The notes under the pieces: model-generated
What the model was told of the DNA's origin: nothing
Seen by the model: only the letters and a program-made list of their open reading frames with translations
The model's database searches: none
Shown here: piece by piece, positions 1 through 64,000 of the stretch
How the letters are laid out: every line of letters starts with the position of its first letter
How positions within the stretch are numbered: the stretch's first letter is position 1
Assembly (NCBI GenBank): GCA_945875545.1
Contig: CAMCKZ010000002.1
Location: 1-64,000 of the forward strand
Direction of reading: 5' to 3'
Length of the DNA: 64,000 nucleotides
Source: Polyangium aurulentum
Lineage (GTDB): Bacteria > Myxococcota_A > Polyangia > Polyangiales > Polyangiaceae
Made by a program: the position numbers and the translations under genes

Positions 1-5
1 ACGAG

Positions 6-35
6 CCGAAGTTCCGGCGAATTTGCCGGCTTCGG
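6..35 (-). terminator. Hairpin terminator after rpmB
   Basis: Imperfect stem: CCGAAG (6-11) pairs with CTTCGG (30-35) and CCGGC (14-18) with GCCGG (25-29), with a TT bulge and a six-base loop. It starts 11 bases past the rpmB stop on the minus strand. Any T-tract would lie at or beyond the window edge, so intrinsic termination is inferred from position and stem. Confidence 0.5.
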
Positions 36-46
36 TTAGCTGGCGG

Positions 47-280
47 CTACAGCTTCGTGACGTTAACGCCGTATTCCTTCGCGTAAGCGAGGAGGCCTTT
101 TTTGTCGATCGTGCGCAGGTCGCGCGTGGTGATGCTGAGACGGATGAACTTGTTCAGCTCGGGCACCCAAAGGCGGCGGCTTTGCACGTTCACATGCTGC
201 CAGCGCTTGGTCTTGATGTTGGAGTGGGAAACGTTGTTTCCGCTAAGGCAACGCTTACCGGTGATTTGACTCTTCGCCAT
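47..280 (-). CDS. rpmB: 50S ribosomal protein bL28
   Basis: Structural protein of the large ribosomal subunit. The 77-residue product has the normal L28 length and the family pattern: an N-terminal ITGKRCLSGNNVSHSN block, then the tryptophan-containing RRLWVPEL stretch and the C-terminal LRTIDKKGL segment. The usual N-terminal cysteines of zinc-binding L28 forms are not paired: there is one Cys at position 11 and no CxxC, so this is the zinc-independent type. The ATG at 278-280 has an AAGG-type ribosome-binding site about five bases upstream. It is transcribed alone towards the window edge. Confidence 0.95.
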   Translation of the reverse strand: MAKSQITGKRCLSGNNVSHSNIKTKRWQHVNVQSRRLWVPELNKFIRLSITTRDLRTIDKKGLLAYAKEYGVNVTKL

Positions 281-334
281 AGGAACCTTGACCCGCTGGA
301 GGGAGGGGCTTCATAGCTTGATCCCCCGCGGTTG

Positions 335-1156
335 TCAATGCTTCGCGAGCAGGCGTGCACCGTCGGAGAGGCGTTTCATTAATGTGGCACACGAGGCTCG
401 CAACGCCTGCAATTTTCCTGAGTTCCGCTCGAGGGTCGCCTCGTCCATGTAGAGATCGCGGCAAAACTCCAACTGAATTGCGTGGCAGTTGAGGCCCGGA
501 CGGCCCCAGAGTTTTGTCACCCACCCGCCCCGATACGGGTCGTCGTGGGAGAGCGTGAGGCCTTCGCCGCGCGCCCACTCTTCGACAATTTTGATCAGCG
601 AGGGGGTTGCGCTCGTGAAGTTTTGCGTGCCCGGAACCACGTCAGCGCGCCGCGGCAAGCCCTTTCGATTCGCGCCGTGCGAAGGCATGGAGTGCACCGC
701 GAGCACGAGGGCCACGCCGTTTCTGTCGAGGCTGCGCCTCATCAAACGCTCAAGCTCCGCGTGGTACGGATCGTAAATCGCGCGTATCCGCGACTGCGCG
801 TCGGCCTCAGAAATGGGCGCGCGCATCAAGGGATCGCCCTGGGAATTCGTGTGCCAAATGAGCCCGTGTGGCAGGCAAAGATGGGCCGGCGCGCCTTCCA
901 CCGCTTGCCCATCGTACTCGTCGCGCGATCGATTGAGGTCCAGTACATGCCGCGAAACATTGGCCCGCAGAAGGGCGGCACCCGCGCTGGGCGCATCCAG
1001 CACGAGCTCGTCGACGAACGAATCGGCGTCGCGCAAGACCGATGTGGCGTCGGTGAGAATGCCCGTCGCCCACGGAGCTGGAAGCATGGTGCCCGCGTGG
1101 GGAACCTCCACGACCATGGGCGAATCCGCTTCGTCGGGGTCAAAAACATCGAGCAT
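335..1156 (-). CDS. N-formylglutamate amidohydrolase family protein
   Basis: About 273 residues of the N-formylglutamate amidohydrolase (HutG/FGase) family, zinc-type hydrolases that release glutamate from N-formylglutamate in histidine breakdown. Visible family features are the VEVPHAG motif near the N-terminus, the LDLNR stretch about 70 residues later, LVLAVHSMPSHG in the middle, and a C-terminal CHAIQLEFCRDLYMD segment with the conserved Gln-Leu-Glu. The ATG at 1156 is chosen; an in-frame TTG at 1195 would add 13 residues (YFVALP) and cannot be excluded. No other histidine-utilisation genes are nearby, so the true substrate may differ. Confidence 0.85.
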   Translation of the reverse strand: MLDVFDPDEADSPMVVEVPHAGTMLPAPWATGILTDATSVLRDADSFVDELVLDAPSAGAALLRANVSRHVLDLNRSRDEYDGQAVEGAPAHLCLPHGLIWHTNSQGDPLMRAPISEADAQSRIRAIYDPYHAELERLMRRSLDRNGVALVLAVHSMPSHGANRKGLPRRADVVPGTQNFTSATPSLIKIVEEWARGEGLTLSHDDPYRGGWVTKLWGRPGLNCHAIQLEFCRDLYMDEATLERNSGKLQALRASCATLMKRLSDGARLLAKH

Positions 1157-1415
1157 TGGGAGGGCCACAAAATACGGGTAGCGCGGCCCTTCCAAGAAAT
1201 CTCTAGCGGCACGCGGTCGTCATGATTTGATCGACGACACGCGGGCCTCTGTCGGTGCCTTCGCTGTGTTGCGATCTCGCGCGTGGGGACGGTGAACCGA
1301 CCCCCAATCGGACCAGCGGCCCCGCTTTGTTCGCATGCGAAGCATTCCTCTTGCGCCTAGCTTTTATTCTGGTATTTAGCGCACCCGCAAGCCCACTTTT
1401 CGTGACGAGGTTTTC

Positions 1416-2615
1416 ATGATTCCCGCATCCATCGCTCGTGCCGTAGTTCCAACTATTGTCGCCCTCGCATTGTCGCCTGCCTCGGCGGCGGCGGCCAATT
1501 TTGGTCAACCAGGCCCCGTTGCATTTTCGACCACGGTGGCACCCACGGGTTTTCTTCCCGGCGTGAGCGACGTGCAGGTTGTGGCGCCCACCGCCGCGGG
1601 TTCTTACCCACTGGTCATCGCGACCCACGGGTTCGCTGCGTCGTCCGCGCAGCAGCTCGGGTGGGCCAAACATTTCGCCAGTTACGGGTACGTCGTGCTC
1701 GTTCCGACGATGCCCAACGCCTTCGCGCCAGACGCCGCGGTGTGGAGCGCGCACATCAAGACGCTCGCGGCCAGTGCAACGAATCTTCAGCTTTTTTCCC
1801 AGGTTGCGTCGAAAGTTGATGCAACCAAAATCGTGTACGAGGGCTTCAGCGCGGGCGGTCTTGCCTCGACGCTCGCCGCGAAAGATCGGGCACCTTCGCT
1901 GCTCATTCTTCTCGACCCCGTCGACAAAGTGGCATCGCCCACAAACCCCCTCGTCACGGGCCCCTTCGACCTCGGTAAGGGCGCGATGCCAAGCGTTTGC
2001 TCACCGGTTTTTCATCTCTTCACGCAACCCTCGAGCTGCAACAACAGTCGCGCTTGGGAGGCCTTTGCGAACACAGGTGCCGGGCCCCTCGTGCGCTTCG
2101 CCCTAAAAAACTCCACCCACTGCGACGGAGAAGACGAAGCCCGCGGCCTCTGCGGAAGCGCCTGCGGCGGCGCCGCAAAGACCGCAAATCGCGACAATAT
2201 TCGCAAATACATGGTCGCTTACCTGGAGTGGAAACTCCGTGGTTCCGCCGAGGCTGCGGCGCTGTTTGCACCTTCCGTCCTCAGCGCCGATGGGGCCCTT
2301 GAGCAATCCCAGGTTCTCGACCGCGTGGGCTGCGGCGGCGGAACAATCGCGGTGGATGCTGGTGCCCCGGATGCGGGCCACACGGCCCCGGGCGACGCCG
2401 GCACGGGCGCGCCAGACGCGGCATTGACCGATGGCGGTTCACCGGGCGGAGGCCCTTCGGGCAGCGATGCGGGGCCCACGGGCGACAGCGGACCCGCGGC
2501 CGAAAGTGCCGGTGCCGGGGGCTGCGCGTGCTCCACAACCCCGCGACCCAGGTCCTCAATGCTAGGGTTTTTACTGGCGATTACACCGTTCATACGCCGG
2601 CGTCGTCAGGGGTAA
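1416..2615 (+). CDS. Secreted alpha/beta hydrolase with MYXO-CTERM tail
   Basis: 399 residues. A signal peptide of about 27 residues (hydrophobic stretch ending ASAAAA) precedes an alpha/beta-hydrolase domain of the chlorophyllase/dienelactone-hydrolase/PAF-acetylhydrolase type. YPLVIATHGFAAS carries the oxyanion strand and EGFSAGG holds the nucleophile Ser in a GxSxGG elbow. After about residue 290 comes a low-complexity Ala/Gly/Pro/Asp linker. The end reads GGCACS, then a hydrophobic helix and RRRR, which matches the MYXO-CTERM sorting signal (Cys motif, membrane helix, Arg cluster). The product is therefore exported and probably displayed on the outer surface. The ester or amide substrate is unknown. 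Confidence 0.85.
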   Translation: MIPASIARAVVPTIVALALSPASAAAANFGQPGPVAFSTTVAPTGFLPGVSDVQVVAPTAAGSYPLVIATHGFAASSAQQLGWAKHFASYGYVVLVPTMPNAFAPDAAVWSAHIKTLAASATNLQLFSQVASKVDATKIVYEGFSAGGLASTLAAKDRAPSLLILLDPVDKVASPTNPLVTGPFDLGKGAMPSVCSPVFHLFTQPSSCNNSRAWEAFANTGAGPLVRFALKNSTHCDGEDEARGLCGSACGGAAKTANRDNIRKYMVAYLEWKLRGSAEAAALFAPSVLSADGALEQSQVLDRVGCGGGTIAVDAGAPDAGHTAPGDAGTGAPDAALTDGGSPGGGPSGSDAGPTGDSGPAAESAGAGGCACSTTPRPRSSMLGFLLAITPFIRRRRQG

Positions 2616-2777
2616 CTCACGTATGCGCGACGTAAGTGTTTCGCCCAGGATCGGCACCGGCGCACCGGGGTTAGAGCGGTTTTCGTTCCGATAGACCCCC
2701 TTGGGTATTCGACCGAGCAAGACCCTAGTAGAAAATCGGCGTGACCCGCAGCGGCGTCTATGCCGCTGAAAAGGGCG

Positions 2778-3563
2778 CTAGTTGATCCAGCGTCCGCCGG
2801 GCCCCTTGCCGCCGTCGTCGCGGCCGCCGGGTATCGCGCGCAGGTGCGAGGCACTTCGTTTTGCCGAACCCTCTAGGGGCAGCGGCACGTGAACGCGTCT
2901 TCCGCGGGCTTGGAGCCACCGCAATTGGAGTTTGAGCCAGGCCGTGCGCGCGGGCGATGGCGAACCTGCGAGCGCCACCCCAAGGAGCGCCGAGGCGATA
3001 AGGCCCACCGAGCCCTCAGGCACGTCGTTCGGGTAGATGAGACCCAAACCAGCGAAGGCCAAGGTCACAAAAACCATCGACGAGCCCTTCACCGGAAGAA
3101 CGAAAAAAAGCCGGATTTCTGCGGTCGGATTCTCGCGACCCCAGGCCGTGGTGAGCGCCGCAATCAGAATTCCAGGGCCGTAGTTGACCGCTGCACCGAA
3201 GCTCGGAAAGAAGTGCGCGATAAGGCCCTCGACCCCGAAACTTCCGACGGACACTTGGGCCAGAAAGAAGAGAAAACGGCGCGCTCCCCACCGGCTCTCG
3301 AGGGTTGGGCAAAAGATGTAGAGTGCAAGCAGTGTAAAAAGAAGGTGCGTCAGTTGCGGAGACGTGAGGAGCGACGCGGTCAAAAGGCGCCACACTTCGC
3401 CCTGCCAAACCCGTTCGTGAACGCACGCGAGGGCACTGAAGAACTCGCCAGAGCCGCGAGCGCTTACTGCGCCGACGAGGCCGAAAACGCCGACGCCACC
3501 CAGCAGCCCGCGCGTGATGGGGCCGAGCGAAGAACCAAAGTTGCGGGTCCAGTCCGTGGCCAT
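2778..3563 (-). CDS. Rhomboid-like membrane protein lacking catalytic residues
   Basis: 261 residues with five or six hydrophobic segments. The start is the ATG at 3563 (MATDWTRN); the longer open frame upstream has no membrane or signal character. The order of motifs follows rhomboids: a VWRLLTASLLTS segment (rhomboids have WRLLT..flH), HLLFTLLALYIF, and a TLESRWGARRFLFFL block (rhomboid LE..~G..r). Where an active rhomboid has GxSG, this protein reads YGPG (about 128-131), and no His follows in the later helix. It is thus predicted to be a non-proteolytic rhomboid relative. The basic, Arg-rich C-terminus (from about residue 205) is probably cytoplasmic. Confidence 0.65.
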   Translation of the reverse strand: MATDWTRNFGSSLGPITRGLLGGVGVFGLVGAVSARGSGEFFSALACVHERVWQGEVWRLLTASLLTSPQLTHLLFTLLALYIFCPTLESRWGARRFLFFLAQVSVGSFGVEGLIAHFFPSFGAAVNYGPGILIAALTTAWGRENPTAEIRLFFVLPVKGSSMVFVTLAFAGLGLIYPNDVPEGSVGLIASALLGVALAGSPSPARTAWLKLQLRWLQARGRRVHVPLPLEGSAKRSASHLRAIPGGRDDGGKGPGGRWIN

Positions 3564-3628
3564 AAACCATCTTCTTAGCGCGCTTTTCGAAGCGCGTCGG
3601 CCCTGTAAACGAGGGAGACCTGGGCCCC

Positions 3629-5251
3629 TCAGCGTTGCAGTGTCAGTTCGGACTTCGCGATCACTTGCAGCGTCACATCGATGCCTCCGAGGTCGACGGG
3701 GCGCTCGATTTCGACCGTGAGCCCCATGCGCTCCGCGGCATTGCGCGTACGCACAGCGTTCGGGGAAAGCCACACCATTCGGCCACCTGGGGCCAAAATG
3801 CGCGCGGCCCGCACCATGAAACGCTCCGCGAGATCGTGGGTCTCCGCACCCTCGCCGACGCGGCGCCCCATGGGCGGATTCGAGATGATGAGCGTCACCT
3901 CGGGGGGCACCAAATCAAGCGCGTCGCCGACGCGGAATTCCATCGCCGTGAACCCCGCCTTCGCGGCGTTCGCTTTGGCCATAGCGATGGCCTTGGGGTC
4001 GATATCGCTGCCAAATATTTTCGCCCGGGGCGCGAGGCGCGCGCATTCAATGAGCTCGGTTCCGCCGCCGCAAAAGGGATCCCAAATGGCATCGTAGTTC
4101 TTGGGATTTCCCAAGCGAGCGAGAGCCACGGCAATCGTCGGGTGGCTGGCCGCGGGCACCGACGCCTCGCGGTAATCGAAGCGTTCGTCTTCGAGAGCGC
4201 GCGGAACAATGGTGAGGAATACACGCGATTCATCTGCATCGAGACGCAGTTCCCACGGCGCCGCATTCGGATCGTTGATCAGATTGGGGGCTGTGCGCGC
4301 GACCTCCGCGGCCACGCTCCACACGAGGGCCCGCTGCTTGCCGGTGCGCACAAGTTCGATGCGGTAACGCACGACACCAATGGTGTAGGTTGCAAATACC
4401 CGGAGCGCCTCCGCACTCGTAACAGCCCGCGCCAACGTCTTTTCGAGAGGCTCACCGAGGCGACGATCCACGGGCGGAATGCGAAAGCCGAAGCCCAACG
4501 CGGATCGGATTTCGAGCAGCGACGACAGACTTCCGAACAGGGTGCCCGTGAGCGTTCCGATGCTCGCGCGCCGCACATCGCCCACCGAATCGCTGCCTTG
4601 AAGCTCGCCCGCAAGCACGTCTTCGAATCCGCTTCGGCACCAAATAACCAGCGAAAATGGCTCTTCTGGCTCCGCTGTCGCATCGATCGTTGCCCCCGCC
4701 GCCCGGGCCGGCCCCCGTTGCAGCATGAGGATGGCCCGCGCTCGAACCTTTTCGGTTTCGTCGTCGCCGGCGGGAAGCCCGTTCATCCAATCGATGCTGT
4801 CGGCGATTCCCATGCGCCCGACGGCCTCAAGAATGGCCTTTCGGAGGCCCGGCGCGTTGTCGGTGGCGTGCAGACGACGCAGCGCATTTTCGACCGCTGC
4901 ACCTCCGATGCGCCCAAGGCACGACACGGCCACCCGCTTGGCTTTGGGGTCCCGATCGACCATCGCGCGCAAGAGGAAATCGCGCGCTTCGTCTGGGTCG
5001 AGACCTTGGCCCAGCACGCGAACGATGCGCGCCCGGAGCGGCGTGGTGCTCGTCTCGTAAGCCTTCAACAGGTCGGGAATAGCGATCTCTTTGACACGCA
5101 AAAGGGCGCGACCCGCGGCCCGCGCTTTTTTGTCGTCGTCCGCCGCAAGTATTGCAAAAAGCCAGGGCAAATCGCGTTGGGCCGGCACAAAGCTACGCTC
5201 CAAGAGCATGGCAGCGCGCGCGTCGGGCACTTCAGGAGAACGGGTGGACAT
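3629..5251 (-). CDS. HEAT-repeat / RNA (guanine-N2)-methyltransferase-like fusion
   Basis: 540 residues. The first ~180 are alpha-helical HEAT/armadillo-type repeats (for example RARIVRVLGQ, AKRVAVSCLGRIGG, LRKAILEAVGRMG). After a Pro/Glu linker comes a THUMP/ferredoxin-like region and then a Rossmann methyltransferase of the UPF0020/Trm14/TrmN type. The SAM loop is DPFCGGGTE (from residue 391), the acidic ribose contact GSDIDPKAI, and the catalytic motif NPPMG (458-462; NPPYG in most relatives). The family modifies tRNA or 23S rRNA guanosine N2. The HEAT front is not part of the standard enzyme and may recruit substrate or partners. It is divergent from the triple-DsbA gene. Confidence 0.75.
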   Translation of the reverse strand: MSTRSPEVPDARAAMLLERSFVPAQRDLPWLFAILAADDDKKARAAGRALLRVKEIAIPDLLKAYETSTTPLRARIVRVLGQGLDPDEARDFLLRAMVDRDPKAKRVAVSCLGRIGGAAVENALRRLHATDNAPGLRKAILEAVGRMGIADSIDWMNGLPAGDDETEKVRARAILMLQRGPARAAGATIDATAEPEEPFSLVIWCRSGFEDVLAGELQGSDSVGDVRRASIGTLTGTLFGSLSSLLEIRSALGFGFRIPPVDRRLGEPLEKTLARAVTSAEALRVFATYTIGVVRYRIELVRTGKQRALVWSVAAEVARTAPNLINDPNAAPWELRLDADESRVFLTIVPRALEDERFDYREASVPAASHPTIAVALARLGNPKNYDAIWDPFCGGGTELIECARLAPRAKIFGSDIDPKAIAMAKANAAKAGFTAMEFRVGDALDLVPPEVTLIISNPPMGRRVGEGAETHDLAERFMVRAARILAPGGRMVWLSPNAVRTRNAAERMGLTVEIERPVDLGGIDVTLQVIAKSELTLQR

Positions 5252-5371
5252 GCATGTACCGAAAATCTGTGGGCCGCAGCGAAATCGACCGCAGCCAGCG
5301 GGAGTTGTGTTAGCACGCCGCCCCCAACGAGCGGGACGGGAGAGTACTCCTCACTCCAAGAGAAAAAAAGC

Positions 5372-7360
5372 ATGGCTACTGATCAGAACAAGCCCCCTGC
5401 ATCCCCTGCACCGGGCGGTATCAATACGGGCGTTGCCATTGTTGGCTTCGCGATGAGTTTTCTTGCGGGCGGAGGGCTCATGTGGGCCTACGCATCGACT
5501 CACGGTCTCGCCATGGGCGACCTCGCTGCCTCGCTTTCCGGCGGCGGATCCGCGTGGAGCGACGAAGAGTCACCCGTTCCGGTGTCGAGCCGAGACCCGA
5601 GCTGGGGCAACCGAGGAGCCCTCGTTACCATCGTTGAATTCAGCGATTTCCAGTGCCCGTTTTGCAGCCGCGTAGGTCCAACGATGGACCAAATTCGCAA
5701 GGCGTACGGGCCCGATCAGGTGCGAATTATCTGGAAGAATCTTCCCTTGCCCTTCCACCAAAATGCGAAGCCCGCCGCCGAGGCCGCGCAACTTGCGTAC
5801 GCCGCGAAGGGCTCCGAGGGCTTCTGGAAGTTCCATGACAAGGTCTTCGCCAACCAGCAAACGCTGACTGCAGACAACTTCGTTCTGTGGGCGAAAGAGA
5901 TCGGCATCACCGACGGCGTCAAGTTCCGCAAGAACCTCGACGAACACGTCGCCGCCAAGAAGGTCGACGAAGACGGCGAGGTCGCGAAGAAGGCCGGAGT
6001 GAGCGGAACGCCGGGCTTTATGGTCAACGGCAAGCTCATCTCGGGCGCTCAGCCCTTCGATGCCTTCAAGAAGGAAATCGACGCGGCGCTTGAAACCGCC
6101 AAGGCCAAAGTCGCCTCGGGCACGCCCAAAGACAAGGTCTACGTGGCGGTCACCAAAGACGGCTTCAAGGCCCCCGCCGCCAAGCCCGAAGAGGCCGAAG
6201 AGAAGCAAGATACCACGGTTTTCAAGGTTCCAGTCGGCACGTCCGCGGCCCTTGGCCCCGCGACGGCGATGGTCACCATCATCGAGTTCAGCGACTTTCA
6301 GTGCCCCTTCTGCAAGCGCGTCGAAGACACGCTCAACAAGGTTCGCGAGACCTACGGCGACAAGGTTCGCCTCGTGTGGAAGCACGAGCCGTTGCCGTTC
6401 CACCCACGCGCGGAGCCTGCGGCAGAATTCACCGAAGAAGCGCGCGCTCAAAAGGGCGACAAGGGCTTCTGGGACGCGCACCACAAGCTGTTCGAGATTC
6501 AGCCGAAGCTCGAAGACGCCGACCTCGAGCAAGCCGCAAAAGACATGCACCTCGACGCCGCCAAGATGATGGCTGCCATCGCAACCAAGAAGCACGGCGC
6601 GCGCATCGCCGCCGACGCAGAACTTGGCGACGACGTGCAAGCCTCGGGCACCCCACACTTTTTCATCAATGGCGTTCGACTCGTGGGCGCTCAGCCCTTC
6701 GAGAAGTTCAAGACCGTCATCGACGAGGAAATTTCCAAGGCAAAGGCAATGCTCGACAAGGGCGTTCCCGCCGCGGGCCTCTACGAAGCCATCATCAAAG
6801 ACGGCAAAGGCGCGCCGGAACTTGAGAAGAAGACTGTGGCACCGAGCAGCGTCGCGCCATTCAAGGGCGGGGCAAACGCGAAGGTCGTCATCACGCAAAT
6901 CAGCGACTTCCAGTGCCCGTTTTGCAGCCGCGTCGAGCCAACGGTCGACGAGCTTTTGCAGGCCTACGGCGACAAGATCAAGCTCGTGTGGCGCAACCTT
7001 CCCCTCCCCATGCACGCCGATGCGCCCCTCGCCGCCGAAGCCTCCATCGAGGCTCAGAAGCAAAAGGGAAATGCAGGCTTTTGGGCCATGCACAAAAAAC
7101 TCTTCGAGAACCAGCGAACCCTTGGTCGCGAAAATCTTGAGAAGTTCGCGGGCGAAATCGGCCTCGATCTGCCGAAGTTCAAGGCAGCCCTCGACGCCCA
7201 CACCCACAAGGCCAACGTCGACGCCGACGCGAAGGCCGCAGGCGACGCGCAAATTGGCGGAACCCCAGCGTTCGTCATCAACGGCTACTTCCTGAACGGC
7301 GCTCAGCCCGCCGCGAAGTTCCGCAAACTCATCGACAAAGCCCTCGCGGAAGCCAAGTAA
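5372..7360 (+). CDS. Membrane-anchored protein with three tandem DsbA-like thioredoxin domains
   Basis: 662 residues from the ATG at 5372; the in-frame open sequence upstream is antisense to the methyltransferase gene and is not coding. One N-terminal transmembrane helix (about residues 16-36) anchors it with the rest outside the cytoplasm. Three homologous domains of about 200 residues each start with a SDFQCPFC motif (catalytic CPFC at residues 95, 311 and 515) and carry the cis-Pro loop (SGTPGF, SGTPHF, GGTPAF). They belong to the DsbA/BdbD-like Thioredoxin_4 family, so disulphide oxidase or isomerase activity in the periplasm is likely. Lys/Glu-rich linkers join the domains. No DsbB or VKOR partner is adjacent. 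Confidence 0.88.
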   Translation: MATDQNKPPASPAPGGINTGVAIVGFAMSFLAGGGLMWAYASTHGLAMGDLAASLSGGGSAWSDEESPVPVSSRDPSWGNRGALVTIVEFSDFQCPFCSRVGPTMDQIRKAYGPDQVRIIWKNLPLPFHQNAKPAAEAAQLAYAAKGSEGFWKFHDKVFANQQTLTADNFVLWAKEIGITDGVKFRKNLDEHVAAKKVDEDGEVAKKAGVSGTPGFMVNGKLISGAQPFDAFKKEIDAALETAKAKVASGTPKDKVYVAVTKDGFKAPAAKPEEAEEKQDTTVFKVPVGTSAALGPATAMVTIIEFSDFQCPFCKRVEDTLNKVRETYGDKVRLVWKHEPLPFHPRAEPAAEFTEEARAQKGDKGFWDAHHKLFEIQPKLEDADLEQAAKDMHLDAAKMMAAIATKKHGARIAADAELGDDVQASGTPHFFINGVRLVGAQPFEKFKTVIDEEISKAKAMLDKGVPAAGLYEAIIKDGKGAPELEKKTVAPSSVAPFKGGANAKVVITQISDFQCPFCSRVEPTVDELLQAYGDKIKLVWRNLPLPMHADAPLAAEASIEAQKQKGNAGFWAMHKKLFENQRTLGRENLEKFAGEIGLDLPKFKAALDAHTHKANVDADAKAAGDAQIGGTPAFVINGYFLNGAQPAAKFRKLIDKALAEAK

Positions 7361-7402
7361 TTCGGCCCACGCAATATCCTCGCAAGCGCAGCGATGAACA
7401 CG

Positions 7403-7437
7403 GAAGGCCCAGCAAAAACGCTGGGCCTTCTTCTTTT
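7403..7437 (+). terminator. Rho-independent terminator after the triple-DsbA gene
   Basis: Perfect 11-bp stem GAAGGCCCAGC (7403-7413) / GCTGGGCCTTC (7420-7430), loop AAAAAC, followed by a T-rich tail TTCTTTT. It lies 43 bases after the stop codon. Confidence 0.85.
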
Positions 7438-7485
7438 CCATCACCCGCGTTGACCGCATCGGTTCCAAGAGAAAAACTCACAACC

Positions 7486-8043
7486 ATGGCGATTGGCCGA
7501 CGCAAAACAGCGACTCGCCTTGGGGCACGCATTGGCCTTTCGGGGTGCGCGTTCGTGGCCGTCGGCTGCGCTCCCCTTTCGCGCCCCATTGAAACGCCTT
7601 ACCGCGCCTCTATCGGTGTATTCTACATGGCTCCTCCGCGCAGCGATGCGTCCTCCGGGCCTCGGGCGAATGTGTCTTTGGAGCGCTGGATCGACGATCG
7701 ATTCATCCTCGGCGTCGATGCGGAACACGCGTCGTTCACCCGCGCCACGGGCCGCACCGAGTCCCTCGTGGGCACGAGCATACGTCTCGCATACGTGCTC
7801 GATTTGGCGGAATTTCAGCCACGTTTCGGTGCGCGGCTAGGCTCGCAGCGATGGAGCCACGGCGACGGCGGCGTTTCCTACACACCTGCGATCGTGGTTC
7901 CCTTCGCGGCCCTCGACTGGGCCCCGCGATCAATCCCGCTCGTCTTGTCGGTCGAGGGAGAATCCGCTCCCATCGTGAAAACGGGCCAATCCCCGGCGGT
8001 TTCCCAGGCCACCTGGGGTCTTCGCGCCGCCTTCCGATTTTAA
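7486..8043 (+). CDS. Putative outer-membrane lipoprotein, beta-rich
   Basis: 185 residues from the ATG at 7486 (MAIGRRK); an upstream in-frame start at 7450 would add 12 residues. The N-terminus has Arg/Lys residues, a hydrophobic stretch and a lipobox-like VAVGC at about residues 25-29, so lipidation is predicted. The rest alternates hydrophobic and polar residues in strands typical of a small beta-barrel or beta-sandwich (IRLAYVLDL, FGARLGSQRW, WGLRAAFRF), and ends in Phe as many outer-membrane barrels do. I do not recognise a named family. Confidence 0.6.
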   Translation: MAIGRRKTATRLGARIGLSGCAFVAVGCAPLSRPIETPYRASIGVFYMAPPRSDASSGPRANVSLERWIDDRFILGVDAEHASFTRATGRTESLVGTSIRLAYVLDLAEFQPRFGARLGSQRWSHGDGGVSYTPAIVVPFAALDWAPRSIPLVLSVEGESAPIVKTGQSPAVSQATWGLRAAFRF

Positions 8044-8105
8044 CGGCGATTTCGTTCAAAGACAGAGCGGTAGACATGGGGCTCTTCGCGCCGTAACGCC
8101 TCCGC

Positions 8106-8792
8106 ATGCTTTCCTCGTCGCCGACCTTCGCGCCCCGCGAGTGGATCGAGGACCCCCTCTTTCGCGGCCACCACGAGGCCCTCAGCGCCCTTTTGCCTCT
8201 CACCCGCTGGCCAACCGCGCCGGAGATGAACCACGCGTTAGGCCCCCTTGTGGAGCGCGGGGTAGGGCGTCCCGTCACCTTTCGCACGCAACGCCGCCGC
8301 GAAGAACTTCGCTACGAAGCGTCTATTGTGACGGCCCTTGAAATTCCCACGCGCGATGCCTCGCCTCACGATCTTTTGAACGCCCTCATCTGGGCAACCT
8401 TTCCCCGGGGAAAGCTTGCACTCCACACGCGGTTTCATTTGGCCGAGGCGGGCCGCACCGCGCCCGGTCGCACCGTTTTTCAAGATCGACTCGCACTCGT
8501 CGATGAGGGCGCGGTTGTCCGCCCGCGAGCCGGTGCCGAGGGCTCGTGGGTCGTCTTTGGGCACGCCATTTTGGAGCACCGAATTGCCGGCGTCGAACAG
8601 TCACGGTCTTCGCGCGCCGAGCTCTTGGAGTTCGACTCCGTGCATTCTACATGCAGTGACCGCGACCTGGATCACGCCATCGCTCTCGCACTGAACGCCT
8701 GGGTCGATCCCCCGCCCCCGCGCCGACCGGGAGTTGCGGTCTACGAGCTCTTTCCCGAGGCTTTTTGCTACTCAATGACCGGTGCGCCGTGA
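8106..8792 (+). CDS. DUF3025 family protein
   Basis: 228 residues. It matches the DUF3025 family: an N-terminal WIEDPLF / LPLTRWP segment, a RYEASI..T stretch, the hallmark PHDLLNALIWATFPRGK motif, and a late RDRLALVDEGAVV-like block. Function is unknown in this family. It is the first gene of a plus-strand run; its stop overlaps the GTG of the EamA transporter by four bases, so the two are probably translated together. Confidence 0.8.
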   Translation: MLSSSPTFAPREWIEDPLFRGHHEALSALLPLTRWPTAPEMNHALGPLVERGVGRPVTFRTQRRREELRYEASIVTALEIPTRDASPHDLLNALIWATFPRGKLALHTRFHLAEAGRTAPGRTVFQDRLALVDEGAVVRPRAGAEGSWVVFGHAILEHRIAGVEQSRSSRAELLEFDSVHSTCSDRDLDHAIALALNAWVDPPPPRRPGVAVYELFPEAFCYSMTGAP

Positions 8793-9706
8793 CAAAGCCG
8801 GGGCCTCGCCGGGCCACGTTTGAGGTCGTCGTTGCGGCCTTTTTTTGGAGCACCGCGGGCATCGGAATTGAGTCGGCGTCCCTACCCGGTTCGGCGATTG
8901 CGGGCTGGCGCTCGCTCTTCGCGTTGCCCATCGTGGGCCTATTTGCTTTTCGCGATCCTGCGGTGCGGCGTTGTTTTCCCCAGGCCATTCGCGACCCTCT
9001 CGTGTGGTTCACGGCGGCGGTGTACGCGGCGATGGTTCAACTCTTTGTGGTCGCCACAACGCTCACCGGTGCCGCGAGCGCGATATTCTTGCAGTATACA
9101 TCTCCCGTTTTTTTGTTGCTGTTGGCAGGGCCCATGCTTGGCGAGTGGCCCGAGCGTCGAGACAAGGTGGCCATCGGGGTAGCCATGCTCGGAATGCTCT
9201 GCTTTTTCTCCGACGGCCTCGATGCCAATGGGCTCCACGGAAAGCTGCTCGCCCTCGGGTCTGCGCTCGGATACGGACTCTTTCCGATTCTTCTCCGGCG
9301 CCTCCAAAGGCGCGGCGGCACCCTCGGCGAAGCGGCTCCGTCCCTCGTTCTTCCTCTGGCCAATATCCTTGTCTTCGCGAGCGTGGCCCTGCGCGGTGAT
9401 CTCGTCTGCCCTCTCGATGCCTCGGGCTTTCGCCTGCTCATCGGCCTGGGGGTTCTCCAACATGCCTTGCCGTACATTCTTTATCGCCGCGCCATTCACT
9501 CGTTGCCGGCCCTCGATGTGGCCCTCCTCACGCTGATCGAACCCCTCTTGAATCCGTTTTGGGTCTGGTTTTTTCGCGGAACGATCCCCTCGCGCGGCAC
9601 GCTGATTGGCGGGTCGATTGTGCTGACAACCGTGCTTTTTCACACACTTGCGCGTGCCCACTCGGCGCCAAAATACGTGCATGTGGATGAACCCGTTGCC
9701 GACTAA
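8789..9706 (+). CDS. EamA/DMT-family transporter
   Basis: 305 residues, ten predicted transmembrane helices in two repeats, typical of the drug/metabolite transporter (EamA, RhaT-like) superfamily. The first repeat opens with FEVVVAAFFWSTAGIGIE and the second holds GSALGYGLFPILLRR. The GTG at 8789 overlaps the DUF3025 stop (GTGA); an upstream TTG at 8765 would add eight non-membrane residues. Substrates of the family include amino acids and other metabolites; none can be assigned here. Confidence 0.85.
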   Translation: MTKPGPRRATFEVVVAAFFWSTAGIGIESASLPGSAIAGWRSLFALPIVGLFAFRDPAVRRCFPQAIRDPLVWFTAAVYAAMVQLFVVATTLTGAASAIFLQYTSPVFLLLLAGPMLGEWPERRDKVAIGVAMLGMLCFFSDGLDANGLHGKLLALGSALGYGLFPILLRRLQRRGGTLGEAAPSLVLPLANILVFASVALRGDLVCPLDASGFRLLIGLGVLQHALPYILYRRAIHSLPALDVALLTLIEPLLNPFWVWFFRGTIPSRGTLIGGSIVLTTVLFHTLARAHSAPKYVHVDEPVAD

Positions 9707-9717
9707 GGTACGTCTCC

Positions 9718-10707
9718 ATGCGCGACCTCAGTGACCCTCCCGTCTCGTTGCTTGGTCGTTCGAGGGCGCCCGCGTTTGGATCGTATGGAGGTGCGTTGCC
9801 GCCCGTCGATTGGGCGCAACTTCCCACCCGCGGGCGCGGTGCTCTGCGCACCAAACACTGGATCTACGCGACGCTCGCGTGCGATGATTTGCTGGTAGCC
9901 GTCGCCGTCATCGACCTTGGCTACGCCACAAAAGTTTTCGCTTTTGCCTTCGACAAAGTGAGTCGCAGCGTCGTCGCGCGCGAGTCGATTTTGGCACCCC
10001 CCAAGCTCGCGCGCCTCGCTTCAAGCCTCGAGGGCGAGCGGCTCATCGACTTCCATTTCGGCGGATCAACCGTGGTCATGAACCGCGACCGCCATGCCAT
10101 TCGCGCGTCGGTGAAGCTTGGCTCCATCGCCATCGATGCGGAACTCGACGACACGAATGCGCCGCCGTCGATCGGCGCGGTGGTCGATCTCGGAGGCCAA
10201 CATTTTCACGCCACCGAGAAACGAAGCCTCGTGGCGTGGCGGGGTGCGGTCGTCGCCGGCACCCAGCGGTGGGCGGTGCGCGAGGGTGTCGCCGGATTTG
10301 ATTTTTCCTGCGGATTTCCTCACCGTAAGACCCATTGGCATTGGGGCTATTTTCTCGGAACCACCGCCGCCGGAGAGCCTATCGCGATGAATCTCGTCGA
10401 GGGATTTGTCGGCGAGGCCGAGTGCGCGGTGTGGTTTCGCGGCAAGGTGCACGGCGTGGGTGAGGGCCGCTTCACGTTTGATCGCACGCGCTCCTACGGC
10501 AAATGGGAGGTGCGCTCCACCGATGGCGCCATCGATCTCACGCTCACGCCTTGCGACGTCCACGAAGAGTTTCTGGAACTCGGCATCATTGGCGCGCGCT
10601 ACCGGCAGCCGATCGGCCTCTTCTCCGGGTCCATCTCCATCGACGGCGAAAGATTGAACATCGACAAGGCCGTCGGCGTCGTGGAAGACCAGCGCGTTCG
10701 GTGGTAG
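9718..10707 (+). CDS. DUF2804 family protein
   Basis: 329 residues with the layout of DUF2804: an N-terminal RTKHWIYATLACDDLLVAVAV block, repeated beta-strands, a central HRKTHWHWGYFLGT motif rich in His and Trp, and a C-terminal VEDQRVRW. The fold resembles lipocalin/AttH-like carotenoid hydratase relatives, so binding of a hydrophobic ligand is possible, but no function is established. It sits 11 bases after the EamA gene and 25 bases before the DTW gene and is probably co-transcribed. Confidence 0.75.
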   Translation: MRDLSDPPVSLLGRSRAPAFGSYGGALPPVDWAQLPTRGRGALRTKHWIYATLACDDLLVAVAVIDLGYATKVFAFAFDKVSRSVVARESILAPPKLARLASSLEGERLIDFHFGGSTVVMNRDRHAIRASVKLGSIAIDAELDDTNAPPSIGAVVDLGGQHFHATEKRSLVAWRGAVVAGTQRWAVREGVAGFDFSCGFPHRKTHWHWGYFLGTTAAGEPIAMNLVEGFVGEAECAVWFRGKVHGVGEGRFTFDRTRSYGKWEVRSTDGAIDLTLTPCDVHEEFLELGIIGARYRQPIGLFSGSISIDGERLNIDKAVGVVEDQRVRW

Positions 10708-10732
10708 CCGGAACCGCTATACATCCAATACA

Positions 10733-12028
10733 GTGAATCACGACGCACCGACAGAACATATACCGCGCTCATCCTCGGTAAGCCCGCTACCCGAGCTCAC
10801 GGGCCCTCGGGAGATGACGGCGCGAGCTCTCTGTGCCCGGTGCCGCCGACCCGAGCCCGTGTGTTATTGCACGCATTTATCCACGATTCCATCGGCGACG
10901 CGCGTTGTGGTCCTTCAGCACCCGCGGGAAGAAGACCGGCCCATTGGTACGGCGCACATGGCGAGCCTGTGCCTCCCCAATTCGGAACTGCACGTGGGTT
11001 TGGCGTTCGACGACACGCCGCTGATGGCCCGCCTTCTTAGCGACCCCCAGCGCAAGGCGGTGCTGCTGTACCCCGGTGAAGGCGCCCTCGACATCGTCGC
11101 GCATCCGCCGAAAGAGCCGCTCACCATGATCGTCGTGGACGGCACCTGGGCCCAAGCCAAAAAACTTGTGAAGCTGAATCCGCGTTTGGCCGCCTTGCCG
11201 CGCGTATCGTTTGTGCCGCCAACTCCCAGCGAATACCGCATTCGACGCGAGCCCAAAGACACCTACCTTTCGACGCTCGAATCCCTCGTTCTTGTGCTCG
11301 GTGCCCTCGAGGGCGACCCCCATAAATTCGCGCCGATGCTCGCGCCCTTTCGCGCCATGATCGATCGGCAGCTCGACTGCGAAGAGACGTTTCAGGGTTC
11401 ACGAACGCGCAAGCGACGAAAAGTGAAACGGCCCGAACGCTCCTCGCTGCCCGACGCGCTGACGAGTTCGGCGCACACCCGCGTGTGCGTCAGCGGCGAA
11501 GCCAACGCGTGGGCCTATGCCTCGCCGGAGCGCAAACGCGAAGGCTATCGCGACGAGGTGGTGGTGTGGACGGCATTGCGTTTGGAGACCGGCGAGTCGT
11601 TCCAGATGATTGCCGCGCCCGTCGGTGCGCCGTCGGTCGGAACGCCGTTTCACGCGGAAATTTCCATGGCTTCAATGATCAACGGGGCGACGCGATCCGA
11701 GCTTCTTTCGGCCTGGTCGGCCTTTGTTCGACCCACCGACGTGCTCTGTTCGTGGGGTCATCACGCGCCCGCGCTCTTTCTGCACGAGGGTGCGAACTTG
11801 CCGGATGCGCGCGTGGATGTGCGGTCGCTCGCGCGCATTCTTGAGCACGGCGCCGTGGGCACGTTGGAAGACCATGCGGCGCGTTTGGGCGAACATTCGA
11901 CGACGCCCCATCTAGGCTTTGAGCAGGGCCTTGAGCAGGGCTTTGGCCGCGCCGCCCGGCGACTCGAACTGCTTACGCGAATCACTCGCCACATCATCAC
12001 GACAGACCCTTCGCCGAAGCGGTGTTAA
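10733..12028 (+). CDS. DTW-domain tRNA aminocarboxypropyltransferase with C-terminal extension
   Basis: 431 residues. Residues ~30-220 are a DTW domain (TapT/YfiP type), which makes acp3U in tRNA from SAM: a zinc-like CARC...CYC cluster, VVLQHPRE, and VDGTWAQAKKL containing the DxTW signature. TapT-like proteins usually end soon after this. Here about 200 further residues follow a basic linker (RTRKRRKVKR). Their pattern (HAEISMASMINGATRSELLSAW, then VDVRSLARIL and LEDHAARLG) recalls a DnaQ/RNase H-like exonuclease with lost acidic residues. GTG start at 10733; an ATG at 10814 is an alternative. Confidence 0.8.
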   Translation: MNHDAPTEHIPRSSSVSPLPELTGPREMTARALCARCRRPEPVCYCTHLSTIPSATRVVVLQHPREEDRPIGTAHMASLCLPNSELHVGLAFDDTPLMARLLSDPQRKAVLLYPGEGALDIVAHPPKEPLTMIVVDGTWAQAKKLVKLNPRLAALPRVSFVPPTPSEYRIRREPKDTYLSTLESLVLVLGALEGDPHKFAPMLAPFRAMIDRQLDCEETFQGSRTRKRRKVKRPERSSLPDALTSSAHTRVCVSGEANAWAYASPERKREGYRDEVVVWTALRLETGESFQMIAAPVGAPSVGTPFHAEISMASMINGATRSELLSAWSAFVRPTDVLCSWGHHAPALFLHEGANLPDARVDVRSLARILEHGAVGTLEDHAARLGEHSTTPHLGFEQGLEQGFGRAARRLELLTRITRHIITTDPSPKRC

Positions 12029-12037
12029 GGGTGCAGT

Positions 12038-12946
12038 CTACATGTTTTCTTCCCGGTGTCGAAACCGCGAATGCACGGGGATGTCTTCCACAATTCCCTG
12101 GTATTTTCCGTTGTATACGTCGCTCGTGAGCCAGCGCTCCTCGGCTTCGAGGTTGACTTTCGCCACAACTTTTTGCCATACGCGTTTTGCCGCGTGCCAC
12201 TTGTAACCGCGCAGGCGCAGTCGCTCTTTTGTCTCGAACGCGCTGCCAAATGCTTGCAACAGCACCGAGGGCTCGCGCATTTTTGTGAGCACGCCCTGCA
12301 GGTACGATTGCCCGGTTGACGGGTCTTCCAGGGTGAGCAGGTGCAGCGTGCCCGCGGCGTCGGCCTCGGCCCGATGGTTGCCGATAAAGAAGCCGTGAAA
12401 GACCGTGAGCACTTCAAGTTTCGCCGCCGGAATTCCGCTCGCGGCCCAGTCGACTTGTTCGAGGGAGCAGCCCCAAATGGGTCTCCGTTCGTTATCTGAA
12501 ACGTCGAGAAAACCCTCGATAAATGGCCGATCAAACCCCGCGTTGTGCGCGATGACAATGGCCGCGGAACGAAGAATTTCGAGGGCACGCTTTCGGTCAA
12601 TGTGTTGGCCGCGCACGGCGTCGTCGGTGAGGCCCGTGAGCGCGATGATCTCCGGCGTCAGCGGCGAACCCGGGTCTTCGAGGCCCGAGAATGCTTCGCC
12701 ATAAGCGACCACGGTGCCGCTTCGGCGGTCGTACAAAAAGGGCACCATCGCGAGCTCGATGAGGGCGTCGCGATGGGCATCAAGACCTGTTGTTTCGCAG
12801 TCGACCACGAGGCCCGTGCTCAGGTGTTCCGCGTTCTCGGCGCGCCACGTTTCATCGGCGAATGCGGGCGCTTGAAGGGGCAACCGGAGGCGCCGCACGA
12901 GCACCTCGGTCGTTTCTGGGGTGACGGCAAGACCTTGGTAAAACAT
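12038..12946 (-). CDS. DnaQ-like 3'-5' exonuclease (DEDDh)
   Basis: 302 residues. The exonuclease domain (about 45-215) has all DEDDh motifs: VVDCETTG (Exo I), IVIAHNAGFDRPF (Exo II) and HRAEADA (Exo III). TPEIIALTGLTDD is the usual connecting segment. The final ~85 residues contain RGYKWHAAKRVWQK, similar to small C-terminal modules in some DnaQ-like proteins, and may bind nucleic acid. It is likely a proofreading-type or repair exonuclease rather than the replicative epsilon subunit. It converges on the DTW gene with a nine-base gap. Identical 14-base sequences lie at both ends of the gene. Confidence 0.9.
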   Translation of the reverse strand: MFYQGLAVTPETTEVLVRRLRLPLQAPAFADETWRAENAEHLSTGLVVDCETTGLDAHRDALIELAMVPFLYDRRSGTVVAYGEAFSGLEDPGSPLTPEIIALTGLTDDAVRGQHIDRKRALEILRSAAIVIAHNAGFDRPFIEGFLDVSDNERRPIWGCSLEQVDWAASGIPAAKLEVLTVFHGFFIGNHRAEADAAGTLHLLTLEDPSTGQSYLQGVLTKMREPSVLLQAFGSAFETKERLRLRGYKWHAAKRVWQKVVAKVNLEAEERWLTSDVYNGKYQGIVEDIPVHSRFRHREENM

Positions 12947-12993
12947 GGGTGCAGTCTACACGGCTCTTACGCCAGTGTGATGACGCGATTTCT

Positions 12994-14130
12994 TTAGAAA
13001 TACCCGACGACACCGAGGATTTTGTCGCGGCCGAAGAGGTCGAGGTGGGGCGCGACAACCAAGCCCGTCTCGGCACCGGGTACTTTTTTCGGCGCAAACA
13101 AATACCAACCGGTACCGAATGCGGTGCCCGCGATGGCGGCACCCAAGCTGATATTTCCCAAGAGTGCGTCGGTGTCGACGGCGTTGTAGTTCTCGCGCAG
13201 ACTCGAGCAAAGCGTGCCGAATTGCGCGGGATTTCCGCTGGACCCGCAAGCTCCCGGGCCGCCGCCACGACTGACGATCAGCGCCTCTGCCTCGGTTGCG
13301 TGGGTGGCGGCTTGCTGTTTTGCCAGAAAAAATACCACGGCACCCACCGTGCCGACAGCGCCCACGCCGAGGCCCACGTAGACAGGCGCGAGCTGGGCAG
13401 GTTCATCGAAAATACTTGAACCAAACGAGCCGGCCGTTGCACTTTTTACAGGGGAATCTGCAGGGCCCGATGCGACCGGCGCGAGGGAGAGGACGGGCGC
13501 GCCTGACGCGACGGGCAGCAACACCGGGGCGACGACGGGCGAAGAATCGGCCACGCGTAGTTCGAACCGCTCACCGGAGGCGAAGACGCGATCGCCCTCG
13601 CGCAGCACGGTGCCAGCTTCGCCCTCGACGCTGAAATGGCGCGGGCCAACCTCGACCTCGACGACCCCTCCGCGACCCGAAACGGGCGAGGCCACGTTGT
13701 CGATCACCAAACGCCGTGCGCTCGCAATTTCGACAACAATTCGAGGCACTTTGGCCGCTGCGGCTTCGATGCCGCGCCGCGCTTCGTCGCGCTGCGTGGG
13801 CGAGGGGCTGGCCGACTCGGCGAGGAAGGCTTCAAAGCTGCGTTTTGCCTCCAATGGCCGATTGGAACGCAGCGCGCATTGCGCGATATTCAAAAGCACC
13901 GACGGATGCCGTTTGAGGGAAAGTGCCTGAAGAAATGATACGCGTGCGCCCTCGAAATCGCCGCGATCGAAGAGGTCGACGCCCTCTTGAAAACGGGCGC
14001 GCGCGGCGTTGGTTGTGGCGGTGCTGGCATCCGCTGCCGCCTGGGCCTGGGCCTGGCCCGAGCCCGCACCAAGCATCAGCGAAAGAACAGCGGCAAATGG
14101 CTTAAGGCTGTGACGTGTCCTCATCATCAT
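12994..14130 (-). CDS. Secreted TPR-containing envelope protein
   Basis: 378 residues. A signal peptide (FAAVLSLMLGAGSGQAQA) is followed by TPR-like helices (ARFQEGVDLFDRGDFEGARVSFLQAL, then HPSVLLNIAQCALRSNRPLEA). A beta-rich PEGA-like segment follows (IVVEIASARRLVIDN..., resembling the beta modules that follow TPRs in such proteins), then a Pro/Ala/Ser linker and two hydrophobic stretches near the C-terminus (PVYVGLGVGAVGTVGAVVFFLA and GAAIAGTAFGTGWYLFAP). This architecture is common in myxobacterial envelope proteins of unknown function. It is the third gene of a minus-strand group with the two genes upstream. Confidence 0.7.
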   Translation of the reverse strand: MMMRTRHSLKPFAAVLSLMLGAGSGQAQAQAAADASTATTNAARARFQEGVDLFDRGDFEGARVSFLQALSLKRHPSVLLNIAQCALRSNRPLEAKRSFEAFLAESASPSPTQRDEARRGIEAAAAKVPRIVVEIASARRLVIDNVASPVSGRGGVVEVEVGPRHFSVEGEAGTVLREGDRVFASGERFELRVADSSPVVAPVLLPVASGAPVLSLAPVASGPADSPVKSATAGSFGSSIFDEPAQLAPVYVGLGVGAVGTVGAVVFFLAKQQAATHATEAEALIVSRGGGPGACGSSGNPAQFGTLCSSLRENYNAVDTDALLGNISLGAAIAGTAFGTGWYLFAPKKVPGAETGLVVAPHLDLFGRDKILGVVGYF

Positions 14131-14169
14131 AGGGATTTCACGCTACAAAGACAGAGCCACGAGACCAAT

Positions 14170-15402
14170 TCAAAACGGGTTGTCGCGAACGATAGGCGGT
14201 GCCGCGCTGGAATTCACCGCCTTGGGCGGAGTGTGCGCCTTGGGGGCGGGCGTCGGCACGTCGCGAGGGACGACCGGGTCGGAAGGTGCGACGGCGGGCG
14301 CGGCGGGCGCGACGGGTGCTGGCGGGGCCAAAACCGGGGCGGGCTGGGCAGACGGCGCGGGCAACGCGGACTTCGCGGCCGCGGGAGACGGAGGCCATGC
14401 GGGGGCCGCTGGCCGGGCTGGCGCCGCAGTTCGCGCCGCAAGCGCACCCGAATCGGGAGCAATGGGCTCGGCCGCTTGGCCTGCGGTGCCGGCGACACCT
14501 TCGGTCACAAGGTCTTCGTCGGACGGGGGAGGAGGCACATCGCGGATCGCTTCTTCTTCGACAACCGGTGGCGGCGCTTCGCGCGGGCGAACGACGGTGC
14601 TCGCTTTTTCGACGCCCGGCGGGGCATCGAACGTGCCGCGGGCCTTGAGGACCACCGCCGCCATGGCGAACAGCGTGACCGCCGCGATCAGCGCAGGAAT
14701 TACCGGTGCCTTCGCCGGTGGGCGACCCTTGGGGGGTCGAAGTGTCGGCGCATTTGCAGCGTTGCCCACGTTGCCCAAGTGGCCCGGCAGCGTGACAGCT
14801 GCCATGGAAGGCACCGTGCGCTGCCGTGAAGGTGCACGCGAATCGTTGAAGACGATGCTTGGGCCATCATTTTTCACGGCCACGCGGCTCGCCGGGGTGC
14901 TCAGCGTCGTTTCGGATTTGACCGATGGCTCCGGCACGCTCCGCAGTTTTTTCTTGACTTTGGCCGACTGGCTTGGCGGTGCAACCGTGGTCGTGAGCGC
15001 CTTGACGTCGCCTCCCGGCAGCACCCCAGCCTCAGGCAGGACTACCCGCGGAATCGCGAGAGGCGTGGCGTCGGGGCGCGCCAGGCGCGGGGCCACCAAC
15101 TCGGCGATGGCTGCGACCGGGGCCACCAACTCGGCGATGGCTGCGACCGGGGCCACCGCGGCGGGTGGCGCAAATTCCGGTGCCAGGCCCGCGTCGGCGC
15201 TCGCAAAATTTGGGACCGCCGCGGCAGGCGGGATGACGACCTCGCTCGCGGCGGCGAACTCGGGGGCCTTCGGGTTCAGCGATGGAGGCATACTCGGACG
15301 CCGGCGGAACGAGGGCACCACCGCGTCGGCCACGCGGTCTAGCGCCGCTGTTTCGTCGGTCGAGGATTCACCCATAGGTACGTGTCGTAGCGTTTCGCTC
15401 AC
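14170..15402 (-). CDS. Pro/Ala-rich single-pass membrane protein
   Basis: 410 residues, mostly low complexity (Ala, Pro, Val, Ser). One clear membrane helix lies near residue 245 (VIPALIAAVTLFAMAAVVL), preceded by basic KGRPPAK. A cytoplasmic N-terminal half and an extracytoplasmic, Pro-rich C-terminal half are therefore predicted, as in TonB-like spacers. The GTG start at 15402 overlaps the upstream lipoprotein stop by four bases; an ATG lies nine codons further in. A 30-base segment is tandemly duplicated (15091-15120 and 15121-15150), doubling PVAAIAELVA in the product. No family recognised. Confidence 0.6.
   Translation of the reverse strand: MSETLRHVPMGESSTDETAALDRVADAVVPSFRRRPSMPPSLNPKAPEFAAASEVVIPPAAAVPNFASADAGLAPEFAPPAAVAPVAAIAELVAPVAAIAELVAPRLARPDATPLAIPRVVLPEAGVLPGGDVKALTTTVAPPSQSAKVKKKLRSVPEPSVKSETTLSTPASRVAVKNDGPSIVFNDSRAPSRQRTVPSMAAVTLPGHLGNVGNAANAPTLRPPKGRPPAKAPVIPALIAAVTLFAMAAVVLKARGTFDAPPGVEKASTVVRPREAPPPVVEEEAIRDVPPPPSDEDLVTEGVAGTAGQAAEPIAPDSGALAARTAAPARPAAPAWPPSPAAAKSALPAPSAQPAPVLAPPAPVAPAAPAVAPSDPVVPRDVPTPAPKAHTPPKAVNSSAAPPIVRDNPF
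15091..15150. repeat. Two perfect tandem copies of a 30-bp unit
   Basis: Bases 15091-15120 and 15121-15150 are identical. The unit is a multiple of three, so it inserts ten residues in frame in the Pro/Ala-rich protein. Probably a recent slippage duplication. Confidence 0.95.
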
Positions 15403-16163
15403 CGTGGTTCAAGGCTCGTGCGCGAGCCCGACGTTCCATGACCGTCTCGCACAAGTAAAAGCGATGGCAAGCTCACATCGCAAAAAAAAGCAAGACGTGC
15501 CCCGATCTCCGACTCGGCCTCGGGCCCGCGCGCACGGGTCTCGAAAGTAAGCCGGTAACAGCGCCCCCCCGCCGCGGCGTGGGCCCGGAGCGTGCCCAAG
15601 AACAGGTCTCCGCGTTTCCGCTCGGCAAAAGCCTCGTAGGCGACCTCGAGAGCCAAGGGCGCACGCACCGTTCCTCCGTCGATTCGCGTGTCGCGACGCG
15701 GCCCGTCGCCGGGACGATCAACCGATGCACAATACACGCTTGTACTGAAAGCGCCGTCCACGACCTCGGCGAGAAACTTTGAGCCACTCGGGGCATGCTG
15801 GGCCTCGTAACGCTGTTGCGTGTCGCTGACGCTCGCCCAACCTTCCGCGTCCGGAAGCAGCAGCGCGAGAGGCAAATAACCAGCACGACGTTGCTGTCTC
15901 GTGAGCCCAGCAGGCGGGCTAACGGGCTCAGCCATCGGCGCGCCGGGAGAGGCCGACTTGACAACGGGCGAATGTTGTGCATGGGGCGTGCACCCGGCCA
16001 TCATCAAGCCCGCCGTCAAGCCCAGTACACTTCGAGAGCTTCGCCGAAAAAGGTCCGAGCACTTGTTCCAGGGAAAAGACCCACGCGCAGCCGGAAGGTT
16101 GTCGGCGAGGGTCCACCTAAGAAACAAGCGTGAGCCACTCCGGGTGTCGGTTATCGCTCCCAC
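15399..16163 (-). CDS. Putative lipoprotein of unknown function
   Basis: Up to 254 residues. A basic stretch (FRRSSRS), hydrophobic LGLTAGLMMAG and Cys form a signal peptide with lipobox, so the mature protein is probably lipidated. The remainder is a globular ~190-residue domain I do not recognise, with a SVYCASVD region and RCYRLTFETRARG. The start is uncertain: the GTG at 16163 lies inside the end of ilvE, a TTG exists at 16127, and the stretch between carries a dispersed intergenic repeat, so translation may begin later at a weak codon. Its stop overlaps the next gene (GTGA). Confidence 0.55.
   Translation of the reverse strand: MGAITDTRSGSRLFLRWTLADNLPAARGSFPWNKCSDLFRRSSRSVLGLTAGLMMAGCTPHAQHSPVVKSASPGAPMAEPVSPPAGLTRQQRRAGYLPLALLLPDAEGWASVSDTQQRYEAQHAPSGSKFLAEVVDGAFSTSVYCASVDRPGDGPRRDTRIDGGTVRAPLALEVAYEAFAERKRGDLFLGTLRAHAAAGGRCYRLTFETRARGPEAESEIGARLAFFCDVSLPSLLLVRDGHGTSGSRTSLEPR
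16085..16114. repeat. Dispersed gene-end repeat, copy A
   Basis: 30 bases differing at one position from 50206-50235. The core GGTTGTCGGCGAGGGTCC is shared in shortened form with three more sites. This copy lies directly after the ilvE stop codon. Confidence 0.85.
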
Positions 16164-17040
16164 TTACGATGTCGAAGTAACGCGCTTGCAGTGCCTTGGT
16201 GATGGGGCCTCGGCCGCCTTTGCCGATCGTCCGGTCATCGACCTCGCGGACCGGGGTAACCTCGGCGGCGGTGCCTGTGAAAAAGACCTCGTCGGCGAGC
16301 CACAGTTGCTCGCGTGTAAGCCGGCATTCGGAGACGGGGATGCCGTCTTCGCGCGCAATGCGAAGGATGGTGTCCCGGGTAATTCCCGCAAGAACCGAAC
16401 ACGCCAAATCGGGCGTGTGAAGAACGCCGCCCTTGATGACAAAGATATTTTCGCCGGTGCCTTCGCAGACGTTTCCCTGCACGTCGAGAAGAATGGCCTC
16501 GTCGTAGCCGCCGAGTTTGGCCTCGCGTTTGGCGAGCACGCTGTTCGTGTACTGGCCGGTCATTTTCGCCTTCGGAAGATTGATGTTCACGTGCATGCGC
16601 GCGAACGAACTGACCTTGGTGCGAATGCCCTCTTCGATGGCCGACGCGCCGAGGTAGCGGCCCCACTTCCACGCGATCACAGACGTTTTTACCGGATTAT
16701 CTGGGGCGTAAATGCCCATCGCGCCCTCGCCCATGTAGATGATGGGCCGCAGGTAACCCTCCTCCATGTGGTTGGCCGCAAGCACCTCGATACACGCGCG
16801 CTCGATCGCCTCGCGATCATACGTGGGCTTCATCAACGCCAGGTGGCAGGTGTCAAGTAGACGCTGGATGTGGTCTGTCAGACGGAAAATATACGTCTTT
16901 CCGTCGGCGCGTTTGTAGGCGCGAATTCCCTCGAATGCCGCGACTCCGTAGTGAAACGAGTGGGTCAAGACGTGAACGTTCGCCTCTTCCCAAGGCACCA
17001 ATTTGCCGTCCATCCAAATGCTCTTGACCTTATCGACCAT
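16117..17040 (-). CDS. ilvE: Branched-chain-amino-acid aminotransferase
   Basis: 307 residues of class IV PLP aminotransferase. IlvE moves the amino group between glutamate and the keto acids of Val, Leu and Ile. Seen in order: IWMDGKLVPWEEANVHVLTHS, HYGVAAFEGIRAY, the Arg/Tyr-containing substrate segment YLRPIIYMGEG, YTNSVLAKREAKLGGYDEAILLD with the PLP lysine, and the GNVCEGTGENIF phosphate-binding motif. The ATG at 17040 gives the standard N-terminus (MVDKVKSIWMDG); the longer open frame upstream is non-homologous. It may feed the leucine pathway whose degradation genes appear at the end of the window. Confidence 0.93.
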   Translation of the reverse strand: MVDKVKSIWMDGKLVPWEEANVHVLTHSFHYGVAAFEGIRAYKRADGKTYIFRLTDHIQRLLDTCHLALMKPTYDREAIERACIEVLAANHMEEGYLRPIIYMGEGAMGIYAPDNPVKTSVIAWKWGRYLGASAIEEGIRTKVSSFARMHVNINLPKAKMTGQYTNSVLAKREAKLGGYDEAILLDVQGNVCEGTGENIFVIKGGVLHTPDLACSVLAGITRDTILRIAREDGIPVSECRLTREQLWLADEVFFTGTAAEVTPVREVDDRTIGKGGRGPITKALQARYFDIVSGSDNRHPEWLTLVS

Positions 17041-17188
17041 GACGTTCGCTCCTTGACAACGCCGCACGGCGCTTTGACTGGGGGCGCTCCCTAACAACAA
17101 TTGTCTCGCGTTGCACCCGTCACGGCACGCCGCGCCGCGGCAAAACGGGGTCAATTCAGGCGGTTTGGCGGCGGACCCGCAAGACGAT

Positions 17189-17917
17189 TTATCGCGCCCC
17201 GGGCCGCAACAGAACGCGCACGGCACCTTCGCCGCCCTCGTCTGGAAGCGCGGTGCAAAAAGCCGCGACGAACTCGCTGGCCGTGCCCTGCGAAAGCCAC
17301 GCCGCCATCTCCAAACGAAGAACACCTTGGGCCTGCGGCGAGTGCCGCCCCTTGCCGTGAATGATCAAGACGGCGCGCTCACCCAAGGCCACTTCGCGCG
17401 CCAAAAATGCCTCCAATTGAAGGCGCGCCTGATCGGGCTTTAACCCGTGCAAATCCAGTGATTGCGGCACGCTGAAGCCACCGCGTCGCAGCTTTCCGAG
17501 GGTCTCGATGGGTACATCAAGCCGGCGCCCCGTGACGCTCTTGCCGTCTTCGCGAACTTCGAAGCGCGTGCCCGCGTCGACCAGGCTCCGGAGTTGAGCC
17601 CGCACCGCTTCATCGGCGGCAGAAGTGATCGCGGTGTCGTCTTCGAGGCGCGCACGCCGCGCGAGCGATCCGCGCCCCAGCGCATCGACGGCCGTGGGCC
17701 TCGCGTTCAGTGGCGCCACCCCCTCGACGAGCATCGCGAAGGCCTGCCGGTCGTCGTCCTCGTAGACGGCCTCACGAACGGGCGCTGGCTTTGGGCGTTG
17801 AGCACCTGTTTTTGGCGCGTTCGTACCACCGGAGATGGGTGCAGTCTGCACCTTTATCGCGGCGAGTTTCGCGAGGGGATGGTGCGGGTCGGCTTTCGGA
17901 GGACGCTTGGCGCTCAT
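17189..17917 (-). CDS. Smr-domain protein
   Basis: 242 residues from the ATG at 17917. The C-terminal ~85 residues form an Smr (MutS2-related) domain: SLDLHGLKPDQARLQLEAFL, VLIIHGKGRHSPQAQGVLR and a final GGEGAVRVLLR strand. Stand-alone Smr proteins are nucleases; SmrB cleaves mRNA at collided ribosomes. The N-terminal ~150 residues are charged and mostly disordered, typical of the family. It is the last gene of a three-gene group with the 84-residue protein four bases upstream and the ferredoxin. Confidence 0.88.
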   Translation of the reverse strand: MSAKRPPKADPHHPLAKLAAIKVQTAPISGGTNAPKTGAQRPKPAPVREAVYEDDDRQAFAMLVEGVAPLNARPTAVDALGRGSLARRARLEDDTAITSAADEAVRAQLRSLVDAGTRFEVREDGKSVTGRRLDVPIETLGKLRRGGFSVPQSLDLHGLKPDQARLQLEAFLAREVALGERAVLIIHGKGRHSPQAQGVLRLEMAAWLSQGTASEFVAAFCTALPDEGGEGAVRVLLRPGAR

Positions 17918-17921
17918 TCGA

Positions 17922-18176
17922 CTAATTCTCAGGCATTTCGCTGGTAGAATGAAGAGCACGAACCGCCGCAACGGCACTCTGAAGACCCGTAAGAATGCCG
18001 TCTTGGTAGTGCCAGTCGGCGTCGTTTAGTTCGGGGAAATCGTGGGGGTTGCGCAGGTCTTCGGCAGTGAGCCCCGGCTTCAAGCGCAGCGCAAGGGAGG
18101 CGACCTTGCTGCGTTGAAGTTCTTCCATGTCGCTGAAAAGTTTTTCGAGGGTGGCGAGGGACACAGACTTCAGCAT
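17922..18176 (-). CDS. Small helical protein of unknown function
   Basis: 84 residues, acidic, no cysteine and no membrane segment. MLKSVSLATLEKLFSDMEELQRSK and LTGLQSAVAAVRAL suggest two amphipathic helices around a loop with PHDFPELNDADWHYQDG. I do not recognise the family. Its start overlaps the ferredoxin gene by seven bases and its stop is four bases from smr, so translational coupling supports it being real. Confidence 0.6.
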   Translation of the reverse strand: MLKSVSLATLEKLFSDMEELQRSKVASLALRLKPGLTAEDLRNPHDFPELNDADWHYQDGILTGLQSAVAAVRALHSTSEMPEN

Positions 18177-18475
18177 GAACGAGGACCTTCGAGGTTGGAG
18201 ACGAATGCGCGGGCGTCGTTGACGGTCACGCGTTCAAAGACGCCGCCGCCGTGGGAGAGCGCGATGGCGCACCCTTCTTGGGGGCACACGCCGAGGCACT
18301 TGGTCTCGGTGACCCACACCGACGAGGCAAGGCCGCGCGCGAGAACGCTTCGCTTCATTTCGGCGAAAACGACAGCGCCGCGGTCGCCACAGCCCGAGCC
18401 AAGCGACGACCCGGCGGCGCGTTCATTCGCACAGACAAATATCTGGAGTTGGGGCTGAAAACGCGCGCGATTCAT
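18170..18475 (-). CDS. Thioredoxin-like [2Fe-2S] ferredoxin
   Basis: 101 residues. The cysteine layout is that of the thioredoxin-fold 2Fe-2S ferredoxins (Aquifex Fd/NuoE type): CANERAAGSSLGSGC near the N-terminus and TKCLGVCPQEGC about 30 residues later. VERVTVNDARAF-like sequence closes the domain. It probably acts as a small electron carrier. It is divergent from smpB (69-base gap) and heads the smr group. Confidence 0.85.
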   Translation of the reverse strand: MNRARFQPQLQIFVCANERAAGSSLGSGCGDRGAVVFAEMKRSVLARGLASSVWVTETKCLGVCPQEGCAIALSHGGGVFERVTVNDARAFVSNLEGPRSC

Positions 18476-18544
18476 CGTGGGAATGGCCTACGGGGCGAAG
18501 AAAATGGAGTAAGAACTCACGGCAATCGGTGGCGGCAAAAGGCG

Positions 18545-19039
18545 ATGAACGAGAAGTCTGTAAGGGTAGCAAAAGGCGAAAACGACGTGGCGCGAAACCG
18601 CCGCGTAGCCTTCGACTACGCGATCGAAGAACGCATCGAGTGCGGAATCGTTCTTGTCGGCAGTGAGGTCAAATCGATGAGGCAGGGCCTCGCCGACCTC
18701 TCGGATGCCTACGCCACAGTCGATAACGGTCACTTGGTTTTGAAACAGCTCCATGTGGGCCAGTGGTCTTACGCCAAGTCGTTTCCCCACGACGAACGCC
18801 GCAACCGAAAGTTGCTCGCGCATCGCCACCAAATCGACAACCTCGAGAAAGAACTCGCGCGGGGCGGCAAGACCCTCGTGCCTTCGCGGCTCTACTTCAA
18901 AGACGGCCGACTCAAGGTCGAACTGGTGCTCGGCACGGGCAAAAAGAAATACGACAAACGCGCCGATATCGCGAAGAAAACCGCTGATCGCGAGGCCCGC
19001 TCCGAAATGGATCGCGCCCTGAAAGGCAAAACCAAATGA
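18545..19039 (+). CDS. smpB: SsrA-binding protein
   Basis: 164 residues. SmpB escorts tmRNA to stalled ribosomes for trans-translation. Family landmarks: RVAFDYAIEERIECGIVLVGSEVKSMRQG, AYATVDNGHLVLKQLHVGQW, RKLLAHRHQIDNLEKEL, LVPSRLYFKDGRLKVEL and the basic tail KKKYDKRADIAKKTADRE that enters the decoding centre. The ATG at 18545 gives the normal length. The stop overlaps the next ATG by four bases. Confidence 0.97.
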   Translation: MNEKSVRVAKGENDVARNRRVAFDYAIEERIECGIVLVGSEVKSMRQGLADLSDAYATVDNGHLVLKQLHVGQWSYAKSFPHDERRNRKLLAHRHQIDNLEKELARGGKTLVPSRLYFKDGRLKVELVLGTGKKKYDKRADIAKKTADREARSEMDRALKGKTK

Positions 19040-19320
19040 GCCCCGTGCAGGCTGCCGCGTTTCGCTTCGTCGATGGCGGAGAGGGCACAGTGCTGTCGCT
19101 CCTCGGCAATGCGATCAAGCTGCGATCAAGCGTGCCGTCGCCGCCTGGCAGTAGACGTGAGGCCGTGCTCATGGGCGCCGACCTCATCTTCAAAATAAAA
19201 GTACATGCATCCCGCAAGCAAGAAGATGCATTCTACATGATTGAAGGTCGCCTCTACGATGCAACAACACGCGTCATCAACGCGCTGACGAAGGCCACAG
19301 CCGAGACCGCGGCCCCATAA
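19036..19320 (+). CDS. Small protein coupled to smpB, possibly PilZ-like
   Basis: 94 residues. It starts with an ATGA overlap on smpB. The beta-rich pattern GEGTVLSLLGNAIKLRSSV, PPGSRREAVL, LIFKIKVHASRK and FYMIEGRLYDATTRVINAL resembles a short PilZ-like barrel, but the RxxxR and D/NxSxxG c-di-GMP motifs are not convincing. Function unknown. Its last 44 bases overlap the convergent membrane gene. Confidence 0.65.
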   Translation: MSPVQAAAFRFVDGGEGTVLSLLGNAIKLRSSVPSPPGSRREAVLMGADLIFKIKVHASRKQEDAFYMIEGRLYDATTRVINALTKATAETAAP

Positions 19321-20023
19321 ACGGCGCAGTCTGCGCGGCGGGCCGTTGCCACGCGAAGCCAAGAACCGCGCAAAGTCCTGTGAGGAGCAGGGCGACAAAT
19401 CGCACGCGGGCCTCAAGGCCTTGCGCCGGGTCGGTCGTCAGCGCGTAGGCGTGCGTGCTTGGAAGAGCAGCCCACATCCATTCGCGATGATGGCGCAGTA
19501 TTACGACCGAAAATACGAGCAAAAATGCACGCCATGGCCCCTGCCCGCCCAGGGCCATGCCGAGGCCGCCAAACGCAAAAGCGGCCGCGAAGCCCACGCG
19601 CCCGATGGCCAGGGTGTCGCTCGCGGGGAACCTTCCGAGCGCCGCGACCAGGGCACCTTCGAGGCCCAAGAGCAGCGCCGCACCGGTGGCAACGGCAAGG
19701 GCCGTGGAAAAAAGTGGAACGACCGTGGCGCCCCCCCTGCGCGGGCTGGCGGCGGCGGCGCGAAGATACCGCAAGCGCTCACGGGCCCCTTGCGACCACA
19801 GCCACCCGAGAGAAAAAGCGACGAGTGGAATGCTCATCGCCGTCAAGCGATCGACCGAGGCATGTTCGCGCGAAAGAGGGCCGACGAGCGACAGCGGGAA
19901 TGCGCCGAGCAAGAGCAGGCGGATGCGACCACTCACCGACGAGCATCGTGCGAGGGAGGTAACGTCGGCGGCGGCGACCCGAATGAAGAACAACGTGCGC
20001 CGAAAAAAAGCCGCGATCAGCAT
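19277..20023 (-). CDS. Polytopic membrane protein of a degenerate ABC-type operon
   Basis: 248 residues with about six hydrophobic segments (for example IRLLLLGAFPLSLVGPL and ALAVATGAALLLGLEGALVAAL). Together with the two genes upstream it has the layout of an ABC-2-type exporter: permease, ATPase-like protein, second membrane protein. Start ATG 20023 overlaps the ATPase-like gene by seven bases. No precise family recognised. Confidence 0.65.
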   Translation of the reverse strand: MLIAAFFRRTLFFIRVAAADVTSLARCSSVSGRIRLLLLGAFPLSLVGPLSREHASVDRLTAMSIPLVAFSLGWLWSQGARERLRYLRAAAASPRRGGATVVPLFSTALAVATGAALLLGLEGALVAALGRFPASDTLAIGRVGFAAAFAFGGLGMALGGQGPWRAFLLVFSVVILRHHREWMWAALPSTHAYALTTDPAQGLEARVRFVALLLTGLCAVLGFAWQRPAAQTAPFMGPRSRLWPSSAR

Positions 20024-20829
20024 GCCACGACCTCGTCGATTTCGCCGGAATGCTGGGCAATTGCCTCGGTAAGTAGGCCGTCGATGGCGCGGCCATCGCG
20101 GGAGCGAACGACGAGTTCACGGGCATCTTGGCTCAGTTTTATTTCGATGCCGCTTCGAAGCATTCGCGCGGCGACCTGCTCCAAATGCCCTCCGCGCACC
20201 GTCACGGCCAACGCCGGCGCGCGCAGAGAGGCCACGCCCGCGGAAACCGACGCGGCTCCATCTTCGTTCACGACGATGACATCCTCGACCCATCGCTCGA
20301 CCTTCGTGCCCGGCGTGAGCAAAATAAATACGGGAAGTCCGCTCGCAGCACACGCGCGCAAAAGCCCGGCAGCAACGCGTTCGTCGGCCCGACTCACGAG
20401 GGTTTCGGGCGGCGGCACGACGAGCGCAGCCGCCTCGCCCAGCCCCCGCACAAGGCCCACGGCGAAGGCAAATGCAGCCGCCGATGAGAGGTGGTCGGTA
20501 CGAGCATCTTTCGGCAATTTGGCGGACCGAAGGGCAGCGTCGCCGCCCTCGCCGAGGATGACCCTGGCGAAGGACGCCACCTTGTGGCCCGGCGGCAAAG
20601 GCACAATATCGCCTAAGAAAACGATCTGTTTGGTGCCGTCGTTTTGCACCGCGCGCATGCGCCCCTCGAAGGTTTGCGAGCCCCGGCCGAGGGCGTCTTC
20701 GATGAGGGCTGCGTCGCCGAGAGAGCTTGAAATCAGCCCGTGAACGCCGGGACCGAAGACCCCGCTAATGGGCCCAATGCTCCGCTTGCCGTGCCGAATA
20801 ACGATGCGGTCGAGGACGAGTTGATTCAT
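20017..20829 (-). CDS. ABC-ATPase-like protein with lost catalytic motifs
   Basis: 270 residues. It can be aligned by eye with ABC ATPases: LVLDRIVIRHGKRSIGPISGVFGPGVHGLI corresponds to the start of the nucleotide-binding domain, LPPGHKVASFARVILG to the post-Q-loop region, LSSAAAFAFAVGLVRGL (114-130) to the LSGGQ signature helix, and AALVVPPPETLVSR to Walker B. But the P-loop position reads SSSLGDAALI without the GxxGxGK lysine, the signature lacks Gln, and Walker B has Pro where Asp-Glu is expected. ATP hydrolysis is therefore unlikely. It overlaps both neighbouring membrane-protein genes. Confidence 0.6.
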   Translation of the reverse strand: MNQLVLDRIVIRHGKRSIGPISGVFGPGVHGLISSSLGDAALIEDALGRGSQTFEGRMRAVQNDGTKQIVFLGDIVPLPPGHKVASFARVILGEGGDAALRSAKLPKDARTDHLSSAAAFAFAVGLVRGLGEAAALVVPPPETLVSRADERVAAGLLRACAASGLPVFILLTPGTKVERWVEDVIVVNEDGAASVSAGVASLRAPALAVTVRGGHLEQVAARMLRSGIEIKLSQDARELVVRSRDGRAIDGLLTEAIAQHSGEIDEVVAC

Positions 20830-21503
20830 GGCAAATCGAAGGTGCGTTCCGCCAGACGAAGAAACCGGCGCTCACTGACCATGCCGTAAAGCATGAGAAT
20901 TGCCAGGGCTGTGTGCACCGTGAGCGCTAGAAAAAAAGCGGGTCGCGCATCGAACGCGATGAACTGAAGGAGCAGCGAACGCAGCGGCGAGAGCCACGTG
21001 GATGCGACCTCACCGACCGGGGCAACTTGAGCCAGCGCCTCCGCGAACAGGGTGACGCCGACGAGAATTGCCGGGGCCAAAAGCGGATGCGACGTGAAGC
21101 GCACCGCGCTCGCAATGGCCGTCGCGAAGGTGCCGAGAGCTGCCGCGACGGACAAACCGACGAGGGCGACGGCGAGAGGGCGCGCTGCATATACCGGGGA
21201 AATGGCCACGTGAATCGCAACGAACGCGGCGACAATGGTGCCCATCGAAGCCCACGCCACGGCCCGTGCCGCGCGGCGCCGCGGAGTCCGGTCAAACAGG
21301 GCGGCGGCGGCAAGATTGGCGTTGGCCTCGGGCACCAGCGCCAAGGCGACGGCGACCAAACTGGGCAGCATCGAAATCGCAAGAATGGCCCGGGGGGCGC
21401 GCAGATTCTCGGCAGAAATAAAGATGTGCAAGAGGGCGAGCGTTTGGCGCACGCCCCAAGCCGTGAGCAGCAAAAAAAAGAGTCGGGGCAGCAGCACGCG
21501 CAT
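20826..21503 (-). CDS. Polytopic membrane protein, partner of the ABC-like protein
   Basis: 225 residues from the ATG at 21503; the long open frame upstream is not membrane-like and is rejected. About six transmembrane segments are visible (VLLPRLFFLLLTAWGV, ILAISMLPSLVAVALALV, ALAILMLYGMV). The stop overlaps the next ATG by four bases. Probably a permease-like subunit; substrate unknown. Confidence 0.65.
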   Translation of the reverse strand: MRVLLPRLFFLLLTAWGVRQTLALLHIFISAENLRAPRAILAISMLPSLVAVALALVPEANANLAAAALFDRTPRRRAARAVAWASMGTIVAAFVAIHVAISPVYAARPLAVALVGLSVAAALGTFATAIASAVRFTSHPLLAPAILVGVTLFAEALAQVAPVGEVASTWLSPLRSLLLQFIAFDARPAFFLALTVHTALAILMLYGMVSERRFLRLAERTFDLP

Positions 21504-21601
21504 TCGAAAGACTGTCGCATGGACCGGCCTGTGGCGAAAGTTTGGAAGAGTTCCTCCCCAGGAAACAAACCTGGGCATCGCCAAAACGGGCTTGCGTGCC
21601 C

Positions 21602-21628
21602 CGGGGCTTTTCGGCGAGGGTCTACCTA
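21602..21628. repeat. Dispersed gene-end repeat, copy C
   Basis: Contains TTTTCGGCGAGGGTCTACCTA. On the minus strand it begins at the stop codon of the sigma-54 activator gene, as copy A does for ilvE. Confidence 0.65.
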
Positions 21629-22993
21629 CTCGGCCGCGAGAAATTGCCCGATGTAGCTGGGTATTTCGCAGGAATCCGCGGCGTGTGCGAATGTTCTTGA
21701 CTTTTCTTCCTGCGGTGCGCCGGCGCGCCGTCGCCGATCCGCGGCCGGGCGAACGCTCGCAACGCGGCGCCGAAATGTCGTTCGTGCCATGCCCGCGACC
21801 TCGGCCGCGCGCGTTGCATTGCCGCCCGCCTCGACGAGAATCTCGACGGCTCGCGCCCCGGAAACGAACGTGTGACGATGGGGTACCCCGCCCAATCGCG
21901 CCTCCGCCGCGCGAATGTCGTCGGAGGAAATCTCGTAGCTTGTGCCCAAGGCCACCGCGCGCAAAAGCACGTTGCGCAGCTCGCGCACGTTGCCCTCCCA
22001 AGGCATGTCCATAAGGCGGGCCATCGCGCTCGGAGCCAAGGCGACGCGGCGCAATTTTGAAGCGTCTTGGGCCACAATAGCCAACGATATCGCGACGATA
22101 TCTGTGGGCCTGGCCGCGAGCGGAGGCGTCGAAACGACGAGCACCTCAAGGCGATGGAGCAGATCGTTTCGAAACTGTTTGGCGCGCACCGCGACGCGTA
22201 AATCGACGTGGCTCGCGGTGATGATGCGAACGTTTGGCTGAAGGGCGGCGCGTCCACCGACCGCGCGAAACCCGTAACCGTCGAGAGCGCGCAGCAACTT
22301 GGGCTGCACGTCCAAAGGCAGTTCGCCGATTTCATCCAAAAACAGCGTGCCGCCGTGAGCCTGCATCAAGAGCCCCGGGTGGTCGCGATCGGCGCCCGTG
22401 AAGCTCCCCTTCGCGTGGCCAAAAAGCTCGCTCTCGCACAGCTCACGGGGAAGCGATGCGACGTTGGCGACGACGAACGGACGCGCGCTTTTGGCCGATT
22501 CGTGGCCCCCGTGGAGCGCCGCGGCCACCGCGTCTTTGCCCGTTCCACTCGGGCCGTGAATGAGCACGGGCACCTGCATCGGTGCAAAAAGACTGACCGT
22601 GCGCGCAAGGGCGCGAAGGAGCGCGCTCCGTCCGCGAAGCCCAGGCACCGCCGCGTGTTCCAGAGATTCACCAGGCTCCAACAGGTGCACGACAAGATAC
22701 TCCTCGCCGAAACAGAGAACCGCGCCGGGCTCAATCGCCTGGCAGCGCACCGCCAGCGCCCCAACATACACGGTAGCACCGGGCCTACACGTTAACACCA
22801 TGGCCCCGTTGAGGCCCACGGACAAGTCCGCGTGGTGACGCCGCGCGCCCACGCCCCGAATCACAATATCGGAAGCGGGATCGGTGCCCATGGAATGGAG
22901 CCCCGGCGCGAGGGCCACAAGAGGATTTTCGGCGTGCGACGCAAACTCAATGGCCACACGAGGAGACAACGGACGGGAAGACAGAGCGCTCAT
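21626..22993 (-). CDS. FHA-domain sigma-54-dependent transcriptional activator
   Basis: 455 residues. An N-terminal FHA-like beta domain (about 12-105) for phosphothreonine recognition is followed by an AAA+ sigma-54 interaction domain: Walker A GPSGTGKD (148-155), GSFTGA (196-201), Walker B LFLDEIGE, and VRIITASHVDLR. The C-terminus has a Fis-type HTH (NATRAAEVAGMARTTFRRRV). The sigma-54-contacting loop is normally GAFTGA; here Ala is replaced by Ser. FHA-fused activators are typical of myxobacteria, where Ser/Thr kinases control them. No sigma-54 promoter was recognised nearby. Confidence 0.9.
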   Translation of the reverse strand: MSALSSRPLSPRVAIEFASHAENPLVALAPGLHSMGTDPASDIVIRGVGARRHHADLSVGLNGAMVLTCRPGATVYVGALAVRCQAIEPGAVLCFGEEYLVVHLLEPGESLEHAAVPGLRGRSALLRALARTVSLFAPMQVPVLIHGPSGTGKDAVAAALHGGHESAKSARPFVVANVASLPRELCESELFGHAKGSFTGADRDHPGLLMQAHGGTLFLDEIGELPLDVQPKLLRALDGYGFRAVGGRAALQPNVRIITASHVDLRVAVRAKQFRNDLLHRLEVLVVSTPPLAARPTDIVAISLAIVAQDASKLRRVALAPSAMARLMDMPWEGNVRELRNVLLRAVALGTSYEISSDDIRAAEARLGGVPHRHTFVSGARAVEILVEAGGNATRAAEVAGMARTTFRRRVASVRPAADRRRRAGAPQEEKSRTFAHAADSCEIPSYIGQFLAAE

Positions 22994-23116
22994 GAAACAC
23001 CTATCGCTGGCGGCCCATAAAGCTTGCGTGCAGTCTGCATGCGTTTCCTAAAAACGAACGCTATGCGACTGTTTTTATAACGAATATTTCATGTGCGCTT
23101 TTCGCGAAGTTGTCCG

Positions 23117-23146
23117 CCGGTGGCCAGTGGTGACGACGGCCACCGG
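23117..23146 (-). terminator. GC-rich hairpin after the giant TPR gene
   Basis: Perfect 9-bp stem CCGGTGGCC / GGCCACCGG with a 12-base loop, 12 bases beyond the stop codon on the minus strand. No T-tract follows, so Rho-independent termination is uncertain. Confidence 0.4.
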
Positions 23147-23158
23147 GGGACGGAACTC

Positions 23159-26100
23159 TCAAACCAACGCGATGCCGAGGGTCTTGCGGAGGCCGAAGTA
23201 AGCGTCGCTGACCGAAAACAGCATCACCTCCCGGAGCTTGTCTTGTGGCGAAGGATCGCCCGCGACGGTTGGTTCCGCGAGCACCATTCGGCGGGCTACG
23301 TCGAGGTCGCCGCAAAGCAAAAAGCCCGCGCGGCAACTCGTGAATTCGACCGCTTGCACCCATCGCTTCAAGTCAGCCACCTGCCCGCCCTCAAGAAAGC
23401 GCTGAACAACGACGCGCAGGTTTTCCTTTTCCCGGGTCTCGATCAAGCGCTCGAGATCCGCCGCCGTGGCCTTCACCGCGGCCTCAATCGAAGGGTCCAC
23501 TTCCACGTCTTGGCGCACGATGCAGAGCGCGGCGAAAAACAGAACCTTGATTTCGAGGTAGGTCGGAAACAGCGTACGAATGACGTGTTCGCCGCGGTGC
23601 ATGGCCATGTGCCGACCCGCCAGAAACGCCATTTCGAGGGGAGAAGCGCCGGAGAGAACGCGCTGCCCCACGTAAGAAACGGGCGGGGCAATGCCCGCGC
23701 AAACGAAGGCATTCGGCTCGTCTTCGCGCAGGTAAACGTCCGGGGCGCGAACGCCAAGGACGTCTGCGGCCCAGCGCAACGTGGTGACCGCCGTCACGGT
23801 GCTGGTGGCGTCTTGGCGAGCCTTCGAATCCAGCGCCGGCACCTGCCGCGCACCAACGAGCTGGTTCATGCGGGCCTTCGCGGCGGCCGGCGCAATCATC
23901 TCGAAAACCTTGCCCACGAAGAGGTTGTCATCTTTGTGGAAGACGTTCCGAACCCAGTGCTCGTTGTCGAGGCGCGCTCGAATCTTGGGCAAGCCCTCGC
24001 CGCGATTCGCCTCAAAAAAGCGACGCTCGTCGTCGTCGGCTTTCTTGAGAAAAACCAGCGCAGAGCTCATGCACCACGTGCGGTCTGCATCGCCTTGACG
24101 GGCGTAAAGTTTGTACAAACTCCGATACGGATCGACCCGCAGCGGGTCTTTCGCGAGCACCAAACAATGCTCGCCGACCGCCGAATCAATCTGCCCCGTG
24201 GCCTCATAAAGTTCCGCCAAGATTTGGCGTTCGACCGCTTCGTCGGGCTTGTACTGGGTCGCCATTTTAAAGGCTTCGATGGCCGCATTCGGCTCCACGA
24301 GGCGGTCGCGGTAAATAAGACCGAGGTTATGCCACAGCTTAAAATGCAGGTCCGCATCGGATATTGATGCAGTCTGCAGGCGCTTAACCATGCGCCGAAA
24401 AGCACGTTCAAGACTCTTCCAGTCTTTGCGCTGGGTGAGAATTTTGTTCACGCGCTCGAAGGCCTCGAGCAGCCGTGGGTTCGCGTCGAGAGCCTCTTCA
24501 AAGAGCTGCAGCGCGCGGTCTGCGTCTTGCTCTTTGTCGCGATAGAGTTGAGCGACGGTGTACACGTAACGGCTACGACGAATGGGGTCCGGCTCGGCGG
24601 CGATGATGCGTTCGACCGTTTCAATCACGCGGCGCCAGTCTTCGAGCTGTTGGTACAGGGCCATGAGGCGGTGCAGGAGCGGGAGCTCCAACGGCCGCAA
24701 CTCGCGGGCTTCGTCGAGGGCGTCGATCGCCTTTGGGACGTTCTTTTCCTTGTCGACGAGCACGTCGGCGATGTCCAACAGGAGCCCGTAACGGGCGTCG
24801 CCGTCGAGGGTTGCATCGAGCTCCTCGCGTTTGAATGCCACAACCTGACGCCAGTCTTCGGCCTCGGTGTAGAGCTCGATGACCCCTCGAAGCGAGTCGC
24901 GATGCGATGGCTCGAGGGCGAGAGCCTTCTCGAATGCCGATATGGCCAGGCGCGCGTGGGCCTGCGAGCGGTAGATGGCGCCCATCTTCGCGTGAGCCTC
25001 GACGAGCAGTTCGACCTCGCTCGTGGGCAGCAGCGTCGTCAGTTTTTGAAGGTGCGCGAGCCCCGCATTGGGGTCGTTGAGTTTCACCGCGACGCCCGCC
25101 ATTACGAGCAAAATCGCGTGGTCTTGGGCGTCGAGTTGATGCGCCGATGTGTAGGCACGCAAGGCTTTTTCGTCGGCACCGAGCTCCGCGCAGGTGCGTC
25201 CGAGTTTGACGAAAAGGCCGTGCTGTTCTTCGCGGGGACGATGACCCGCTTTGCGCGTGAGGAGGTTCAGGCACGACTGGGCCTTCGCCCAAGCCTGCGC
25301 CTGGATGAAGCCGTCCACGAGGCGCTCGGCCGCGGCCTCGGAATCGGGGTCGAGTTCGAGAGCGGTTTCGAGGGCGAACTCCGCGCCCTGCGAATCATCG
25401 AGGTACTTCGAGCGTACGTCGGCGAGGCGCACGAGACACGCGGATCGTTCGATCGGTTCCACGAGCAAGCTCTGTTCGCGATCAAAAAATCGAGCAGCCG
25501 CTGCGAAGTCTCCGTCGTCGACGGCGATGCGCGCCAGCCAGCGAAGACACTGGAGATCGTCTGGGTTTGAGTCGATCGCGCGCAGGTAAAGCTGGCGTGC
25601 TCCCGTGCGATCGCCCATGCGTTCATCAAGAATTTGCGCGGCCTTCACGAAGGCCTCCGCGCGGCGTTTTGGTTCGACGAGGCGGTCGCCAAGACGCTGC
25701 AGCGTGTCGAGGGCTTGCACGACGTCTCCGGTCTTCTCGTAGAGCCGCGCGAGCACCTCAAGAACCTGAAGGTTGCGGTCGTCGAGTTCGGATTGGTTGC
25801 GGTATGCATCTATCGCCCGCTCGAACTCACCCGCCTCGAAAAGTGCCTCGCCCAGTTGGCCGTAGATCGAGGCCTTGTCGCTCAGACTCGTGGCCGCACC
25901 GAGGTGCCGCTCGTAGGTGCCGACGAGCGCGTCGAAGCGCCTCATGTGCCGATAAGCGCGCGACAAGATCGCGTAGGCCCGCTGCTCACTCGGATCGAGT
26001 TCGAGCGCGGCTTCAAGCATGGTGACAGCCCCTTCGCTGTCGAGGAACTGCTCCAACCGCAGGTCGGCACCGCGGACCAAGAGCTCGACCCTCTCCCGCG

Positions 26101-29100
26101 GCGAGACCGCGGCCTTGATGCGCGCATCGATGACGACCGCGATCTCATCCCATCGACCAAATGTACTTGCAGTCCGCAAGTATCCGTCGAGGGCGCCGCG
26201 GTGCTCCACGAACGCCTCGAAGGCCTCGCGGTAAAGCTCGCAGGCGGTCGAAATTTCGCTCAGATCGTTCTCGAAAATTTCCGCGGCTCGGGCCAATGCG
26301 TGCGCCCCATCTGGACGGGCGCCGAGGGCTCGCCCCTTGGCCGTGAGAACCGTCGCCAACTGCCGGCGGTCGCCACGATCCGCGTGAATTCGCACGAGGG
26401 CATCGACGAGCGGGGCCATGGTGGGATCAAGCTCGAAGGCGCGCCCGTAGTGAATGACGGCCTCGTTCGCGTCGTTTCGGACCCTCTCGAAATGGCCGCC
26501 AAGTTCGAAGAGCAACTCCGCGCGCTCCTGCGCCGAACGGACCGTTTCAAGGGCACGACGGAGCAAGGATTCGACCTCTGCGTCGTTCCCGCGCCGACGC
26601 TCGAGGGCCGCCATTTGGCGAAGCGCGCGCGCACTCGAAGGCTCTAGTTTGAGGACCTCTTCGTAGAACGGACGCGCCTGCTCGGGGCGGTCGAGAACCT
26701 CGCCCCACCACCGCGCCATGTGGAGGCAAAGCGCCAAGCGCGCCTTCGTTTCGAGGGGGCCCGCGAGCCAGTCGGCCACCGCACCAACCACATCGGGCCA
26801 GCGACCGGAATTACTGGCAATTCGCTCGACACACGCTGCTGCGGGGGCCGAGGTAGGCTCGTCGCTGAGGGCATTCAAAAATGCCTCGAAGGCTTGCTCG
26901 GGGTCGGCCAGCGGACCTTCAAAAACATCGCCGATCTCGAGCAGGAATACCGATCGCTCCGCACCCTCGGAGGCGGTGTCGAGCTGCGACAAACGGAGTT
27001 CCACGAGGGCATCCCAGCGCTTGGCCGCGCGAAGGCATTTGGCCAATTCGGATTGGGTCTCGGGAGTGGAACTCGCCCCGTCGAGGGCGACGGCCAAGTC
27101 GGCTTCGAGGTCTGCGTCGTGAAGGTGCGTACGGGCGTGTTCCATCGCGCGGCGCAAATGCACGCCCCGGTTTTCACCCTCACACGAGGTCGCGAGCTCT
27201 CGTTCGAGGGCGACCACATCGCCATGGCGACCCGCGCGCAGAAGCAACTCAAGGCGCGCCTCGGCGAGAGGACCCTCGGCAGATGAAAGAGCCTCTGCTC
27301 CGAGGATTTGCAGTGCTTCGTCGTCGGCCTCGAGGGAGCCCACGAGAATATGCACCGCGCGAAGTACCCACGCGGAACGCTCCTCGGCGTCGATGAGGGA
27401 TTTGCTGTGCTCCACCAAACGCAAGACCGAGTCGACCAAGTCTCGCGGATGCCCGCCCTGCTCGTCGATGGCGACGACCGCCCGCAGTGCCGAAAGATTG
27501 GCGGGGTCCATGTGCAATACACGGAACCAAATCTCGCGCGCTTGGCTTGGCGCTTGAAGTTTCTCGGCGGCGAGGCGCGCACGCTGCGAGAGCACGTTGA
27601 TGCGGGCTTCACCGTCGACGACGTCTGCGAGGCGGTCAAGAGTTCCGTCGACGGCAGGCCAATCGCCTTCGAGTTGGTAAAGGCGTGCGAGCTTGCCAAG
27701 AGCCTCGGGATCTTCGCCTTTGAGGTCGAGAACGTAGCGCCAAGTGTCGATGGCCCGACGACGATCGCCCAGGCGATCTGCAGCAATATCGGCGATGCGA
27801 GCCCGAATGCGGGCCTCTTGCGTTTCGGACGTTGCGAATTCCAATCGCGAGACGAGAACGCCGTCGAGGGCCTCCCACTGACCGCGCTGTTCGTAGATTC
27901 GTTCGAGGCCGTCGAGGGCTTCGGTGTTCTGGCGGTCGTAGGTTTGAACGAGCTCCAAGTACGCCGCCAACGCGCCGTCGGCGTTGTCCACATGCTCTTC
28001 GCGAAGCTTCGCCAAGCGAAGGAGCAGTTCCACACGGCTCGCGTCGTTGTCGGCTTGCGCGACCCGCAGTGCCACGACCTTTTCGAGCTCGTCCCAGCTC
28101 TCGAGGGAGTCGTAGATGCGATCAAGTTCTTGCAAGGGCCTCGCGGCATTTGGCTGCGCGTCGTGGGCCCGGCGGTACACGGCCTCGGCCCGCGAAATGT
28201 CGCCGAGTTCGCTCTCAATCACGTCCGCGAGGGCGAGCTCCAAACCCAAACGTTCGTCGCCATGGGAGACGCGGGCGATGCCCTCTTCGAAGGCCTGCGC
28301 CACCGATTCCCAGCCGTCTTCTACGCGTTCCGCCAGTCGCTTGGCGAGCTCAAGGGACCGCTCGTCGGCGGCGTCAAGGCGCAGAAGATACAGCGAAACG
28401 CCCAGCGCCCGAACATCGTCGCTTAGAGTGACCTCGTAGACTTTCGCGAGCCGCACGCCTTCGTCGACCCGCTCGCCGGCGTCGGTGCAGTGCCGCAACA
28501 AGCGAGCCAGGGCCGTCGCCAATCGCTCACCATCGCCCGCGTTCTCAAGCCACGGCACGAGGTATTCGCGCGCCTCGACGATGCCAACTCCGGCACCAAT
28601 CGCCCGTTCGAGAAGCTCGTAAGCTTCGATGCGCGAAGGCTCAAAAGCCAGCACATCGACGGCCGCGCGGACGGCGACCGCTGCACGCCCGGGCAGCCCC
28701 AATGCCAGCGCCGCAAACCGAAGGCGAAGAGTCGTGGCCTCGTTGCCATCGTGGGCAACCTCGACGTGCCGCTCCAGCGTCGCCGCCAGTTCATCGCGCT
28801 GCCCCGTTCGCTCGTAAATTCGTTCCAAATGCGAAAGAGCTGCCGCAAGCCTTTCGTCGATCGACAGGGCCGCGCGCAGTAGGCCAATCGCCCGCCCGTC
28901 ATCGCGAAGCGCTGAATCGGCGCTGGAGGCCCCTTCAAGGAGCCATGTCGCCCGCTGCTCATCGGAGCTGCCCGGCGATGCCGCGAGGCTCTCTAGGGCC
29001 TCCACAAGCTCACCATGGCCCCCTACGAGGCCCGCCAGTCGCTGCGCCTGCTTCAAGGCCGCATCGGCGTCGTCCGCCACGACGAGAAGCTTAAGTGCCG

Positions 29101-32100
29101 CCGCAAAAGCTGCGGGTGCGTCGCCGAGGCTCTCTTCGTGAAGGCGCACGAGACGCGCAAGAATCGCCGCCTGCTCGTGGGCTTCCGAGGTTGTGCGGAG
29201 TTCGACTTCAAGCGAGCGAGCGACGCTTTCGAGACGGCCCGCTTGTTCGTCGATGCGCGCCAAGACCCTGGCTGCAGCTTGCGCGGCTGCGGGCACTTCG
29301 AGGAGCTGTTCGAGGGCAGTCAGAGCATCGCTGTAATCCGCGTCTTCGTTCAACACTTCTTCGTAAAGTGCGACGGCCCGATCTGCCTGGTTCAACCGTT
29401 CGAAGACGACGCGCGCGAGGCGGCAATGCAGCCGCGGCCGGTAGTCTCCACGCACCGTGAGCCGCTGCTGTTCGAGAAGTTCGGCAAGATCGCTCCAGCG
29501 GTTTTCGAGCTCAAACAGGGCAGAGAGACGCCCCTGCGCGACGGCGTCGTCGCTGCGAATCGCCAGCACATCGCGGTAGGCGTCGATGGCGGCGCCCACG
29601 TCTGCCATGTGCGTTTCAAGGGTGGCCGCTACCTCAAGACCGAGGGTAATTCGTTCATCATCGGCCACGGTGAGGGAGCGTGCGCGGCAGGCGTCGAGAA
29701 GAGCCCGGTAGTCTCCAATGCGGCGAAACGAAGCTTGGGCAGCTTCAAAAAGTGGGCGGTCTGCTCCGCCCGGTGCCAACGCTTTTTCATAGGCCTGCGC
29801 CGCGCGGCGATCGTCCTTCAGATGGTCGGTTGCAAGGCGTGCCACGCGGGTCCACAGGAGGCTCGCCTCACCGGGATCGTGACCCTCAACGCCGCGTGCG
29901 CGGGTCGTCAAAAAGTCGGCCAGCTCGGCGTGACGGGCAAGGCGCGACAAGAGTGTTTCCAGCTCCCGCGCCACATCTTCGTTCGACCCATCGAGCTCAA
30001 ACGACGAACGAAAACGGTCAAGCGCGCCCTCGCCATCGCCAAGTTCTTCGAGGGCAAATGCGCCGAGCCGTGCGAGCAGCAACGCACCGACACGCGCGGG
30101 CTCCCGACGGGCAAGCGCGCCCGCCGCCGCCAGATACGCGACGCCCTCGGAGGTGCGTCGCGCCAGGCGTTCTGCGTCGTCGATGGCACCCTCGGAATAG
30201 CCATAACCGAGGCGCTCAAGGGCCGTGTCGAAAGCCAGTTTCGACTGGCCGTCGGCGTCGTGAAGACGACTCAATTCCGCGAGGCGCTCGTCTTGCTCAA
30301 GGCCCGTAGTGGCGTTCGCAATCGTGCGAAGCGTGCGAAGAAGGCGACGGGCGTCTCCGGTCTCGCGAAACAACACTTCGAGGCGAGCCGAAAACCGCGC
30401 CGCCTCGGAACCCGTGCAGAATACATCAAGAGCCACGCGAGCTTCATCGAGCCCTCCGCGTGCCGCCGCCTCGTAGGCATCGACCGCAGCGTTCGCGTCA
30501 GCAAGAGGCCCCGCCAGCAATTCGCCCAGACGAAACGAAAGGTCGGCCCGCTCCGATTCTACGGACGAACGCTCGCACCGGCGCTCCAAGATCGCGCGCA
30601 AGGCAACCCACGACTGCTCTTGCCGATGAAGGCGCTCGATCGCATCGAAGGCATCGAAGGCATCGGCGGCGTCACTCTCTGCGTCCAACACCGCGTGCCA
30701 CGTGGCCACTGCGGCATCGGTGCGCGACGCGCGACCCTCTTGAAGCCGTGCGAGGCGGCGCAAAATGGCCAGGCGCGCGCCGGGTTCAACACCGAGGTTC
30801 AGCCGAAGAGCCAAAAGGCCCTCGAGCCCATCGTCGTCGTTTTGATGAGCAAAAATGCTCTCAAGACGTTCAACGGCCTTGGGCTCGTGGGTGTCTTTGA
30901 CCTCCGCGAGGAGCACCGCCACGGCGGCAGCCAGGCGGCCCGCACGTTCTTCAAATTCTGCGAGGGCGAGGCGGTACGTCGTGACGATGGCACTCCCCGC
31001 GGCGAGCGACGCCAAGATGGAACCAAAGGCCTGCGCCGAGCGCTCAATGGCCGTTGCCCCAACGAACCCCGCGACAACCGCCAGCAGCTCGTCGTCGGCG
31101 GGATCAATGCAGAGTGCATGAATACGTGCCGCATGCTCTTCGTCTGCCGAAGTCCCTTGCGTTCGGGCGAGGTCGGCGACGCTTAGCCAATGCGCCTTGC
31201 GGTCCCCGGCGGGGCGATCATCGGCCGCGAGTGACCGATGAAGGAGAGACAGCGCTGCGAGGTCGCCGGCCGCTGTGAGAAGTTTGATGAGCAAGCTTGC
31301 CGCCGCGTCTCGCACCTCGGCGCGCAGGACAAGGGCCTCAAGAAGGGCCCGCGCGTCGACGTGGGTCGCGTGCGAATCCAGGACGATTTCCAAGCCTGCG
31401 ATGGCACCGGGCGCATCATTTGCGGCACCGGCCAAGAGTCGCGCGAGCGAAACACGTGAAGCAACGCGCGTTTCGGTCGTCTGAGCTTCGTGGACCTGCC
31501 GTTCGAGGAGCTGGCGCAGTTTTTGCGTTTCGCCGGCGCGGGCCAGGAGATCCGCGAGGGGTTCGGCCAACGCACCGTGCAGCCCATGCTCTTCGATGGC
31601 GGCCTCGAGAACCCGGGCGGCGCCCGCGGCATCTTGGAAACCTGTATCATGCACGCGAGCCAAACGGAGCTGCAGCTCGCGACGCTGCCCGCCATCGGTG
31701 GCGCGATCGAGGGCCGTTTCGAGAACGGTCTTCAGTCGCTCAAATTGCCCCGCCGATTCGTAAATGCCGGAAAGCAGGACCACCGCGCGCGCGAACAGCG
31801 GGCTCTCGGGGCCGTACGCCTCGAGCACCGGTGCCACGCGGGCCGGATCTTGATGAGCCCTCCAGGATGTGGCTGCCCACGCGAGACCAAATTCTCCGGG
31901 CACTTCTTCAAGCGCGCGCCGGGCCTCAAGTACCGCGAGCAAACGCTCCGCCGCACCTTGAGAGAAAGCAGCCTCCAACACGAGTTCGAGGGGCGCGTCT
32001 CCGACGGGGACACACGCAAGCGCGTCGAGGCGGGCCTCAAGAGCGGCGGGCCCGTTGCCTTCGCGCTCCTGCAAATTTCCTATGCGTAGCGCGAGATGGC

Positions 32101-33205
32101 CACGAGCCTCACCCCGCGCGGCCTCGCGAAGGATGCTAAGTACACGCAGTTGCGCCGGGGGCTCATTCGACGCCTCGACGATGGGCCAAAGCGCCGTGGC
32201 GGCATCGACGTGAGATCCGTCAAGGTCGAGCGCACGCTCAAGAGATTTTCGAGCGCGGTCGGTCTTCTCTTTTCGAACCGTCCACACCCGGGCCGTCGCC
32301 AGGAGAATGGCAACCTTCGCGGCTATCGATTCTTCGCGGGCCTCTTGCCCCTCGAGCAAACGAATAAGCTCGTCCCACTTTTGCGACTCCTCGAAGAGCC
32401 CTTCGAGTTCGCCGAAACGTGCAAGCTGCAAGTATTTCTTTTTTAGCGCTTCAACTGCGCGGCGGTCAGCGGGGTCTTCGTTGAGAACGCGCCGCCATGC
32501 AGAAGCCGACAGCGTTTCGTCTGCGAGCCGCTCGCTTGCCACGAGGGCGAGCTTCGCAAGTACCGCAATTCGCTGGCTTTTATCGACGGTCGCGCGCACC
32601 TGCGCCTCAAGGGTATCGGCGAGAGCCCCGAACTCTTTCGCGCGCTCATGAAACTGGGCGAGGGCAACGAGCGCTTCCAGGTTCTGCGGATTGTCCGCCG
32701 CGACGGCCTGCCACAACGGAACGCACACCTCGGGTTTTTTAACCCGCTCCATCGCGAGCTTCGCGAGCTCAAACCGCCTGGCGCGCCGCTCCGCCTCATT
32801 GGTGCTGGCCTCAATCAGCCTGCGCTCCAGAAGCACGAGCTTCTCCCAATCGCGGCGCTTCTCGTACATGGGCCGGAGCTGCGCGACCGCTGGATCGTAC
32901 CCGTCGCGAAGGACCAGCACCCTCTCCAGCAGCTTGATCGCCTCGGCCTGATTGGCAAAGCGCACGACGAACATGTCCGCGGCCTTCATCAGCAACTCGA
33001 TGGCTTCGCCCACATCGCTCACGGTTTCGGCGAGTTGTACGAGGACCTTCGCATACTCGGTATACCGCTTAGCAGCCTCAAACTTCTCGAGGCTCGCGCG
33101 CAGTTCGACTACTTTCGCGTCGCGTGCCGCCTCATCGAGATGCGGGTTGCTGGGGGAGGAGGTCGAAGCGTCCGACGTGGTCGGGAGGTCGTTGCCGTTC
33201 GTCAT
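23159..33205 (-). CDS. Giant cytoplasmic TPR protein (GltI/AgmK-like)
   Basis: 3,348 residues from the ATG at 33205. Almost the whole length is tandem TPR and TPR-like helix pairs (for example RAIDAYRNQSELDDRNLQVL and AISAFEKALALEPSHRDSL); there is no signal peptide or membrane helix. The last ~300 residues form a distinct domain with SYVGQRVLSGASPLEMAFLAGRHMAMHR and a YLEIKVLFFAALC segment. In Myxococcus xanthus a protein of similar size and make-up, GltI (AgmK), belongs to the gliding complex. The position beside GltC-, GltD-, GltE- and GltG-like genes supports that assignment. It may act as a cytoplasmic scaffold. Sequence identity could not be measured here. Confidence 0.8.
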   Translation of the reverse strand: MTNGNDLPTTSDASTSSPSNPHLDEAARDAKVVELRASLEKFEAAKRYTEYAKVLVQLAETVSDVGEAIELLMKAADMFVVRFANQAEAIKLLERVLVLRDGYDPAVAQLRPMYEKRRDWEKLVLLERRLIEASTNEAERRARRFELAKLAMERVKKPEVCVPLWQAVAADNPQNLEALVALAQFHERAKEFGALADTLEAQVRATVDKSQRIAVLAKLALVASERLADETLSASAWRRVLNEDPADRRAVEALKKKYLQLARFGELEGLFEESQKWDELIRLLEGQEAREESIAAKVAILLATARVWTVRKEKTDRARKSLERALDLDGSHVDAATALWPIVEASNEPPAQLRVLSILREAARGEARGHLALRIGNLQEREGNGPAALEARLDALACVPVGDAPLELVLEAAFSQGAAERLLAVLEARRALEEVPGEFGLAWAATSWRAHQDPARVAPVLEAYGPESPLFARAVVLLSGIYESAGQFERLKTVLETALDRATDGGQRRELQLRLARVHDTGFQDAAGAARVLEAAIEEHGLHGALAEPLADLLARAGETQKLRQLLERQVHEAQTTETRVASRVSLARLLAGAANDAPGAIAGLEIVLDSHATHVDARALLEALVLRAEVRDAAASLLIKLLTAAGDLAALSLLHRSLAADDRPAGDRKAHWLSVADLARTQGTSADEEHAARIHALCIDPADDELLAVVAGFVGATAIERSAQAFGSILASLAAGSAIVTTYRLALAEFEERAGRLAAAVAVLLAEVKDTHEPKAVERLESIFAHQNDDDGLEGLLALRLNLGVEPGARLAILRRLARLQEGRASRTDAAVATWHAVLDAESDAADAFDAFDAIERLHRQEQSWVALRAILERRCERSSVESERADLSFRLGELLAGPLADANAAVDAYEAAARGGLDEARVALDVFCTGSEAARFSARLEVLFRETGDARRLLRTLRTIANATTGLEQDERLAELSRLHDADGQSKLAFDTALERLGYGYSEGAIDDAERLARRTSEGVAYLAAAGALARREPARVGALLLARLGAFALEELGDGEGALDRFRSSFELDGSNEDVARELETLLSRLARHAELADFLTTRARGVEGHDPGEASLLWTRVARLATDHLKDDRRAAQAYEKALAPGGADRPLFEAAQASFRRIGDYRALLDACRARSLTVADDERITLGLEVAATLETHMADVGAAIDAYRDVLAIRSDDAVAQGRLSALFELENRWSDLAELLEQQRLTVRGDYRPRLHCRLARVVFERLNQADRAVALYEEVLNEDADYSDALTALEQLLEVPAAAQAAARVLARIDEQAGRLESVARSLEVELRTTSEAHEQAAILARLVRLHEESLGDAPAAFAAALKLLVVADDADAALKQAQRLAGLVGGHGELVEALESLAASPGSSDEQRATWLLEGASSADSALRDDGRAIGLLRAALSIDERLAAALSHLERIYERTGQRDELAATLERHVEVAHDGNEATTLRLRFAALALGLPGRAAVAVRAAVDVLAFEPSRIEAYELLERAIGAGVGIVEAREYLVPWLENAGDGERLATALARLLRHCTDAGERVDEGVRLAKVYEVTLSDDVRALGVSLYLLRLDAADERSLELAKRLAERVEDGWESVAQAFEEGIARVSHGDERLGLELALADVIESELGDISRAEAVYRRAHDAQPNAARPLQELDRIYDSLESWDELEKVVALRVAQADNDASRVELLLRLAKLREEHVDNADGALAAYLELVQTYDRQNTEALDGLERIYEQRGQWEALDGVLVSRLEFATSETQEARIRARIADIAADRLGDRRRAIDTWRYVLDLKGEDPEALGKLARLYQLEGDWPAVDGTLDRLADVVDGEARINVLSQRARLAAEKLQAPSQAREIWFRVLHMDPANLSALRAVVAIDEQGGHPRDLVDSVLRLVEHSKSLIDAEERSAWVLRAVHILVGSLEADDEALQILGAEALSSAEGPLAEARLELLLRAGRHGDVVALERELATSCEGENRGVHLRRAMEHARTHLHDADLEADLAVALDGASSTPETQSELAKCLRAAKRWDALVELRLSQLDTASEGAERSVFLLEIGDVFEGPLADPEQAFEAFLNALSDEPTSAPAAACVERIASNSGRWPDVVGAVADWLAGPLETKARLALCLHMARWWGEVLDRPEQARPFYEEVLKLEPSSARALRQMAALERRRGNDAEVESLLRRALETVRSAQERAELLFELGGHFERVRNDANEAVIHYGRAFELDPTMAPLVDALVRIHADRGDRRQLATVLTAKGRALGARPDGAHALARAAEIFENDLSEISTACELYREAFEAFVEHRGALDGYLRTASTFGRWDEIAVVIDARIKAAVSPRERVELLVRGADLRLEQFLDSEGAVTMLEAALELDPSEQRAYAILSRAYRHMRRFDALVGTYERHLGAATSLSDKASIYGQLGEALFEAGEFERAIDAYRNQSELDDRNLQVLEVLARLYEKTGDVVQALDTLQRLGDRLVEPKRRAEAFVKAAQILDERMGDRTGARQLYLRAIDSNPDDLQCLRWLARIAVDDGDFAAAARFFDREQSLLVEPIERSACLVRLADVRSKYLDDSQGAEFALETALELDPDSEAAAERLVDGFIQAQAWAKAQSCLNLLTRKAGHRPREEQHGLFVKLGRTCAELGADEKALRAYTSAHQLDAQDHAILLVMAGVAVKLNDPNAGLAHLQKLTTLLPTSEVELLVEAHAKMGAIYRSQAHARLAISAFEKALALEPSHRDSLRGVIELYTEAEDWRQVVAFKREELDATLDGDARYGLLLDIADVLVDKEKNVPKAIDALDEARELRPLELPLLHRLMALYQQLEDWRRVIETVERIIAAEPDPIRRSRYVYTVAQLYRDKEQDADRALQLFEEALDANPRLLEAFERVNKILTQRKDWKSLERAFRRMVKRLQTASISDADLHFKLWHNLGLIYRDRLVEPNAAIEAFKMATQYKPDEAVERQILAELYEATGQIDSAVGEHCLVLAKDPLRVDPYRSLYKLYARQGDADRTWCMSSALVFLKKADDDERRFFEANRGEGLPKIRARLDNEHWVRNVFHKDDNLFVGKVFEMIAPAAAKARMNQLVGARQVPALDSKARQDATSTVTAVTTLRWAADVLGVRAPDVYLREDEPNAFVCAGIAPPVSYVGQRVLSGASPLEMAFLAGRHMAMHRGEHVIRTLFPTYLEIKVLFFAALCIVRQDVEVDPSIEAAVKATAADLERLIETREKENLRVVVQRFLEGGQVADLKRWVQAVEFTSCRAGFLLCGDLDVARRMVLAEPTVAGDPSPQDKLREVMLFSVSDAYFGLRKTLGIALV

Positions 33206-33824
33206 GGTAGTTATGAAACCAGCTAAAAAAAGAGGGGCGTGCGCGCCAAAAATCGTACCATTTGACGAGGCCTCGGCGAAGGCCAACGCGACCAGCGCCG
33301 CGAATAATCTCGCCGGTTTCGCTCCGTGACAGCCCGAACCACCGCGCGCGAAAAGGCACCGGCGCAATGGCCTGTCGCCGCGCCGCCGCCGAGTCCGACC
33401 ATCGCGTGTGTGGAGGGCCGCGATGACCTCTCGCGCGCGCCCCAAGCGCCCATGCCGTTCTAGCCGCGAGGGTCCACGCGAGCCCTGCGCGCAGACACCG
33501 GAACGCCTCCGGCCCTTAAACGTCTCCGGCCCTTAGGCGGACGCTGGGAAACGGCGGGCCACCCCCAAATCGTCGTTTCGGCTCGTCAAAATACAGAGCC
33601 CTGTTTTCCCTCGCGGTTGGTTTTCGGCGAGGGTCTTGCTTGATGGCGTCCGCGTTTCCAAGCACAGTTCGAAAAACGCTTAGCTCGCCGAGGCTGCCTC
33701 CCTCGGGCTGTCTTGATCGACGACGCGCCGATTTGAGGCGCCGCGCGGCTCCCAACATCCGCGCGAACAGGCCCCGTTTCGCTCGAATGTGCCGACGGCG
33801 GGGGCCCTGTCAATGAAAATCGGT
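33206..33824. other. 619-bp intergenic region before the giant TPR gene
   Basis: No convincing gene; short open frames here lack family features and ribosome-binding sites. It holds a gene-end repeat (copy D) and a 16-base direct repeat (33503-33518 and 33520-33535, one mismatch). A TTGACA on the minus strand (33808-33813) lacks a good -10. The promoter of the giant gene should lie here. Confidence 0.5.
33616..33636. repeat. Dispersed gene-end repeat, copy D
   Basis: Contains GGTTTTCGGCGAGGGTC, sharing the core with copies A, B, C and E. Located about 190 bases downstream of the TPR lipoprotein stop. Confidence 0.6.
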
Positions 33825-34778
33825 CTAATCGACCGAGCCGCCCGCCTGTGTGGCGAGAGAGCGAACCGCTTCGCACTGGTTGCGGTACCGCGGCGCCATC
33901 GCCGACTTGCAGACAAGCTTGTTGAACTTCTTGAGATTGCCGATGGCGGCGGTTGCCTCTCCGGCAGTCGCTGCCTGGATGCGCCCCAAATTGAAGTAGG
34001 CAATGTGTTCGCCCTTCATCGGGTCGTTGCACTCGCCGCACGCATCTTTCGCGAGCTTAAACTCCGCGAGTGCCGCCGCCGAATCGGCCTTTTTGTCCAT
34101 GAGATCGCCCAAGAGCGAGTGGAGCGTAAACGCCGTTTTGTCGCCGGCCTTCACGAACTTTATGCCCGCACGCACGACACTCTCGGCGAAATCGCGGTAC
34201 CCGAGAGAGCTGTAAGTCTCCGCGAGCGGCCCATAAAAAAGCGTGTTCTCCGGCGTTGTCTCGATGGCCTTGCTGTACGCCTTCAAGGCCCCGGTTTCGT
34301 CGTCGAGATTGAGCAAAACTTCTGCCAAATCGAATTGCGCGTCGGCCAAGTTGGGGTCTTTCGCGAAGGCTTGCTCGAGGGGCTCTTTGGCTTCGTTCCA
34401 CGCGGTCGGCCCGGAAGCCGTTGCCGCGAGTTTCATGAGCGCCAAACCATGCATGTAGAATGCAGATGCCCGCGTAGGATCGGCCTTCTCGACCCGACTC
34501 GCCGCCTGCGCAAGTTTTGCCCAGTCTTCTTTCTTCTTGAGCGAATTCAGCAGTTTGTCGTGGGCAAACAGGTTCGCCGGGTCGAGGTTCGACGCCTGAT
34601 CGTACTTCGAAATGGCCTCCTCGAGATTGGCACCACGGGCCTTGTCTCCCTCGTTCACAAGCTCGGCAGCTTCTTTTGCCGTCAGGCTGCAACCTTGGAT
34701 CGAGAACGATGCAAGCGCCGCGAGCGAGGCAAAAACCGGGAAAGCGGAGGTGAACGGGGAAACAAAAATCTGGCGCAT
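33825..34778 (-). CDS. TPR lipoprotein
   Basis: 317 residues from the ATG at 34778 (MRQIFVSPF). The signal peptide ends in a lipobox (SFSIQGC), so it is lipid-anchored. The mature part is TPR: ANLEEAISKYDQASNLDPANLFAHDKL, DPNLADAQFDLAEVLLNLDDETGALKAYSKAI and further repeats. A CGEC pair lies near residue 255. It lies 86 bases after the GltG-like gene and is probably in the same operon. Likely a periplasmic scaffold of the same complex. Confidence 0.8.
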   Translation of the reverse strand: MRQIFVSPFTSAFPVFASLAALASFSIQGCSLTAKEAAELVNEGDKARGANLEEAISKYDQASNLDPANLFAHDKLLNSLKKKEDWAKLAQAASRVEKADPTRASAFYMHGLALMKLAATASGPTAWNEAKEPLEQAFAKDPNLADAQFDLAEVLLNLDDETGALKAYSKAIETTPENTLFYGPLAETYSSLGYRDFAESVVRAGIKFVKAGDKTAFTLHSLLGDLMDKKADSAAALAEFKLAKDACGECNDPMKGEHIAYFNLGRIQAATAGEATAAIGNLKKFNKLVCKSAMAPRYRNQCEAVRSLATQAGGSVD

Positions 34779-34864
34779 GGTATGGATGGAAGGCTGGAAG
34801 GCTTTTTGAAAAGGCTGTTTGCTGCAAAAAAAACCGTCAGGTGCGGGCGTCGAGGAACGAGCGA

Positions 34865-37063
34865 TCAATCGCCGGGCGTGAAGATGATCGGGTAGACCAC
34901 CTGCACAACGCCGCCCTCGGGCTTCGGGAACGAGAGGTTGCTGAAGCCGCGAACCACGCACTGAACGACGCCCGCGTCCGGAAGCTCACTGCCGCCATCG
35001 GCCGCCTGCCCCACGGCCCCCTCGCGATCGATGATGAATTTCACCGAAACACGACCTGCAAGGTTTGGGTTTTTAGTCAATCCGTTTTCGAAACAAAGGC
35101 GGAATCGACCGAAGTTCTGACGAACAATTCGCTGAATAACCTCGGGTGGAAGTCGACCGTTGATGGTCGCCGCCGCCGCGCGAATGCCAGGCGATTTCGT
35201 GCGATGCCCGCTCCCGAGGCCGCCGTGGCCCCCACCAAATCCCTGCCCGGAACCTGTTCCGGCACCGTGGCCGATGGTCCCGATGCTGCCGAGACCAATG
35301 CCCTCGCCTTTGCCGCCGCCGCCCTCGCCAACGCCCGAAAGCCCAAGGCCGCCGGAGCCGAACGAGTCGCCGATGTTGTCGCCCCACATGTTGCCGCGCG
35401 CGCTGAGCGGGTCGCTCCCGAGAGAGGTTTCCTGGCCCCAAGGTGCCGTTGGCGCGTTCGGATCGCCGCCGCCACCGACGTTCAAGAGCCCGATCATGCC
35501 GAATTCTGCGGCCTCACGAAGCGCGTGCTCGCGCGCAATGTGTGGGTCTGGGTTGTCTTTTGGCCCCTGAACACCGAAGCGTTGGCCCGTGGACTTCGTG
35601 GTTGGGTTGCCCATCGAGCCCTCTTCGCCCTTGGCCCGCGACCCCGTCCCGCCCTCTTTGTTGTCCGCGGTGTCGGCGGTTTCCGGCGTGGGCTGCTCTT
35701 CTTGCTCGCGTTCCGCCGCGGCGTTCAACATCTGCTGCATGTAAAGCAGCTGATCGCGGTCGATGCCCTCGGCGTCGTCGGCGTTCATGTTGGGCATAAA
35801 GAATGCCAGGGACGCGATAAGCCCCGCATGCAGAAGGAACGACAGGCCCCCATACAAATACGCCGTTGTATCCAGGTTGCGGAAAAACCCGATCGGCACG
35901 GCTTTGCCGCCTGTTTCACTCGAAATTTCGAAGGAAAACAGTGTGCCTTCGAGAGAAATCTTGGCGCGATGCCCCGGCGCGAGATCGACCTCGTACCCAT
36001 CGGTGGCGAGCGCTGTGCGGCGACCGCGCCCGGCTGCGATGAGGTCGGAGATGGTCTGCCGGCCTCCGGGCCCCTCGACGATGCCTTTCATGCGCGCGTG
36101 AATCACCAGCGAAACCTGCCCCGCGGGGCCGGCCGTCACAATCGCCATGCTCTGCGCGCCGACGATGGTCAGAGGCATCACAAATTGTACGGGCTTCTCC
36201 GGATCGCTGGACTCGCCGACGACAAATGTGCGCACCGGTGCCAGCTGTGCGGCAAAGAGCCGCGTCGTTCCCCAATGGACCGAAACCTGCGCCGAATGCA
36301 CGCCCTCGTCCTCAATATCCGCGGGGGATACGGGAGGCCCCGAACGGAGCATCTCAAACGTTTCGTCGGTAACGGGGCCCGAGAGTGCGTCGCCCGACCG
36401 CGGTGCGGACGGCGCCGGGGCTCCGAAACTCGGAAGATGCGGGAGCACCGGTGCGGGCAGCCCGGGGGCTGAAGCGGGTGTGGCGCCGGACCCAGGCGCA
36501 GGCGGAGCCACTGGCGCAACCACTGGCGAGACCGGATTCAATGGGGCAACCTGACCAAATGCCATCGTGCCGGCAAACGGGACGCTCTTCGCGGGCGTCG
36601 GAATGCCTGGGATTTCGCCCACTTCGTGGCCGTAGGCCCGACCACCGGGGAGTCCGCCTGGGCCCGATGCGTTGCCGTCGCTGGCGCCCGATCCACTGCC
36701 GACTTCGCTGGAAACGGCGGCCGGTGGCACAGGGGAAAGCGCCGCCGCGACAACCTCTTCGAGGACGATTACCGTGGAACCGACCTGAATTTGGTCGCCC
36801 ACGCGAAGCCTGCACTTGTTGACACGTTGGCCGTTGACCAATGTGCCAGGCTCGTTCCCCAAATCGATCAACACGACGTCGTCGACACCGCTCGCCTCAA
36901 CGACCGCGTGCATACGCGCCGCGAGTTCGTCGTCGATCCGCACGTGCGATTTAGGATCTTTTCCAATCTTGACGATATCTTGCGTAATCGTCTCGCGGCG
37001 AACGGGAACGCCATCTTCGAGCCAGGCGAACGTGAGCGCCACCAATTGCTTAGCCGTGTCCAT
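34865..37063 (-). CDS. FHA / transmembrane / AgmX-TonB-type protein (GltG-like)
   Basis: 732 residues. Residues ~25-100 are an FHA domain (VKIGKDPKSHVRIDD, MHAVVE, DLGNEPGTLVNGQRV, LRVGDQIQVGS). Then come a Pro/Ala linker, a second beta domain, a membrane helix near residue 395 (YGGLSFLLHAGLIASLAFFM), and a Gly-rich periplasmic stretch. The end is an AgmX/PglI C-terminal domain related to TonB: FGRFRLCFENGL, GRVSVKFIIDREGAV, VVQCVVRGFSNLSFP and VVQVVYPIIF. This is the architecture of GltG in M. xanthus, which links a cytoplasmic phospho-sensing module to the periplasm. Confidence 0.85.
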   Translation of the reverse strand: MDTAKQLVALTFAWLEDGVPVRRETITQDIVKIGKDPKSHVRIDDELAARMHAVVEASGVDDVVLIDLGNEPGTLVNGQRVNKCRLRVGDQIQVGSTVIVLEEVVAAALSPVPPAAVSSEVGSGSGASDGNASGPGGLPGGRAYGHEVGEIPGIPTPAKSVPFAGTMAFGQVAPLNPVSPVVAPVAPPAPGSGATPASAPGLPAPVLPHLPSFGAPAPSAPRSGDALSGPVTDETFEMLRSGPPVSPADIEDEGVHSAQVSVHWGTTRLFAAQLAPVRTFVVGESSDPEKPVQFVMPLTIVGAQSMAIVTAGPAGQVSLVIHARMKGIVEGPGGRQTISDLIAAGRGRRTALATDGYEVDLAPGHRAKISLEGTLFSFEISSETGGKAVPIGFFRNLDTTAYLYGGLSFLLHAGLIASLAFFMPNMNADDAEGIDRDQLLYMQQMLNAAAEREQEEQPTPETADTADNKEGGTGSRAKGEEGSMGNPTTKSTGQRFGVQGPKDNPDPHIAREHALREAAEFGMIGLLNVGGGGDPNAPTAPWGQETSLGSDPLSARGNMWGDNIGDSFGSGGLGLSGVGEGGGGKGEGIGLGSIGTIGHGAGTGSGQGFGGGHGGLGSGHRTKSPGIRAAAATINGRLPPEVIQRIVRQNFGRFRLCFENGLTKNPNLAGRVSVKFIIDREGAVGQAADGGSELPDAGVVQCVVRGFSNLSFPKPEGGVVQVVYPIIFTPGD

Positions 37064-37101
37064 GGACCATGAGCCTTTCGGTCAGTTTCTTTGCGGGCAA
37101 A

Positions 37102-37359
37102 TCAGAGATTTTCGACGGACTTGAGCATCTCGGGCACGAACGACGTGCGCGGACGAATAAGCATGGTCCGTACGGGCCCGGGACGAACGCGAATCGTTGC
37201 GTCGTTGGGGCCGAATCCGCCCGCAGAAAGTGGATCGTCGTTGAATTCGTAACCATAGCCATCGTTCGTATCGGAACGCTTGGTCTGCGCAGACGCGATC
37301 GACGCCCACGAAAGCGCGGCAAACGCAAGAACAAAAAACATCGGGCGCCGATTACGCAT
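37102..37359 (-). CDS. Small secreted protein between GltE-like and GltG-like genes (possible GltF counterpart)
   Basis: 85 residues from the ATG at 37359 (MRNRRPMFF). A clear signal peptide ends at SIASAQ. The mature ~60 residues contain GYEFNDDPLSAGGFGPND and a basic C-terminus TMLIRPRTSFVPEMLKSVEN. No known domain. M. xanthus has a small periplasmic protein, GltF, in the gliding gene set; position and size fit it, but homology is not shown. 38 bases separate it from the GltG-like gene. Confidence 0.65.
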   Translation of the reverse strand: MRNRRPMFFVLAFAALSWASIASAQTKRSDTNDGYGYEFNDDPLSAGGFGPNDATIRVRPGPVRTMLIRPRTSFVPEMLKSVENL

Positions 37360-37440
37360 AGAAGACTCCAAATTTCGGTGGCTTGATTACAGTAGGAACG
37401 TATTGGGATGTGGGGCCGTCGTCAACGACCACCTCGGCGA

Positions 37441-38946
37441 TTACTTAGCGCTTCCCGATACAGCGGGAGTGTCCGTCGGTGCCGGATTTTCCGCCGGCGC
37501 GGGCGCTGGCGTGGGAGCCGGCGCGGGAGTGGGCGCTGGCGTCGCAGCAGGCCCTGGCGAGGGCGGAGGCGGAGGAACATCCATTTCGAAGAATGCGACA
37601 ATTCCGTCGATGTCTTCGCATCGGTCTTTTGCACGCCTCACCGCGTCAGCGAATTCGGCCCTGCCCTCGGCCTTGGCGCGGAAGCTCACGAGGATCGCCT
37701 GGGCCTTCCGCAACGCGCCAACGCTGTCTTTGCCGCCGCTCTTGGCCTTGTACTCCTGCCAGAGAATTCCCTCGTTGTAGTAGGCATCGGGCCGTTGCGC
37801 GTCGATGCGCTTGCATTCGTCGAGTTCCGCCTGCACCGCCGCAACATTGGCGTCGAAGTTCACGTCGTCGATGAGGCCACGAATGGCCAACGCCAGCCCC
37901 AAGCGGGCCTCGTAGCTGTCCGGCTGCAACGCGACGGCTTTGCGGTAGGCTGTCTCGGCGCGCTTGAAGCCTCGGAACGAAAGGTTCACCGCCCCGAGGT
38001 TCATGTGGGCCTCAAAGAACTTCGGGTCGAGGCTCGAGGCCGCGTCGAAGGATTGAACAGCACCGTTGATCTGGCCGAGCTCCACTTGAATGAGGCCCGT
38101 GGTGTTGAGCACCGGCGCGTAGTGCGCGTTCTTGGCGAGGGCCTGTTGGCACACGAGAGCGGCCAACTCGAGGGTCTGAGCGTTGGCCTTCGTCACCGCC
38201 ACAGTCGCGGGTGCCGAGCCCTTGGCAGGGGCCTTGCCGGAAGCGCCTTTCTTAGCGTTTCCCTTGGTTTTAGCATCGCTGTAGTAATAGAGCGCGAGCT
38301 GGTTCAGCGCCGGCATGTAACCGTCGTCGACGGCGAGAGCCCGCTGAAGATTCTTCTTGGCGCACTCGCGATCGCTCTTGCATTCGCCCACAACATTTTC
38401 ACCGCCGCGCTGCGCCTGAAACGTTGCGAGCTGCGTGACCGCCGCCACATTCTGAAACTGCGCGTCGCGCACCGCGGTTTCGAGCTCGGTGATCGCGGTG
38501 TCGAGCTTGCCCGTCTTTTTGTAGTCGTCGAGGGCAACCTGAACGCGCGCGTAATGCGCCTTCGGGTTCATCGCGAGGCTTTGACGAAAATGCGCAACGG
38601 CCTCGACCTCTTCGCCGCATCGCTGGTGAGCCAAACCGGCGTTGAAGATCGCCTCGGAAAGCTTGCCGCCCTGCTCGGCGTTTGCCCCCTCGAAAGCGCT
38701 CGCGACGCTGTGGCAGTGGCCCTTGGACCAGTCGTTTTCGAGGTCGTATTTGTAGAGATTCTCCAGGGCATCCGCGTAGAGACTGCTCGTCTTGCGGGTG
38801 ACCGCTTCGCCGGAAGCAGACACGGGGGTCGGAGCTGCATTCGCCGCCGTGCGCGCCTCGTTTGAAGCGCCTCCGCACGCGGTAAGTGTTGCTCCGAGGA
38901 GCGCGAGGAAAATGGGGTTCGTTGTCTTGCGCATGGCCGGCCTCAT
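37441..38946 (-). CDS. TPR lipoprotein (GltE/AglT-like)
   Basis: 501 residues. The signal peptide ends in the lipobox ATLTAC, giving a lipidated mature protein. TPR repeats fill the middle: KLSEAIFNAGLAHQRCGEEVEAVAHFRQSL, GAVQSFDAASSLDPKFFEAHMNLGAV, RAETAYRKAVALQPDSYEARLG. The last ~60 residues are (P-A-P-T)-rich, probably a spacer. GltE (AglT) of the gliding complex is a TPR lipoprotein of about this size, adjacent to GltD as here. The start overlaps the upstream gene by four bases. Confidence 0.82.
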   Translation of the reverse strand: MRPAMRKTTNPIFLALLGATLTACGGASNEARTAANAAPTPVSASGEAVTRKTSSLYADALENLYKYDLENDWSKGHCHSVASAFEGANAEQGGKLSEAIFNAGLAHQRCGEEVEAVAHFRQSLAMNPKAHYARVQVALDDYKKTGKLDTAITELETAVRDAQFQNVAAVTQLATFQAQRGGENVVGECKSDRECAKKNLQRALAVDDGYMPALNQLALYYYSDAKTKGNAKKGASGKAPAKGSAPATVAVTKANAQTLELAALVCQQALAKNAHYAPVLNTTGLIQVELGQINGAVQSFDAASSLDPKFFEAHMNLGAVNLSFRGFKRAETAYRKAVALQPDSYEARLGLALAIRGLIDDVNFDANVAAVQAELDECKRIDAQRPDAYYNEGILWQEYKAKSGGKDSVGALRKAQAILVSFRAKAEGRAEFADAVRRAKDRCEDIDGIVAFFEMDVPPPPPSPGPAATPAPTPAPAPTPAPAPAENPAPTDTPAVSGSAK

Positions 38947-41900
38947 TCGTCCTGAGCCGATTCGGGCTCGTTCTTGTTTGCCTTGCTGGCGTTGGTGCTC
39001 GAACCGGCGAGGCTCAGCGTTCCGCCCACGAGAACGGGAGGCATCTTCTCGTCAAGCCCGCGGCCGACGCGGTTTGGCGTTCCGCGAAGTTCGTCGATCA
39101 CGTGGTATTCGCTCTTGTACTTGTCCGACAGCCACACTTCGCAGGCGCGGGAGTAGTCGTCGAAGTACTGGAATTTCACTGAGTAATCGAGGCACGTCTT
39201 GAGTGCAGGCTTCGCGTTGTTCGCCTTGAACGGCTCGGAAGCTCCGTCGAGGCTATCGAAGTAACGGGCGCGAACTTCGTCCCAGCTTACTTCCTCGACG
39301 GTACCGCATGCCGCCGCGCAGCCCTTTTGGTCCCACTCTTTTGGATACGGCGCACGACGGAAGTCGTCGACAAAATCGCCCCACATCAAACCAACGCGGG
39401 AGCCCGCCGCGATAACCCAGCGTGGTGGCGGCTCGGGCTGAAGATCAATAATCTTCTTGTATTCTGCAGCCACTTTTCCGATCGCTTCGGCCTTCTTTTT
39501 GTGCCACTCGACGACCTTCGTGTTGATGTGCTTGAGGACGTCGTCCTTCTTGCCGGGTCCCTTGTATTCCGGGAACTTAAGGCCATCAACCAACGCCTGT
39601 TTCTCCTCTTCGGCGGCGTAAAAATACGCCTCTCCGACGGACGTAAGGGCCTTCGCCAAGCGCTTGCGACGCGACCCCTCCGGCTCGTCTTTGTACGAGT
39701 CGTCGATCTTCGCCATGCCCTCGGACCCGTGGCCCCAAAGCTCGCGCACGAGCGCATATTCTTTACGGGCACTCGCGTCGACGACCTCGACGGGGACCAT
39801 CTCGACGGACCGCTTCTCTTTGCGGCCAACAATCTTGATGATCGTGCGCTCGACCATTTTGGGTTTGGTCAGTTTGCGAAACACGCGAGCAAGGGTGGCA
39901 TGCGCCTGCACGCGCACATCGATGGGGCCCTTGTCGATCTGGGTCATGCTGCCGCTAAGCGTGCTTTTCGCCCGGTCCCACTCTTCGCGGTCCGCGTAAC
40001 GTGCGCCGAGGGCAAACGCGATGGCGGCGGCTTGAGCCGGCTTTGTGCTGCCAAACCGAGACTGAAATTCCTTCGCGTCGGCCACAGCTTTTTCGTCGTC
40101 GCCGAGACCGAGACGAAGAAGAACCGCGTCGCTCAAAGCCTTCTCGGACTCTTTGCCCTTCTGCGATGCGTACTTCTCGTAAAAGTCTGCAGCCGCATCG
40201 TAGACCGCAATGGCCTGGTAATTTCCGCCCAGTTTACGAATCGACTCCTTCGCGATTTCGGTGCCCGCAAGCCCGTAGCGCGCGTCCATCAGAATCTTGC
40301 GGACCTGAATCGAGTTCGCGACGAGCTTCGCCGCTTGGAACGATTCAGCTGCATTGTACACGATCTCTTCGATCTTTTCGCACTGCGAAACCTTGCCCTG
40401 CGAGAGCGCGGGTTCGCCGTAGGTCTTCCAAAGATCGAGGTAGGTGCGCGCGGAATCTTCGAACATTCGCAGGCGTTCTGGCGAACCATCGGGCTTGGTG
40501 GCCGCGAGTTTCGAGAGCTGCTCCGCCTTCAAGCGACGGATGTCGCATTGGATGCGCGTGAGGATGTCGCACTGCTCTTGGTTCTTCGTGTACTTGTCTG
40601 CGCCGCAGTAAAGCTCGATGAACTTCGGCACGTCAGTGGCCATTTCGTCGAAGCAGCTCGGGCGCACCGGATTTGAGTGCTCGCCAACCACGTTGACCGA
40701 CTCAAGGTACAGCTGCGCGGCGAAAATACCCGCATCGCTCTCTGGGTAATTCATCGCCACATCGCGGAAGGCCAGCGCGGCCTCTTCCCAGTGCTGCGTC
40801 TCAAAATAAGTGCGTGCGCGAGCGAACTTAACCTCAACAACCTGGCTGATGGCGGCCGTATTTTCCTTCTTCGGCTGCACGTAGCAAACGTAGCGATCGA
40901 AGGCCTTGACCATCGACTGCTGGCCCTCGTTGAAGCCCTTGGAAGCGTACTTGGTGCTCGGATCAACCTCGGTCTTGGCCTTCTTGCCTTTTTCTTCTTT
41001 GACCTTCGCTTGGCCCGGAAGATTGCCCGATCCCTTGCGGTCCGACCCCTTCTCGTGGGTCAGCGCGTAGGTTTTTTGGTAGCAAAGTACCGCTGCAAAC
41101 GCGGCCTCGGCGGCCTCGGGGGTTTTGGGATCTTCGTCGACGACGCGGTCAAACGCGGGCCCGCACTCTTGCCAATTTTGCTGAAAGTACAGCAGGTCTG
41201 CGACGTTGTACTTGAGCTTGTAGATCGTCGGCCAGTCTTCGCGAACGAGCTTCGGGAACTCGAATTTGGCGAAGTCTTCGGGCTTAAAGGCTGCGATGGA
41301 GCGGGCGTAAAGTTGCGCTGCAAGCCCCATCGTTTTCGTGTCGCCGGTGCCACGCTGACCGTCGGAGCCGACGGCCTCAAGGTGCCACGCCATCGCCGAC
41401 TCGGTCACGAGTTCAGCGGTGTGGTTGGCACATTCAAGCTTCGCTTTCGCGTCGTGTGTACCCGCCGCGAAGGCCTCTTGTGCCTTGAGCTGAACGTCGA
41501 GTTCGCTCACGATGAGAGGCTTATTTGCAGGATTTGCCGCCATCACCGCCTCGGTGATGTGGGTCTGGTATGCGCATACCAAGTTGCTCGCGCCGTCAAG
41601 CTTGAGGAGTTCTTTGTAGAGAACCTGGGCCTCCTTGTAGTGGCCCGTGTCGATGTAGTTTTGGCCGAGGTCGCCGAGCATACGAAGGGAGCGATCGTTC
41701 TTGCCGGCCTCGTCGCCGGAGACCCCGCGAAAGAATGCGAACGCTGCCTCGGGCTTTCCGGAGACCGCATACAGGGGAACGATGTCGCGCCGGGCAGACT
41801 CGGCGAGTTTGCTTGCGTTGGGCATCTGCGCAAACGCCACGCCGTAGTCGATCGTCTTTTTGAACGCGTTCAGCGCCTTGGGGTAGTCGAGGTTGTTCCA

Positions 41901-42794
41901 GTGGACGTACGCGAGCTTGTACCAAGCATAGCCGAAAACCTTATTGCCCTGCTCCGGCTTGTACTCGATGACCTTCTTGTAAGCCTGCTCGGCCAAGCTC
42001 CATTTCGATGGGTCTCCAACGGCTTCGTTGAAGAAGAGTTCACCGAATGCCAAGTAAGCGTTGGGCGCGTATTTGCTGCCTGGGCGCGACTTGACGAGTT
42101 CCAAATAGATCTGCCGCGCGAGGTCGTTTTCGTTCCCCTGCTCGTGCTCGTACGCAAGGTAATAAAGCACCTCGTCGAGCTGCGGATAGTTCGCGTATTC
42201 CGTTTTAAGAGTCCCGTAATACTGTATGGCTTTTTTGCGCGCGATCTCGAGTACGCGCTTCGTGCCATCGACCTCGGCCTGCTTTTTTGACGCCTTCGCG
42301 CCGTCGCCGGCCTTCTTTGCGTCATCGCGGTCAACTTCGGCCTGGGTCTTTTCGCGAAAAGCGGCGGACTCAAGTTCAACGTACGATTCTGCAAGACGGC
42401 GCATGATCTGCGGACGGTCAGCGGCGTTCGATGGGGTTCGGCTGTACAGGCTTTCGATGCCAGCGATTTCGGTGGTCAGCATCGCGCGCGCGCGGGCCTT
42501 CAGTCGCGACGTTCTCTCGTCGCGTTGACCGGCGGTCATCTGCTCAGAGGGCGTGCCCACAGGCGGCCCCGAGTCGATGCGCTTCTTGCTCTCGACCGGC
42601 GGTGGGGCCGAGTGAAAGGCCATTTTTGGCTGCTTACCAGCGGCCGCCTGCGTGAAGCTCGAGGCATCTCCGCTCGGGCAAGAGGTGAGCTTTTCGCGGG
42701 CCGCGGGCATGATGCAAATATCGGCGGCTTGGGCAGCGCCGCCAACCGTGAGAGCGAAAGCGAGTCTTGAAAAAGTGCTCGAACGAAGGGTCAT
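38943..42794 (-). CDS. Large secreted TPR protein (GltD/AgnA-like)
   Basis: 1,283 residues from the ATG at 42794, two bases past the upstream stop; an ATG at 42809 would add five residues. A signal peptide (FSRLAFALTVGGAAQA) directs export. Many TPR-type repeats follow (QLDEVLYYLAYEHEQGNENDLARQIY, YKEAQVLYKELLKL, WEEAALAFRDVAMNYPESDAG), with numerous Cys residues spread through the periplasmic part. GltD (AgnA) of M. xanthus is a periplasmic TPR protein of similar size, next to GltE. It is probably a structural bridge across the periplasm. Confidence 0.82.
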   Translation of the reverse strand: MTLRSSTFSRLAFALTVGGAAQAADICIMPAAREKLTSCPSGDASSFTQAAAGKQPKMAFHSAPPPVESKKRIDSGPPVGTPSEQMTAGQRDERTSRLKARARAMLTTEIAGIESLYSRTPSNAADRPQIMRRLAESYVELESAAFREKTQAEVDRDDAKKAGDGAKASKKQAEVDGTKRVLEIARKKAIQYYGTLKTEYANYPQLDEVLYYLAYEHEQGNENDLARQIYLELVKSRPGSKYAPNAYLAFGELFFNEAVGDPSKWSLAEQAYKKVIEYKPEQGNKVFGYAWYKLAYVHWNNLDYPKALNAFKKTIDYGVAFAQMPNASKLAESARRDIVPLYAVSGKPEAAFAFFRGVSGDEAGKNDRSLRMLGDLGQNYIDTGHYKEAQVLYKELLKLDGASNLVCAYQTHITEAVMAANPANKPLIVSELDVQLKAQEAFAAGTHDAKAKLECANHTAELVTESAMAWHLEAVGSDGQRGTGDTKTMGLAAQLYARSIAAFKPEDFAKFEFPKLVREDWPTIYKLKYNVADLLYFQQNWQECGPAFDRVVDEDPKTPEAAEAAFAAVLCYQKTYALTHEKGSDRKGSGNLPGQAKVKEEKGKKAKTEVDPSTKYASKGFNEGQQSMVKAFDRYVCYVQPKKENTAAISQVVEVKFARARTYFETQHWEEAALAFRDVAMNYPESDAGIFAAQLYLESVNVVGEHSNPVRPSCFDEMATDVPKFIELYCGADKYTKNQEQCDILTRIQCDIRRLKAEQLSKLAATKPDGSPERLRMFEDSARTYLDLWKTYGEPALSQGKVSQCEKIEEIVYNAAESFQAAKLVANSIQVRKILMDARYGLAGTEIAKESIRKLGGNYQAIAVYDAAADFYEKYASQKGKESEKALSDAVLLRLGLGDDEKAVADAKEFQSRFGSTKPAQAAAIAFALGARYADREEWDRAKSTLSGSMTQIDKGPIDVRVQAHATLARVFRKLTKPKMVERTIIKIVGRKEKRSVEMVPVEVVDASARKEYALVRELWGHGSEGMAKIDDSYKDEPEGSRRKRLAKALTSVGEAYFYAAEEEKQALVDGLKFPEYKGPGKKDDVLKHINTKVVEWHKKKAEAIGKVAAEYKKIIDLQPEPPPRWVIAAGSRVGLMWGDFVDDFRRAPYPKEWDQKGCAAACGTVEEVSWDEVRARYFDSLDGASEPFKANNAKPALKTCLDYSVKFQYFDDYSRACEVWLSDKYKSEYHVIDELRGTPNRVGRGLDEKMPPVLVGGTLSLAGSSTNASKANKNEPESAQDE

Positions 42795-42796
42795 GA

Positions 42797-44533
42797 TCAG
42801 CGTCCGCATTTGGAGGTAATGGTCTGGCGGTAGAAGCCCAATTCGTCTCGCCAGAACTCGCCCTGGAATGGCCACACGACGTGTTCCGCATCGGCAACAA
42901 CGATGTTTCTCTGGGACTCGGTCTCGCTCACCTGTGCGTCGACCAAGGCCTGCTCAAGCTGGTTTCGCTGCGCGGCCAAGACGTCGATAACGATTTTGTC
43001 GGTGTTGCGAAGTTGCTCGCCGATTTCGTCGAGGTTGCGGCGAAAGCGCTCACGCGCAAGCTTGCCAACGCCTTGCACCGCAAGGGTGCGGGCGAGTTCC
43101 ACGTTGTCTTTGATGTCGCTCCCGAGTCCGCTCTTTCGCAGTTCGGCGGGCATTTCCGCGAGGCGAGCGGTCTCGTCGTCGAGCATCTTGACGTAGTCGA
43201 GGAAGCGCAAAATCTGACGGTCGCCGAGGGCCAGCTCCACGACGGGCCGCACATGCGGGGCCAGGGCCGTCGAGCCCGCGCGCACTTGCACAAGAAACTT
43301 CTCGAGCGGTTCGTCGGTGCCGTCTGGGTACGTGGCGACGAGCGTGGTGAGCTCGTCGGAGATGGGTTTGTACTTCGCTTGAATCTTCGCGGCGACGGTC
43401 TGCGCGTCTTCGAATTGGCAGTTCGAGAAGTAGATAACGGCCTTGAGAACCTGACCCTCGGGGAAGTACGATTTCGGGAAGTACGGTGCCTCAATGGTGT
43501 GCACATTACCAAGCGCATGCGAATAATCGCCCGCCATGTAATACGCCCACGACTCTTCAAAAAGAGCCTCAAGCCAGTACTCGCTGTCGTCGTCGACGAG
43601 GTTCCAATATTTTACCGCGGCCGATAGCTTTGAGGAGTCAACGGTGGGCGCGTTGGTCACGTCGTCGACGCGAACCGATGCGGAATAATACGTGCGCGCC
43701 ATCGACAAATACGCGAGGTCTTTGAGGCGCGATCCATCGTCGCCGCCCTGGCCTTCTTCAACCGCACCGACGATGCGTTGAAACGCTTGGACCGCGGGCA
43801 CGCTCTTGCGCTGCTGTACGAAGGAAACGCCGCTAAAAAACTGCGCTTGAACGTAATATTTCGAGCGACGATCGACCTTTCCAAAAAGGAGCAGCGCTTC
43901 GTCCCACAGGCGATTGCGGTATTTGTACCGCCCCATCAGGTAGCTCAGCTCCCAGTACAGGTCTTGTTGCTCGGGGTTGTTAAACCGCTCAATGGCGGCG
44001 TCGTCGTACTTGCCAACGCGCTCCACAATATCGGCCGGCTCGGGCAAATCGGTGGCCAGTTTGGCAAGCCAAAGAAGTGTTTCTTGGTACTTCGGGTGCG
44101 ACCTATTTTCAGCAATTTCGCTGAAGATTGCGTACGAGTGCTGATAGAGCTTGACGTAGTAAAGTGCCTTCGCGAGGTTGAAGCGCGCCTCGTCTCGGTT
44201 CTCTTGCGTGTCGCCGGCTTCGCCCTTGGAAACGCGGTCAAGAAGAACCGCCGCATCGGCGTACTTTCCGTCGTTGAAGAGGCGTTTTCCCTGGGCACCA
44301 AGCTCCGTCAGTTGCCCCGCCTCGACGGCTACAACCGCCTCTTGGCGCTTCTTTCTCTTCTTCTTGCCAGTGGCCTCGGGTGCCGCGTCGGCAGCCGGCG
44401 CGCTTGCCACGGGCTCTTTTGAAGCGGACGAATCGCCCCCGCCGCGGCGTGACTTTCGCTGCGCAAAGGCATCGGATTGGACGGCCAAGAGAGAAGCCGC
44501 GACAAGAAATAGGCGGGCTATAGGCGTTCGCAT
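42797..44533 (-). CDS. Secreted TPR protein (GltC-like)
   Basis: 578 residues from the ATG at 44533 (MRTPIAR); a TTG at 44551 is the alternative. The signal peptide ends DAFAQ. A basic KKKRKKRQ stretch is followed by TPR-like helices (LGAQGKRLFNDGKYADAAVLLDRV, RNRLWDEALLLFGKV, AVQAFQRIVGAV) and a long coiled region near the end. It closes with VVWPFQGEFWRDELGFYRQ. This matches the make-up of GltC, a periplasmic gliding protein. It is the first gene behind the promoter at 44612-44641. Confidence 0.78.
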   Translation of the reverse strand: MRTPIARLFLVAASLLAVQSDAFAQRKSRRGGGDSSASKEPVASAPAADAAPEATGKKKRKKRQEAVVAVEAGQLTELGAQGKRLFNDGKYADAAVLLDRVSKGEAGDTQENRDEARFNLAKALYYVKLYQHSYAIFSEIAENRSHPKYQETLLWLAKLATDLPEPADIVERVGKYDDAAIERFNNPEQQDLYWELSYLMGRYKYRNRLWDEALLLFGKVDRRSKYYVQAQFFSGVSFVQQRKSVPAVQAFQRIVGAVEEGQGGDDGSRLKDLAYLSMARTYYSASVRVDDVTNAPTVDSSKLSAAVKYWNLVDDDSEYWLEALFEESWAYYMAGDYSHALGNVHTIEAPYFPKSYFPEGQVLKAVIYFSNCQFEDAQTVAAKIQAKYKPISDELTTLVATYPDGTDEPLEKFLVQVRAGSTALAPHVRPVVELALGDRQILRFLDYVKMLDDETARLAEMPAELRKSGLGSDIKDNVELARTLAVQGVGKLARERFRRNLDEIGEQLRNTDKIVIDVLAAQRNQLEQALVDAQVSETESQRNIVVADAEHVVWPFQGEFWRDELGFYRQTITSKCGR

Positions 44534-44611
44534 GAGGTTCCTAGGCGACAACAGTCAAGACGGAAGCGCGGCGGTCGAACGGGACGGCCGCTGCCAACGT
44601 CGGTCGTGGGA

Positions 44612-44641
44612 ATGCTAGGAATCTTGGCGCGAAACTGTCAA
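44612..44641 (-). promoter_or_regulatory. Sigma-70 promoter for the Glt-like operon
   Basis: On the minus strand: TTGACA (44641-44636), 18-base spacer, TAGCAT (44617-44612). The -35 is perfect and the -10 matches four of six. It lies 79 bases before the GltC-like ATG, with nothing else between. Confidence 0.55.
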
Positions 44642-44727
44642 GCGTCGCTGTGAGTCTCGAAAGATGTTCGAGTGAGGGCGGATACTTGCCGTGTGATGCG
44701 ACCATTGCCCGTCGGGCCGCGAAACGC

Positions 44728-44757
44728 TTGACGAGGCCTGAATCACCTCACTACGGT
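44728..44757 (+). promoter_or_regulatory. Possible promoter for the Cys-rich lipoprotein
   Basis: TTGACG (44728-44733), 18-base spacer, TACGGT (44752-44757), about 50 bases before the ATG at 44808. The -10 is weak. Confidence 0.35.
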
Positions 44758-44807
44758 GCCCGGTGCGGGTGGCTCTTTTGGGCCCTTCCGAACCCGCGTT
44801 CTGCACG

Positions 44808-45380
44808 ATGATTCGCAAGTTCGTCGCTCTATCCGGCACGGCCGTCCTCCTTGGTTCCCTTTCTGCCCTTGGCTGCACAGCCTCGGGGGTAGGAGATCCC
44901 TGTACCCCTGAGTCCGAGTATAAGCCCGATTTTCCAGGGTTTAGTCAAAAGGAGGTCAACGTCGAGTCTGGGAGTTTCCAGTGCCAGACGCGCGTTTGCC
45001 TCGTGAACCACTTTCAAGGGCGCACCACGTGTCCTTATGGTAATACCGACAAGGCTTGCAAAATTCCTGGCACCGCCGAGGGTTCGGCGCCTGTGAGTGT
45101 TCCCGTTGCGCCGTCGTGCGTCAACCGCAACGCCGCGAAGTCCGTCTACTGTTCGTGCCGCTGCGCCGATGTGGCGGGCCGCACCGACGACGGCGCGAAT
45201 TACTGCAAGTGCGGCGACGGCTTCACCTGCACGCAGCTCGTGACGGCGATCGAAACCGCGGAGCGCGGCCTCACGGGGGCGTACTGCATCAAAGCAGGCA
45301 CCACGTACTCCGACACCGACGATAGCTGCCTGAAGTGCGATTCCACCAAGAACGACTGCGGTTCGGTAACCGGCAGGTGA
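44808..45380 (+). CDS. Cys-rich lipoprotein
   Basis: 190 residues from the ATG at 44808. Signal peptide with lipobox SALGC. The mature part has about 18 cysteines, spaced like disulphide-bonded extracellular modules (SFQCQTRVCLVNH, YCSCRCAD, YCKCGDGFTC, CLKCDSTKNDC). I do not recognise a family. The divergent position opposite the Glt-like operon suggests an envelope role, and the triple-DsbA protein at 5.4 kb is the kind of enzyme such a substrate would need. Confidence 0.7.
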   Translation: MIRKFVALSGTAVLLGSLSALGCTASGVGDPCTPESEYKPDFPGFSQKEVNVESGSFQCQTRVCLVNHFQGRTTCPYGNTDKACKIPGTAEGSAPVSVPVAPSCVNRNAAKSVYCSCRCADVAGRTDDGANYCKCGDGFTCTQLVTAIETAERGLTGAYCIKAGTTYSDTDDSCLKCDSTKNDCGSVTGR

Positions 45381-45634
45381 CGGTCTGTGCCGTCGCCGCA
45401 CGCTCTGACAGCGGCTTGAGCGGTGCCCTCAGCAACAGCGGGCGCCCCGAAATCCTCAGGGACGCATCGACCAGGACGCGCACCACGCTGGCGCGCGATG
45501 GAGTGGGGTCTCGGCGGGCTGCAGACCGTATTCGTTGCTCCGCGTGCCCAAACCCTGGGGGAGGCGGCGTTTTGCAGCGCATTTCCAGCCCGAAGCCCGC
45601 CGCCCGCGGGTCACTCGGCAGTCTGTCGGCGACC

Positions 45635-46030
45635 GTGGGCCGCATCGGCGAAATTGTGGCCCGCGATTTTCTCTGGGCGAACGATCACCGCGTTGTCGCG
45701 ACGAATGCGCGTGTCGGTCACGACGAGCTCGACATCATTTCGCTGGATCCACGTGGCACCCTGGTTTTTACCGAGGTTCGCAGTTACCGCAAACGCTCTC
45801 CCAATCACGCCACGGGCCTCGCCACCCTGCGCGGTGCCAAGCTTGAACGGTGGGGCCGCGCTGCCCGAGCCTGGCATCGTATGCATGCAGAATACACGGG
45901 TCACGCGTGCCGCTTCGACGCCATCGCGGTCGACCTCGCGGGGCCTGCCCGGGTCAGTCATGTCCGCGGCGTTTTTCTAGCGTTTCGTGGAATGCAAGAC
46001 CTTTCGAACCTTTTGGACGCTTACCGATGA
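45635..46030 (+). CDS. yraN: UPF0102 / YraN family protein
   Basis: 131 residues from a GTG at 45635; the true start is unclear because the frame stays open further upstream without family similarity. The core is YraN-like: GRIGEIVARDFLWANDHRVVATNARVGHDELDIISLDP...LVFTEVRSY, an endonuclease-like fold with the acidic ELD and the Glu of FTEVR. Function is unproven; the fold resembles Holliday-junction resolvases. The TGA overlaps the ftsY ATG. Confidence 0.78.
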   Translation: MGRIGEIVARDFLWANDHRVVATNARVGHDELDIISLDPRGTLVFTEVRSYRKRSPNHATGLATLRGAKLERWGRAARAWHRMHAEYTGHACRFDAIAVDLAGPARVSHVRGVFLAFRGMQDLSNLLDAYR

Positions 46031-47421
46031 CGCCCGCAGTTATCGCCGTCGTTTTGGCGCTCGTCCTCATCATTGGCGGATTCATTATCGCCAACCAGCG
46101 CGGCCAGCTCGCCGCTGGGCCACGCTCCCGCGGGGACGGTCCCAAGCCGCCACCCCCGGTTCAAGCCCCTGCGACTTTGCTCGCCTCCGACGGCGCTGGC
46201 GTGCCTGGCGTGCCTGGCCTACCTGGCCTACCCGGCACGGCTGGCACGCCTGGGCGAGGGTCCGAGGGCACGCCGCCCGCCTTGGACCTCCTCAATCCCG
46301 TCATTCCAGCCGCAGGCCGACTCCCGGCCGACGCCCACGCCGCCCACCCGCCAGTGCCAACGGCAAGGGCCGCCGGTACGCCCGCCGCGCCCGTTGGAGA
46401 CGACCTGGGGTCGCTCCCATCGATTGCCATTCAGATGGCCGCATCCACGGCGCGCCTCAGTATTCCCGCTGGTTCGGCCAGAGAGGTTGAGGGCTTGCGC
46501 CGCCGACTGGCTGCCCCCCGCGGCGGGTTCATGGCCCGACTTGCAGCCCTGTTTCGAGGCAAGGCCGACATCGATCCGAGCGTGTGGGAACGCATGGAAG
46601 ACGTCCTGTTGTCAAGCGATGTTGGCATCGCGACTACGAATCGCCTGATCCAGTCGACGCGGCTCGCCGTCGAAGCGGAGCGCGTAACAGACGCCGCATC
46701 GGTTTGGCGTATTCTCAAGACCGAGGCCCATGCCATTTTGGCCATCGAGCCGAAACGGGCGCTCGTCGAAGACGGGAAAACCAATTGTTTCCTGCTCGTC
46801 GGCGTCAACGGTGCGGGAAAAACCACCACAATCGGCAAACTTGCCACCCGGTGGAAAACCGACGGTCGCACGGTCATCCTCGGCGCGGCGGACACGTTTC
46901 GCGCCGCCGCCGTGGCTCAGCTTGAAGCCTGGGGACGCCGCATCGGGGTCACGGTTGTCAAGGGAAAAGACGGCGCCGATCCCGCCAGCGTTGCCTTTGA
47001 GGCAACAAAAAAAGGGGTTGACGACGGGGCGCAGGTTGTGCTGGTCGACACCGCGGGCAGACTCCAGACGAAGCAGCCGCTGATGGACGAGCTTCGCAAA
47101 ATTCACAAGTCCATGGGCAAGGCCCTTGAGGGCGCGCCGCACGAAACGCTGCTGGTCCTCGATGCCACCACGGGGCAAAACGCTTTGCAGCAGGCGCTAC
47201 TTTTTCGTGAGGCGGCGCCTCTTACGGGCATCGTTCTTACGAAGCTCGACGGCACCGCCAAAGGCGGCATTATTCTGGCGATCTGCGCGGAGCTCCAGCT
47301 TCCTGTGCGGTTTGTGGGCCTCGGCGAGCGCGCCGACGACCTTCGCACGTTTCACGCAAACGACTTCGTCGAGGCGCTCTTTGGCGACGATCCTTCATCG
47401 GCACCGGAGATCTCCGCATGA
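46027..47421 (+). CDS. ftsY: Signal recognition particle receptor FtsY
   Basis: 464 residues from the ATG at 46027. FtsY is the SRP receptor GTPase for co-translational membrane insertion. The NG domain is complete: GVNGAGKTTTIGKLA (G1, from residue 259), DTFRAAAVAQLEAW (G2), VLVDTAGRLQ (G3), TKLDGTAKGG (G4) and FVGLGERADDL (G5). The N-terminus is unusual: a membrane helix (VIAVVLALVLIIGGFIIA) replaces the usual acidic A-domain, followed by a Pro/Gly linker with collagen-like GVPGVPGLPGLPG triplets. Direct membrane anchoring is inferred. Confidence 0.96.
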   Translation: MTPAVIAVVLALVLIIGGFIIANQRGQLAAGPRSRGDGPKPPPPVQAPATLLASDGAGVPGVPGLPGLPGTAGTPGRGSEGTPPALDLLNPVIPAAGRLPADAHAAHPPVPTARAAGTPAAPVGDDLGSLPSIAIQMAASTARLSIPAGSAREVEGLRRRLAAPRGGFMARLAALFRGKADIDPSVWERMEDVLLSSDVGIATTNRLIQSTRLAVEAERVTDAASVWRILKTEAHAILAIEPKRALVEDGKTNCFLLVGVNGAGKTTTIGKLATRWKTDGRTVILGAADTFRAAAVAQLEAWGRRIGVTVVKGKDGADPASVAFEATKKGVDDGAQVVLVDTAGRLQTKQPLMDELRKIHKSMGKALEGAPHETLLVLDATTGQNALQQALLFREAAPLTGIVLTKLDGTAKGGIILAICAELQLPVRFVGLGERADDLRTFHANDFVEALFGDDPSSAPEISA

Positions 47422-47522
47422 CGACCGAGTCAAGCATTCATGGGGCCCACCAGACGCCCGGGCCAATTGGCGCGGAAACGGAACAATTTCACCGTGCGCG
47501 AACGACAGAGGAGTGCTCGACG

Positions 47523-48674
47523 ATGGTTGAGAATTTCGAGCAACCCATGGTAGGTCGGTCTGTGTTTGGAGAGACGAGCCCGCTGGCCCGCTTCTTCCGC
47601 GCCCTCGACGACCGCCGTCCGATGAAGCTCCCCGCACTCCGCCGCACCGCGTGCCTAGCCGCCGCATCCATGCTCTCTGTGTTGCCTTCTACTGCGGGCA
47701 TGGTGGGTACATTTGCCGCCGTGGCTACGTTGGGCGCGTCGAACGCGTTTGCGCAAAAGGCTCCGAAAGGTGCTAAGGGGGGTAAGCCTGCGAAGGCCCC
47801 GGTCGCGGCACCCGCTGCCGCTCGCGCTGCCGCGCCGGCCCCAAGCCCACAACCGAGCGCGGGCATCGACGAACTCGACGAACCACGCGCCGCGGCGAAG
47901 CCCGATCCTGCGGCCAGTGGCATGGGCTCGGGCATGGGCGGCATTTGCGAAATAGACCCGGCTGCCTGCCCCAAGGCCGAAGACCTCGAGACCGCGGCTG
48001 CGCGCAAGGTCCGCGAAGAGCTTTTCGCGATGCAACAGGTGTTCGTCGTTCGTTCCGGTCGTTTCGAGCTCAATCCGTTTTGGGCGTTCACCCTGAACGA
48101 CCAGTATGTGAGCCACCCGTCCGCGGGTTTGGCCATGAACTACTACCTCACACAGGATCTCGCCATCGGCGTGCGCGGGCAGTCCTATTGGGGCCTGAAC
48201 ATCGACTCGGCTTTTAACTTCGAGAACCGCCGCGCCACACGCGTCGCCGTCCCGTTGAACGAGGCCCTTTGGGGGGCATCGCTGAATGCCACCTACGTGC
48301 CGATTTACGGTAAATTCGCTGGCTTTCAGAAGTTCATCTTCTCCTACGACGTGTACGCCACGGCGGGGGCCAGCGTCATTTCCACGCGGCCCATACCGGT
48401 CGTCGACCCGAACAACCGAAACTTCGATTACGGCGTCCGAATTGGCGCGAACGTCGGCGTGGGTTTGCGAATTTTCTTCAGCCGCTGGTTCGCCGCGACG
48501 CTTGAAATCCGCGATACCATCTACCCTGAGCTACTTGAGAACTTGAAGGTCGACGCCAATCCGATCGACAAGGCCACGTGGAACGGCGAGACGCGCATCA
48601 CCAACAACGTGGAGGCCGGCCTTGGTTTCACGATGTTCTTCCCCACCACCTTCGAATACCGGCTTCCAAAGTGA
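47523..48674 (+). CDS. Outer-membrane beta-barrel protein (myxobacterial type, GltA/B-like position)
   Basis: 383 residues. The ATG at 47523 has a strong AGAGGAG site; other starts are 47418 (ATGA overlap with ftsY) and 47622. The export signal ends at SNAFAQ; a Lys/Ala/Pro linker follows. From about residue 165 amphipathic strands make a barrel (VVRSGRFELNPFWAFTLND, LAMNYYLTQDLAIGVRGQ, FDYGVRIGANVGVGLRIFFSRWFAATLEIRD, AGLGFTMFFPTTFEYRLPK). This is the outer-membrane barrel domain shared by many myxobacteria. GltA and GltB are tandem outer-membrane gliding proteins; the assignment rests on context. Confidence 0.75.
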   Translation: MVENFEQPMVGRSVFGETSPLARFFRALDDRRPMKLPALRRTACLAAASMLSVLPSTAGMVGTFAAVATLGASNAFAQKAPKGAKGGKPAKAPVAAPAAARAAAPAPSPQPSAGIDELDEPRAAAKPDPAASGMGSGMGGICEIDPAACPKAEDLETAAARKVREELFAMQQVFVVRSGRFELNPFWAFTLNDQYVSHPSAGLAMNYYLTQDLAIGVRGQSYWGLNIDSAFNFENRRATRVAVPLNEALWGASLNATYVPIYGKFAGFQKFIFSYDVYATAGASVISTRPIPVVDPNNRNFDYGVRIGANVGVGLRIFFSRWFAATLEIRDTIYPELLENLKVDANPIDKATWNGETRITNNVEAGLGFTMFFPTTFEYRLPK

Positions 48675-48814
48675 AGCCCACACGTAACGCCGCGCTTGAA
48701 GGCATGACCCCCGTTTTCGCGATGGCGCTCGCCGTCCCTGTCGCTCCTGTCGCTCCTGTCGCTCCCGACGCTCCTGTCGCGAAGGGCATCGGCCCGATGT
48801 CCGAGAGAAACCCC

Positions 48815-49672
48815 ATGCGTAAGCGTCTTTCCTCGCTAACTCTGCTGGCAACTGCCGCGGCAATGAGCATCTTCACGCTCGCCTCCACCGCCCAGGCCGA
48901 GGAGCTCAACATCACCGGCCCGCTGAAAGACGCGCCGTCGGTGCGCCGGTTGAAGCAATACCGCAATCAGCGCTTTGAGGTCGCGTTGCAGCCCACGTTC
49001 ACGCTGCTCAACGAGTACCGTCACACGTTTTTCGCGGGCTTGCGCACGCAATACCACGTGAACGACTGGTTCGGCTTCGGGCTCTTCGGTGCGTTTTCAC
49101 CGATGTCCGTCACAACCGACCTCACCGACCAGCTCGATACCTCGCTCGCGAAGGCCGATCGCCACTCCACGAAGAACGCGCCCAGCGTGGGCTACGTGGA
49201 GGGGGCGACTGCCTACCCTAAGTTTAGCGCACAGACGTCCACGCTGAGCTGGATTGCAGCGCCTCAAATGCAGTTCGTCCCGTTCCGCGGCAAGCTGTCG
49301 CTATTCGACGCCTTCTTCGTCGATGCGGACGCCTTCGTTCACGCTGGCGTCGCCTTTGTGGGCGTCAACGAACGCAAAGATTGCCAAACCTGCACCGATA
49401 CCGCCTCCCTGAAGCTCGATTCGCGGGTAGCCGTGGCACCAACCTTCGGTTTGGGCATGAACTTCTACCTCGACGACAACGTTTCTGTGGGTTTTGAGTA
49501 CCGTGCGCTTCCCTTTGCGTGGAATCGCGCTGGTTTCGACTCCCGCGGCAGCGGGCCCGACGGCAACTTTCCCGACGAACGCATTAACGCAAACGACCGC
49601 ACGTTTAAGTTCAACCAGATGGTCGCCCTAAGCGTCGGTTACAGCTTCGGAGACCCGATCATCACCGACTGA
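48815..49672 (+). CDS. Second outer-membrane beta-barrel protein
   Basis: 285 residues from the ATG at 48815 (MRKRLSSLTLL); an ATG at 48797 would add six residues. The signal peptide ends AQAEE. Strands such as RFEVALQPTFTLLNEY, TFFAGLRTQYHVNDWFGFGLFGAF, TFGLGMNFYLDDNVSVGFEYRAL and QMVALSVGYSFGDP form a barrel related to the upstream protein. Two close Cys (CQTC) sit in a loop. The region before the start carries short 9-base tandem repeats (CCTGTCGCT type, about 48737-48780). Confidence 0.75.
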   Translation: MRKRLSSLTLLATAAAMSIFTLASTAQAEELNITGPLKDAPSVRRLKQYRNQRFEVALQPTFTLLNEYRHTFFAGLRTQYHVNDWFGFGLFGAFSPMSVTTDLTDQLDTSLAKADRHSTKNAPSVGYVEGATAYPKFSAQTSTLSWIAAPQMQFVPFRGKLSLFDAFFVDADAFVHAGVAFVGVNERKDCQTCTDTASLKLDSRVAVAPTFGLGMNFYLDDNVSVGFEYRALPFAWNRAGFDSRGSGPDGNFPDERINANDRTFKFNQMVALSVGYSFGDPIITD

Positions 49673-49698
49673 CATCGTGCGATGAGCGTCCGGGTGCT

Positions 49699-49734
49699 AA
49701 AACGCTCGCCTTTTGAAGGGTGGGCGTTTTTTTT
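49699..49734 (+). terminator. Terminator after the beta-barrel genes
   Basis: AAAACGC pairs with GCGTTTT, with imperfect inner pairing, ending in eight T residues. It lies 27 bases after the stop codon. Confidence 0.7.
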
Positions 49735-49997
49735 GCGTCCGGGTCACGTTTCGCCGGCAGTGGGCGATTTCCGCCGAAAAGTGCTTGCGAAACTGGAATT
49801 TTGTGTCACCGGGTGCCCGTTTCTTGGCGTCCAGGGAAACATAGGCCGTGTAGCAGCCGTTCACCGGCCGACCCCTCGGCGGGTCTGCGCCCGGGGGGGC
49901 CCGTAGCGCGCGCGCGGAGGGGCGGATCGACGCCGGGAAAACACGTTTCCGTGCGTTTCGGAAGCCGGGCACATACGTCACCAGTACGCCGGCTAAG

Positions 49998-50017
49998 CCC
50001 TCGCCGAAAAGGGTCTA
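49998..50017. repeat. Dispersed gene-end repeat, copy E
   Basis: Reverse complement of the shared core: GCCCTCGCCGAAAAGGGTC. Intergenic. Confidence 0.5.
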
Positions 50018-50205
50018 ACCTCTCCGGCTCTTGCAAATTTCCAACGCGAGCGAAACCCCATCCTATCCCAGTTCCGCCCGAGCCTGGGGGGGACCCAATC
50101 CTCTGGATGCGAAGCAGACAGGAAGGTTGGGGGGACCGATCCCCCAGAACGCTTAGCGGGCTGGGGTAGGATGGGGGGGGCCCCGGGTCCCCGACGGGAT
50201 TTGGC

Positions 50206-50235
50206 GCGCAGCAGGAAGGTTGTCGGCGAGGGTCC
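50206..50235. repeat. Dispersed gene-end repeat, copy B
   Basis: 30 bases matching 16085-16114 with one mismatch. It lies about 50 bases downstream of the HEAT-repeat gene's stop. Confidence 0.85.
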
Positions 50236-50286
50236 GGCTAGGCAGTGGCCGCCCGCACGCGCGGCAGCTTGTCGCCGAGCGTTGCG

Positions 50287-51054
50287 TTAAAGCCAGGGCA
50301 ACTCGAGGCTCGCCCGCTTCGCCATGATTCCCTCGCCATCGATGACGAAGCCTGACGGAAGGCCCTTGCGCACGCGCCCTCGCTCGTCTTCGGGGATGGG
50401 CCATCGCTTCGCGACAAGCTCCTCGGCGATGCGAGAGCGGATGCGCACAGACTCGTCGCGGGCCAAGACCCTGAGCAGCGGCAACGGCGGGCTATCTGTA
50501 TTCTGCATGAACAATGCGGCAACCGTGTTGAAGCGTGCCTCCTCGTTTACGTCGTCGAGAAAACGCTCGATTGCCGAGGGAATCGCCTGGTTTGTCACGT
50601 CTGCCAAGGCCGCGAGAACCTGGAGCTTGGGATCAATAAATTTCGAATATTCCGTGTCCCAGGGCTCCAGCCAGGCAAGTATTTCTTGCACGTAGACGTC
50701 TTCATCGAGCACCGCGCGTGCGATTCGCAACGGCCACCCGAGGGTGTCGGCCTTGCGCACCACCAGGCGCAGGGCGGGCAGAATGGCGGGCCCAACGTCG
50801 ACGACTGCCGCGAAGACCGTGTCTTTTTCCTCGAGGTCGGTGATGGACGGCTCGCAGGAAAATGTGAGCCGACGCAATAAAGCGCTGGCCGCCTCCACGC
50901 TTTTCATGCCCACAAGCGCGTAAATAGCCTCTTGCCGATCGTAGGGCTGGGCCCGTTTGTCGCTCGCCCGATCCGACAGCCGCTGAATTTGAGCAGTTAT
51001 TTTTTCGGGAGAATCTGCGCCGTTGGCTCGGAAGAAATCAAAGATGCCCATCAT
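50287..51054 (-). CDS. HEAT-repeat protein
   Basis: 255 residues from the ATG at 51054. Helical repeats fit HEAT units: EAIYALVGMKSVEAASALLRRL, KLQVLAALADVTNQAIPSAIERFL, ARFNTVAALFMQ and VRIRSRIAEELVAKRW. No enzymatic motif. The family is conserved but uncharacterised; it probably mediates protein contacts. Confidence 0.7.
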   Translation of the reverse strand: MMGIFDFFRANGADSPEKITAQIQRLSDRASDKRAQPYDRQEAIYALVGMKSVEAASALLRRLTFSCEPSITDLEEKDTVFAAVVDVGPAILPALRLVVRKADTLGWPLRIARAVLDEDVYVQEILAWLEPWDTEYSKFIDPKLQVLAALADVTNQAIPSAIERFLDDVNEEARFNTVAALFMQNTDSPPLPLLRVLARDESVRIRSRIAEELVAKRWPIPEDERGRVRKGLPSGFVIDGEGIMAKRASLELPWL

Positions 51055-51467
51055 GCCTCGTAAGGACTGAGAACTTGCGCACGCCGGCTGCCGGTGCAAG
51101 GGCCAGCACGAACAAATCGACTTACCCGCGCGACATTCGCATCAGTAGCGCGCTTCCAGGGAAAATGTCGAGCGGTCCGACGACACGCGGGTGAGCTCGA
51201 GCCCCCGCCACTGGCCCGACTTGTAGAATGCATGGGTGGCATGGGCGTCTGCCACGGCCACAGGCTGCGCTCTGTATACGCAACGGCTAGGTCTTCTGGC
51301 GGCGTGGACGGCAGGATCCGGGGCGACCGACGGGCTCTCCGTATGACGCGGAAACACGAAGGCCCGAGACGTGTATTGTCTCGGGCCTCAGCTTCTTCGC
51401 GGCACCGCTGGCGGGCCTCCTGGTCTCACCAAACCGTGGAAAACTTCGAGTAGAACGCGCGCGCGGG
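51055..51467. other. 413-bp intergenic region
   Basis: Holds one copy of the 11-bp motif (51222-51232) and a hairpin (51360-51388). A 71-residue open frame on the minus strand (51142-51357) is not accepted as a gene. The promoter of the HEAT gene probably lies here. Confidence 0.4.
51360..51388 (-). terminator. Terminator of the membrane sensor gene
   Basis: Perfect 11-bp stem AGGCCCGAGAC / GTCTCGGGCCT with a 7-base loop, 80 bases downstream of the stop. The following tail is only moderately T-rich. Confidence 0.6.
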
Positions 51468-52568
51468 TCAGCCCTGAAGGGGCCGGCCTTGGTCGTCGGT
51501 GTTGTCTTCTTCGACGTTCATTAGCTTGTTGAGGAGCGTGTTCAGGTTGTTGGCGACGCCGCCCAAGTCCGGGTGGTCGATGTCGAAACGCATCTCGGTG
51601 TTGCCGTTGGCGATCTCAAGGAGCCCGTGCTCGATGACCTCGATGGGCGTGTTGAGAAACATGCCGAGCCACAGACCGCCCGAGATGACGAGGAGAATTC
51701 CGAGCCCCATGACGAGCATGATTGGGCTCGCAGCTTCGCGGGCGGAGGGCAAGAGCGAGGCCGGAGCCACGACCGCCACAACAACCCCTTTTCCGTCACC
51801 GAGCTCCGCAAGGGGCGCTGCTGCGACAATCCACGCGCCTTCGTCGGACGTTTGCGCGGCACCTTCTTGGGCCGCTCTCGCCAGCAGTTCCGCTTTACCA
51901 TTGACAAGCGCGTCGTCTCCGGGGTTGACGCCCACTTGCCCAACTGCGTGCCAGGCTGCAGCGCCGCGGGCCGACAGCACAACGCGTGCCCCCACGGAGG
52001 CGCGCGACAGGACGTCGGTCATGGGTACACCGCCTACAATGGCGCCCACGATCTTGCCGGCCTCGTCTCGAAGCGGGGCAAACGAGGCCATGAGTTCCGT
52101 GGCGTCGTCGGACCAGACGTCGCTCCCGGAAGTGCCGTCTCGTAGCGTGACGCGCAGGGATGGAAGCTTTTGAAGGAGGTCAAGATTGCGCTCCAGCGAC
52201 GATGAATCGCGGGCGATAACCTTACCGTCGGCACCGACGAGCGCCACCTTCGCAAAGGTCACGCCCCAGCCTTTTGCCTGGTTTTTTAGATCGGTGCACT
52301 TCTTCTGCGCCAGGTCTGCGGCACCGCTGGCCGCCTCGATGGCCTGACGGAATTCGCCGTCGTCGACCTTGGTCTCCAGCATTCGCTCGACGCGAAAGGC
52401 AGCAACTTCAAGGCGGGCCGCGACGGCCTCCGCCTGTTGCCTGCCGGCGCGCCGAACTTCGTCGCTGCGACCTGTCATCTTCTCGAGCGATTGGCGCACG
52501 AGAGCGAAAGACAAGAAACCGATGATGAGAACAATGAGAACGTTGACGCCGATGATTCGCGAACGCAT
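51468..52568 (-). CDS. Membrane sensor with Cache-like domain and HAMP, no output domain
   Basis: 366 residues. N-terminal helix (VLIVLIIGFLSFALV), a ~240-residue extracytoplasmic domain with Cache/PAS-like strands (FAKVALVGADGKVIARD, ELMASFAPLRDEAGKIVGAIVGGVP), a second helix (IMLVMGLGILLVISGGLWLGMFL) and a HAMP-like linker (PIEVIEHGLLEIANGNTEMRFDI). It ends within ~45 residues with no kinase, GGDEF or methyl-accepting domain. The start at 52568 is an ATG. It may signal through a partner. Confidence 0.75.
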   Translation of the reverse strand: MRSRIIGVNVLIVLIIGFLSFALVRQSLEKMTGRSDEVRRAGRQQAEAVAARLEVAAFRVERMLETKVDDGEFRQAIEAASGAADLAQKKCTDLKNQAKGWGVTFAKVALVGADGKVIARDSSSLERNLDLLQKLPSLRVTLRDGTSGSDVWSDDATELMASFAPLRDEAGKIVGAIVGGVPMTDVLSRASVGARVVLSARGAAAWHAVGQVGVNPGDDALVNGKAELLARAAQEGAAQTSDEGAWIVAAAPLAELGDGKGVVVAVVAPASLLPSAREAASPIMLVMGLGILLVISGGLWLGMFLNTPIEVIEHGLLEIANGNTEMRFDIDHPDLGGVANNLNTLLNKLMNVEEDNTDDQGRPLQG

Positions 52569-52739
52569 GAGGCCTCTCAGCCGCGCGGCACGGAAAGGGG
52601 CAGCCTCTCACCTCCGCTCGAACAACGAGGACGCTACCATCGAGTCGGTGTTGATCGCAATGATCCGGCGCAGATCGATCAATTATGATCGCACGATTCA
52701 CCCACGCCCGCACGGGCTCCTGCTAACGCATCGCGACAC

Positions 52740-53792
52740 GTGACCACGAGTTTTCCGAACGCTGCCCCTGAGCGCTGCCACGGCTTGCTCCTCGACGACC
52801 AGCGTTTCGAGGCACATCGTTCGCTTGGCCATCATCCAGAGCGCCCCGAACGCCTTGTGGCGGCGCGGTCTGCGATCGCGCGGTCCGGGTTTGCGTGGAG
52901 TTCGGTGGCTCCCTCGTTCGCTTGCCGCGATGACCTTGTGCGCACCCATTCTGAGGAACACCTTGTTCGCCTTGACGCCTGGCGCGGTCGTCAAGGCAAT
53001 CTCGATGCGGATACCTTCGTGGCGACCGGGTCCGTCGACGCCGCACGCCTCGCGGCCGGCGGATGCATCGCGATGGTCGACAGCCTATTTGCAGGTGAAA
53101 CGAACTTCGGCGTGGCGCTTGTTCGCCCGCCCGGTCATCACGCGACGCGCGATCGCGCCATGGGTTTTTGCCTCCTCAACAACGCCGCTGTCGCCGCACA
53201 TCACGCGCGGCAACGGGGCGCGAGCCGTGTCGCGATCGTCGATTGGGATGTGCACCACGGGAACGGTACCCAAGACATTTTTTGGGATGATCCGAACGTT
53301 CTTTACGCTTCGATGCACCAGTCTCCACTCTTTCCGGGCACCGGTCGCATGACCGAAGTTGGGGGCGATCATGCCCTCGGCACGACGGTGAATATTCCCC
53401 TCGAAGCCGGGTCCGACGACGGCGTCTACCGTTTGGCCTTCGAGCGAATCATCCTCCCAATTATCAGCGAATTTGCACCTGATTTTCTCATTGTCAGCGC
53501 CGGTTTCGATGCCTCGTACCGCGATCCCCTTGCGCAGATGGCCGTTACCCCCGCGGGCTTTGGGTGGCTCGCGCGCGCCCTAGACGACGCATGTACCTTG
53601 GCTGGCTGTCGTAATACCATGTATGTTCTCGAGGGTGGATACGATCTCGTCGGCCTCGAAGACTCTTTGCTCGCCAGTATTCTCGGCGCGCGCGGCGCAT
53701 CGTTCTCCGGAGCACCCGCGAACGACCCCGGATTGATGATCGGATCGGCCTCGCGAAGCCTTCGAAGCCATTGGTCATGCCTCGATCGGTAA
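52740..53792 (+). CDS. Histone deacetylase family protein
   Basis: 350 residues, GTG start. Zinc hydrolase of the HDAC/AcuC/acetylpolyamine amidohydrolase superfamily. Active-site motifs are intact: GHHPERPERL, RPPGHHA, the zinc and charge-relay motif VDWDVHHGNGTQ, SAGFDASYRDPL and EGGYD. Bacterial members deacetylate polyamines or acetyl-lysine proteins. It lies alone, opposite the sensor gene. Confidence 0.92.
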   Translation: MTTSFPNAAPERCHGLLLDDQRFEAHRSLGHHPERPERLVAARSAIARSGFAWSSVAPSFACRDDLVRTHSEEHLVRLDAWRGRQGNLDADTFVATGSVDAARLAAGGCIAMVDSLFAGETNFGVALVRPPGHHATRDRAMGFCLLNNAAVAAHHARQRGASRVAIVDWDVHHGNGTQDIFWDDPNVLYASMHQSPLFPGTGRMTEVGGDHALGTTVNIPLEAGSDDGVYRLAFERIILPIISEFAPDFLIVSAGFDASYRDPLAQMAVTPAGFGWLARALDDACTLAGCRNTMYVLEGGYDLVGLEDSLLASILGARGASFSGAPANDPGLMIGSASRSLRSHWSCLDR

Positions 53793-53798
53793 ACGTCG

Positions 53799-53827
53799 TT
53801 GCTTCACGCGGCGAGTTGCGGTAGGTT
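53799..53827 (+). promoter_or_regulatory. Possible tRNA-His promoter
   Basis: TTGCTT, 17-base spacer, TAGGTT, ending 13 bases before the tRNA. Both boxes deviate from consensus. Confidence 0.35.
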
Positions 53828-53839
53828 CATGGTCGTTAC

Positions 53840-53913
53840 GGTGGCCGTAGCTCAGTCGGTAGAGCTCTGGATTGTGGATCCAGCTGTCGCGGGTTCAAGC
53901 CCCGTCGGTCACC
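53840..53913 (+). tRNA. tRNA-His (GTG anticodon)
   Basis: Complete cloverleaf. The acceptor GTGGCCG pairs with CGGTCAC, the D arm is GCTC...GAGC, the anticodon stem CTGGA/TCCAG has a TTGTGGA loop (anticodon GTG), and the T arm reads CGGGTTCAAGCCCCG. The extra G at -1 opposite C73, needed for histidyl-tRNA synthetase, is encoded. The 3' CCA is not encoded in full. Confidence 0.95.
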
Positions 53914-53954
53914 CAAGTAGAGTCAGTAAACGGTGAAAAACGTCTCGTAAAACT

Positions 53955-53988
53955 GGCCTTGGGGTTTCCGCCCCGGGGCCTTTTTTTT
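53955..53988 (+). terminator. Terminator of tRNA-His
   Basis: GGCCTTGGGG pairs with CCCCGGGGCC (two G-T wobbles) around TTTCCG, followed by eight T residues. Confidence 0.9.
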
Positions 53989-54110
53989 ACCCCCTCGGAC
54001 CTCCGCGCCCTCGCGGTGTGCTCCATAGCGCGGCCAAATTCCCCCGCGGCGATGCACGCCCGCACGACTTCGGGGTTGCTCGAAACGCGTCGTGGTGAAA
54101 CGCTGCACGC

Positions 54111-54650
54111 GTGAACGCATCCCTTGTCATGACCGTCCTCGGCCCCGATCGACCGGGCCACATCGAAGCCATCGCGTCTCTCGTCGCGGCCCACGGAGGC
54201 AACTGGCTTGAGAGCCGCATGGCGCGCCTCGCGTCCCAATTTGCGGGTATTGTACACGTAGAAATTCCGACGGCCGCCGTTGCCCCGTTGTCGGCCGATC
54301 TCGCCAAGCTTCGCGAGCGCGGGCTCACGGTCATCATTCAAAACGAGCAATCCGCAAGCAATCCGCCGCGGCGGCACCTTCGCTTGGCCCTCGAGGGCCA
54401 AGACCGACCGGGCATTGTGCGCGAGATATCCGCCGTCCTCGCGCGCCTTGGTTGCAGCGTCGACCAGCTTGAAACGCAACGCCGAAGCGCCCCGATGAGT
54501 GGCGAGTGTTTGTTCGTCGCCGTCGCAGACATTCACTTGCCCGACGGTCTCGAGGCGTCCGCAGTGCGCAAAGCCATCGAAGACCTCGCCGCCGACTTGA
54601 TGGTCGATGTGGCACTCACCGAGCGCGGCACCGAGCGCGCGCAGCAGTAA
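54111..54650 (+). CDS. Tandem ACT-domain protein, GcvR-like
   Basis: 179 residues, GTG start. Two ACT domains: LVMTVLGPDRPGHIEAIASLVAAHGGNWLESRMARL and LRLALEGQDRPGIVREISAVLARLGCSVDQLETQR. This is the layout of GcvR, the accessory repressor of the glycine cleavage system, and relatives that bind amino acids. No gcv genes are near, so the ligand is inferred only. Confidence 0.85.
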   Translation: MNASLVMTVLGPDRPGHIEAIASLVAAHGGNWLESRMARLASQFAGIVHVEIPTAAVAPLSADLAKLRERGLTVIIQNEQSASNPPRRHLRLALEGQDRPGIVREISAVLARLGCSVDQLETQRRSAPMSGECLFVAVADIHLPDGLEASAVRKAIEDLAADLMVDVALTERGTERAQQ

Positions 54651-54716
54651 TCCCTCGGCCCCATCGTCGGTGCCTCGACTTGCGTAGAACAGTGGCCCGT
54701 GCTGAAGGCCTCTGGA

Positions 54717-55670
54717 ATGAGTGACGCGCCAACGCCCGATCTTCCGCCCCTGACCCTCGCCTGGACCGACGAGGCCATCGAGTCGCTGCGTCGCGCGCCG
54801 GGAATGGTTCGGCGATCAATCGTAAGAACCGTCGAGGCCTACGCGATGCTTCAAGGCATCAATGAGGTGACGCCAACCGTCATGGTCGACGCGAAGGATG
54901 CGAGGGAAAAAGCTGGTACCGAGCCCGTTCACGGCTCGGGGCAAGGAGGCCAATTTCCCAATCCTGAAAACGACGCCGGGGGCCAAACACGGCAGTTTGT
55001 TTCCTTCTTCTTTTTCAAAATCGATCCCGCATGGCGTCGCCTGCCGGAAGCGATTCGAGCCGAGCACAAGGCGGCCTTCAGCGAGGTTTTCAAACGGCAC
55101 GCGGGCGGAGGGCAAATCATTTGCCGCAGCTATTCCACGGTGGGCGTGCGCAGCGATGTGGACCTCATGCTGTGGCGCGTGAGCTACTCGCTCGACGCCA
55201 TTCAAGACATGACAGCCGAGCTCTTGAAAACACCAATCGGCGGCTATTTGCAGCCCGCCGCCCACGAACTGGGGATGACGAAGCGGAGTCTCTACGAAGA
55301 CAAGCTGAATCCGAACCACGAAGAAGCCCGGCTTAAGATCGTGCCAGGCCGAGCGCGGTACATCTTTGTTTACCCGTTTGTGAAAACCCGCGACTGGTAC
55401 CTAACGACCATCGAGGAACGGCAAGCCATGATGGACGAACACATCACCGTGGGCTCGAAGTACAGCCGAGTGAAGCTCAATACTACGTATAGTTTCGGTA
55501 TTGATGATCAAGATTTCGTCGTGGCTTTCGAATCGAATTACCCAAGTGATTTCCTGGACTTGGTGCAAGAACTTCGCGAGACCAAAGCCAGCAAACACAC
55601 GGTGCGCGACACGCCAACGTACACCTGCATCGCGCGTCCCATCGATGAAGCCCTGAACCTTCTCGGATGA
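54717..55670 (+). CDS. hemQ: PCP_red / chlorite-dismutase-family fusion, probable coproheme decarboxylase
   Basis: 317 residues from the ATG at 54717; a GTG at 54699 is possible. Residues ~14-62 match the PCP_red domain (WTDEAIESLRRAPGMVRRSIVRTVEAYAMLQGINEVTP), first seen in light-independent protochlorophyllide reductase. The rest is the HemQ/chlorite dismutase domain: FVSFFFFKIDPAWRRL, DLMLWRVSYSLDAIQ, YIFVYPFVKTRDWYLTTIEER then QAMMDEH with the likely haem ligand His. HemQ performs the last step of coproporphyrin-dependent haem synthesis. The stop overlaps the next start (ATGA). Confidence 0.82.
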   Translation: MSDAPTPDLPPLTLAWTDEAIESLRRAPGMVRRSIVRTVEAYAMLQGINEVTPTVMVDAKDAREKAGTEPVHGSGQGGQFPNPENDAGGQTRQFVSFFFFKIDPAWRRLPEAIRAEHKAAFSEVFKRHAGGGQIICRSYSTVGVRSDVDLMLWRVSYSLDAIQDMTAELLKTPIGGYLQPAAHELGMTKRSLYEDKLNPNHEEARLKIVPGRARYIFVYPFVKTRDWYLTTIEERQAMMDEHITVGSKYSRVKLNTTYSFGIDDQDFVVAFESNYPSDFLDLVQELRETKASKHTVRDTPTYTCIARPIDEALNLLG

Positions 55671-56356
55671 ACACGCCGCTCTCTGCGCTCGCCGGCACGC
55701 GGGCGGTTCTCTTTGATCTCGATGGCACGCTCTTCGACACGCGCCGCGACATTGCCGCGGCGGCGAATGCGACGTTGGCGCATTTCGGGGAACGCGAACG
55801 GCCCATCAGCGAGATCGCAACCTTCGTTGGCGACGGTGGTCGGCAGCTCGTGGCACGAACTTTTTCCATCGACGTAAACGACCCGCGGGTTGCGGAGCTG
55901 ATGCCCGTTTTTATTGAACATTACCTGGCGAATGCGTTTCACCATGCCACGTGGATTCCCGGCGCCCGTGAGGTTCTGAAGGCCCTCGGTGGCGTGACAA
56001 TTGGCCTTGTGACCAATAAAGCGCGGCCCGTCACCGAGGCCCTTTTGTCGCTCGTGGACCTTCCGCGGTCCTTCGATCTCGTGATCGCCGGCGGCGACGG
56101 CCCTCTCAAACCGGACCCGTGGTCGTTGCATCATGCAAGCATCTCACTGGGCCTTCCGTGCGCCGAGCTCGTGCTCGTCGGAGACGGTCCGCAAGACGTC
56201 GGTGCAGCGCGCGCGGCGGCGGTCAAGAGCGTCGCGTTTACAGGCGGGTTTCATCCCCCGGAGCGCGTGCGAGTCCTCGGTGCGGACGTCGTCATTGAGC
56301 ACATGGGCCAGCTAATTCCCTGGGCGCAAGGCCTCGCCGCCCTCAGGGTTGCGTAG
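55667..56356 (+). CDS. HAD-family phosphatase (phosphoglycolate phosphatase-like)
   Basis: 229 residues. HAD hydrolase with motif I FDLDGTLFDT, motif II VTNKAR, the conserved Lys in LKPDP and motif IV VGDGPQDVGAA. The helical cap (residues ~20-85) places it with Gph/PGP-type enzymes, which hydrolyse 2-phosphoglycolate and similar small phosphates. It is coupled to hemQ by an ATGA overlap and overlaps the convergent sulfatase-like gene by 14 bases. Confidence 0.85.
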   Translation: MNTPLSALAGTRAVLFDLDGTLFDTRRDIAAAANATLAHFGERERPISEIATFVGDGGRQLVARTFSIDVNDPRVAELMPVFIEHYLANAFHHATWIPGAREVLKALGGVTIGLVTNKARPVTEALLSLVDLPRSFDLVIAGGDGPLKPDPWSLHHASISLGLPCAELVLVGDGPQDVGAARAAAVKSVAFTGGFHPPERVRVLGADVVIEHMGQLIPWAQGLAALRVA

Positions 56357-58646
56357 GATCACTCGTAGGCGAAACCTCGTGAAGCGTTGCCTCAAAAGCC
56401 TCGAGCCGATCCCTCGCCATCGAAAAAAGGGAGAGGTCGTCGGACAGGTCGCGAGCCTCTTCTGGGTCGCGAGCCAGGTCGAACAATTGAAAGTGTCCGC
56501 CCGCAGATGCAATCAGCTTCATGCCGGGAGTTTCGCCAAAAATGAGCGCCCGTCGTTTCTGGGTATAGGGCCCGGTGGGCATGTCGACGAGGACGTCGCG
56601 CTCCCCCGCATACGTGCCCTGGACAAGCTCTGAAACCAGGCTTTTTCCAGGACCATCGAAGGAACCCAGCGCACCAACGAGATCAAGAACGGTGGGAACA
56701 AGATCGATGTGACCTCGCTTTTGCGCGACCACATGAGGAGTCATGCCCGGCGCCGCCACGATAAATGGAACGCGGACGAGAGACTCCCAAACCTCCATGC
56801 CATGCCATCCCATGCCGTGATCGTTGAACGCTTCGCCGTGATCGGACGTCACGATAACGACCCATGGTCGCTTCGAGGGAAACTGAGAAACCGCCGCGAG
56901 AAGGCGACCCACAGCCCGGTCTGTCGCCCACACTTCGCCGTCGTAACGAGACCGCGCGAGGGCGCTCCCGCCCCGCCTATTTCCAAGGAAATCCGGTGCA
57001 CCCTCGTGCTCTACGTACTGCGCATGGGGGTCCGAATAGTGGAGCCACATGAAGTTCTTTCGGTGCGGGTCCGCTTGCTTTCGAAGCATGCGCAAAGCCG
57101 TCGTCGTGAGGGCGTCACTCGTCACCGACGTGTCTTGATCCGAACCAACGGAGTCGTCGTGCTTGAGGCGCGCGGACAAGTCCCAAACATCAAAGCCCCG
57201 CGCGATGCCCGTACGCAGGCTGAAGTAGTTCATCGCCGCGGCACCCATCGTGCGAAACCCCAGCGTTTTCAGCCTCTCGGCGAGCATCACGTTGCCCCGG
57301 CCGTAGTGGTTAAAGTGCCCGCCGTCCCTATCGGTTTCGCTCGGGTAGCGGCCGATCATCATCGGGCCGATGCTCTTGCCCGTGTACGACGCAAGGGAAT
57401 AGCATCGGGCAAATCGCGTGCCGCGGTTTGCGAGAGCATCCAGATTCGGCATCGCTGAGGGGCCAGCGGGCGGCGTGGACTCGTCGAACCGCAAGGTGTC
57501 GATCGTGATGAGAAGGACGTTAACGTCGGTCCCCCACGGGCGCTCCTCGACTGGACTTTTCCTCACGGTATCGTTTCCATCCGCCACGCGAGCGCCCGGC
57601 GGGGGAGCCGGTGCGGTGTCCTTTCCGGAGCAGTCTTCGTCGATGCCGTTGCCCGGAAGGTCGATGGCGTCGGGGCCGATGGAGCGGTCGTGGTCGTTGC
57701 AGTCACCGCCGCCAAACCGCGACGAAGCTCCGTCGCGGTCGTCGTCCGACAGGCGGCGAACGAGCCGGAGCTGGAACCGAAACGGGGCCGACTGCGTAGC
57801 GAGCGCGGCGACGACGGACGCATGCCGCGCGAAGGAACGCTCCCCGCGAAAGGCGACGACCATCGCACCTGCCAGCGCGATGAGCGTCGCACCGCGAGCA
57901 GCAAATCCATTGACTTTTCTTCCGGCAAACACGTTCGCCCCGTACGCGGCGACGCCCATCGAACCCGTGTAGAATACAGGCGAAAGATCCAGTTCGTCGC
58001 GCGTCAAAACGCCGAGCACCCCGAGGGGCCCGAATCCGTCGCCCCCCGGTCCGCCAAACGCGGCCCCCGCAGCCGCCGCCAACGCCACGAGCAGGCACCC
58101 CACGAGCGACGTGGAGAGAGGATTGACGAGCCACCCACGTGGAGCCGCGCGCGACGCCAGCCACGCGCGCAGAGGGCCCGTCAAGGCGAGCACGACGAGC
58201 GCCAGAAAAAGCGCGAGAACCGCCGCGGCCCAGGCCACGCGCCGACCCGCCAACACGCCGGGTTCTAGGGAAAGCCCGTATTTTGCAACGTTCGCCGCCG
58301 CGACGAACCAAACGAAGCCGAACACAATGGTCAGCGGTCCGAGCGCCGCCAACCGCGTGCGCACGAGCATGGGCTCGGCCTGAAGGGAGCGCAGGCGGTC
58401 CATCGGCGTCGACGGAATCGATGACTCAATGCCCACCGACACGAGGCCAATCGCAAGACCCGCGCAGAGCGCCAGTGGCACTTCGGGCGTGAGCAGCAAC
58501 GTGAAGCGCTCGCGAAAAAAGCTACCGCCGCCGCCCCCGCCACCGGCGGGCGACAGGGCCACGAACAGCGCGTGAACCACGGCCCAAGCGACGGCGCCGA
58601 GGGCCGCGGCCAAGACGCGATCAACGTTTCTAGCGAGCCATTTCAC
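56343..58646 (-). CDS. Membrane-bound sulfatase-fold enzyme with MopE-type metal-binding motif
   Basis: 767 residues, GTG start overlapping the xerC stop. The first ~300 residues hold six or seven membrane helices. Next come a calcium/metal loop (DCNDHDRSIGPDAIDLPGNGIDEDCSG), typical of the MopE-type motif, and then a sulfatase/phosphotransferase domain: VNVLLITIDTLRFDE, a nucleophile region SYTGKSIGPMMIG, MWLHYSDPHAQY and VTSDHGEAFNDHGMGWHG. Classical sulfatases use Cys or Ser in CxPSR; here Thr or Ser in SYTGKS stands in, as in phosphoethanolamine and LtaS-type transferases. Probably acts on an envelope glycan or lipid. Confidence 0.8.
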   Translation of the reverse strand: MKWLARNVDRVLAAALGAVAWAVVHALFVALSPAGGGGGGGSFFRERFTLLLTPEVPLALCAGLAIGLVSVGIESSIPSTPMDRLRSLQAEPMLVRTRLAALGPLTIVFGFVWFVAAANVAKYGLSLEPGVLAGRRVAWAAAVLALFLALVVLALTGPLRAWLASRAAPRGWLVNPLSTSLVGCLLVALAAAAGAAFGGPGGDGFGPLGVLGVLTRDELDLSPVFYTGSMGVAAYGANVFAGRKVNGFAARGATLIALAGAMVVAFRGERSFARHASVVAALATQSAPFRFQLRLVRRLSDDDRDGASSRFGGGDCNDHDRSIGPDAIDLPGNGIDEDCSGKDTAPAPPPGARVADGNDTVRKSPVEERPWGTDVNVLLITIDTLRFDESTPPAGPSAMPNLDALANRGTRFARCYSLASYTGKSIGPMMIGRYPSETDRDGGHFNHYGRGNVMLAERLKTLGFRTMGAAAMNYFSLRTGIARGFDVWDLSARLKHDDSVGSDQDTSVTSDALTTTALRMLRKQADPHRKNFMWLHYSDPHAQYVEHEGAPDFLGNRRGGSALARSRYDGEVWATDRAVGRLLAAVSQFPSKRPWVVIVTSDHGEAFNDHGMGWHGMEVWESLVRVPFIVAAPGMTPHVVAQKRGHIDLVPTVLDLVGALGSFDGPGKSLVSELVQGTYAGERDVLVDMPTGPYTQKRRALIFGETPGMKLIASAGGHFQLFDLARDPEEARDLSDDLSLFSMARDRLEAFEATLHEVSPTSDPTQP

Positions 58647-59578
58647 GGTATTTCCCGATGCTTCGCGAGCGGATGCGCACCATCGTAAGCCTTCAAAAGT
58701 TGGGTCATTGAGACGTGCGTGTAACGCTGCGTAGTCGAGAGAGAAGCGTGCCCCAAGAGCTCCTGTATCGCGCGCAAGTCGGCACCGCCCTCGAGCATAT
58801 GCGTGGCGCAGGTGTGCCGGAGAGCATGCGGATGCAGATCGGCCCGATCGGCCATGAGCGCCCCTGTGCGCTGCACGACCCGTTGCACCGTTCGGTGCGA
58901 AATCCGCCGCCCGCCTTTGCCCAAGAAAACGGCCCGTGGATCGAGAAAACCGGCGGGGCCCGCCATGAGCTCCCGCGAGGCTAAATACAAGCGAATCGCC
59001 TCGCGAGCAGGTGGGCCAACGGGAACAATCCGAGTCTTATGGCCCTTGCCAAGAACCTCTGCGCGCCCGCGACCCAAATCCATCGCGGCGAGGTCGAGAC
59101 CCGCAAGTTCCGATAGTCGAAGCCCCGACCCATAGAGCAGTTCAAGCATCGCCCGATCTCGCAGTGCCACGCCCGGCAAAGCGCGTTCATTTTCGTGGGT
59201 CGCTTCCACCACAAGTTTCACCGCATCGACGCTCAAGACCGTCGGCAAGGGGTGCCTCACGCGCGGCGCCTTGATGGCATTAGTGGGATCCCGTTCGAGG
59301 AGACCGCGTCGGCGAAGCCAGCGAAAACAGCTGCGAATACACGCCACGCCCCGGGCGACGGAGGACGTCGCGTGGGTGCGCGCATGGGCCACAAGCCACT
59401 GCCTTAGGTGGGAAACATCAATGCACTCTACACTGTTTGCGGCGTCTTCATCGTGGGCCCTAAGCCACGAATTCAGCGACCCAAGATCTCCGGAGTACGC
59501 CGACAGCGTGTGCGGACTGGCTCGGCGCTCCACGCGAAGCGCCTCCAGAAAAAGCGAAGTCGCCTCGTCAAAGGTCAA
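58643..59578 (-). CDS. xerC: Tyrosine recombinase XerC
   Basis: 311 residues, a normal Xer length. Resolves chromosome dimers at dif with a partner recombinase. The N-terminal SAM-like domain (residues 1-90) is followed by the catalytic domain: Arg in LYGSGLRLSELAGLD, Lys in GKGHKTR, HALRHTCATHML (HxxR), GHASLSTTQRYTHV (His and nucleophile Tyr). TTG start overlapping the pepP stop by four bases. The dif site is not in the window by eye. Confidence 0.88.
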   Translation of the reverse strand: MTFDEATSLFLEALRVERRASPHTLSAYSGDLGSLNSWLRAHDEDAANSVECIDVSHLRQWLVAHARTHATSSVARGVACIRSCFRWLRRRGLLERDPTNAIKAPRVRHPLPTVLSVDAVKLVVEATHENERALPGVALRDRAMLELLYGSGLRLSELAGLDLAAMDLGRGRAEVLGKGHKTRIVPVGPPAREAIRLYLASRELMAGPAGFLDPRAVFLGKGGRRISHRTVQRVVQRTGALMADRADLHPHALRHTCATHMLEGGADLRAIQELLGHASLSTTQRYTHVSMTQLLKAYDGAHPLAKHREIP

Positions 59579-60933
59579 CGTGCCAAGCTCCTGGATTCGT
59601 GCAGGGACGCCGCACGGAGGGTTTCAATGGCCCTGCGGCCCTTGGGGATCGCCGCGGTGAGGTTCTCGTAGCCTGTGCCTGTTACCAGCAAATCATCCTC
59701 GATTCGCACGCCAATGCCGCGGTACTTTTCATCGACCCGCGCGTCATCGGGCCGAAAATAGAGCCCCGGTTCCACCGTAAGAACGCAGCCCTCTTCGAGA
59801 CGCACAGCCTCGCCCCGTCGGTAATAAATACCTGCATCATGCACATCAAGCCCGAGCCAGTGGCTCGTGCGATGGACCGTAAAGGGCTTGTGAAGGTCTT
59901 GCTCCAGAACCGCCGCGAGCGTTCCGTGTAGAATACCCAGATTGAGCAAGCCCTGACCAAGCACGTTGAGACTCGCAAAGTGCACGTCGTCGAGGGTTGC
60001 ACCGGGGCGAATGACCGCAAACGCTGCCTCTTGGGCCGCGAGCACCAGATCGTAGATAGCGGCCTGCGCCTCGGTAAAACGCTCGCTAACGGGAAATGTG
60101 CGGGTCACGTCCGAGGCGTAGAAATCGAGCTCGCACCCCGCGTCGATCAGCACGAGGTCACCCGCCTCAAGGGTTCGGTCGTTCTCGCGGTAGTGAAGGA
60201 TCGAGGCATTGGGACCGGAAGCCACAATGGGCTCGTAAGCATCGCGACGCGACCCGCCCTCGCGAAACGCGTGCGCGAGCGCCGCCTCCAAATGAAACTC
60301 GCTCCGGCCCGAAACAGCCGCCGCCATGGCAGCCTCGTGCCCCCGCGCGGTGATGGCCGCCGCACGACGCATCAAAGCAACCTCGCCCGGGTCCTTCTTC
60401 CAGCGCATTGCATGCAGAATACATGATAGGTCAACGAAGCGCGTTGGTGCGTCTATTTTCAGGCGTTGCTTCAGCCGAACTTTGGCGAGGGCGGCGAGAA
60501 CACGCGTATCAAACGACGCATCGCGGCCCATTGGCCACGCCACGACGTCGGTGTTCCCGAGCAGTTCAACGAGCCCCTCGTCGAGGTCATCGATCGATCG
60601 GGCGCGATGGGCACCGAAGCGCGCCTTGGCACCCTCGAGACCTGACCGCAGGCCATCCCACTGTTCTCGCTCCGCGTTTCGAGGCCGCACGAAGAGCTCA
60701 AACCTCGGACCGTCACCCGTCAAGGCGGCCACGGACTCGCATTCGTCGAGGCCCGTTAGCCAAGCGAAATCGCTGTTCGTTCGGTACGGGTGCTCCACGT
60801 CGCTGTTGCGTGGAAACACGCGCGCGTTGGGCAGGAGAGCGAGAAAGCGGGAGCCTTCGGCCCCCAGAGCCTCAACAACGCGCGCGCGGCGCCGTGCATG
60901 CATAAGGCCGTCGAAGGATGGAGTTAACGCCAT
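59575..60933 (-). CDS. pepP: Xaa-Pro aminopeptidase
   Basis: 452 residues from the ATG at 60933 (MALTPSF). M24 metallopeptidase that removes N-terminal residues next to proline. An AMP_N domain (VFPRNSDVEHPYRTNSDFAWLTG) precedes the pita-bread domain with all five metal ligands: LIDAGCELDFYASDVTRTF (two Asp), HRTSHWLGLDVHD (His), VEPGLYF (Glu) and GVRIEDDLLV (Glu). Coupled to xerC. Confidence 0.93.
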   Translation of the reverse strand: MALTPSFDGLMHARRRARVVEALGAEGSRFLALLPNARVFPRNSDVEHPYRTNSDFAWLTGLDECESVAALTGDGPRFELFVRPRNAEREQWDGLRSGLEGAKARFGAHRARSIDDLDEGLVELLGNTDVVAWPMGRDASFDTRVLAALAKVRLKQRLKIDAPTRFVDLSCILHAMRWKKDPGEVALMRRAAAITARGHEAAMAAAVSGRSEFHLEAALAHAFREGGSRRDAYEPIVASGPNASILHYRENDRTLEAGDLVLIDAGCELDFYASDVTRTFPVSERFTEAQAAIYDLVLAAQEAAFAVIRPGATLDDVHFASLNVLGQGLLNLGILHGTLAAVLEQDLHKPFTVHRTSHWLGLDVHDAGIYYRRGEAVRLEEGCVLTVEPGLYFRPDDARVDEKYRGIGVRIEDDLLVTGTGYENLTAAIPKGRRAIETLRAASLHESRSLAR

Positions 60934-61034
60934 GTTGCCGTGGTTAGCGTGAACCCACAGCTTCGCCCAGAAGCTCGCGACTCTTGCCAACCTGCGAAGG
61001 AACGAGGTTGGCGGCAATCGCCGTTTAGTGTGGC

Positions 61035-62327
61035 TTAACCCGCGTGAAACGCATCTACGAGGCGATCGCGGTACTCGGGCGCCATCACCACGCGCACGCG
61101 CCGAATTGCCGTGCCCGCCAAGCGTTCCATCAGAAACGAGACCTCGCGTAGCGGCCGGGCCGGACCCTTTGCAAAAACCACCATCATCGGCCCATCGCCG
61201 TCTTCTTGAAAAGGCGCGACCACGGCCTCATCGACGTGCACGTCGTAGGTGGCATCGCCGCCTGCCTCCCGCACGACGGACTGGGCCCGTTCGAGAAGCT
61301 CCTGCCTGCCCTCGGGTTTGGCTGCTTCCCCGAATATTTCCAGGGTTTTGAAGAGTGCGCGGCACCGCAGACGCCCGCACAGTTTGGCCAAGATCGGATC
61401 CGTGTCGCGCTCCCACGCATGCATCGCGGTCGTGAGCCACGCGTCATCGAGTTCCAGGTAGGCACCGAGGCGAGGCTGGGCCCCATTCGCTGCCTGCCTT
61501 AGGGCCTCGGGAAAATGATCCGGCGTGTGGCCAGCTGCATGAAGTTCGACGGCGCGCCGAATCACCGCGCGCACCATCCATTCGGCAGAACGCGTGGATT
61601 TATGCAGGTATACCTGCTGAAACATGAAGAGCCGCGCGATGAGAAAGGCCTCAATCGCGGGCAAGCCCTTTGCGCCATCAATGGCGAGCGACGGTGCGAA
61701 CGTAGATGCACTATGCACGCGAAGACTTCGCAGGAGCCACGGCAAGTCGAAATCGCCGTAACGAACGCCGGTCGCGTGCGCGTCGCGAAGCAAGTAATCG
61801 CATCGATCAACGTCGAAGAGACCGGACACGGAGTGGGCCAAATACGATAGCCTGTGCTCCCCGCGAATCAGTCCCGCGACGCGGCCCGCGGTGCCCTCTC
61901 CTTGCGCTTCCAAGATGCGGTGAACCTCGGTGCCCGGGTCGAGAACGATAGCGTTTGTCCAGTGTTCGTGCTTCGGGAGGCCCGGCACAGACTCCTCAAA
62001 CAGGTGCGACAAGGGCCCATGCCCCACGTCGTGAAGAAGGGCCGCAGCGACGGCCTCACGGGCCTCCATGGGGGTCACGCGATGCTCACTCGGGAGCGAC
62101 GATTCGAGGGAACGAAGTCTCTCGAGGAGGGCCGTCATGACGTGCGCGGTGCCGAGGGCGTGAGCAAACCGCGTGTGCTCCGCCCCAGGAAAAGCCAGGG
62201 ATGTGAGCCCCAGTTGCCGAATTCTCCGAAGGCGCTGCACCTCCGGTGTGTCGAGGAGTGCGGGCACAAGAGAGGCATCCGCACCTTCAAAAGAAACGAG
62301 CCCGTGAACCGGATCGCGGAGGATCAT
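61035..62327 (-). CDS. HD-domain phosphohydrolase (dGTPase/SAMHD1-like)
   Basis: 430 residues. N-terminal ILRDPVHGLVSF, then RLRRIRQLGLTSLAFPGAEHTRFAHALGTAHV, AALLHDVGHGPLSHLFE (the HD pair) and FDVDRCDYLLRDAHATG with the final Asp. This is the YdhJ-type branch of dNTP triphosphohydrolases; the nucleotide substrate is not proven. About 100 bases upstream of pepP on the same strand. Confidence 0.9.
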   Translation of the reverse strand: MILRDPVHGLVSFEGADASLVPALLDTPEVQRLRRIRQLGLTSLAFPGAEHTRFAHALGTAHVMTALLERLRSLESSLPSEHRVTPMEAREAVAAALLHDVGHGPLSHLFEESVPGLPKHEHWTNAIVLDPGTEVHRILEAQGEGTAGRVAGLIRGEHRLSYLAHSVSGLFDVDRCDYLLRDAHATGVRYGDFDLPWLLRSLRVHSASTFAPSLAIDGAKGLPAIEAFLIARLFMFQQVYLHKSTRSAEWMVRAVIRRAVELHAAGHTPDHFPEALRQAANGAQPRLGAYLELDDAWLTTAMHAWERDTDPILAKLCGRLRCRALFKTLEIFGEAAKPEGRQELLERAQSVVREAGGDATYDVHVDEAVVAPFQEDGDGPMMVVFAKGPARPLREVSFLMERLAGTAIRRVRVVMAPEYRDRLVDAFHAG

Positions 62328-62466
62328 AGCGGCAGCTTAGCGCGGTTCTTTCCGCCTTTAGGCGACACTTGGCCAAGCACGAAAGACTCGCCGGTTCCGT
62401 CGGCCCGGGACCTCGACCATCTTCACCGGACGGACCACGGGCCCGCCGCGCGGCCGCGGGGTTGAC

Positions 62467-62484
62467 GTTGACGTTAACGTCAAC
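62467..62484. promoter_or_regulatory. 18-bp perfect palindrome, likely LiuR operator
   Basis: GTTGACGTTAACGTCAAC, perfectly symmetrical. It overlaps the -35 of a promoter TTGACG (62468-62473), 17-base spacer, TAGTTT (62491-62496), and lies 23 bases before the MerR-type ATG. Autoregulation by the downstream regulator is inferred. Confidence 0.7.
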
Positions 62485-62506
62485 TTTCAATAGTTTCAGA
62501 CGGAAC

Positions 62507-63034
62507 ATGGCCACTCCGGCGCGCGCACAAACGTTTTCCATTTCCGAGCTTGCTCGTGAGTTCGAAATCACGACGCGAAGCATTCGGTATTATGGCGACA
62601 AGGGCCTCCTCGCTCCCGGGCGATCCGGCCAAACGCGCGTCTACACGGCGGCCGATCGAACGATTCTTAGGCTCATTCTACGAGGAAAACGACTGGGTTT
62701 TTCCCTCTTGGAGAGCCACGAAATGATCGAGCTCTACGATCCAACCACGGGCAACGTCACGCAGCTCGAAACGCTCCTTCGCAAGATCGACGAAAAGCGA
62801 GCGGTGCTCCAGGAGCAGCTCACGGACATCCGGGTCATGCAACGCGAACTCGAACGCGTGGAGAGACGTTGCCGAGAAGCGCTCTCGAAGCCCGCGCCGA
62901 AACGCGGCACCAAACTTTCGAAGGCGACCACGAAGCCGGGAGCCAAGGCGGGTACCAAGGCCAAGAGTAACGTCGCCTCGACGCCGAAGAGTCCCACGAC
63001 GAGCAGCACAACCTCACCAAGGAAAACGCTATGA
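62507..63034 (+). CDS. liuR: MerR-family regulator, LiuR-like
   Basis: 175 residues from the ATG at 62507. A winged MerR HTH ([42 protein letters not shown]) is followed by a dimerisation coil (about 85-128) and a basic, Lys/Ser/Thr-rich tail. No metal-binding Cys. MerR regulators upstream of isovaleryl-CoA dehydrogenase are the LiuR type, controlling leucine and branched-chain catabolism. The stop overlaps the next start (ATGA). Confidence 0.8.
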
Positions 63035-64000
63035 TCACGAGCTACCGAACGCTTCGCTTTGGCCACGACGAAACCATCGAGGCGCTCCGCGAGACGGTGC
63101 ACCGCTTTGCGCAGAAAGAGATTGCACCGCGCGCGGCCGCCATCGATCACGCCAACGAGTTCCCGCAAGATCTGTGGCCAAAGTTCGGCGCGCTGGGTCT
63201 TCTAGGCATGACGGTGAGCGAAGAATACGGCGGCGCGGGCTTGGGGTACCTGGCCCACGTCATCACAGTGGAAGAAATATCGCGCGCCTCGGCGGCGGTC
63301 GGTCTGTCGTACGGGGCACACTCGAACCTGTGCGTGAATCAGATTCACCGCAACGGAACTCCAGCACAAAAGCAGCATTACCTGCCCAAACTCGTGAGCG
63401 GCGAACACGTGGGTGCGCTGGCCATGAGCGAGCCGGGCGCGGGTTCAGACGTCGTCAGCATGAAGCTTCGCGCCGATAAGAAGGGCGATCGCTACGTCCT
63501 CAACGGCAACAAAATGTGGATCACGAACGGGCCGGAGGCGAGCACCTTCGTCGTCTACGCGAAGACCGATCTCAACGCGGGTGCCCGGGGGATCACGGCC
63601 TTTATCGTCGAGCGAAGCTTCCGCGGATTCACCCAGGCACAGAAGCTCGACAAGCTCGGAATGCGCGGCTCGAACACCTGCGAACTTGTCTTCGAAGACT
63701 GCGAAATCCCTGAAGAAAACGTGCTTGGCAACGTTGGCGACGGCGTGCGCATTCTCATGAGCGGCCTCGACTACGAGCGGGTCATTCTCGGCGGCGGCCC
63801 CGTCGGCATCATGCAGGCGTGCCTCGACGTCGTGCTGCCCTATGTCCACGAGCGAAAGCAGTTTGACCAAGCCATCGGCGAGTTCCAATTGATGCAGGGC
63901 AAGCTCGCAGACATGTATGTTGCAACCAATGCGAGCCGCTCGTACCTCTACGCCGTGGCGAGCGCCTGCGACCGGGGCGAAGTTGACCGAAAAGATGCCG
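63031..64000 (+). CDS. liuA: Isovaleryl-CoA dehydrogenase (partial, runs off window)
   Basis: At least 323 residues, no stop before the window ends. FAD acyl-CoA dehydrogenase: [53 protein letters not shown], the FAD-binding [25 protein letters not shown], and [21 protein letters not shown]. The Glu in LDYERV at 63764-63781 is where isovaleryl-CoA dehydrogenase has its catalytic base. First enzyme step after transamination and decarboxylation in leucine breakdown. Confidence 0.88.

Follow-up and report, generated by a model that had tools for sequence, protein, structure and literature searches.

A family of ABC ATPase-like proteins with most catalytic motifs lost, conserved between two membrane proteins in Polyangiaceae

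The window analyzed here, a 64,000-nucleotide stretch of Polyangium aurulentum DNA (contig CAMCKZ010000002.1), contains a minus-strand operon running from 21503 to 19277, which codes in order for a polytopic membrane protein (TM1, 20826-21503; 225 aa), a protein resembling the nucleotide-binding domain (NBD) of ABC ATPases (the pseudo-NBD, 20017-20829; 270 aa), and a second polytopic membrane protein (TM2, 19277-20023; 248 aa), each with an ATG start. TM1 takes the place of an ABC-2-type permease subunit, and the combination of an NBD gene with polytopic permease-like genes, as in ABC-2-type transporters, is found both in the window and in the flanks of the relatives described below. The initial annotation had reported a dead ABC-like protein between two polytopic membrane proteins, and its coordinates, gene overlaps (4 nt and 7 nt), and missing motifs were all confirmed. 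It had further held that the three genes are co-translated; here the overlaps stand and appear compatible with translational coupling, and co-translation itself is a prediction. On the 3′ side, smpB (18545-19039, plus strand) runs toward the operon and marks a position that part of the family shares: the same convergent arrangement occurs in 18 of the 19 fetched loci containing both. The upstream neighbor (21626-22993, minus strand) codes for a protein with FHA and sigma54-activator regions, as judged from Pfam (Sigma54_activat, 7.6e-54; FHA under its cut-off, E 0.051) and from a motif alignment in which both the Walker A motif (GPSGTGKD) and the Walker B Asp-Glu are intact.

The hallmarks of an active ABC ATPase, namely the Walker A Lys, the signature Gly-Gly, the Walker B Asp-Glu, and the H-loop His, are all missing from the window's pseudo-NBD. 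Its P-loop position reads ISSSLGDAAL, with no Walker A Lys; its signature region LSSAAAF, with no Gly-Gly-Gln of LSGGQ; its Walker B region ALVVPPPETL, with no Asp-Glu; and its H-loop region ILLTPGTK, with no His. The xDEP element is replaced by PPPE in the window and by PGPP in its congener (G002), and the G-x-P-x-D-G-T string of the relatives' altered P-loop is likewise gone from the window's protein. These motifs were taken from an ungapped reading, a MAFFT gap in the Walker B region being judged wrong by eye because the stretch from LS onward matches the relatives ungapped. As a single query the protein retrieved no ABC match in Pfam, NCBIfam, or PDB sequences, and the initial annotation therefore noticed what such searches miss. 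A family HMM from which both the window and the congener had been left out did, however, detect the window's pseudo-NBD (E 5.8e-7) and that of the congener (E 4.9e-12; Z=4000), and among 300 shuffled copies the same HMM gave no match at E<=10. The only other row in this test was a stop-to-stop ORF of the window (win-135, E 4.4e-7), taken to be the same gene. An HMM of the smpB-linked subset detected the congener's protein (2.4e-5) and missed that of the window, and a profile-profile comparison of pseudo-NBDs with hhalign (A1 versus A5) gave a probability of 66 and an E-value of 5.5e-5. The congener's orthologue is 45% identical to the window's pseudo-NBD. From these sequence comparisons, the window copy is predicted to be an extreme family member, in which the Walker B Glu has been lost as well. 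A tblastn search of plasmids with the window's proteins gave a single match (E 0.3), which was discarded.

Through iterated profiles we recovered the pseudo-NBD family in 80 of 108 Polyangiaceae genomes, including Sorangium, Polyangium, and Minicystis, in a search within the class that scored few candidates per genome (7, later 21), such that divergent, window-like members may be missed. We read 78 of the family's loci, whose gene order is mostly TM1-NBD-TM2; hydrophobic proteins flank the NBD on both sides in 67, and the other 11 include contig edges, ORFs that our script did not find, and one fusion of the NBD to TM2 (L150). At 39 loci the genes were called with a simple script based on G+C by codon position, which missed some genes, the window's TM1 included. 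Several candidates were set aside along the way. A locus from Acidimicrobiales (L165) falls outside the family, its Walker A being intact; G175:C165 scored within the family range (8.5e-46) yet has intact motifs, and the score gap is thus imperfect. Two of three weak matches in one search were rejected, the coordinates of one (G138:C366) lying in an ORF that by eye resembles a sigma54-type AAA protein and the other (G113:C1) having three internal stops.

Among 75 near-complete relatives, neither the Walker A Lys nor the H-loop His is present in a single one, the second signature Gly is kept in nine, and the Walker B Asp in eight, these eight also having the Glu. The orthologue comparison proposed with the initial annotation thus did not refute it, the loss of Lys and His being common to all 75. 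Where the Lys used to be, the residue varies (T, L, A, V, G, S, and others), and conservation at the Q-loop position is gone. In 10 intact comparator ABC ATPases, by contrast, the Lys, Asp, Glu, His, and second signature Gly are each present in 10 of 10. While conservation has gone from the catalytic positions, the family's most conserved columns include a new P-loop Asp and its Gly (65/75 each; 5th-6th percentile of column entropy), the Walker B Glu-Pro (Glu 70/75, Pro 75/75), and an Arg that follows the signature (69/75). The P-loop Asp has no counterpart in the 10 intact ABCs. The conserved Glu is an odd feature for a non-catalytic domain, and it counts against the explanation that we prefer below.

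A structural model of a family member from Minicystis (pLDDT 84.3) is confidently an ABC NBD, matching 5x40_A (Z 23.7, rmsd 2.5 over 221 residues), NosF (Z 23.6), and ABCA4 (Z 23.4). Consistent with this, the family profile matched the ABCA7 chain (E 7e-47) and the NosF chain (E 2e-30), ABC_tran scored over its gathering threshold in all three members of one scan (the G128 member is under it, 16.6 versus 25), and the DrrA model gave a near-full-length match, far under its cut-off, in two of three NBDs scanned. The fold check suggested with the initial annotation therefore turned out favorably for the family; the AlphaFold model of the window's own protein is too poor for it (mean pLDDT 44.6). 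The ABC NBD fold is accordingly a modeled property of the family, to which the window's protein is tied by profile only. The sole fairly confident part of the window model is a C-terminal ferredoxin-like domain (residues ~204-270; 20020-20220, minus strand; block means 59-76 from residue 211), which takes the place of the NosF C-terminal domain and aligns with residues 223-283 of NosF (7o0y_B; VIA-align Z 6.7, rmsd 1.9 over 60); many other ferredoxin-like folds match it as well, with scores up to 8.8.

The congener's TM1 is 62% identical to that of the window over the part available before a contig end, and its TM2 44% identical. Neither of the window's membrane proteins matched Pfam, nor did TM1 match NCBIfam; single-query searches of these databases and of PDB sequences gave nothing of use for the operon's proteins, and HMMs of the family's TM1 and TM2 found neither the window's nor the congener's proteins. 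With hhalign, the window's TM1 showed no link to the family's TM1 (probability 0.3), and its membership is assigned on gene order and hydrophobicity only; for TM2 there was a weak co-linear match to its family counterpart, 172 columns long (probability 33, E 4.7e-4). Within the family, one of 32 TM1 proteins matched ABC2_membrane_3 (1.6e-6) and none of 33 TM2 proteins matched an ABC family in Pfam. Single-cluster linking joined 70 of 73 TM1 and 71 of 74 TM2 proteins, with composition correction off, so that some links may be chance matches of hydrophobic sequence. A match to P0002 in G039 (E 1.2e-4) was dropped, as it lies in a long permease ORF that adjoins an ordinary ABC ATPase with GPSGAGKS.

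The pseudo-NBD evolves under constraint: across 28 pairs of close relatives its dN/dS is 0.15-0.54 and thus never reaches 1, which, together with the conserved gene order, supports the claim of the initial annotation that the system is maintained. The genes are also co-inherited. In the tree, the intact ABC ATPases form one separate clade (support 100/99), which is consistent with, rather than proof of, one old loss of the motifs early in Polyangiaceae, the comparators being ten chosen sequences. Long branches lead both to the pair formed by the window and its congener (2.13 + 0.72 changes per column) and to G128, and as the two branches join each other, the position of the pair is unsure. Given the motif loss, the dN/dS, the fold, and the separate clade of intact ABCs, the family is a dead ATPase conserved as such rather than one in recent decay.

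We favor, with a probability of roughly 0.55, a reading in which the operon encodes an ATP-independent, three-subunit complex of ABC-2-type descent, its pseudo-NBD held under purifying selection in a regulatory or scaffolding role. The ancestor would have been an ABC-2-type transporter (TM1, NBD, TM2), probably with a TM1-TM2 pair and two NBD copies, whose cassette ceased to bind and hydrolyze nucleotides, probably in a single event early in Polyangiaceae, and has been kept as a pseudo-NBD by purifying selection ever since. It would now form the cytosolic half of a complex that most likely works without ATP, where the ABC fold and the C-terminal domain may keep the two membrane proteins joined and transmit conformational changes between this pair and a partner in the cytosol; ATP-driven transport is predicted, from the motifs, to be absent. 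In 18 of 24 loci of clade B, a neighboring gene codes for a membrane protein whose sigma54-type AAA+ domain is dead, giving a rare linkage of two pseudo-ATPase genes; this neighbor is absent from the three genomes of the window's genus. The clade-B neighbor fits a non-hydrolytic signaling role. A tentative elaboration would see here a class of ABC complex that relays signals without ATP, the P-loop Asp mimicking nucleotide phosphates and locking the cassette in one state, with clade B having a module of two pseudo-ATPases; on this elaboration the membrane-bound AAA+ protein would have shed its own Walker A Lys in a separate event and likewise acquired a loop Asp.

It is possible, if rather unlikely, that the membrane pair is instead a passive conduit (a channel, scramblase, or gradient-driven permease), with the pseudo-NBD serving only as a chaperone for its folding and assembly. 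The loss of the nucleotide site agrees with this, as does the better conservation of TM2 than of the pseudo-NBD (mean column identity 40% over 33 rows versus 31% over 57), as if the membrane part were the function; however, TM1 (30%, 32 rows) is no better conserved than the NBD, the comparison being rough as the alignments differ in size, and a structural cassette would not obviously require a new loop Asp or a kept Glu-Pro. That an intact ABC-2-type NBD encoded at another locus joins TM1-TM2 or the pseudo-NBD to drive transport, a borrowed ATPase as the initial annotation had allowed for, is improbable. By profile score alone, the genome (G000) has 10 matches at E<=1e-18, the window's own included, and heterodimeric exporters in which one site is degenerate are well established (PMC7756269); yet in known heterodimers one of two sites is impaired, while here a single NBD gene is missing all of the Walker A, signature, Walker B Asp, and H-loop, an intact ABC NBD pattern occurs in the available DNA of only two of 79 loci (8 kb or more at 62), and the pseudo-NBD is itself retained. 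Less probable still is a reworked ligand site, with the altered P-loop (G-x-P-x-D-G-T) binding a second messenger or an oddly posed nucleotide and the cassette acting as a sensor: the loop Asp and Gly, as low-entropy columns with an Asp foreign to intact ABCs, would suit it, but the lost-Lys position is variable and the window itself is without the string. Finally, the loss of the conserved Glu and the very long branch might suggest that the window copy is a decaying relic out of use, even if the family functions elsewhere, which is highly improbable because neutral decay should have broken the frames that remain open in two species at just 45%, 44%, and 62% identity (the congener's TM1 being cut by the contig end).

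ATP use defines ABC transporters; a family whose operon has one cassette, bereft of these catalytic residues yet kept with its membrane partners in about 80 species, would let the role of an ABC scaffold without ATP be tested directly. Among the matches listed in the CC-licensed PubMed Central literature, in the portions of text retrieved, no comparable system is described in myxobacteria. With the NBDs of DrrA, NosF (NosDFY), and ABCA the family shares the ABC fold and a C-terminal domain, and with ABC-2 systems of the DrrA/NosF type the presence of NBD and permease-like genes in one operon; unlike these, it no longer has the Walker A Lys, signature Gly-Gly, Walker B Asp, H-loop His, or a conserved Q-loop position, and its TM genes are almost without Pfam matches. 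Heterodimeric exporters such as TM287/288, BmrCD, and TAP (PMC7756269) resemble it in having divergent catalytic motifs kept by selection, but they pair a degenerate with a working site, whereas the family has a single NBD gene with most catalytic motifs lost. Their hallmark loss, according to PMC7544095, is the Walker B Glu, precisely the residue that most of the pseudo-NBD family keeps. Nor is a second, working NBD evident in the operon: the intact pattern is missing from the DNA around 77 of 79 loci, the window included, with at least 8 kb at 62 of the 79. Unlike the pseudo-NBD, FtsE is an intact ATPase. ABC systems like FtsEX signal rather than transport, and the proposed role for the family, that of an ABC-derived membrane complex serving as a signal relay, would be akin to theirs (PMC7668044).

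The operon lies on the minus strand of the window and codes, as delineated by ORF calling and translation, for a membrane protein TM1 (225 aa; 20826-21503), an NBD-like middle protein (270 aa; 20017-20829) and a second membrane protein TM2 (248 aa; 19277-20023). The genes overlap by 4 and 7 nt, bearing out the overlapping three-gene arrangement of the initial annotation, and the altered motifs reported for the middle protein proved real: the Walker A Lys, the Gly-Gly-Gln of LSGGQ, the Walker B Asp-Glu and the H-loop His are all absent. Pfam and NCBIfam yielded no ABC match for any of the three proteins, nor did PDB sequences for the middle protein. The window also contains a small plus-strand ORF (19036-19320) that overlaps the end of smpB and shares 44 nt at its 3′ end with the 3′ end of TM2; its position is equivalent to that of a cluster of small ORFs (c4, 10 loci) adjoining smpB in other species.

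The congener G002 possesses a matching operon, likewise adjoining smpB (identity to the window: NBD 45%, TM2 44%, and TM1 62%, the G002 TM1 being cut at a contig end), whose middle protein similarly misses the Walker motifs; a second congener (G001, 83% complete) returned no match. A two-sequence profile run against 183 genomes of the order recovered a weak match in G128 (8.9e-4), a degenerate ABC cassette flanked by two membrane genes that hits ABC_tran below the cut-off (E 0.012). With this protein as query, relatives were retrieved from 19/183 genomes at E<=1e-10. We then searched 317 genomes of the class with a 21-row profile (A4) and 108 genomes of the window's family, the Polyangiaceae, with a 57-row profile (A6). 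The latter found a member of the pseudo-NBD family at E<=5e-40 in 80 of the 108 genomes (rows counted by hand); most of these members are themselves rows of A6, which makes their E-values non-independent, and for the window we relied on a separate HMM search (E 5.8e-7; family HMM built without the window and G002). The protein G175:C165, within the same E-value range, is intact and was excluded. Members were read from 78 of the 80 genomes (G158 and G171 left out), giving a motif table of 79 rows including the window, with G031 entered as two fragments. The best score outside the family, among 209 other genomes of the class with the 21-row profile, was 2.0e-39, and the four outside genomes that were read (G044, G177, G225, G253) all have intact Walker motifs. 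A pattern scan of genome contigs yielded 12 loci, of which 11 are family members, named Polyangium, Minicystis, Sorangium (the latter two also Polyangiaceae) and one Deltaproteobacteria MAG; the complete chromosomes among them show that the family is not a metagenome artefact. An Acidimicrobiales MAG locus (L165) drawn in by the scan was set aside as a non-member, its best-matching ABC protein being intact.

The motif losses hold across orthologues: in 75 near-complete relatives (excluding the window and three partial rows), the Walker A Lys and the H-loop His are each retained in none, the Walker B Asp in 8 and the second signature Gly in 9. The Walker B Glu is kept in 70/75, and 69/75 carry an Arg after the signature. 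Lys, Asp, Glu and His are each present in all ten intact ABC proteins used as comparators, which we chose as nearest or next matches. The Q-loop position, Q in four and E in six of these, varies among the relatives (A, P and L, among others). By percentile of column entropy (0 being most conserved), the positions where Lys, Ser/Thr, Gly-Gly, Asp, His and Q were lost fall at the 30th-83rd, a new P-loop Asp (65/75) and a kept Gly (65/75) at the 5th-6th and the Walker B Glu-Pro at the 0-3rd; the P-loop of a typical member thus reads G-x-P-x-D-G-T. In the window and G002 the divergence goes further, the Walker B Glu being lost too.

That the operon is maintained, as initially proposed, is corroborated by NBD dN/dS values of 0.15-0.54 in 28 of 28 pairs of close relatives, the window itself having none close enough; TM1 and TM2 range similarly (0.09-0.56), and smpB lies below the NBD in the five pairs compared. 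A maximum-likelihood tree of 86 rows groups the ten intact proteins in one clade (100/99), and the intact/dead label needs one change, consistent with a single loss; where the window pair belongs is uncertain owing to the meeting of long branches. Both Walker B residues are still present, without a P-loop Lys, in eight members, all of clade B, suggesting that Walker A was lost first.

In 67/78 relatives the pseudo-NBD has a hydrophobic gene on each side, the remaining 11 including contig edges and ORFs missed by our script. In G025 (L150; also L162), the pseudo-NBD and TM2 are fused in a single reading frame (ORF of 578 aa), which hints at physical NBD-TM2 contact. As in the window, smpB and the operon are convergent in 18 of the 19 relatives (of 78) where smpB lies within the DNA examined; coordinates add four more of the 78, with short flanks (G157, G160, G161, G170), in all of which it is convergent and ~4 kb away. 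It is elsewhere in other relatives, as in G008 and G143 (same contig, ~70 and ~190 kb from the operon), so the linkage characterizes only part of the family. Other neighbors vary by clade: a sigma54 regulator, an FGE-sulfatase domain protein and a DUF362 protein at one Sorangium locus, a VWA protein at one Polyangium locus, and a MacB/FtsX-like gene with a kinase gene at L122.

A second dead ATPase gene of ~760-1010 codons occurs in 18 of the 24 clade-B loci of the tree (L128:9066-11381, and L127, L129, L132, L133, L134, L137, L170, L111, L113, L115, L118, L123, L125, L126, L131, L139 and L168), divergent from the operon in 17 of the 18. Its product joins a membrane part at the N terminus (9/9 checked have hydrophobic segments) to a sigma54-activator-type AAA+ domain. 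Read ungapped against an intact activator, all 18 lack the Walker A Lys, carry a loop Asp, and have the Walker B Asp replaced and the Glu changed to Asp. Six clade-B loci are without a full copy, L116 having a partial one; in G035 the gene lies ~18 kb away from the operon, and G106 has fragments on other contigs. No such protein was detected in the three genomes of the window's genus at E<=1e-10; there, the operon's upstream neighbor in the window is an intact FHA-sigma54 activator. Upstream of the latter gene is a very long minus-strand ORF (23159-33445; 3428 aa) with tetratricopeptide-like repeats discerned by eye.

The analysis shows that a cassette of ABC descent whose main catalytic motifs are dead is encoded with two membrane proteins, and that it is conserved and under purifying selection in ~80 species of one family. 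The complex probably works without ATP and is most likely regulatory or scaffolding; the new Asp in the P-loop points to a state that is fixed and nucleotide-free, and the neighboring pseudo-AAA+ to a signaling role. A passive conduit, equally dispensing with ATP, is possible. So is a borrowed ATPase; an intact ABC NBD pattern was seen near just two of 79 loci (L104, L125) in the surrounding DNA examined, indicating that no lender is generally linked. In the titles and abstract openings of CC-licensed PubMed Central literature, we found no description of this family; as seen there, that literature, including a review of heterodimeric exporters with one degenerate site (PMC7756269), deals for the most part with degeneracy at one site, with mutants or with unrelated topics.

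On the predicted ABC fold, structural modeling agreed with the initial annotation at the level of the family: a Minicystis member (pLDDT 84.3, pTM 0.67; 12-row alignment) matches ABC NBDs at Z 23.7, the window protein's own model reaching just pLDDT 44.6, low throughout save for a ferredoxin-like domain predicted in its C-terminal 67 residues. This domain matches the ferredoxin-like C-terminal domain of NosF (Z 6.7), among many other ferredoxin-like folds. Alignments of the Minicystis model to NosF and ABCA proteins also take in their C-terminal domain, their length combined with an rmsd >10 implying that the orientation of the two domains differs. Among sequences matched by the family profile are ABCA7 (7.2e-47) and NosF (2e-30). 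We file the system as an ABC-2-like complex whose cassette is dead.
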